Part shown: piece by piece, positions 1 through 33,189 of the stretch
Numbering within the stretch: the first letter of the stretch is position 1
Layout of the letters: each line of letters begins with the position of its first letter
Source of the DNA: Betaproteobacteria bacterium
GTDB lineage: Bacteria > Pseudomonadota > Gammaproteobacteria > Burkholderiales > Rhodocyclaceae
DNA: 33,189 nt
Assembly: GCA_009776435.1 (NCBI GenBank)
Contig: WRNU01000006.1
Coordinates: forward strand, 1-33,189
Direction of reading: 5' to 3'
Program-made: the position numbers and the translations under genes
The notes under the pieces: generated by a model
The model's database searches: none
What the model was told of the DNA's origin: nothing
The model's input: only the letters and a program-made list of their open reading frames with translations

Positions 1-89
1 CACGATTCAGGCGCGATGCGTGGCTACTCATGTTAGGCTGCGCGCGAAATTCTGTTCGTGACGCTTTTCTCTTCATTCAGCAAGGCTTT

Positions 90-593
90 ATGGCTGTCCT
101 GCCGATCCTGAACTTTCCAGATCCCAGATTGCATATCAAGGCTGCCCCGGTCGCCGTGGTGGACGATACGATCCGGCAATTGGTGAGCGACATGGCCGAG
201 ACCATGTACGCAGCGCCAGGCATTGGACTTGCCGCCACGCAGGTCGATGTCCACAAGCGGGTCGTGGTCATCGACATCAGTGAGGATCGTAGTGAGCTGC
301 TGGTGCTCATCAACGCCGAAATTCTCGAAAAATCAGGTGAATGCGAGAGCGAGGAAGGCTGTCTTTCCGTCCCAGGGGTGCGCGAGAAGGTGAAAAGGGC
401 CGAGTGGGTCAGGGTGCGGGCGCTAAATGAAAAGGGTGAGCCTTTCGAACTCGTGGCCGATGATCTGCTCGCGGTGTGCATCCAGCACGAACTGGATCAT
501 CTCGACGGCAAGGTGTTCGTCGAGTACCTGTCGCGTCTCAAACTGGGCCGGATCAGATCCAGGCTGCTCAAACAGGCGCAAGCCGAGTCCTGA
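90..593 (+). CDS. def: Peptide deformylase
   Basis: [39 protein letters not shown] and QHELDHLDG motifs. ATG at 90 chosen over the upstream ORF start at 30; followed by fmt. Confidence 0.96.
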
Positions 594-619
594 GCGGTTT
601 TTTCCGGAGGACGTGTTTC

Positions 620-1576
620 ATGGTTTCTGCCCTGCGCGTGGCTTTTGCCGGTACACCGGAATTCGCCGCCCGTGCGCTGGAAGCGATTCTCGATGCGGGT
701 TACACGGTTCCGGTGGTGTTGACGCAACCGGATCGCCCCGCCGGACGCGGCATGAAACTTGCGGCCAGCGCGGTAAAACAGCTCGCTCTGGCGTGCGGAC
801 TCGATATCGACCAACCGGAACGCCTGCGCACGGAAGATCAGCGCGCGTGCCTGAAGGCGAGTCGCCCCGACGTGCTGGTGGTGGCCGCTTACGGCCTGAT
901 CCTGCCGCCGGAAGCGTTGGCTCTGCCACGGCTGGGCTGCCTGAACATTCATGCTTCGCTTCTGCCGCGCTGGCGCGGCGCGGCCCCGATCCAGCGCGCC
1001 ATCGAAGCCGGTGATACGCAGACGGGCATCACCATCATGCAAATGGACGCCGGGCTGGATACCGGCCCGATGCTCCTGAGCCGGGAAACCGGCATTGCGC
1101 CCGAGGACACGGCGGCCAGCCTGCACGACAAGCTGGCGCGTCTTGGCGCAGAGGCCATCGTCGAAGCGTTGAAGCGGTTGGAGGCTGGAGACTTGCCCGC
1201 CGAAGCGCAACCGGCAACGGGCGTGACTATCGCCCGGAAGATTTCCCGCGCCGAGGCCGAAATCGACTGGCGCAGGCCGGCGATCGAACTGGCGCGCCGG
1301 ATACGCGCTTTCAACCCGTACCCGGTCGCTTTCGGCCAGATACGCGAAACCCCGATCAAGCTTTGGACGGCGTATACCGTGCCGGAGCGTGGGGAACCGG
1401 GCAGCATCCTTCGCGTCGACGCATCCGGAATCGTGGTGGCCTGCGGCGAAGACGCCCTGTGTGTAACGGAACTGCAACGTCCGGGCAGTCGCCGGATGGC
1501 GGCGGCGGAATTCCTTCACGGCTTCGCGCTTGCCGCCGGAGAACGATTCATGCTGCCTGTTACAGAAGGGGCTTGA
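620..1576 (+). CDS. fmt: Methionyl-tRNA formyltransferase
   Basis: [17 protein letters not shown] start, [20 protein letters not shown] and [18 protein letters not shown] motifs; directly downstream of def. Confidence 0.96.
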
Positions 1577-1634
1577 ATTCGGCCCTGTTTGCCTCTATTT
1601 ATGCCTTTGACTACCGTCCTGTAAGGAAATTTAC

Positions 1635-2471
1635 ATGTTTGGCAACTGGCTGAAAACTTCCATCCTGATGGCAGGCATCGTTGCCCTGTTCGGCGTCATT
1701 GGCGGCGCGCTCGGTGGTCAGCAGGGTATGTTGCTCGCCCTCGTCCTGGGCGGCGCGATGAATCTGTGGGCCTACTGGTTCTCGGACAAGATGGTGCTGA
1801 AAATGTATCGGGCGCGTCAGGTGGATGCTGCCGCCTCGCCCTATCTCTATAACATGGTGAAAGATCTCGCCGATCGCGCCGATCTGCCCATGCCCAAGGT
1901 CTACATCATCGACGAAGAACAACCCAACGCCTTCGCCACGGGGCGCAACCCGGAGCATGCCGCAGTGGCCGCCACTTCCGGCATCATGCGCCTGCTCTCC
2001 GAACGGGAGTTGCGTGGAGTCATGGCGCACGAGCTTGCTCACGTCAAGCACAGGGACATCCTGATTTCCACCATCACCGCCACCATCGCGGGCGCGATTG
2101 CGACGCTGGCGCGATTCGGCATGCTCTTCGGCGGGCGCGACGGCAACAACCGTTCTCATCCGGCGGCTCAGATACTGGTCATGTTGCTTGCGCCGCTGGC
2201 GGCAATGCTGATCCAGATGGCCATCAGCCGCACGCGGGAATTCGGCGCGGATCGTGGCGGCGCGGAAATCTCCGGCGACCCCGGCGCGCTGGCCGATGCC
2301 CTGCACAAGATCGAGTCCTACGCCAAGGGAATTCCACTCCAGGCAGCCGAGGAACACCCGGCCACGGCGCAAATGATGATCATCAATCCCCTTCTGGGCG
2401 GCAACCTGCGCAGCTTGTTTTCAACCCACCCCGCCACGCAGGAGCGTATCAAGCGCCTGCGTGGAATGTGA
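1635..2471 (+). CDS. htpX: Membrane protease HtpX (M48 family)
   Basis: [10 protein letters not shown] zinc-protease motif, N-terminal hydrophobic helices, [19 protein letters not shown]; ends in [16 protein letters not shown]. Confidence 0.95.
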
Positions 2472-3690
2472 CGTGGTCCGCCTGCCCACGCAATTGCCTG
2501 TGCGTCTGATCCTGCTTGCTGCGGCGATTTTTTTCGTGCCGCTTCAAACGGCCTTTGCCGCCCCGCCCACTACGGCGTGGCGTGGCGCGGCGTTTTCCGG
2601 CGATCGCGCCGCGCTGGAAAAACTCGCCGCCGCCGGAGCGAACGCCGTGCGCGTCTATCACGAAAGCGACGCCTGGGTGCTCGATGAGGCGCGCAAACTC
2701 GGGATCGGCGTGCTCATGGGGCTGGATGTCGGGCTGCCGCGCCACGGTTTTCGCCTCGACGACCCCAAGGCCATCGCCGCGCAGGAAAACCGCATTCGCG
2801 CGTTCGTGCAACGCTACCGGAATCACCCCGCGCTGCTGGCCTGGGTCATCGGCAATGAAGTCGAACATGGCATGGACGATCCCTTGCCGTCGTGGCGCGA
2901 GATCAACCGCCTGGCAGGAGTGGTCAAGGCGCTCGACCCCGTTCACCCCACCGTAATGTCGGTCAACGACGGCGGGCGGCCATACCTGGAACAACTTGCC
3001 GGATGTTGCGCGCACGTCGATATGATTGGGATCAATCTCTACGCGGGTGCGGCATTTGGTCTGGACGCGCGTATCCGTGCCGCTGGCATCGGCAAACCAT
3101 TGTTGATCACCGAACTCGGCCCGCTCGGACAATGGCAGGCCGGTCGCAAACCCTGGGGCGCGCCGGTCGAACTCACCAGCCGCGAGAAAGCGGCCTTTTT
3201 TCGCCGCGCATTGGCCGAGTTGAGCAGGAACCCGCAAGTTCGCGGCGTTTTCGCCTTTCTGTGGGGCGTAAAGCAGGAACAGACTGCAACCTGGCACGGA
3301 CTGCTGCTTTCGGACAACACCCTCACCGAGATGACCGACGCGCTGACTGAGGCCTGGGGCCGTCCGGTTACACGCGCCGCGCCAGGCATCCTTGGCATCG
3401 GCATCTCCGCCGACGAATTCGCGCCGGGTGCGATTGTTTCGTCCACGATTGATGTACGCGGCGAGGCGCTCGTTACCGAATGGCGGGTGCGCAAGGAAGC
3501 AACCGATCTGCGCAAAGGGGGCGAGACCGAACCTTTACCGGAGGCGGTCGGCGTGGAAATGCTCGCTGCCGAAACATCCAGCGTCCGTTTCCGCGCCCCT
3601 TCGACTCCCGGCGCATATCGGCTGTTCATCACTGTACGCGATGGAAACGGCAAGGCGGCTACGGCCAACCTGCCGTTTCTGGTGAAGTGA
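2461..3690 (+). CDS. Exported glycoside-hydrolase-like TIM-barrel protein (GH2/GH5-like, clan GH-A type)
   Basis: Signal-like N-terminus ([19 protein letters not shown]); [28 protein letters not shown] and [10 protein letters not shown] resemble clan GH-A beta4/beta7 catalytic motifs. Start codon uncertain (overlaps the htpX stop). Its 3' end is the source type of the downstream tail repeats. Confidence 0.7.
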
Positions 3691-3694
3691 GATT
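3576..3694 (+). repeat. Gene-tail direct repeat, copy A (in situ 3' end of the glycoside-hydrolase-like gene)
   Basis: tccagcgtccg...ctggtgaagtgagat is found again at 4855 and 6705; last ~37 codons plus stop plus ~5 nt. Confidence 0.93.
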
Positions 3695-3697
3695 GCG

Positions 3698-3916
3698 TTA
3701 CAGTTTCTCAAGCTCTTGTTTGGCGAGATTCTCAGCCCCTTGTGCACGGGAGCGGCGATGAGTTGTTTGCTGCTGTATCGGGGCGCGCGAATCCGACAGA
3801 GACGCTTCGGGAATGTCGGCAACAGGCACGCCTCCGGCTTCAATATCGTAAAAACCAGCTTCAATTTCCTGTCTGGCCATCTGTTCGCACCATTCCCTGG
3901 TGAGTTCGGTTCTCAT
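3698..3916 (-). CDS. Small protein (72 aa), third gene of the RHH-GNAT operon
   Basis: MRTELTREWCEQMARQEIEAGFYDIEAGGVPVADIPEASL...; start overlaps the stop of the GNAT gene (3913) on the same strand; ends a few nt from repeat copy A. Confidence 0.6.
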   Translation of the reverse strand: MRTELTREWCEQMARQEIEAGFYDIEAGGVPVADIPEASLSDSRAPIQQQTTHRRSRAQGAENLAKQELEKL

Positions 3917-4551
3917 TTTTTGCTCCCCTTCGTGATGAAGGCATCCGCTTGTTTGGGCGTCATCTCAAGATAACGCAAACTCTGGTAACTGGCATCAGTG
4001 CCGAGGTCAACCATTCCACAATGACTCACATAAAAGGGGATGGATTGAGGCAGCGCATGCAGTCCAACGCGCCCTTTGAAACCCTCCCTTCGACTCAGTT
4101 CGATGGCCTCCCGCATCAACAGGCTGCCCACGCCGCAAAAACGCGGTTGTTCGCCCGGTTGATGATGACGCCGGTTCCAGGGCGCGTTCTCAAGGTACTC
4201 CACATAGACGATAGGTTTTTGGTATTGCGGCGCAAGGCGTGCCCTACGCAGGGTATCAAGAATCATCATCCCTTGGGTCATGCCTTGGCACACCACGCTG
4301 AAGCATGGATTTGCCAGCAAGCCCCGAAAGTGTTCAACCTTTCGCCGCCAGTCCCAATGGCTGCTTTGAGGAAACTGGTCACGTCCAAGGCCCGCTACGC
4401 GCATCCTCTCCATGATTGCCCTCAATGCGGGCATCCACTCGTTTTCCCAATCGGAAAGCTGCTGTTCGGCAATTGCGTCCCATAGTTCCGCTTCCACCAC
4501 TTGGCCGGTAGCGCCATCAAGGAGGTATGCACTGAAAGTCTTTGCGCTCAC
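3913..4551 (-). CDS. GNAT-family N-acetyltransferase, possible toxin
   Basis: QPRFCGVGSLLMREAIELSRREGFKGRVGLHALPQSIPFYVSHCGM matches GNAT acetyl-CoA-binding architecture; overlaps the upstream RHH gene by 4 nt. Confidence 0.75.
   Translation of the reverse strand: MSAKTFSAYLLDGATGQVVEAELWDAIAEQQLSDWENEWMPALRAIMERMRVAGLGRDQFPQSSHWDWRRKVEHFRGLLANPCFSVVCQGMTQGMMILDTLRRARLAPQYQKPIVYVEYLENAPWNRRHHQPGEQPRFCGVGSLLMREAIELSRREGFKGRVGLHALPQSIPFYVSHCGMVDLGTDASYQSLRYLEMTPKQADAFITKGSKK
4338..4447. repeat. GNAT-gene segment duplicated at 6580-6687
   Basis: cctttcgccgccagtcccaatggctgc...gggcatccactcgtttt in both places with about 4 substitutions. Confidence 0.92.
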
Positions 4552-4760
4552 AGTAGCACCACCTCTGATTTTGCTTTGGTCAGTTCGTTCTCGAAGAACA
4601 GCCTGTCGCCCCTCTCGGCACGGACTTCAACGGCTTGATAGAGGCGTAACGCCTGTCGCAACACCGTTGTTTTGCTGATGTCTTTCCTGGCGCACAATTC
4701 TTCCAGCACGCTCATCTCGGCATCGGTCAGGTTTAGTGTCATCGTTTTTCTGGCGGACAT
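4548..4760 (-). CDS. Ribbon-helix-helix (CopG/MetJ-type) regulator, possible antitoxin
   Basis: MSARKTMTLNLTDAEMSVLEELCARKDISKTTVLRQALRLYQAVEV; ATG at 4760 has an AGGAAC-type RBS; first gene of a three-gene overlapping minus-strand operon. Confidence 0.72.
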   Translation of the reverse strand: MSARKTMTLNLTDAEMSVLEELCARKDISKTTVLRQALRLYQAVEVRAERGDRLFFENELTKAKSEVVLL

Positions 4761-4805
4761 TGGTGTTCCTCCATCACGGCAGGGACACATTGTACGTTAT
4801 TATCG

Positions 4806-4843
4806 GGCTACTACGAGGCTAATGAATAGCTATTTTATGGCTA
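4806..4843. promoter_or_regulatory. Four iterons GGCTA/GGCTA/AGCTA/GGCTA with exact 11-bp spacing, upstream of the RHH gene
   Basis: GGCTA at 4806, 4817 and 4839, AGCTA at 4828; located 46-83 bp upstream of the RHH start codon. Confidence 0.6.
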
Positions 4844-4854
4844 AAAATACACCC

Positions 4855-4972
4855 TTCCAGCGTCCGCTTCCGCGCCCCTTCGACCCCCGGCGCATATCGC
4901 CTGTTCATCACTGTACGCGACGGCAGCGGCAAGGCGGCTACGGCCAATCTGCCGTTTCTGGTGAAGTGAGAT
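4855..4972 (+). repeat. Gene-tail direct repeat, copy B (orphan 3' end of the glycoside-hydrolase-like gene)
   Basis: Encodes [37 protein letters not shown] with no upstream gene body; differs from copy A mostly at synonymous sites. Confidence 0.93.
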
Positions 4973-5087
4973 AGAACCGGGAACAGAACCGCTGTCCCCG
5001 GAACACCCAGCGTAGATGCATGAAGGCGGAAGCCGACAGATGCACTGAAAAATCTTTTTGCAGCGATAGCTCGCCCGCTTGATATTG

Positions 5088-5103
5088 TTCAACAGTTGTT
5101 GAA
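5088..5103. promoter_or_regulatory. Inverted repeat TTCAACA-GT-TGTTGAA, candidate ArsR operator
   Basis: Perfect 7-bp arms immediately upstream of the arsR start codon (5114). Confidence 0.6.
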
Positions 5104-5113
5104 TAATCATCCA

Positions 5114-5470
5114 ATGGAAACAAAAACTGCCGCCATCATCTTTGAAGTCCTGACTTCCGAGGCTCGACTTTCCATTTTCCGGCTGCTGGTCAAATACGCG
5201 CCGGACGGACTGGTTGCCGGGGAGATTTCCCGGATGCTGGATATTCCGAAAACCAACCTTTCCTTTCACCTGAAAACCATTGTCCACGGCGGGCTTGCCA
5301 GCATGGAGCGAGAAGGCCGCAATACGCGGTACAAGGCCAACATCTCTCTGATGCTGGAGACCATCGCCTACTTGACGGCTGAATGCTGTTCCGGTAGCCA
5401 GAACTTTCGGGCGGCAGGTGGAGCCGTACCGGAATTTCCATCGACTTGCTGTGAAAGCAAGAACCCGTAA
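5114..5470 (+). CDS. arsR: ArsR-family arsenic-responsive repressor
   Basis: LTSEARLSIFRLLVKYAPDGLVAGEISRMLDIPKTNLSFHLKTIVHGGL winged-helix; vicinal Cys pairs (ECCSGSQ, TCCESK) in the C-terminal region; next to arsM. Confidence 0.88.
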   Translation: METKTAAIIFEVLTSEARLSIFRLLVKYAPDGLVAGEISRMLDIPKTNLSFHLKTIVHGGLASMEREGRNTRYKANISLMLETIAYLTAECCSGSQNFRAAGGAVPEFPSTCCESKNP

Positions 5471-5482
5471 TGAGAAGGAGGC

Positions 5483-6523
5483 ATGACGATGAGATTGTCT
5501 GAAAAAGAAAAAGAACTGGTTGCGATTGGTGCATCCATCGGCGGAAACTGCATTGCATGCCTTCAGTGGCATTACAGAAAATGCAAAGAACTTGGATTCA
5601 GCAATGACGAAATGCGCGAAGCGTTTGGTATTGCAAAAAAGGTCAAGGAAGTTCCAAACAACAAAATTTACGAAACGACGGAGGAATTGATCATGCAGAG
5701 CAAAACCACATCAAACGAACAAGTCAGAGAAACCGTGCGCGCCGGATACGCGGCCATTGCGACGGATGGCTCCTGCGGAGGCGGAGGCTGTTGTGGCCAA
5801 CCTGATCCCACTCGGCTGGCGAAAGCCGTAGGCTACGACGCAGAAAGCCTTGTCAATCTGCCAGAAGGCGCGAACATGGGGCTTTCCTGCGGAAACCCCG
5901 TTGCCATCGCGGCTTTAGAGGAAGGACAGGTTGTGCTCGACCTTGGCAGCGGCGGTGGTTTCGACGTGTTTCAGGCAGGCGTAAAGGTAAAAGCATCCGG
6001 GCGGGTCATCGGTGTGGACATGACCCCGGAGATGATTGCCAAGGCTCGCAAGAACCTTGAGCAGTACCGCCAGTGTCCCGGACTGGATAATGTAGAGTTT
6101 CGTCTTGGCGAAATCGAATATCTGCCCGTAGCGGACGCCAGCATCGACGTGGTGCTTTCCAATTGCGTCATCAATCTTTCGCCAGACAAACCTCGAGTCT
6201 GGCGTGAAATCTTCCGTGTGTTGAAACCGGGCGGCAAAGTATCTGTTTCCGATTTGGCTCTGCTGAAACCGCTTCCCGGCAACCTCCAGGAAATGACGGC
6301 GGCGCTGGTGGGCTGCGTGGCCGGGGCGGTTTTGGTGGAAGAAACCAGGGGCATGCTGGAAAAGGCGGGGTTCGCGTCCATCGTCCTGACGCCCAAGCCG
6401 GACTACGTGCGAAGCATGCAGGACTGGAACGATCCTCTATACAAGGAAATCGCGCAAACCCTGCCGCAAGGCGAAGAAATAGCCGATTACGTTGTTAGCC
6501 TGGACATTGAGGCCAGGAAATAG
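5483..6523 (+). CDS. arsM: Fusion of AhpD/CMD-like CxxC domain with arsenite S-adenosylmethionine methyltransferase (ArsM)
   Basis: N-terminal [34 protein letters not shown] (CMD/AhpD-like with CIAC), then [19 protein letters not shown] motif, [20 protein letters not shown] and [13 protein letters not shown] typical of ArsM. Internal start at 5693. Confidence 0.9.
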
Positions 6524-6579
6524 GAAGCGTTTAACAACGAGAAACGCATGGAAGGAGAATTGCAATAAGATGGAAACAG

Positions 6580-6687
6580 CCTTTCGCCGCCAGTCCCAAT
6601 GGCTGCCTTGAGGAAACTGGTCACGTCCAGTGCCCGCTACGCGCATCCTCTCCATGATTGCTCTCAATGCGGGCATCCACTCGTTTT
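6580..6687 (-). pseudogene. Fragment of the RHH-associated GNAT gene (partial duplicate of 4338-4447)
   Basis: Reverse strand encodes MPALRAIMERMRVAGTGRDQFPQGSHWDWRRK, matching residues of the 3913-4551 protein; the remainder is missing. Confidence 0.85.
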
Positions 6688-6704
6688 CACAATAACATGC
6701 ATCC

Positions 6705-6823
6705 TTCCAGCGTCCGCTTCCGCGCCCCTTCGACTCCCGGCGCGTATCGCCTGTTCATCACTGTACGCGACGGCAGCGACAAGGCGGCTACGGCCAACCT
6801 GCCGTTTCTGGTGAAGTGAGATT
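6705..6823 (+). repeat. Gene-tail direct repeat, copy C
   Basis: tccagcgtccgcttccgcgcc...ctggtgaagtgagatt; closer to copy B than to copy A. Confidence 0.93.
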
Positions 6824-6905
6824 GTGCCCGCCCGTTGCTTGCAGGCATTGCGCACCACGCCTCTCTGAGCCACAATGTAGCCCAGAGAATTTGGAGAATC
6901 ATCCC

Positions 6906-7172
6906 ATGACTGCAAACGCTGTTGTCCGCGCCCGCATCGACGAGCGCATCAAGGAAGAGGCTTCGACCGTGCTGGCGGCGATAGGGCTTACCGTGTCAGA
7001 TGCGTTTCGCATTATGTTGACTCGCATCGCAAATGAGAAGGCGCTGCCGTTTGAGCCGTTAATACCAAATGAAACCACTATTGCGGCCATGCGCGAAGCC
7101 CGCGCTGGCTGCGGCCTTAAAAGTTTCGATAGTGTTGAAGCATTGATGGCGGATCTGCATGCGGAGGATTGA
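6906..7172 (+). CDS. RelB/DinJ-family antitoxin (no adjacent RelE-type toxin seen)
   Basis: MTANAVVRARIDERIKEEASTVLAAIGLTVSDAFRIMLTRIANEKALPFEP is typical RelB/DinJ. Confidence 0.87.
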   Translation: MTANAVVRARIDERIKEEASTVLAAIGLTVSDAFRIMLTRIANEKALPFEPLIPNETTIAAMREARAGCGLKSFDSVEALMADLHAED

Positions 7173-7197
7173 ACCCACCGCCTTGCCGGTGAAGTCA

Positions 7198-7218
7198 CTG
7201 CCGCAAAATTTGCGGCAG
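7198..7218 (+). terminator. Hairpin CTGCCGCAAA-A-TTTGCGGCAG after the relB-like gene
   Basis: Perfect 10-bp palindrome arms just after the stop at 7172, followed by cctttc. Confidence 0.55.
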
Positions 7219-7227
7219 CCTTTCAAA

Positions 7228-7255
7228 ATCATGATGATTCTTGACGTTTCATGAT
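7228..7255. promoter_or_regulatory. Inverted repeat ATCATGA-N14-TCATGAT, candidate autoregulatory operator of the RHH-Doc module
   Basis: Perfect 7-bp arms 31-58 bp upstream of the RHH start (7286). Confidence 0.45.
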
Positions 7256-7285
7256 AAGGTGAACCCTCAAAGAACGAGGTGTTCC

Positions 7286-7525
7286 ATGCCAACGACGGTC
7301 AAACAAAAAAAGGTCAAATTCGCTACCCAGGCAGACCCGGAAGTGCTGGTCGCGCTCCGCAAAATCGCCGGACAGGAAGGCAGGCAGTTGCAGGCGCTTG
7401 TGGATGAAGCATTGCGCGACTACATCGAACACAAGCAAGGCAAATCCCCCCGCCGACACGTCATGCAGGCCATGCATGACAGCATGACCCAGTACGACTC
7501 CCTGTACCGGGAGCTTTCCAGGTGA
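7286..7525 (+). CDS. RHH-type antitoxin of the RHH-Doc pair
   Basis: VKFATQADPEVLVALRKIAGQEGRQLQALVDEALRDYIEHKQ; stop overlaps the GTG start of the Doc gene. Confidence 0.75.
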   Translation: MPTTVKQKKVKFATQADPEVLVALRKIAGQEGRQLQALVDEALRDYIEHKQGKSPRRHVMQAMHDSMTQYDSLYRELSR

Positions 7526-7905
7526 GGGACTACCTGACCTCCACGGATATCCTGGCCCTGCATCAAATCGTTTTGCAACGCTACGGTGGCGCCCCCGGCC
7601 TTCGTGACATGGGGGCGGTGGAAGCGGCAGTGTTTCGCCCGCAATGCGGCTATTACAATAACATTATTGAAGAAGCTGCCGCTCTGCTGGAAAGCCTGCT
7701 CATCAACCATCCGTTTGTAGACGGCAACAAACGTGTTGCTTTTGCTGCTTGCGACGTTTTTTTGCGCATCAACGGCTGGCGGATTCGCGCCGAGCCGGAG
7801 TGGCTCTATCGGCGCATGATGGCCTGGATCGAGTTTCGGGGGGATCGCTTCGAGCACATCATCCAGGATCTCAAAAACTGCGCAGTGCAGCAGGATGGCG
7901 TGTGA
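7522..7905 (+). CDS. doc: Death-on-curing (Doc/Fic-fold) family toxin
   Basis: LESLLINHPFVDGNKRVAFAACDVFLRINGW contains the Doc motif HPFxDGNKR. Confidence 0.9.
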   Translation: MRDYLTSTDILALHQIVLQRYGGAPGLRDMGAVEAAVFRPQCGYYNNIIEEAAALLESLLINHPFVDGNKRVAFAACDVFLRINGWRIRAEPEWLYRRMMAWIEFRGDRFEHIIQDLKNCAVQQDGV

Positions 7906-7959
7906 CCTCCAGGTTAATGGTGGGCGCGCTTCGCTTTGCCCATCCTACACATGCTAAGG

Positions 7960-8086
7960 AACCTCTGAACAACCCTCCTGTCATTGCAGCGCGTAGCGAA
8001 GCGAAGTCGCAGAATCTACACACCGCTTGTCATCCTGCGACTTCGCGCAGGATGACAAGCGGTGGATGTGGAGTTGTTCAGAGGTT
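7960..8086. mobile_element. MITE-like non-coding palindromic element (~127 bp)
   Basis: Terminal inverted repeats AACCTCTGAACAAC (7960-7973) and GTTGTTCAGAGGTT (8073-8086); internal perfect 18-bp stem ACCGCTTGTCATCCTGCG / CGCAGGATGACAAGCGGT (8022-8039/8046-8063). Confidence 0.7.
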
Positions 8087-8119
8087 ATCAAAACAAAATA
8101 TCGCAAAATCTATTTTTGC

Positions 8120-8158
8120 TGTTGAATGTATGCCATAATCACAGTCGACCATTCAACA
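8120..8158. promoter_or_regulatory. Inverted repeat TGTTGAATG-N21-CATTCAACA upstream of the proline-rich orphan gene
   Basis: Perfect 9-bp arms in an AT-rich intergenic region 59-97 bp before ATG 8217. Confidence 0.4.
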
Positions 8159-8216
8159 TGTGTTTTATGGTTAACAGTGTGGCATTCATTAATTCGTTTC
8201 GTTGTTAGGAGGTTTT

Positions 8217-8675
8217 ATGGGCATTTTGAGCGACTTTTTCAATCCGTTCAGTTTCTTCAACCCGTGGACGCCGCCCCTCCCGATACCGAGCCCCATCCCG
8301 GTTCCGGTTCCGCCTCTCTTCATTCCGGTTCCGTTTGAGAAGGGCTACATCGACCCTGACCCTACCCCGGTTTTGACGAGGGTTCCGGTTCCGTTTGAGA
8401 AGGGCTACATTGACCCTGACCCTACCCCGGTTTTGACGAGGGTTCCGATAGCGAAGGGCAACACCGACACTGTCCCCACACCGACGGAGAAAACTGGCCG
8501 TGATGTCCTTTTTTCAACAAAGGAAATCATCAACACAGTGAAGGACTACTTCGACCCTGTCTCCACCCCGACGGAGAAAATTGGCCGGGATGCCCTTTTT
8601 TCAACAAAGGAAATAGCTTCCGGTGACATGCTGAATCTTGTCGGGGTTCAACTAGATTTACCCGATTTCGGCTGA
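8217..8675 (+). CDS. Proline-rich repetitive protein of unknown function
   Basis: TAGGAGG RBS before the ATG; FIPVPFEKGYIDPDPTPVLTR / VPVPFEKGYIDPDPTPVLTR duplicated (60-bp period) and TPTEKxGRDxLFSTKEI duplicated (87-bp period); strong terminator downstream. Confidence 0.72.
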   Translation: MGILSDFFNPFSFFNPWTPPLPIPSPIPVPVPPLFIPVPFEKGYIDPDPTPVLTRVPVPFEKGYIDPDPTPVLTRVPIAKGNTDTVPTPTEKTGRDVLFSTKEIINTVKDYFDPVSTPTEKIGRDALFSTKEIASGDMLNLVGVQLDLPDFG

Positions 8676-8724
8676 TGATTCAGCGTTTATGCTGATCGCG
8701 CGTAGATCATGTAAACCTGCCGAG

Positions 8725-8760
8725 AAGAGCAACTCGCTTGGGCGAGTTGCTCTTTCTTTT
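8725..8760 (+). terminator. Rho-independent terminator
   Basis: AAGAGCAACTCGC-TTGG-GCGAGTTGCTCTT followed by TCTTTT. Confidence 0.9.
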
Positions 8761-8779
8761 GACAGTGATCGTTTCTATT

Positions 8780-10477
8780 TTACCCTTGCGATCTTTGCGC
8801 GCTTATCCGCCAAAGCCGATTAACCCCGCTCACCAATGCGCGGATCGAAGCCGTAACGATGTTCTCATCTATCCCCGCGCCATAGCATTCGCCGCCGTTT
8901 CCATTTCCATTCACCCCCGTGAGTTCGAGAAACGCGCAGGCGCGGGCATCACCCCCATCTCGGCTGGCGGAGATCGACTGCTCTTCAAAACTACGCACCC
9001 GCACGGAGAGCCCCGCACCGCGCAGGGCGTGCACCGCAGCATCGATCGGGCCGTTGCCTCTGCCGACAAGCACATGGCGGCAGCCTTCGATTTCGACGGT
9101 AAGTTCAATACCCTGCGCATCACCCTCTTCACGCAGGTGATGCCCGACGTAGCGCACCGGCGAACACGGATCGAGATATGTCCGGGAAAAAAGCTGCCAG
9201 ATCGCTTCGGCGCTCATCTCTCCGCCCGCTTCGGTTTCCTTCTGCACTTCGCGCGAGAACTCCACCTGAAGCCGCCGTGGCATGGCAATGCCGTAGCGGG
9301 TTTGCAGCAACCAGGCGATACCCCCCTTGCCGGACTGGCTGTTGACCCGGATGACCGAGTCGTAGGTTCGCCCGATGTCGGCAGGGTCGATAATCAAATA
9401 AGGCAGCGTCCAGGGCGCATCGGAACGTTGCGCCGCAAATCCCTTCCTGATCGCGTCCTGGTGCGAACCGGAAAAGGCGGTAAACACGAGATCGCCCGCG
9501 TAAGGATGGCGGGGGTGAATCGGTAGCCCCGTACATTGCTCGAAAGTCCGCGCCACACCGCTGATGTCCGAAAAATCCAGGCCGGGAGAAACGCCCTGGG
9601 TGTAGAGATTGAGCGCCAGGATGGCGAGATCGACATTGCCCGTGCGCTCGCCGTTGCCGAACAGACAGCCCTCGATGCGATCCGCTCCGGCCATGAGGCC
9701 CAGTTCGGCGGCGGCCACTCCCGTGCCGCGATCATTGTGCGGATGAAGCGAAAGCACGATGCTGTCGCGCCGGGCGAGATGACGGTGCATCCATTCGATC
9801 TGGTCGGCGTAGTGATTGGGAGTCGCCATTTCGACGGTAGCCGGCAGATTGATGATGACCTTGTCGTCCGGACGCGCGCCCCACGCCTCCGTCACCGCGT
9901 CGCACACCGCGCAGGCGAATTCCAGTTCCGTGCCGGAAAATGTCTCCGGGCTGTATTCGAGCACGATCTCCGTATCGGTCATGGTCCCAGCCAATCGGCG
10001 AATGTGGGAAACCGCCGAAACGGCAAGCTCGATGATTTCATCCGGTTTCATGCCGAACACGATTTCGCGGAACGTGGGCGAAGTGGCGTTGTAGACATGG
10101 ACAATGGCCCTGCGCGCACCTTTGAGGGCCTCCAGGGTGCGTGCAATGATGTCCTCACGCGCCTGGGTAAGCACCTCGATGGTGACATCGGGCGGAATGT
10201 GCCCGCCTTCAACGAGATGCCGCACGAAATCGAACTCGGTCTGCGAGGCGGCAGGAAAACCGACCTCGATTTCCTTGAAACCGATCTCGCACAGAACACG
10301 GAACAGGCGCATCTTGCGTTCCACGTCCATCGGCTCGAACAACGCCTGATTGCCGTCACGCAGATCAGTGCTCATCCAGATCGGAGGGCGGGTGATCACA
10401 CGATCAGGCCATTGCCGCTCATCGGGACGAATGGGCTGAAAAGGACGGTACTTGGAGGCGGGGTTGGAAAGCATCAT
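8780..10477 (-). CDS. leuA: 2-isopropylmalate synthase, long form (565 aa)
   Basis: [79 protein letters not shown]-terminal regulatory domain present. Confidence 0.95.
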
Positions 10478-10524
10478 GGCGTAGATTCCTTTTAGAGCGT
10501 TTTCGGTACAAATGCTTACATATC

Positions 10525-10636
10525 GTGTAAGTTGAGGTGATTTGCGAACCCCAACGCCGCGACCACCCCGTCAGGCTTCGCCTGCCACCCCTCCACAGAG
10601 GGGAATTACCCCGGCGCTTCGCGCCACCCCGTCAGG
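10525..10636. repeat. Composite dispersed palindromic repeat (copy 1)
   Basis: gtgtaagttgaggtgatttgcgaaccccaacg fused to ccaccccgtcaggcttcgcctgccacccctccacagaggggaatt...; related sequences at 17379, 17558 and 20127. Confidence 0.75.
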
Positions 10637-10709
10637 CGATGACGCATATTACGCGGTTAAACGCGGTTAATGATTGCAATATTTGATTGAAATGGCTTGT
10701 TAATGGCTG

Positions 10710-10743
10710 ATTATTTCAATAATATTGTGATTTATGAAATAAT
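10710..10743. promoter_or_regulatory. Inverted repeat ATTATTTCA-N16-TGAAATAAT between leuA and lrp-like gene
   Basis: 9-bp perfect arms in an AT-rich divergent intergenic region. Confidence 0.45.
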
Positions 10744-10770
10744 TTGCTTTTACCATCATGGAGCCATTCC

Positions 10771-11235
10771 ATGCCGCCCGATCGTTACGACCGTCAAATA
10801 CTCGACCTGCTGCAACGCGAAGGCCGAATCAGCAACCAGGATCTCGCCGACCGGGTGAACCTCTCCCCCTCGGCCTGCCTGCGCCGGGTACGCACGCTGG
10901 AAGAATCGGGGCTTATCACCGGCTATCGCGCCTTGCTCGATGCCCGTCGCCTCGGTTTCTCCCTGACCGCGCTGGTCTACATCTCGATGGATCGGCACAC
11001 GCCGGAGCGTTTCGCCCACTTCGAGTCCGAGATTTCACAAATCGACGAAGTGCTCGAATGTCTGTTGATTACCGGGCAGTCCGCCGATTACCAACTCAAG
11101 ATCGTGGTCACGGACATGGACGCCTACCAGGAATTGCTCCTGCAACGCATCACCCGCATCGCCGGGGTGTCGGGCGTGCATACGAGTTTCGTGCTGCGCC
11201 GGGTCGTGGACAAGACGGCATTGCCGGTGCGTTGA
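10771..11235 (+). CDS. Lrp/AsnC-family transcriptional regulator
   Basis: MPPDRYDRQILDLLQREGRISNQDLADRVNLSPSACLRRVRTLEESGLITGYRALLD HTH plus RAM domain. Confidence 0.95.
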   Translation: MPPDRYDRQILDLLQREGRISNQDLADRVNLSPSACLRRVRTLEESGLITGYRALLDARRLGFSLTALVYISMDRHTPERFAHFESEISQIDEVLECLLITGQSADYQLKIVVTDMDAYQELLLQRITRIAGVSGVHTSFVLRRVVDKTALPVR

Positions 11236-11263
11236 GGTTTGCGCCCGATAGAACACGAGAAGG

Positions 11264-11293
11264 TTGACAATCGGAGTAAAGGCGTCATACACT
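11264..11293 (+). promoter_or_regulatory. Candidate sigma70 promoter for the RHH-PIN module
   Basis: TTGACA-N18-TACACT upstream of the 11306/11318 start. Confidence 0.4.
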
Positions 11294-11305
11294 TAAGACA
11301 GGTTT

Positions 11306-11626
11306 ATGGATTCAGCCATGTCTTCCGATACTTCTCCCTCTGACGTTCGCATCAACGCTCGTCTTTCCGGCGATGACGCGGCACGTTTCCAGGAATTGCT
11401 GGAAAGCAGCGGCCTGTCGGCCTCCGACTTGTTGCGTGCCGCCTTGCGCGAATACCACGCGGCGCATGCGCGTTCGCCGCGCGACCCGCTGGCCTTGCTG
11501 GCGGGGTTTATCGGTTCGGGCGAAGGACCGGAGGATCTGTCGGCTCGCTATAAGGAATACTGGAGCGAGTCGCTGGAAAACAAAATCCCGCTTTCGGTAC
11601 AAGAGCCTCGTGGTACTTACAGATAG
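11306..11626 (+). CDS. RHH-type antitoxin (paired with PIN toxin)
   Basis: DVRINARLSGDDAARFQELLESSGLSASDLLRAALREYH; overlaps the downstream PIN gene. Alternative ATG at 11318. Confidence 0.72.
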   Translation: MDSAMSSDTSPSDVRINARLSGDDAARFQELLESSGLSASDLLRAALREYHAAHARSPRDPLALLAGFIGSGEGPEDLSARYKEYWSESLENKIPLSVQEPRGTYR

Positions 11627-12038
11627 CGGTTTCTGGATCGCGCTGTGCAATCGGCGCGACCGCCATCACGCTGCCGCGTTCGCAGCCGCCAAGCGTTGGT
11701 CTGGCGAAGGGTTTGTCACAACCTGGCCGGTGTTGACCGAGGTTTGCCACCTGCTGGTGGCGCGCGTTGGCGTGCATCAGGCGCTCGAATTCATGGATGC
11801 CGTCGCGCAAGGGGCGGTCGACGTGCCGCAGTTGGACGAAGATGCGCTCTCCCGCGCCAGCTACCTGATGCGTCGTTACCGTGACTTGCCGATGGATCTG
11901 GCCGATGCTTCGCTGGTGATCCTCGCCGAGCAATTGGAAGAAGGCCGCATTCTTTCCACCGACCTGCGCGATTTTTCCGGTTATCGCTGGAAGAACAATC
12001 AACCCTTTACCAATTTATTGCTGCCCTACCAAAGCTGA
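11610..12038 (+). CDS. PIN-domain toxin (VapC-like)
   Basis: VVLTDSGFWIALCNRRDRHH...WPVLTEVCHLL...DLPMDLADASLVILAEQ...ILSTDLRDF: PIN acidic-residue pattern. GTG start at 11610 inferred; the longer ORF N-terminus is out of context. Confidence 0.83.
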   Translation: MVLTDSGFWIALCNRRDRHHAAAFAAAKRWSGEGFVTTWPVLTEVCHLLVARVGVHQALEFMDAVAQGAVDVPQLDEDALSRASYLMRRYRDLPMDLADASLVILAEQLEEGRILSTDLRDFSGYRWKNNQPFTNLLLPYQS

Positions 12039-12058
12039 GAATACATGAGGAAAAGAGG

Positions 12059-12865
12059 ATGATGGCCAGACTGCTCATTCAAATATCATTTATTTTCATT
12101 CCCTTCATAAGCCATTTCGCCCATGCGGCCGATCCGTTGATCGTTCATGTTTTCGTTGCCTTGGCCGACAATAAACATCAAGGCATCGTTCCGGTTCCCG
12201 CTGCGCTGGGCGATGGCGACAATCCTGCGAAGAATCTGTACTGGGGCGCGGCGTATGGAATGAAAACCTTTTTCGGCAAAAAATCTCCCGCCTGGAAGCT
12301 CGAATACTGTCGCAGTGCGGTTTCCGAGTCGGTGTTGGAACGCTGTGTTTTTTCGGCACGTAACAGCCCTTCCGCATACCTGATTGCCGACGCATATCGT
12401 GGTCGGAAGATTGATAAGGCAATGGCCGATTTCATGCACTCTGCGGCGGGTAAGTTACCGCTCGATGAATCAAACTCCCGGCATCAGCCTGCAATACACA
12501 TTCAGGCGTCGAACAGCGCCACACTGTCCATCTATGTCGGTCACAACGGCTTGATGGATGCGCCGTTGCAGCCCATTGCGCGGACTTTTCCGACCGGGAT
12601 TGCGCAAGAAAGGCAAGCGGTTGTTCTTGCATGTAAAAGCCAGATGTATTTTGCAGACTACCTGAACCGCAGCGGCGCGCAAAGCCTGGTTTTGACATAC
12701 GATTTCATGGCCCCTGAAGCCTATGTCGTCGAGGGAATCGTTGAAGGCCGCCGACACAATGAAACGGCGGAACAAATTCGCATCCGCGCCGCAAAAGCCT
12801 ACGCAAAATATCAGAAAATTTCTGAAAAATCGGCGCGTCGTATGTTTGGCGCGCCGAAACTTTAG
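12059..12865 (+). CDS. Secreted protein of unknown function with possible caspase-like (clan CD) fold
   Basis: Signal peptide (MMARLLIQISFIFIPFISHFAHAA); strand+H motif LSIYVGHNGLMD and strand+C motif QAVVLACKSQMYF in the order seen in C13/C25/CHAT-type proteins. Confidence 0.6.
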   Translation: MMARLLIQISFIFIPFISHFAHAADPLIVHVFVALADNKHQGIVPVPAALGDGDNPAKNLYWGAAYGMKTFFGKKSPAWKLEYCRSAVSESVLERCVFSARNSPSAYLIADAYRGRKIDKAMADFMHSAAGKLPLDESNSRHQPAIHIQASNSATLSIYVGHNGLMDAPLQPIARTFPTGIAQERQAVVLACKSQMYFADYLNRSGAQSLVLTYDFMAPEAYVVEGIVEGRRHNETAEQIRIRAAKAYAKYQKISEKSARRMFGAPKL

Positions 12866-12888
12866 GGCGGTTTCGGGTTGAATGGATT

Positions 12889-13401
12889 TTATCGGGCGGC
12901 CAGCAAACTTTCATACCGCATCCGTTCTTCCTCCGAAAAGCAGCAGAAAATCACCTCCCGGATGCCGGGCAGGCGTGCCAGCGCCTCCCGCACGGTACAG
13001 AGCGCATGCGGGGCGGCCAGATCGGGCGGGTAGCCGTAGACGCCGGTGCTGATGCAGGGAAAGGCGACGCTTTCCAGCCCGGTCTGATCGGCGAGTTCCA
13101 GCGCATGGCGGTAGCAGGCGGCGAGCAGCGCCGGTTCGCCGTGCACTCCGTCGCGCCAGATGGGGCCGACGGTGTGGATGATGTGTCGGGCAGGGAGGCG
13201 GAAGCCGGGGGTGATTTTGGCCTCCCCCGTGGCACAGCCGTTCAGGGTATGGCAGTGGGCCAACAGTTCCGGCCCGGCGGCGCGGTGAATGGCGCCATCG
13301 ACTCCGCCGCCGCCCAGAAGGGTGTTGTTGGCGGCGTTGACGATGGCGTCGACGGTCAATGTCGTAATATCGGCACGGATGACGCGCAGGGAGGCGGACA
13401 T
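12889..13401 (-). CDS. Macro-domain protein, O-acetyl-ADP-ribose deacetylase-like (YmdB type)
   Basis: [68 protein letters not shown]. Confidence 0.94.
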
Positions 13402-13483
13402 GATGAAATCGGAATCGAAGGCGCGAAACACATATTATCGCGCTTGTCGGAAGGAAGGAACGGTGAAGGCGATGGGAGGTTCG

Positions 13484-13918
13484 ATGATACGGCGGGTTCT
13501 GGCAATGGGAATGTTGTTGGCGGCAGCAGGCGCGGTGCAAGCGCAGGCACAGCGGGCAAGCCTGGAGGCGGGCGGGCATCGCATCGAGGTCGAGGTAGCC
13601 GCCGACGAGCAGACGCGACAGCTTGGGCTGATGTACCGGAGTCGTCTTCCCTCCGGGCAGGGCATGTTGTTCTTGTATCCGTCTTCGCTCCGCATCTGCA
13701 TGTGGATGAAAAACACGCTGATCCCGTTGTCGGTGGCGTTTCTCGATGAAGAGGGGCGCATCCTCAATATTGAGGACATGACCCCGTTGAGCGAGGAGTC
13801 CCATTGCTCGGTGAAACCGGCGCGCCATGCGCTGGAGATGAACCAGGGCTGGTTTGCCGGGCATGGCGTGAAGGCGGGCGACAGGGTCGAGGGGGTAAAA
13901 TCCCTGTCCACGAAATAA
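13484..13918 (+). CDS. DUF192 family exported protein
   Basis: VAADEQTRQLGLMYRSRLPSGQGMLFLYPSSLRICMWMKNTLIPLSVAFLDEEGRI; signal peptide. Confidence 0.88.
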   Translation: MIRRVLAMGMLLAAAGAVQAQAQRASLEAGGHRIEVEVAADEQTRQLGLMYRSRLPSGQGMLFLYPSSLRICMWMKNTLIPLSVAFLDEEGRILNIEDMTPLSEESHCSVKPARHALEMNQGWFAGHGVKAGDRVEGVKSLSTK

Positions 13919-14027
13919 GGCGGCTTTTCCGCGTACATCCGCCCATTGTCGGGAGGCGCGGTTGGGATAATGTCCCGAATGCCATTTTGCGTCTTCGCCA
14001 TTCCCGGCGCGGCGCGGCATCTGAGGC

Positions 14028-15191
14028 ATGGGGCCAGCCGTGGCGGAAGACAGCGATCAGGAAAAAACAGAACCAGCATCAGGCCGACGATTGCAACAGG
14101 CCCGCGAAGAGGGGCAGGTTCCGCAGTCGCGCGAACTCCAGACCTTCCTGGTGACGGCGACGGGCGCGCTTTTTCTCCTGATGCTCGGCAGTTGGATGGG
14201 AGGACGGCTGTCGGAACTGATGCGGCGTGGTTTTTCTTTCGATCGTCATCTGGCATACGAGACGAACGTTCTGGTGATCGTCGAATGGTTGCAAGGTCTG
14301 CTCGGCGCGGCTTTGCTGACGTTGCTGCCGCTTTTTCTCACGTTGATACTGGCGGCGCTGGCCTCTCCGATGATGCTCGGCGGCCTCCTGTTCGCGCCCA
14401 AGGCGCTGGGGCTGAAACTCGACCGGCTCAATCCGCTCAAGGGCTTCAAGCGCATGTTTTCGCTGCATGGCCTGGTCGAGATGCTCAAGGCGGTCATGAA
14501 GGCATTGCTGATCGGCGGGGTCGGCGCAACGGTGCTGTGGCGCAACCGTGAGCGTCTTTTCGATTTCCTGAAAGAACCATTGCTGCCTGCAATCAGCGAT
14601 TTTGCTTCCACGGTGGTCTGGATTGCGGTGTTGATCGTCTTGAGCCTCGGGCTGCTTGCACTGTTCGACGTGCCGTTCCAGTTGTGGCAGTACCACAAGA
14701 GGCTGCGCATGACGAAGGAGGAGGTCAAGCGCGAGAACAAGGAACAGGAGGGGGACCCGCACGTCAAGGGCCGCATTCGCGCGTTGCAGCGCGAAATGGC
14801 GCGGCGACGGATGATGGCCGAGGTGCCGAAGGCCGACGTGGTGGTGACGAACCCGGCGCACTTTTCGGTGGCGTTGCGCTACGACGCCTCGCGCATGTCC
14901 GCGCCGATCGTCGTCGCCAAGGGGCGCGGCGAACTGGCGCTGAAAATCCGGGAGATTGCCCGCGAGCACAACGTGGCCCTGCTGGAAGCGCCCGCGCTTG
15001 CCCGCGCGCTCTATACGCATTGCGAACTGGAAAATGCGATTCCCGCCCCGCTTTTCACCGCTGTGGCCGAGGTGATGGCCTACGTCTACCAGTTGAACGA
15101 GGCGATGGAAAACGACCTGCCCGTACCGCAGCCGCCGACCGATTTGCCGGTTCCCGCCGCACTCGACCCCGGCCCGCCCCCGGAAGATTGA
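14028..15191 (+). CDS. flhB: Flagellar export-apparatus switch protein FlhB
   Basis: EKTEPASGRRLQQAREEGQVPQSREL, RMTKEEVKRENKEQEGDPHVKGRIRALQREMARRRMM, VVVTNPAHFSVAL. Confidence 0.96.
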   Translation: MGPAVAEDSDQEKTEPASGRRLQQAREEGQVPQSRELQTFLVTATGALFLLMLGSWMGGRLSELMRRGFSFDRHLAYETNVLVIVEWLQGLLGAALLTLLPLFLTLILAALASPMMLGGLLFAPKALGLKLDRLNPLKGFKRMFSLHGLVEMLKAVMKALLIGGVGATVLWRNRERLFDFLKEPLLPAISDFASTVVWIAVLIVLSLGLLALFDVPFQLWQYHKRLRMTKEEVKRENKEQEGDPHVKGRIRALQREMARRRMMAEVPKADVVVTNPAHFSVALRYDASRMSAPIVVAKGRGELALKIREIAREHNVALLEAPALARALYTHCELENAIPAPLFTAVAEVMAYVYQLNEAMENDLPVPQPPTDLPVPAALDPGPPPED

Positions 15192-15222
15192 CCCATGACA
15201 ACGAACGCGAGTACGACCCGGC

Positions 15223-17319
15223 ATGGCGAATGAAAACGTCCTGAGACTCCGCCAGATTTTGTCGCCCGCAAACCTGCGCGCGCTGGGAGCACCGATTCTC
15301 ATCATCATGATTCTGGCGATGATGGTGCTGCCGCTGCCGGTGTTTCTGCTGGACGTGTTTTTCACGTTCAACATCGCAATATCGGTGATGGTGATGATGG
15401 TGGCGATGTACACGCGCCGTCCGCTGGATTTTTCCGCGTTCCCCACGGTACTGCTTGTCGCCACGCTGCTGCGGCTCTCGCTCAACGTGGCCTCTACCCG
15501 CATCGTGCTGCTCCACGGACACGCCGGCCCGGATGCCGCAGGCAAGGTCATCGAGGCGTTCGGACAGTTTCTCGTGGGCGGCAATACGGCTGTGGGCATC
15601 GTGGTGTTCGTGATTCTCACCATCATCAATTTCGTGGTCATCACCAAGGGCGCGGGGCGGATCGCGGAAGTGGGCGCACGCTTTACATTGGATGCGATGC
15701 CGGGCAAACAGATGGCCATCGACGCGGATCTGAACGCGGGCCTGATCGACGAGAAAACCGCCAAGCAGCGCCGCAAGGAAGTGGCGCAGGAGTCCGATTT
15801 CTACGGGGCGATGGACGGCGCATCCAAGTTTGTGCGGGGAGATGCCATTGCAGGCATCCTGATTTTGATCATCAACATCCTGGGCGGATTGTTCGTGGGC
15901 GTCATCCAGCACAACATGGCGGTTGGCGACGCGGCCCATACGTACACCCTCCTCACCATCGGCGACGGACTGGTTGCGCAGATTCCGGCGCTCATCATCT
16001 CGGTGGCGGCGGGGTTGGTGGTTTCACGGGTGGGTGGTGATGATGTCGACATGGGTGCGCAGATCATCGGTCAGGTGTTTTCCAACGTACAGGTACTCAT
16101 TTTGACCGCCGTCATCGTCGGTGTGCTCGGGCTGATTCCCGGAATGCCCAACCTGGTATTCCTGCTCTTTGCCTCGTCAATCGGGGGACTCGCGTGGTTT
16201 CGCAGCCGTCGCGGGGCGGGAGAGGAAGCGCCGTCGCAGCAGGAAGCGCAAATCGCCGCCGAAGCGCGCGCTGCCGAAGCGCAGGAAGCGAGTTGGAGCG
16301 ATGTTGCGCCCGTCGACGTGCTCGGTCTCGAAGTGGGCTATCGTCTGATTCCGATGGTCGACAAGGGCCAGAACGGCGAGTTGTTGCGCCGCATTCGAGG
16401 GTTACGCAAGAAATTCGCGCAGGACGTGGGTTTTCTGACGGCGCCCGTACACATCCGCGACAATCTCGAACTCAAGCCCAATGCCTACCGCGTTACCCTC
16501 AAGGGGGTCGAGGTCGGCGCTGGCGAAGCGTTTCCCGGTCAATTCCTGGCAATCAATCCCGGTCGGGTCGTGGGGCCGCTTGCCGGACGGGAAACCATCG
16601 ACCCCGCGTTCGGGTTGCCCTCGTACTGGATCGACAACGTTACCCGCGAACAGGCGCATGCGCTCGGCTATACGGTGGTCGACGCCAGCACCGTGGTGGC
16701 GACGCATCTCAACCAGGTCATCCTCGGGCACGCTGCCGAATTACTGGGCCGTCAGGAAACCCAGGCGCTGCTCGACCACGTCTCGAAAGAAACGCCCAAG
16801 CTCGTCGAAGACCTCGTTCCCAAGCTGCTGCCGGTCTCCGTAGTGCAGCGGGTGCTGCAAAATCTGCTTGCCGAGGAAGTCAACATCCGCGACATGCGCA
16901 CGATCATCGAAGTGTTGGCCGAATACGCCCCGCGCACGCAGGATGCCGCCGAACTCACCACGCGGGTACGCGAGGCGCTCGGGCGCGCCATCATTCAGGC
17001 GCTGTTCCCCGGCAACGCCGAAGTGCAGGTCATGGCGCTCGAACCGGGGCTAGAACGCATCCTGTCGCAAGCGATGGGAGGAGGTGACGGGGTTATCGAG
17101 CCGGGGCTGGCCGATACCCTGCTGCGTCAGACCGCGCAGCTTGCCCAGCGTCAGGAAGAAATCGGCCTGCCGCCGGTATTGCTCGTGCCCGCGCAACTGC
17201 GGCTGTTGTTGTCGAGATTCCTGCGCCGCGCCGTGCCCGCGTTGCGGGTCATCGCCAACAGCGAAGTGCCGGAATCGCGCACGATCCGCGTAACGGGCAT
17301 GGTGGGCGCGGGGGGGTGA
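15223..17319 (+). CDS. flhA: Flagellar export-apparatus protein FlhA
   Basis: Multi-TM N-terminus, RIAEVGARFTLDAMPGKQMAIDADLNAGLIDEKTAKQRRKEVAQESDFYGAMDGASKFVRGDAIAG (FHIPEP signature). Confidence 0.97.
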   Translation: MANENVLRLRQILSPANLRALGAPILIIMILAMMVLPLPVFLLDVFFTFNIAISVMVMMVAMYTRRPLDFSAFPTVLLVATLLRLSLNVASTRIVLLHGHAGPDAAGKVIEAFGQFLVGGNTAVGIVVFVILTIINFVVITKGAGRIAEVGARFTLDAMPGKQMAIDADLNAGLIDEKTAKQRRKEVAQESDFYGAMDGASKFVRGDAIAGILILIINILGGLFVGVIQHNMAVGDAAHTYTLLTIGDGLVAQIPALIISVAAGLVVSRVGGDDVDMGAQIIGQVFSNVQVLILTAVIVGVLGLIPGMPNLVFLLFASSIGGLAWFRSRRGAGEEAPSQQEAQIAAEARAAEAQEASWSDVAPVDVLGLEVGYRLIPMVDKGQNGELLRRIRGLRKKFAQDVGFLTAPVHIRDNLELKPNAYRVTLKGVEVGAGEAFPGQFLAINPGRVVGPLAGRETIDPAFGLPSYWIDNVTREQAHALGYTVVDASTVVATHLNQVILGHAAELLGRQETQALLDHVSKETPKLVEDLVPKLLPVSVVQRVLQNLLAEEVNIRDMRTIIEVLAEYAPRTQDAAELTTRVREALGRAIIQALFPGNAEVQVMALEPGLERILSQAMGGGDGVIEPGLADTLLRQTAQLAQRQEEIGLPPVLLVPAQLRLLLSRFLRRAVPALRVIANSEVPESRTIRVTGMVGAGG

Positions 17320-17378
17320 GTTCGGGGTGGAATCACGCCGTCGTCCTGCGCAAGCCCAGTCGTTTCCACGGAGTGCTA

Positions 17379-17435
17379 AATTCCCCTCCCGTGGAGGGGT
17401 GGCGCGCCGAAGGCGTGACGGGGTGGTCGCGGCGG
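17379..17435. repeat. Dispersed GC-rich palindromic repeat (copy 2)
   Basis: aattcccctcccgtggaggggtggcgcgccgaaggcgtgacggggtggtcgc; related to 10557-10636 and 20127-20223. Confidence 0.75.
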
Positions 17436-17557
17436 CAGGTCTACCCAAAAAGCCGGGGTAATACGGTGCTCTCGCGGCGGCATGCCAAGGTCTTTGGCGA
17501 TTCGCCACAAGGCTTTTGCGCCGATTACGGCTCGCGCTCAATTTTTTGCATCAGCCT

Positions 17558-17697
17558 GTGTAGGTTGAGGTGAGCCTTGCGAACCCCAACGCTGGAGGAG
17601 AAAATAACAGTATGATATACGGGTGTGCAGTGAAGATAACCTTCCCGCTTGGGAATGCACATACGTTGGGGTTCGCTACGCTCACCCCAACCTACAC
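17558..17697. repeat. Inverted-repeat element (34-nt arms, 3 mismatches)
   Basis: Left arm GTGTAGGTTGAGGTGAGCCTTGCGAACCCCAACG (17558-17591); right arm CGTTGGGGTTCGCTACGCTCACCCCAACCTACAC (17664-17697). Confidence 0.85.
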
Positions 17698-17749
17698 GAT
17701 GCTTATGGCATGACTTGACACTGATAACGAACAACGGGAGTATGACGCC

Positions 17750-18688
17750 ATGAGTGACGATAGGGATTTGACGAAACAAACCATTTTGATTACCGGAGCC
17801 AATGGCCTGGTTGCACGGCGGTTTGCAGAAAAATACTCTGAAACATATGCGTTAAAATTTCTGACCAGAAAAAAATCCGGCCAGAATGAGTATGAATGGA
17901 ACCTTGAAACTGGGTATGTGGATCAGAAAGCCCTGGAAGGGATTGACTATCTTATACACTTGGCGGGTGCCAATGTGGGAGAAAAAAGATGGACGGAAAA
18001 GAGGAAACAGGAAATTATTTCAAGCAGGGTAAACGCTTCCCGACTCTTGCTTTCAAAACTCAAGGAAAGTGGTCATTCCCTGAAAACCTTTATTTCAGCT
18101 TCCGGAGTAGGATATTACGGAAACTTTATCACGGAGAAAGTTTTTACTGAGGAAGATAATGCCGGAACGGATTTTCTGGCATTGCTTTGCAGGAGATGGG
18201 AAGAAGCAGCACATGAGTATTCGCCTATCACTCATCGGGTTCTGATCTTCCGCTGCGGTGTGGTTTTATCCGACAGGGGTGGCGCTCTGCCCAGGTTACA
18301 GATGCCTATACAATATGGACTGGGTGCCAATTTGGGCTCAGGAAATTCTTATCTTTCGTGGATTCATGTCGATGATCTCTGTAAAATGATTCACTTCTCA
18401 ATTCAGCATCAAGATATAAAAGGTATTTATAATGCCGTTTCTCCTGAAATCATCACGATGGATAAGGTAAACAAAAACATAGCCCGATCCATGAAAAGAC
18501 CTTTTTTTCTTCCAAATATCCCTGCCTGTCTGGTCAAATTGATTCTGGGGGAAATGTCTTCCCTTCTGTTGACAGGAAATAAAGTCTCAGCAGAAAAAAT
18601 TCTCAGTACGGGGTTTACTTTTGATTATCCAGTAATAGAACAGGCTTTGAATTCCTTGAGTACGAGCGCCGCAATTTGGGCGCGATAA
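17750..18688 (+). CDS. NAD-dependent epimerase, TIGR01777/YfcH-like SDR
   Basis: ILITGANGLVARRFAEKY, DYLIHLAGANVGEKRWTEKRKQEIISSRVNASRLL, SGVGYYG, YLSWIHVDDLCKMI; visibly AT-richer than flanking genes. Confidence 0.9.
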   Translation: MSDDRDLTKQTILITGANGLVARRFAEKYSETYALKFLTRKKSGQNEYEWNLETGYVDQKALEGIDYLIHLAGANVGEKRWTEKRKQEIISSRVNASRLLLSKLKESGHSLKTFISASGVGYYGNFITEKVFTEEDNAGTDFLALLCRRWEEAAHEYSPITHRVLIFRCGVVLSDRGGALPRLQMPIQYGLGANLGSGNSYLSWIHVDDLCKMIHFSIQHQDIKGIYNAVSPEIITMDKVNKNIARSMKRPFFLPNIPACLVKLILGEMSSLLLTGNKVSAEKILSTGFTFDYPVIEQALNSLSTSAAIWAR

Positions 18689-18697
18689 ATCGCGCCC
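18678..18697. repeat. Palindrome GGGCGCGAT-AA-ATCGCGCCC overlapping the SDR gene stop codon
   Basis: Perfect 9-bp arms; the TAA stop lies at the loop. Confidence 0.8.
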
Positions 18698-18805
18698 CTA
18701 CGATTGGCCATCAAGCCCCTCGTGACCATCTCCGCCTCAGAGTGGGTATGCTCGTGCTACACCTGTTATTGTTCAGGATCGACTACGTATCGCTTTCCTG
18801 ATTTG

Positions 18806-19543
18806 TCAGGGCTTTTCAGCCAGCGGTTGAGTTGCCCCGCCGAGAACTGCGAGGGGCGTGTTCGATCCGTGTTCAAACACCAACTGCAAGCCAGGGGCAG
18901 TGCGCAGGCTGTGCGGCAGCAGGTAATCCCCTGCGGTGAGTGGGATTTCCAGATATTCAAAGCGCGCGCCGAGATCGACGCCGGCGCGTTGCCAGGCCGC
19001 CCAGACCAGAGTTGTGCAGTACAGCCCTTCGTGGTCGTTTCCGACGATGCGAAATGGCGTTCCCAGGCGCTGCAAGACGTATTCCACAGCAGCAGCGCGT
19101 GATGCGGCAGTGGCGGCGATGCGGTAAATGGCAACGCCGCGCGCACGTTCGGGAGACAGGAAAAAATCCAGGTCATCGCGCACAACCGCATCTGTTCGTC
19201 CGGGCTTTTCGGCAGGTACGGCATGCACGACCTGCCAATGCCCCGGCGAACCGATCAGCATGCCCACATGGCTGTATGGATCGCCCCGTTGTTGTTGGGC
19301 GCTCGCCATGCCGCGTACGACATCGCTTTGCCAACCGTCGCCAATGCGAAAAATCAGATCGCCCGGCTGGAGTTGGGAAGAGATGTCGGTGGGCAGGACA
19401 ATGGCAACTGCTGGCCCGGACTCGTCCGTGCCACGCATGGCGTAAGCCGTGGCAGCTACTATCAGCGCGAAGCAAAACAGCCAGACTGGCAATGCAGAAA
19501 GGGTGAGACCGCGTGATAATGTGGGAAAGCGGAAAAAGTTCAT
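18806..19543 (-). CDS. Permuted papain-like amidase/peptidase (YiiX/YebB type)
   Basis: LQPGDLIFRIGDGWQSDVVRGM, DPYSHVGMLIG, EGLYCTTLVWAAWQRAGVD; MNFFRFP start overlaps the upstream lipoprotein stop (ATGA). Confidence 0.78.
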   Translation of the reverse strand: MNFFRFPTLSRGLTLSALPVWLFCFALIVAATAYAMRGTDESGPAVAIVLPTDISSQLQPGDLIFRIGDGWQSDVVRGMASAQQQRGDPYSHVGMLIGSPGHWQVVHAVPAEKPGRTDAVVRDDLDFFLSPERARGVAIYRIAATAASRAAAVEYVLQRLGTPFRIVGNDHEGLYCTTLVWAAWQRAGVDLGARFEYLEIPLTAGDYLLPHSLRTAPGLQLVFEHGSNTPLAVLGGATQPLAEKP

Positions 19544-19959
19544 TTCAGACGGATTTTCCATTTACCCGATTCCTGGATCAGGGTCATCCGATCTTTTTTC
19601 GATTGGCCGTTCTTGAATTTCGTCTCTACCATTACGGTGGCACTGGTACCGTCTTCATTCTTTTCGACAAGATTCGTGGAAACCGAATCCAGACCGCCAT
19701 TATCCTGTATCACGGAATACTGCTGTCCGACAATCATCTGGAGTTTCCCTTTTACTGCCGTTAAATCGTTTTCCTTTATGTCTCCCAGCGCAAAGTACCC
19801 GATGGCCTCTTCAACACGGTTGTTGGCAGCAGCTTTCATATAATCGCCGGCGACACTTTCCGGCGATTGAGATGAACAGGCGGCAAGCAGTGCGAAAACA
19901 AAAAACGTCCCCAAAAGGGTGGTCAGTTTGCGGCCAGCAGTGGAAAAAAATTCCGACAT
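19540..19959 (-). CDS. DUF4878-like lipoprotein (paralog 2)
   Basis: Lipobox FALLAACSS, ESVAGDYMKAAANNRVEEAIGYF...MTLIQESGKWKIRLK; paralogous to 20295-20705. Confidence 0.78.
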   Translation of the reverse strand: MSEFFSTAGRKLTTLLGTFFVFALLAACSSQSPESVAGDYMKAAANNRVEEAIGYFALGDIKENDLTAVKGKLQMIVGQQYSVIQDNGGLDSVSTNLVEKNEDGTSATVMVETKFKNGQSKKDRMTLIQESGKWKIRLK

Positions 19960-20126
19960 GAGAACTCTCCTGATGAGTAATAACAAAAGTTGAGTATGCC
20001 AAAAGAAAATGCCTCTTCTTTTGGTCAAGCGAATATTATAAGCAATCCCGCAATTATTGTAAAGGCTGGCGCATTACAGCATACTTGAATTGCATTGAAA
20101 CGTTTCCCTGCGACTTGAAGGAAGGA

Positions 20127-20223
20127 CAGGCGAAGCCTGACGGGGTGGGGCGAAGCGCCGGGGCAATTCCCCTCTGTGGAGGGGTGGCAGGCGAAGCCTG
20201 ACGGGGTGGTCACGACGCCGGGG
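20127..20223. repeat. Dispersed GC-rich palindromic repeat (copy 3, partly duplicated)
   Basis: aggcgaagcctgacggggtgg appears twice around aattcccctctgtggaggggtgg. Confidence 0.8.
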
Positions 20224-20232
20224 ACCGCAAGC

Positions 20233-20298
20233 TCACCCCATTGTCCTGAATGCTTGTGTGCAAAACTCCTCTTGCTCGCTGATGCGGAAAATGTTCAT
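20233..20298 (-). pseudogene. Possible vestigial start of a second amidase gene (21-codon ORF MNIFRISEQEEFCTQAFRTMG)
   Basis: AGATGAACATTTTCCGC matches AAATGAACTTTTTCCGC at the start of the 18806-19543 gene, in the same ATGA overlap with a DUF4878 paralog; then diverges. Confidence 0.4.
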
Positions 20299-20705
20299 CT
20301 CAATTGGATTTTCCATTTGCCCGATTCTTTGATCAGATCCATCTGACCACCGTCCGTTTCGCCGTTCTTGTATTTCAACTCCAACTCTACCTTGGCACGA
20401 GTGTCGTCGTCATTTTTGCTGACAAGACTCGTCAAAATCGAATCCACGCCACCATTATCCTGTACCTGCTGATGGAGTCCTTCGACATGCGCTTGAAGTT
20501 TTTTCTTTTCATTTGCATCTCTTTGCACAAGGTACTCAATGGCCTCGTCAACGCGGTTGGCGACAACGGCTTTTACATGGTTGGAGACGACGCTTTCCGG
20601 TGTTTCCGGCGTGTGTGATGAACAGGCGACAGGCAGAGCGAAAATGGAAAACGTCCCAAAGAGGGTGATCAGTTTGCGGATAGAAACGGTAAAAAAACGC
20701 GGCAT
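20295..20705 (-). CDS. DUF4878-like lipoprotein (paralog 1)
   Basis: Lipobox FALPVACSS, ESVVSNHVKAVVANRVDEAIEYL...MDLIKESGKWKIQLR; paralogous to 19540-19959. Confidence 0.75.
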   Translation of the reverse strand: MPRFFTVSIRKLITLFGTFSIFALPVACSSHTPETPESVVSNHVKAVVANRVDEAIEYLVQRDANEKKKLQAHVEGLHQQVQDNGGVDSILTSLVSKNDDDTRAKVELELKYKNGETDGGQMDLIKESGKWKIQLR

Positions 20706-20814
20706 GAGAACTCTCCCGATGAACGATGTAGTATACACCGAATATACCAAAGAGAATTCCTTATGATTTTTTTTGAGATGTCAATGTAAACAATTTTACG
20801 CACTTTTACTTGAA

Positions 20815-21876
20815 TCACGTCACTTCCGGCACTTCGTAGGGTAGTTCAAGCACTTCCACGCAAGGTCCTTCAGGCGCGCCGATGTGGATTTCTTCACCTG
20901 CACGGACAAATTCTGTCCGGATCACGGCCAGCGCCTCGCCGCCTTCGGGCAACGGCGCGAAGTTGACGATGGCGCCCGGTGCGTTTGCGGATTGCGGCGT
21001 CGAACCGTAAAGCGCCGTGCCGACAGGGATGTTCGCGCCAGTTGTCGGAGAGAGCAGGCCGATGCGGAACATGCGTCGTTTCGGTTTGCCAAGGTGCTGC
21101 ATGCGAGCGACGATTTCCTGGCCGGGATAGCATCCCTTGGTGAAGCTCACGCCGCCGATGAGCTCGAAGTTGAGCATCTGGGCGACGAAGGCTTCCTGTG
21201 TGGCGGCTGTGACGAGCGGCAATCCGGCGCGAATGGCGGCAAGCTGCCAGCTTGCCGTGCCGCTTGCCGGGATGCCGCTCTGGCGTAGCGCATCGAAGGC
21301 GGCAGGCGCCTCAAAGGCAGGCAGGTCGAGGATGAACAGGTTCTCACCGAGCCGGATCGTGCGCCGGTCGGTGCTGACCCGTTGCCGCATGTCGGCTTCC
21401 GGTACGGGCATTGCGGCGCGCGACAGGTGTGCGCCCGCCATGGGGCCGGCAAGGCCGATGAGCGCCCTTTCCTGTTCGGGGAGAGAGAGTTTGACCTTGG
21501 CGCGGAGGATGTAAAACGACAGTTTCTTGAGCAGGGACGACGTGAGGTCGGAAGAGAGTGCGAGACACAGGTCATCGCTATCGCGCCAAAGCAGAAAGTT
21601 TGCCAGCATGCGCCCTTGCGCGGTGTTGAAACTCGTCCATTGCACGGCATCTGCGGTGAGACCGGCAACGTCGTTTGAAAGCAGTCTGTGCAGGAAAGCG
21701 CCTGCCTCTTCTCCCGTGGCGCGGATCAGCCCGAGATGGAGAAGCGGCACGGCAACGGCGTTACGCGCCAGCGCGTCGACATCGGCATGCGGGGCGCCAA
21801 AGTTTATGGACAGGGACGAGGAATCGGAGTCGATGCGCGCGCCCTCTTGGGCAAGATAGTTTGTCCAGTTGTTCAT
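20815..21876 (-). CDS. ygfZ: Folate-binding YgfZ/GcvT-like protein
   Basis: FTKGCYPGQEIVARMQHLGKPKRRMFRI signature. Confidence 0.93.
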   Translation of the reverse strand: MNNWTNYLAQEGARIDSDSSSLSINFGAPHADVDALARNAVAVPLLHLGLIRATGEEAGAFLHRLLSNDVAGLTADAVQWTSFNTAQGRMLANFLLWRDSDDLCLALSSDLTSSLLKKLSFYILRAKVKLSLPEQERALIGLAGPMAGAHLSRAAMPVPEADMRQRVSTDRRTIRLGENLFILDLPAFEAPAAFDALRQSGIPASGTASWQLAAIRAGLPLVTAATQEAFVAQMLNFELIGGVSFTKGCYPGQEIVARMQHLGKPKRRMFRIGLLSPTTGANIPVGTALYGSTPQSANAPGAIVNFAPLPEGGEALAVIRTEFVRAGEEIHIGAPEGPCVEVLELPYEVPEVT

Positions 21877-21970
21877 TTGCCATGATGGAAAGCTGGGAGA
21901 CAGTTATTATAGTGCCCCTTCACAATATCTTTTTTCCTTTCCGCTCTGTCTTTTCCATGACCTGTTCTCA

Positions 21971-22981
21971 ATGAAAAAAGTCCTTCTTTGGTTCACGCTG
22001 ATGGTTCTTCTGGCTGCGGCTCTCGTGGTCTGGCTGGGGTGGTGGTATGCCGGGCAACCCTTGAAAGTGAGGCGGGGAGAGACCGAATTTACCGTGCCGC
22101 GCGGGATGGCGATGCTACCGGCGGCCAGCGTGATCCGGGAGTCCGGCGTAGCGGTCGATCCACGCTTTCTCTCGTGGCTGGCGCGTCTCACCGGGCGGGC
22201 GCAACAGATCAAGGCGGGTTCTTACCAGGTCAAGACAGGGATTACGCCCTGGCAATTGATTACCAAGCTCGAAACGGGGGATGTGGTGCGCGGCTCGGTG
22301 CTGCTGGTCGAGGGGTGGAATTTCCGCCAGATACGCGCCGCGCTGGAGAAGCATCCGGATTTGCTGCAAGACACAAGTGATCTTTCCGATTCAGAAATTC
22401 TTGCCCGTATCGGCGCGAGTGAAAAGCACCCGGAGGGGTTGTTCTTTCCCTCAACCTACAAAATCACCAAGGGCGACAGTGCGCTTTCCGTGCTTGCCAA
22501 CGCCTATCGGGTCATGCAGAAACGGCTGGACCGTGAGTGGGAACGTCGGTCCGACGATCTTCCATTGAAGTCGCCCTACGAGGCATTGATCCTGGCCTCG
22601 ATCGTGGAGAAGGAGACAGGTCGCAACGAAGATCGCACCCGCGTTGCCAACGTGTTCGTCAACCGCCTGCGAATCGGCATGAAGCTGGACACCGATCCCA
22701 CTGTGATTTACGGGATGGGTGAAAAATACGATGGCAGACTGCGCCGACGTGACCTTGAAACCGATACGCCGTGGAATACTTATACTCGAAAAGGCTTGCC
22801 GCCGACGCCGATTTCGATGCCGGGGCAGGCGTCATTGCATGCCGCGCTCCATCCGGAAGGCGGAGACATGCTTTATTTCGTCGCGCGTGGAGACGGCAGC
22901 AGCGAGTTTTCGCGCACGCTCAGCGAACACAACCGGGCGGTGGATCGTTTCATACGCAAGAAGGAAGTGCCAGGGAATTGA
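21971..22981 (+). CDS. mltG: Endolytic transglycosylase MltG
   Basis: [12 protein letters not shown]-like [74 protein letters not shown]. Confidence 0.96.
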
Positions 22982-22992
22982 ATCCATCGACC

Positions 22993-23616
22993 ATGAAAAT
23001 CTCCGGGCGCTTCATCACTTTCGAGGGCGTAGACGGCGCAGGCAAAAGCACGCAGATTACCTTGCTTGCCGAGGCATTGCGCGCGCGCGGCCATGACGTG
23101 CTCTGTACCCGTGAGCCGGGCGGCACGGAACTTGGCGAAAGGTTGCGTGAGTTGCTGCTCGGCATGGAAATGCATCTCGATACCGAGGCGATGCTGATGT
23201 TCGCCGCGCGCCGAGAGCATCTGGCGGCAGTGATCGAACCGGCGCTGGCAGCGGGAACCTGGGTTGTGTGTGATCGTTTCACCGACGCAACCTACGCCTA
23301 TCAGGTGGGTGGGCGCGGGCTGGAAGCGGCGCGTTGCGACGCGCTCGAAGCCTGGGTGCATCCCCGTCTCAAACCGGATCTCACCCTGCTGTTCGATCTG
23401 TCGCCCGCGCTGGCGGCGACGCGAATGCAGGCCAATGGCGCCGTACCCGACCGTTTCGAGCGGGAACAGCGCGAGTTTTTCGAGCGTGTGCGCGCTGCCT
23501 ACCTGGATCGGGCGCAGCGTGAACCCGAGCGTTTCCATGTCATCGACGCCGCGCGGGAACCGGGGGCCATTGCCCAGGAAATTGCCGCAGTGCTCGGCGA
23601 AAGGGCATGGCTGTGA
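22993..23616 (+). CDS. tmk: Thymidylate kinase
   Basis: [62 protein letters not shown]. Confidence 0.97.
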
Positions 23617-24689
23617 TTCATCCCTGGCTCGAACCGCTGTGGGCGCAATGGATGGCGCTCGGCGAGCGGTTGCCGCATGCCCTGCTCATCGCCGGAGCGT
23701 CCGGCCTCGGCAAGCGCGATCTGGCCGAGGCATTGGCGGCAAGCCTGCTTTGTGACGCGCCGGGAACCGATGGGCAGGCTTGCGGACATTGCATGCCCTG
23801 TCAGTGGCGTACATCGGGAAATCATCCCGATCTGCACCGGTTGTCTCCGGAGGCCGGAGAATCGCAGTCTCCCACGGAGGAAGGCGGTAGCGACGAAACC
23901 GGCGGCGGCGAAAACAAGGCAAAATCAACCCAGGGCGCAACCCAGATCGTCATCGGCCAGGTGCGCGCCGTGCAGGAGGCGCTGTTCGTGACCGCGCATC
24001 GCGGCGGAAAAAGGGTCGTGATCGTCGATCCGGCCGAGGCAATGAATCCTTTTACAGCCAACGCGCTTCTCAAACTGCTCGAAGAGCCGCCGGATGGATG
24101 TACTTTCCTGCTGGTCTCATCCACGCCGCGTCGCCTGATACCGACCATCCGAAGCCGTTGTCAGCAGTGGCATGTGCCGCGTCCCGGCGCGGATGCCCTG
24201 CGGCGCTGGCCGGGGCAGGAACGCGATGAGAGTGTCTCCGACAGCCTGTTGGCGCTGTGCGGCGGCATGCCGCTGGCCGCGAAACGGCTGGCCGCACGTG
24301 GAGGCAGCGCCTTGTTCGAGCGTTTCACGGGCGATCTGGGCGAGGACAGGATCGACCCGTTGCGACTCGCTGCACAATGGGAAGCCTGGCTCAAAAAAGA
24401 CAAGGCGGCACTGGCCGCTGGCTTCAGTCTCATGACGCTGGTCGAGTGGATGCAGCGTTGGGTGAGCGATCTGGCTGCGGTGCGCCTTGGCGGACGTGTG
24501 AGATATTTCCCGGCGCAGGCCGAACGTTTGGCGGTACTTTCCGAGGGATCGAGCGCGGCTTTACTTGTCGGCTGTTACAATGAATTCATCCATATCCGAC
24601 GAGTGGCAACTCATCCGCTCAATTTGCGATTGTTCCTGGAAGATATGTTGATGCGCTATGCTCGCGCACTCAAGGGAGTCCAGCCATGA
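23607..24689 (+). CDS. holB: DNA polymerase III subunit delta'
   Basis: [37 protein letters not shown] zinc site, [26 protein letters not shown]. Confidence 0.95.
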
Positions 24690-25063
24690 GCAGCACTAAA
24701 TCCAACACTCCACAGACCCGTTCCGTGCGGCCCAGCGTGTTGTCGCTGAACATCAACTCCAAGTCCGCGCTCTATGCTGCATACATGCCCTATCTGGCCA
24801 ATGGCGGCATCTTTCTGCCCACCAGCAAGCATTACACCCTGGGAGACGAAGTATTCCTGATGATGCAGTTGATGGACGATCCGGCCAAGTATCCCGTGGC
24901 GGGCGCGGTCGTGTGGATCACGCCTGCGGGCGCGCAACGCAACAAGGCGCAGGGCGTGGGGGTGCAGTTCGCGGCGGATGAAACCGGCAGGCTCGTCAAG
25001 CAGAAGATCGAGCAGATTCTTGCGGGGCATCTCAACTCCAGTCGGCCAACCCACACGCTTTGA
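24686..25063 (+). CDS. pilZ: PilZ-domain type IV pilus protein
   Basis: SLNINSKSALYAAYMPYLANGGIFLPTSKHYTLGDEVFLMMQLMDDPAKYPVAGAVVWITP between holB and tatD. Confidence 0.92.
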   Translation: MSSTKSNTPQTRSVRPSVLSLNINSKSALYAAYMPYLANGGIFLPTSKHYTLGDEVFLMMQLMDDPAKYPVAGAVVWITPAGAQRNKAQGVGVQFAADETGRLVKQKIEQILAGHLNSSRPTHTL

Positions 25064-25067
25064 TGCG

Positions 25068-25835
25068 ATGCTTATCGATTCTCACTGTCACGTCGATTTT
25101 CCCGAACTGGCTGCGCGGGAATCCGAAGTGCTCGCCACGATGGCGGCCAACGGTGTCGGGCAGGCGATCTGCGTGGGAGTCCGCATCGAGGATTTTCCGC
25201 GCCTGCGCGATCTCGTAGGCCGACACTCGCAATACTGGGCCTCGGTCGGCGTGCACCCCAGCAACACCGATTGCGAAGAGCCGGACATCACCCGTTTATG
25301 CGAACTTGCCGATGACCCCAAGGTCGTGGCCATCGGCGAGACCGGACTCGACTACTACTGGCACAAGGATGCACCCGAGTGGCAGCGTGAGCGTTTCCGT
25401 ACTCACATTCGCGCCGCGAAGGCTTGCGGCAAACCGCTCATCGTGCACATGCGCGAGGCGGCTGCCGATACCCTGCGCATCCTGCGCGAAGAAAAGGCTG
25501 GCGGCGGGGTCATGCACTGTTTCACCGAATCGCTCGATACCGCCGAAGCTGCGCTGGCGCTCGGGTTGTACATCTCTTTTTCCGGCGTCATTACTTTCAG
25601 GAATGCCTCCGCGCTCAAGGCCGTGGCCGCGAGCGTACCGCTCGATCGTTTGCTGATCGAAACCGACGCGCCCTACCTTGCGCCCACGCCGTATCGCGGC
25701 AAGACCAACGAACCGGCCTGGGTGAAACACGTCGCCGAAGAACTGGCCGTCCTGCGCGGCGTGCCGTTTGCCGTCATCGAGCAGGCGACGACCGAAAACT
25801 TTTTCCGCCTCTTCCGCCATGCCCATCCTGCCTGA
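25068..25835 (+). CDS. TatD-family metal-dependent DNase/hydrolase
   Basis: MLIDSHCHVDFPEL, AIGETGLDYYWHKDAPEWQRERFRTHIRAAK, LLIETDAPYLAPTPYRGKTNEP. Confidence 0.96.
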   Translation: MLIDSHCHVDFPELAARESEVLATMAANGVGQAICVGVRIEDFPRLRDLVGRHSQYWASVGVHPSNTDCEEPDITRLCELADDPKVVAIGETGLDYYWHKDAPEWQRERFRTHIRAAKACGKPLIVHMREAAADTLRILREEKAGGGVMHCFTESLDTAEAALALGLYISFSGVITFRNASALKAVAASVPLDRLLIETDAPYLAPTPYRGKTNEPAWVKHVAEELAVLRGVPFAVIEQATTENFFRLFRHAHPA

Positions 25836-26508
25836 ATCCTTTCGCCGTTTCGGCAACGTGGCCGTCCTGGCCGCCCTTTCACTTCTTCTGATTGCGCCAT
25901 CCGTCCAGGCCGGGAGCCAGGAAGAGGCGCTTGCCGCCGCCCGCCGGGGCAATGTCGGCGCGCTCTCCAGGCTCCTCGAAAGCGGCGCGGTTTCTCCCAA
26001 TGTCGTGGACGAGAACGGCAATTCGTTGCTCATCCTTGCCGTGCGCGATGGTCATATCGAGGCCGCGACGGCTGTGTTGCGTTTTCGTCCCCGACTGGAT
26101 CATCGCAACCGTACCGGCGATACGGCCCTGATGATTGTGGCGTCGCAGGGCAACATGAAACTGCTCGACCTGTTGCTTTTCAACGGAGCCAAAACCAACC
26201 CTATCGTCGGCGAAAACGTCTGGACGGCGCTGCACTACGCTGCGCTCGAAGGCAAACTGCCTGCCGTCGAGCGCCTGCTTGCCGCCAGGGCGGACATCGA
26301 TGCCCTGACACCCAATCGGTCCGATGCTCTCATGCTTGCCGCCCGCAATGGACACACCGACATCGTGCGCCGGTTGCTGCAAACGCCCATTGATCTCAAT
26401 CGTCGCAACGACCGTGAAATGACTGCCGAAGCATGGGCGCGTTCCAAGGGCAATACGAAGATTGCCGACCTGATCGCGGAAGCGCACGCAACGCGCAAGC
26501 GCCGTTGA
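25819..26508 (+). CDS. Exported ankyrin-repeat protein
   Basis: Signal peptide; repeats such as ENGNSLLILAVRDGHIEAA, TGDTALMIVASQGNMKLLDLLL, TALHYAALEGKLPAVERLLAARADI. Confidence 0.92.
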   Translation: MPILPESFRRFGNVAVLAALSLLLIAPSVQAGSQEEALAAARRGNVGALSRLLESGAVSPNVVDENGNSLLILAVRDGHIEAATAVLRFRPRLDHRNRTGDTALMIVASQGNMKLLDLLLFNGAKTNPIVGENVWTALHYAALEGKLPAVERLLAARADIDALTPNRSDALMLAARNGHTDIVRRLLQTPIDLNRRNDREMTAEAWARSKGNTKIADLIAEAHATRKRR

Positions 26509-26536
26509 TTCTTTGCTCGCCGGGAGGTTTTTCCGG

Positions 26537-26564
26537 TTGACATGCCCGGATCGCCTTTTATAAT
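26537..26564 (+). promoter_or_regulatory. sigma70 promoter of tRNA-Gly
   Basis: TTGACA-N16-TATAAT just upstream of the tRNA. Confidence 0.8.
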
Positions 26565-26580
26565 GGCGGACTTCCCTCGA

Positions 26581-26656
26581 GCGGGAATAGCTCAGTTGGT
26601 AGAGCGCAACCTTGCCAAGGTTGAGGTCGCGAGTTCGAGACTCGTTTCCCGCTCCA
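26581..26656 (+). tRNA. tRNA-Gly (anticodon GCC)
   Basis: GCGGGAATAGCTCAGTTGGTAGAGC...CAACCTTGCCAAGGTTG...GAGTTCGAGACTCGTTTCCCGCTCCA: full cloverleaf with encoded CCA. Confidence 0.96.
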
Positions 26657-26711
26657 AAATGGCCGCTGGCGCGCAGAGGGTATAACGATCGGATTGGTCG
26701 GGCTGCGGACT

Positions 26712-27170
26712 ATGTCTTTTTTAGAGTTGAAACTTCCTCCCCTGGCTGTCGGATTCGCATGTTTTTTGGGCATGCGGTTTTGCCCGCCTGTGTTCATGCT
26801 GCCGATATCCAGCATTGCCCGTTGGACAGGCTTCGGCGTTCTGTTCGTTTTGGGTCTTTCCTTGCTTGTAACAGGGGCAAGAACGTTTCTCAAGGCTCAA
26901 ACTTCCTTAAGCCCGACCATGCCCTCGAAGGCTTCATCCCTGGTGACCACGGGTATTTACGGCTATACGCGCAACCCCATGTATCTGGGCGGTCTCGTGA
27001 TGTTGTCGGCAGGCGCTTTGGTGTTGGCCAAACTTTCGGCATGGTTCTTCTTGCCGCTCTTTGTCATGTATCTGACACGCTTTCAAATCATTCCCGAAGA
27101 GAGAGTACTCCGTGCGCGTTTCGGCGCGGAGTTTGATGACTATACCAGGCGTGTGCGCCGGTGGGCGTGA
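26712..27170 (+). CDS. Isoprenylcysteine carboxyl methyltransferase-type (ICMT/PEMT-like) membrane methyltransferase
   Basis: LVTTGIYGYTRNPMYLGGLVMLSAGALVL...IIPEERVLRARFGAEFDDYTRRVRRW. Confidence 0.88.
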   Translation: MSFLELKLPPLAVGFACFLGMRFCPPVFMLPISSIARWTGFGVLFVLGLSLLVTGARTFLKAQTSLSPTMPSKASSLVTTGIYGYTRNPMYLGGLVMLSAGALVLAKLSAWFFLPLFVMYLTRFQIIPEERVLRARFGAEFDDYTRRVRRWA

Positions 27171-27252
27171 GATTGCTCGCATTACGCGAGGACCAGAGCC
27201 GTCGGCGGGCTGCGCCTGAACACGGAGGCGCGGCCCAAACCGTGTAATCGCC

Positions 27253-28662
27253 ATGCACGAAATCATCTGTCCGCATTGCGGGAAGGCTTTCAAGATCGAC
27301 GAGGCAGGGTATGCGGACATCCTGAAGCAGGTCCGTGACAGCGATTTCGAGAAGCAGTTGCATGAGCGGCTTGAACTGGCCGAGCAGGACAAGCGAAATG
27401 CCATCGAACTCGCCCAGGCCAGGGCCGCCAGCGAATTGCAGAAAGCAGCCTCGGCCAAAGATGTCGAGATACAAGAACTGAAGGCCAAACTCGATGCCGA
27501 TGAGGTTGCGCGCAAACTCGCCGTGACCCAGGCGCTAAGCACAGTGGAGAAGGAGCGCGACGCGCTTGCAAGCGCGCTTGAGCAGGCCAGACAAGACAAG
27601 CAGGCCGCTGTCGATCTGGCCGAAGCCAGGCTCTCGAACACGTTGCAGAAAACCGCTGCGACGAAAGAGGCAGAGATTCAGGAGTTGAAGGCGAAGCTCG
27701 ACGCCAGCAACGTCGCACAGAAGCTTGCGATCACCGAGGCCGTGAGTGTGGTCGAGAAGGAGCGCGACGAACTGAAGAGCGGACTGGAGCGAGCAGAGCT
27801 TGAAAAGCAACTCGCCGAGAAGTCGCTCAAGGACAAGTACGAGACGCAGATCAAGGATCGGGATGACGCGATCGAGCGCCTCCGGGACATGAAGGCGCGG
27901 CTCTCAACCAAGATGGTCGGCGAAACCCTCGAGCAACACTGCGAGAACGAGTTCAACCGCATCCGCGCCACTGCATTTCCGAGAGCGTATTTCGAGAAAG
28001 ACAACGACGCGCGAACCGGCAGCAAGGGGGACTACATCTTCCGCGACTCGGATGAGACTGGCGCGGAGATCATCTCGATCATGTTCGAGATGAAGAACGA
28101 GAGCCTTGAGACTGCCGCCAAAAAGAAAAACGAAGATTTCCTGAAGGAACTCGACAGGGATCGCACCGAGAAGAGGTGCGAATACGCGGTGCTGGTTTCC
28201 ATGCTTGAACCCGACAGTGAGCTATACAACACCGGGATCGTCGACGTGTTCTACCGCTACCCGAAGATGTACGTCGTCCGACCACAGTTCTTTATCCCAA
28301 TCATCACGCTGCTGCGCAATGCCGCGATGCACTCGCTCAAGTACAAGTTGGAACTGGATCTCGTGAAGGCGCAAAACATCGACATCACGAACTTTGAAAC
28401 CCAGCTCGAGGCGTTCAAGACCGCGTTCGGGAAGAACTACGACCTCGCCTCCAGGCGCTTCCAGACGGCGATCGAAGAGATCGACAAGTCGATCGAGCAC
28501 TTGCAGAAGACGAAGGAAGCCCTGCTCGGCACCGACAGAAATTTTCGTCTTGCGAACGACAAGGCGCAGGACGTGACGATCAAGAAGCTCACTCGGGGCA
28601 ACCCGACGATGGCGGCCAAGTTCGCCGAGATCAGGAATCATGATCCTTCTGATGCTGTATGA
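27253..28662 (+). CDS. DUF2130-type protein: zinc-ribbon, coiled coil, PD-(D/E)XK-like C-terminal domain
   Basis: [36 protein letters not shown]; long coiled coil; [12 protein letters not shown]...[13 protein letters not shown]. Confidence 0.85.
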
Positions 28663-28747
28663 TTATTTGTAGAGGATCAGACTTGATCTGACAGTTCCCG
28701 TTTCGACGGTGCCTGATTGCCCAGTCCAATCTGGTAAACTTTGCTCC

Positions 28748-29287
28748 ATGTGTAACCCCCTGAGCCATTCTGCGCCAGTTCTCGCCCTGGGTGTCGCGCT
28801 GGGGTTGCGTCGCATCCCGCCGCGCCTGTTCATGCTGGCCGTTGTTTTTTCCATCATCCCGGATTTCGATTCCATCGGTTTTTACGTCGGCATTCCTTAC
28901 GCCAGTTGGCTTGGACATCGGGGCTTTTCCCATTCGCTTATCTTTGCCCTGCTGTGCGGGGGCTTCGCCGCATGGATCGCGCCCTGGCTCAAAGCCTCAC
29001 GACTCCTGTCCGGTACGCTGGTCTTCCTGGCCGTCGTCAGCCACATCGCGCTGGATGCCCTGACCAACGGCGGACTGGGCGTGGCGGTCTTCTGGCCGTA
29101 TTCCGACGCACGCTATTTCTTGCCCTGGCAACCCATCCAGGTTTCTCCCATGAGTCCGAAAGTGTTTTTCACGACTGAAAAAGGGCTTCGGGTCATTGTT
29201 TCAGAGCTTCGTTGGGTCTGGCTGCCTCTGATGCTTACCGCGCTCGCTTGCCGCGCGTTCATAGGAAAGAAACGTGTCCGCAGATGA
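28748..29287 (+). CDS. Membrane-bound metal-dependent hydrolase, YdjM/YbcI type
   Basis: MCNPLSHSAPVLALGVALGLRRIP...SIIPDFDSIGF...WLGHRGFSHSLIFALLCGG...SHIALDALTNGGLGVAVFWPYSDARYFLPWQPI. Confidence 0.9.
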   Translation: MCNPLSHSAPVLALGVALGLRRIPPRLFMLAVVFSIIPDFDSIGFYVGIPYASWLGHRGFSHSLIFALLCGGFAAWIAPWLKASRLLSGTLVFLAVVSHIALDALTNGGLGVAVFWPYSDARYFLPWQPIQVSPMSPKVFFTTEKGLRVIVSELRWVWLPLMLTALACRAFIGKKRVRR

Positions 29288-29397
29288 CGCGGCAAAGATC
29301 ATCCTGACTACCAAGAGGTTACACGGCAGCCTGAACGAGCGAAGCGCGAATCACATTCTCGCGGGGTGAAAAGGGCCGGATAAACCGAACATCCGAC

Positions 29398-30414
29398 TCA
29401 ATCCCGGCGCTTCAAAACCAGCCAGACACACCCCTGGCGACTGTAACAGACGCAATCCCCGAGCGGTAAGCGTAGCGGCCCGGAGACCGTGCGCAACTGA
29501 CGCACGGCCTCGGCAAGCCGGGCCGAGGTCGGTGGCCTCGCGCCGATCCGTTTGATCTCCCATCGGAGTAGATTGGAAAGCCGTGCGGGACTCAGGCTGT
29601 ACAGGTATGCCCGGTGGAGTACCCTGTGTCCGTCTTTCTCCGTATCCTCGTACTCGAGGACGGCTGCGGTGACATCGATCTGGGCAAGCTCGTCGAGCAA
29701 CTCAGCGGCTTCACGCAAGTGCGTCGCGGCACGCGCCAGGGTGCGACGGGCTGCCGGAAAGCGGGTTTCGATGGCGGGCAGGATGCGATGACGCAGGTCG
29801 TTGCGGGCGAAGTTCTGATCGTCGTTGCTGGCATCATCCATCCATTCGAGGTTCTTCTCGCGCGCATAAGCGAGGATTTCTTCCCGCCCGATTTCCAGCA
29901 GGGGACGCAGCCGCCCGGTTCGTCCGAGGCCGTCCGCCGGTTCGATGGCCGCCATCGCCGCCGCACCCCGTACACCCGTGCCACGCAGCAGGCGGAACAG
30001 AACGGTTTCGGCCTGGTCGTCGCGGTGATGCCCGAAAACAAGCCAATCGCAGTCGACGCGGGAAAGCGCGGCATGGCGGGCGATGCGCGCAGCCTCTTCC
30101 AGTCCGCCCGGATGATCGCGGGGCACTTCAACCCTGAATACTTGCAGGTGAAGCGCGTACTCGCCACAGAGTCCGATGCAAAGATCCATCCATTCGTCTG
30201 CCGCCGGACTGAGCCCGTGATGAACGTGCACCATCTCCAGCGTGTATCCGAAACGTGCGCGCAGGGCATGGAGCACGTCGAGCAACACGACCGAGTCGAC
30301 GCCCCCTGAAAGCGCACAGCACAGACGATGACGGGAATCGACTCCCGCTGCGGTCAGTGTCGCGGCAGCGGCGTCCAACACGGCTGCCTCGGCTTGCGTC
30401 GCTCCGGCGCTCAT
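29398..30414 (-). CDS. tilS: tRNA(Ile)-lysidine synthetase
   Basis: LCCALSGGVDSVVLLDVLHAL PP-loop, VHVHHGLSPAADEW, GHHRDDQAETVLFRLLRGTGVRGAAAM. Confidence 0.96.
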   Translation of the reverse strand: MSAGATQAEAAVLDAAAATLTAAGVDSRHRLCCALSGGVDSVVLLDVLHALRARFGYTLEMVHVHHGLSPAADEWMDLCIGLCGEYALHLQVFRVEVPRDHPGGLEEAARIARHAALSRVDCDWLVFGHHRDDQAETVLFRLLRGTGVRGAAAMAAIEPADGLGRTGRLRPLLEIGREEILAYAREKNLEWMDDASNDDQNFARNDLRHRILPAIETRFPAARRTLARAATHLREAAELLDELAQIDVTAAVLEYEDTEKDGHRVLHRAYLYSLSPARLSNLLRWEIKRIGARPPTSARLAEAVRQLRTVSGPLRLPLGDCVCYSRQGCVWLVLKRRD

Positions 30415-30419
30415 GGCTC

Positions 30420-31385
30420 TCAGGCGGCAAGCTCCTTGAAACGACCATAGCTCATGAGTTTTTCCATGCGTTGACTGATGAGTTTTTCGGGCGAAAGGCC
30501 CGAGTATTGCCGCAGACCGTCAGCCAGGGCGTTCTTGAGACTTTTTGCCATGCTCTTGTGATCCCGGTGCGCACCGCCTGGCGGCTCGTTGACGACCTTG
30601 TCGACGAGACCGAGCGATTTGAGGCGCGCGGCAGTGATGCCCATCGCCTCGGCAGCCATCGAGGCTTTTTCCGCGCTCTTCCAGAGGATGGAGGCGCAGC
30701 CCTCGGGCGAGATGACCGAATAGGTGGCGTATTGCAGCATGATGACCTGATCGCCCACAGCAATGGCAAGCGCCCCGCCCGAGCCGCCTTCGCCGATGAT
30801 GGTGCAGATGATCGGGGTGCGCAGTTCGGCCATTGCGAAAAGGTTGTGTCCGATGGCTTCGGACTGACCCCGCTCCTCGGCCCCGATGCCGGGATAGGCG
30901 CCGGGCGTATCGACGAAGGTGAAGACGGGCAGGTGGAATTTTTCGGCCAGTTTCATCAGGCGCAGCGCCTTGCGGTACCCTTCAGGGCGCGGCATGCCGA
31001 AATTGCGGGCGATTTTTTCCTTGGTGTCGCGCCCTTTCTGATGGCCGATGACAACGCAGCTCAGTCCGTTGAAGCGGGCCAGCCCCCCGGCGATGGCATG
31101 ATCGTCTGCATAGACGCGATCACCGTGCAATTCGTTGAAATCCGTGAAGATGTGTTGCACGTAGTCCAGCGTGTAGGGGCGCTGCGGATGACGCGCCACC
31201 TGGGCAATCTGCCAGGGCGTGAGCTTGGCGTAAATGTCGCGTATGAGATCTTGCCTCTTGCTTTCCAGACGGGAGATTTCTTCCGAGATGTCCACGGCGG
31301 AGTTCTTCTGCACGACAAAGCGCAGTTCCTCGATCTTTTTTTCCAGATCGTTGATCGGGCGATCAAATTCGAGAGGGGTAGACAT
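30420..31385 (-). CDS. accA: Acetyl-CoA carboxylase carboxyltransferase subunit alpha
   Basis: [66 protein letters not shown]. Confidence 0.98.
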
Positions 31386-31445
31386 CGCAAAAACAACTTC
31401 CTGAGTTGGGATGGCGCATTGTACTGCCTCCAGCGTTTGTGGCTA

Positions 31446-31469
31446 CCCTCTCCCGCAAGCGGGAGAGGG
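31446..31469. terminator. Hairpin CCCTCTCCCG-CAAG-CGGGAGAGGG between hslU and accA
   Basis: Perfect 10-bp stem in the intergenic gap; no clear T tract, so terminator vs REP-like is uncertain. Confidence 0.45.
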
Positions 31470-31489
31470 GCCGGCACAGAGGGTTCCTC

Positions 31490-32833
31490 TCAGAGCACGT
31501 ACCGGGCAATGTCTTCACGCCCCGCCACGCCTTCGAGGCGGGCGTCGACGTAGGCGGTATCCACCGTGAGGGGGCCGACCTTGCCATTGCCGGCCTCGAA
31601 GGAGATTTCTTCGAGGAGTTTTTCCATCACCGTGTAGAGCCTGCGTGCGCCGATGTTCTCGGTTTTTTCATTGACCTGAAAGGCAATCTCCGCCAGGCGG
31701 CGAATGCCGTCTTCGGTGAATTTCAGGGTGACGCCGTCCGTGGCGAGCAGGGCCTCGTATTGGCGGGTGAGACAGGCATCGGTGCTGGTCAGGATACGCT
31801 CGAAATCCTCCACCGACAGCGAATTCAGTTCGACGCGGATCGGGAAACGTCCCTGCAACTCGGGTATTAGGTCGCTCGGGCGCGAGAGGTGGAACGCGCC
31901 ACTGGCAATGAAGAGAATGTGATCGGTCTTGACCATGCCATACTTGGTCGAGACGGTTGCGCCTTCGACCAGCGGCAGCAGGTCGCGCTGCACGCCCTGG
32001 CGGGAGACATCCGCGCCATGCGCTTCGTTGCGCGTGGCGATTTTGTCGATTTCATCGAGAAAAACGATGCCGTCCTGTTCGACCGCGCGCAGGGCCTCGC
32101 TCTTGATTTCATCGTCGTTGATGAGCTTTGCGGCTTCTTCATCGGTCAGGAGTCGCATGGCTTCCACAATCCGCAGCCGCCGCATTTTCTTTTTGTTGCC
32201 CCCCATGTTCTGAAACATGCCCTGGATCTGCTGCGTCAGTTCTTCCATGCCCGGCGGGGCGAAAATCTCGGCGTGCATGAAAGAGGTGGCGACTTCGAGG
32301 TCGATTTCCTTGTCGTTGAGATCGCCTTCGCGTAGCTTCTTGCGGAATTTCTGCCGCGTGCCGCTGTCCTGCGCCCTGACGCCGTCGTCTTCGATGCGTT
32401 CACGCACCGGGGGTAAAAGCGCGTCCAGTACCCGATCTTCGGCGGCGTCGATCGCACGATCCCGGACGAGCCTCATGGCGCGCTCGCGTCCGTCCTTGAC
32501 GGCAACTTCCGCCAGATCGCGGATGATCGTGTCGACATCGCGCCCGACATAGCCCACTTCCGTGAACTTGGTGGCTTCGACCTTGATGAACGGAGCCTGC
32601 GTCAGACGGGCGAGACGGCGGGCGATTTCGGTCTTGCCCACGCCGGTCGGGCCGATCATCAGGATGTTCTTGGGGGTGATCTCGCTGCGTAGCGGCTCGG
32701 ACACCTGCGCACGCCGCCAACGGCTGCGCAACGCAACCGCCACGACCCGCTTGGCCTTGTGCTGGCCGACGATGTGCTTGTCGAGTTCGGAGACGATTTC
32801 TGCCGGAGTCATCCGGCTCATGGTTTCACTCAT
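31490..32833 (-). CDS. hslU: ATP-dependent protease ATPase subunit HslU
   Basis: [68 protein letters not shown]. Confidence 0.98.
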
Positions 32834-33189
32834 TCGTCCAGTTCCTCGATGACGTGACTTTGATTGGTGTAAATGCACAGATCGGCAGCGATCATCAGGG
32901 ATTTCGAGACGATCTCCCTGGGCGTCAACTCGGTGTTTTCGAGCAGCGCCCGCGCGGCTGCCTGTGCGTAGGGGCCGCCGCTGCCAATGGCGACGATGCC
33001 CTGTTCGGGTTCGAGCACGTCGCCGTTGCCGGTAATCACCAGCGAGTGCTCACGATCCGCCACGGCCAGCATGGCTTCCAGCCGCCGCAACATGCGGTCG
33101 GTGCGCCAGTCCTTGGCAAGTTCCACCGCGCTGCGCATCAGGTTGCCCTGATGCTTTTCGAGCTTGGCCTCGAACCGCTCGAACAGGGT
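32830..33189 (-). CDS. hslV: ATP-dependent protease subunit HslV (partial, runs off the right edge)
   Basis: [44 protein letters not shown]...[23 protein letters not shown]. Confidence 0.96.

Follow-up and report, generated by a model that had tools for sequence, protein, structure and literature searches.

This locus raises the question of whether the exported protein encoded at 12059-12865 of the window (the whole stretch of 33,189 nucleotides analysed here) is a His-Cys peptidase of the clan CD type. The original prediction had read it as a secreted protein, possibly of an uncharacterised caspase-fold family. We found that the gene belongs to an unnamed family of exported proteins that is rare among bacteria and widely scattered. 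On balance we think that its product is an exported, free-standing Cys hydrolase, most likely a peptidase, in which Cys192 would be the nucleophile and His162 the base. The family is most likely new, clan CD-like but unplaced.

The gene and its product

The gene starts with ATG, its frame is open throughout and GAGGAAAAGAGG just upstream is, by eye, a good ribosome-binding site. The frame and the codons of the two key residues (His162, CAC at 12542-12544, in GHNG; Cys192, TGT at 12632-12634, within LACKS) lie where they had been predicted. Compared with the 83% identical copy of a betaproteobacterial MAG (L004), the dN/dS value indicates purifying selection, i.e., the window gene is selected and is not a chance frame. 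The flhB/flhA neighbours are common to L004 and the window, which argues against contamination of the window assembly. Export had also been predicted correctly: by eye, the protein begins with a Sec-like segment (MMARLLIQISFIFIPFISHFAHA-AD), and a strongly hydrophobic N-terminal 12-mer was found in 35 of the 39 family members. A crude pattern located a lipobox-like site in nine members.

Table 1. Coordinates of the gene and of the conserved features of its product.
Feature	Position in the window	Strand	Evidence
Gene, exported protein, 268 aa	12059..12865	+	Open frame, ribosome-binding site, similar-length homologues, dN/dS 0.12
Signal peptide, about residues 1-24, cleavage near AHA-AD	12059..12130	+	Read from sequence
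Strand b1, residues 27-34	12137..12160	+	AlphaFold2 E27-34; E2-9 in the L005 model
Conserved loop DN..QGIVPVP..LG-G..P..NLYWG, residues 37-63	12167..12247	+	D37 38/39, N38 37/39, Q41 37/39, N59 38/39, L60-Y61-W62-G63 39/39; probable substrate pocket (putative role)
Strand + GHNGLMD: His162, N/D163, D/E167	12524..12559	+	H162 39/39, N/D163 39/39; strand E156-161
Strand + ACKSxxYF: Cys192, Ser194, F198	12614..12652	+	C192 38/39, S194 38/39; strand E186-190
Strand SLVLT + MAPEAY: Thr213, Glu220, Tyr222	12680..12724	+	T213, E220, Y222 each 37/39; strand E208-212
C-terminal helices with AAKAYAKYQKI: Tyr248, Gln252	12767..12847	+	Y248 39/39, Q252 38/39; helices 237-252, 256-263

A rare family scattered over four phyla

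A first scan of contigs gave six relatives, and a profile of the seven sequences was then used for a wider search. The family set comprises 39 members from Pseudomonadota, Acidobacteriota, Planctomycetota and Bacteroidota, 28-47% identical to the window protein (L004 excluded). Within the class of the window, the profile of seven found matches in 4 of 368 other genomes; it found none in 398 other genomes drawn from the phylum, together with 5 of 395 Bacteroidota, 6 of 293 Planctomycetota and 15 of 246 Acidobacteriota genomes. The gene is present in one copy per genome, one Acidobacteriota copy (G1467) being split in two. Three members are located on large plasmids, and a search of phage and viral collections and contigs gave no relatives. 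The family tree mixes the phyla, with 11 label changes where 3 would be sufficient, and its starred branches force at least two changes each for Acidobacteriota and Pseudomonadota. The gene has therefore likely been transferred between phyla. As the original prediction had suspected, the family is uncharacterised; sequence searches against Pfam, NCBIfam, PADLOC and the PDB, with one member and with all 39, assigned it to nothing convincing.

A conserved His-Cys pair

The conservation of His162 and Cys192 in homologs, which had been proposed as a check, turned out to be nearly complete (Table 1), and the His/Cys pair in the family exceeds chance. Among the 39 members, all remaining His and Cys columns stay below 94%. 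The His is preceded by Gly in all of them (G161, 39/39) and followed by Asn in 26 and Asp in 13, while the residue before the Cys is Ala in 30 and otherwise G, C or S. The two residues are separated by 24-39 positions, mostly 24-33, the exception being L013 with 59 by a crude pattern search. The only member without the Cys is that of an Agarilytica plasmid (L016, 7836-8717), where it is changed to R. In this protein D37 and Q41 are gone as well, as is most of the QGIVPVP loop; from its sequence it looks as if one functional site had decayed as a whole, and it is probably an inactive member. We also considered a disulfide between C36 and C254. Both Cys are present in 24 of the 39 members, yet each occurs without the other, and we do not argue for it.

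Predicted structure

AlphaFold2 models were obtained for the window protein (7 sequences; pLDDT 74, pTM 0.78) and for the core of an Acidobacteriota member (L005; pLDDT 85, pTM 0.87), the second being the better one. Each model has an alpha/beta architecture that starts with a strand and a helix, continues with a two-strand hairpin, a further strand and a helix, and then runs through strand-GH, strand-AC, a helix and strand-T to the final helices. In both, the His and the Cys are placed where successive strands end or just beyond, as is the case in clan CD; in the window protein His162 directly follows strand 156-161 and Cys192 comes after strand 186-190. The arrangement of a His and then a Cys, each closing a beta-strand, had thus been read correctly, and the helix-strand-helix order after the Cys resembles that of clan CD. 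The caspase-hemoglobinase fold that had been proposed is neither confirmed nor refuted. The order of elements in the models is compatible with clan CD, but when both models were run against the PDB with Foldseek, nothing reached E <= 0.001, and the 50 best matches of either included no structure of clan CD. A search of viral structures with the window model retrieved nothing significant. By the published account, the AlphaFold2 model of a proven protease, YabG, also retrieves a Rossmann-like CheY fold and not caspases (PMC10681294).

Comparison with named peptidase families

The databases searched gave no significant peptidase match for the family, either by sequence or by structure. Profile membership was found for none of CHAT (PF12770), Peptidase_C14 (PF00656), Peptidase_C25 (PF01364) and YabG (PF05582): Pfam gave no match to CHAT, Peptidase_C14 or YabG among the 39 members and matched Peptidase_C25 in one, at E = 0.012 only. 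We built C25, CHAT and C14 profiles from genome sequences and compared them by hhalign with column shuffles. The YabG profile came from only three plasmid records (the search query, 99.4% identical to a record, was not in the profile). The P values were 0.014 for C14, 0.026 for YabG, 0.067 for C25 and 0.51 for CHAT, and the scores were reached by 14, 4, 7 and 188 of 200 column shuffles, respectively. The resemblance to CHAT domains that the original prediction had seen in the C-terminal part was thus not borne out. In the best, although weak, alignments H162 is paired with the catalytic His of each of C25, C14 and YabG, and one C14 model aligns C192 with its catalytic Cys, again with a weak score. 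It is the GH motif itself that carries these alignments, so they are not independent proof of kinship. The motif register looked persuasive, but the scores against shuffles give no support to homology with C14, C25, CHAT or YabG.

The clan CD feature of an invariant His before an invariant Cys, both putatively catalytic here, is found in the family alignment. The classical motif, stated for C11 as His-Gly...Ala-Cys, is not, as N or D follows the His in 39 of 39 members. The His-before-Cys order claimed at the outset as the clan CD signature holds; for the residue after the His, YabG offers a tested His-Asp precedent. CHAT and Peptidase_C14 proteins have the same order of strand-His, strand-Cys, helix, strand and helix, but they carry the classical His-Gly, are mostly cytoplasmic and often repeat-fused, and their profile match is not significant. 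Peptidase_C25 (PorU/gingipain) proteins are exported like the family and have the strand-GH...strand-C order with the His in register in a weak alignment; they differ in a 374-position domain accompanied by other domains, in GHGG instead of GH[N/D]G, and in a score that does not clearly exceed that of shuffles.

The nearest working model is the sporulation protease YabG or PrtG (Peptidase_U57, PF05582), a proposed clan CD family (PMC12445089, PMC10681294), in which H161, D162 and C207 are each required for autoproteolysis (PMC10681294). It is a proven His-Asp...Ala-Cys protease, so a protein of this kind can be a protease. In both YabG and the family, an alpha/beta domain contains a His followed by N or D and later Ala-Cys-x-Ser, with His-(N 26/D 13) and Ala-Cys in 30 of 39 on our side, an equivalence by motif only. 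The family could even be a divergent YabG relative that would have no SH3-like domain but an export signal, for extracellular use by non-sporulating bacteria. The motifs (TGHD and GACQSHFESLIRAGAN in YabG against GH[N/D]G and ACxSxxYFxxxLxxxGAxPLL), the requirement for the three YabG residues and the column shuffles, the best outcome of the clan CD set, speak for such a kinship. We nevertheless regard it as unlikely: the profile similarity is not significant (hhalign probability 1.9%, with 13 of 200 block shuffles reaching the score) and rests on three sequences, and the gap between His and Cys is 46 in YabG (PMC10681294). Unlike YabG, the family is exported and found in four Gram-negative phyla.

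Proposed function

As an exported Cys hydrolase, the mature protein would be a single alpha/beta domain. The nucleophile would be Cys192, which closes a core strand, and the general base His162, which closes the strand before it and would be aided by its neighbour N/D163. The substrate pocket would be formed by two loops, DN..QGIVPVP..NLYWG, which follows strand 1, and T213/PEAY220-222. The site of action would be outside the cytoplasm, in the periplasm, the outer membrane or the medium. There the protein would cleave a peptide-like substrate that is conserved and perhaps derives from the envelope, in some species together with DUF4846 wall enzymes. We infer a mode of action like that of clan CD or YabG-type His-Cys proteases and assign no named family.

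The same residues might instead hold a metal or cofactor, with His162, Asp167, Cys192 and Asp37 as ligands in a Rossmann-like domain of a non-hydrolytic enzyme. D37, D/E167 and E220 nearly match the conservation of the dyad, and the weak Foldseek matches are mostly nucleotide-binding or metal enzymes, but these are insignificant (E >= 0.02, TM below 0.4), a paired Cys or HxH-type site is absent, and the His and Cys stand at successive strand ends as expected for base and nucleophile, all of which makes this alternative improbable. A non-catalytic role in binding or structure, with the conserved residues serving to maintain the fold, seems very improbable, despite the many invariant aromatic or glycine residues (LYWG, Y248) and the absence of an operon partner. 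The conserved polar residues are grouped on loops that follow strands, and exported proteins rarely keep a single Cys and a single His to this degree across phyla.

The hydrolase reading adds to the exported bacterial His-Cys hydrolases a strongly conserved, testable and unnamed candidate, in which YabG-like His-Asp...Cys chemistry may have a wider home. More tentatively, and with considerable doubt, the family might be a new YabG-like branch of clan CD, whose exported proteases, of the His-(Asn/Asp)...Cys type, would have a DN-Q-NLYWG pocket unique to them, would have spread horizontally between phyla and would share an envelope peptide substrate with DUF4846 NlpC/P60-like enzymes.

Association with DUF4846 and gene neighbourhood

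DUF4846 (PF16138) is a predicted NlpC/P60-like wall enzyme with a papain fold (PMC10318531). One family member (L032, 1438-2943) carries a C-terminal DUF4846 domain (E 1.1e-43), and DUF4846 is present in 16 of 37 family genomes against 4 of 64 genomes without the family (Fisher p 1.3e-5; p 0.006 when permuting within phylum and genome-size bins), the 64 controls being convenience picks that are phylogenetically unmatched. Apart from the fusion, the DUF4846 and family genes are unlinked. With such controls and unlinked genes we take the association as a lead and no demonstration. Being papain-like, DUF4846 would be a possible partner of the family and no relative, and the co-occurrence and fusion suggest a functional setting for DUF4846 itself. 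In another member (L046, 586-2226) the family domain is joined to an N-terminal NAGPA phosphodiester glycosidase (E 2.4e-14).

The gene neighbourhoods of about 35 loci showed no recurrent partner. The flhB/flhA genes common to the window and L052 were taken for coincidence. In the window, a VapBC-like pair on the plus strand precedes the gene, with an RHH/CopG antitoxin (11306-11626) and a PIN-domain toxin that ends at 12038 and is separated from the gene by 20 bases. A macro-domain protein (12889-13431, minus strand, E 5e-47) is convergent with the gene, and beyond it come DUF192 (13382-13918) and then flhB/flhA.

Other genes of the window

A Peptidase_C92 gene (YiiX/YaeF permuted papain-like amidase; 18806-19561, minus strand, E 6.5e-10) codes for an N-terminal hydrophobic segment, which gives the window another candidate for an exported Cys hydrolase. 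Two small lipoprotein genes on the minus strand (19540-20028 and 20295-20750) are neighbours and apparently paralogous, the first matching DUF4878. On the plus strand, a RelB antitoxin gene without obvious toxin (6900-7172) and a Fic/Doc gene preceded by a small gene (7241-7905) may be further toxin-antitoxin genes or their remains. An ArsR-like regulator, recognised by eye (5096-5470, plus strand), is followed by a methyltransferase-carboxymuconolactone decarboxylase fusion (5483-6523, plus strand) that looks like an arsenite methyltransferase. Finally, the end of the 2461-3690 gene (about 3560-3690) is seemingly repeated some 1.2 kb downstream (4850-4974) with closely similar translations, in what seems to be a local duplication.
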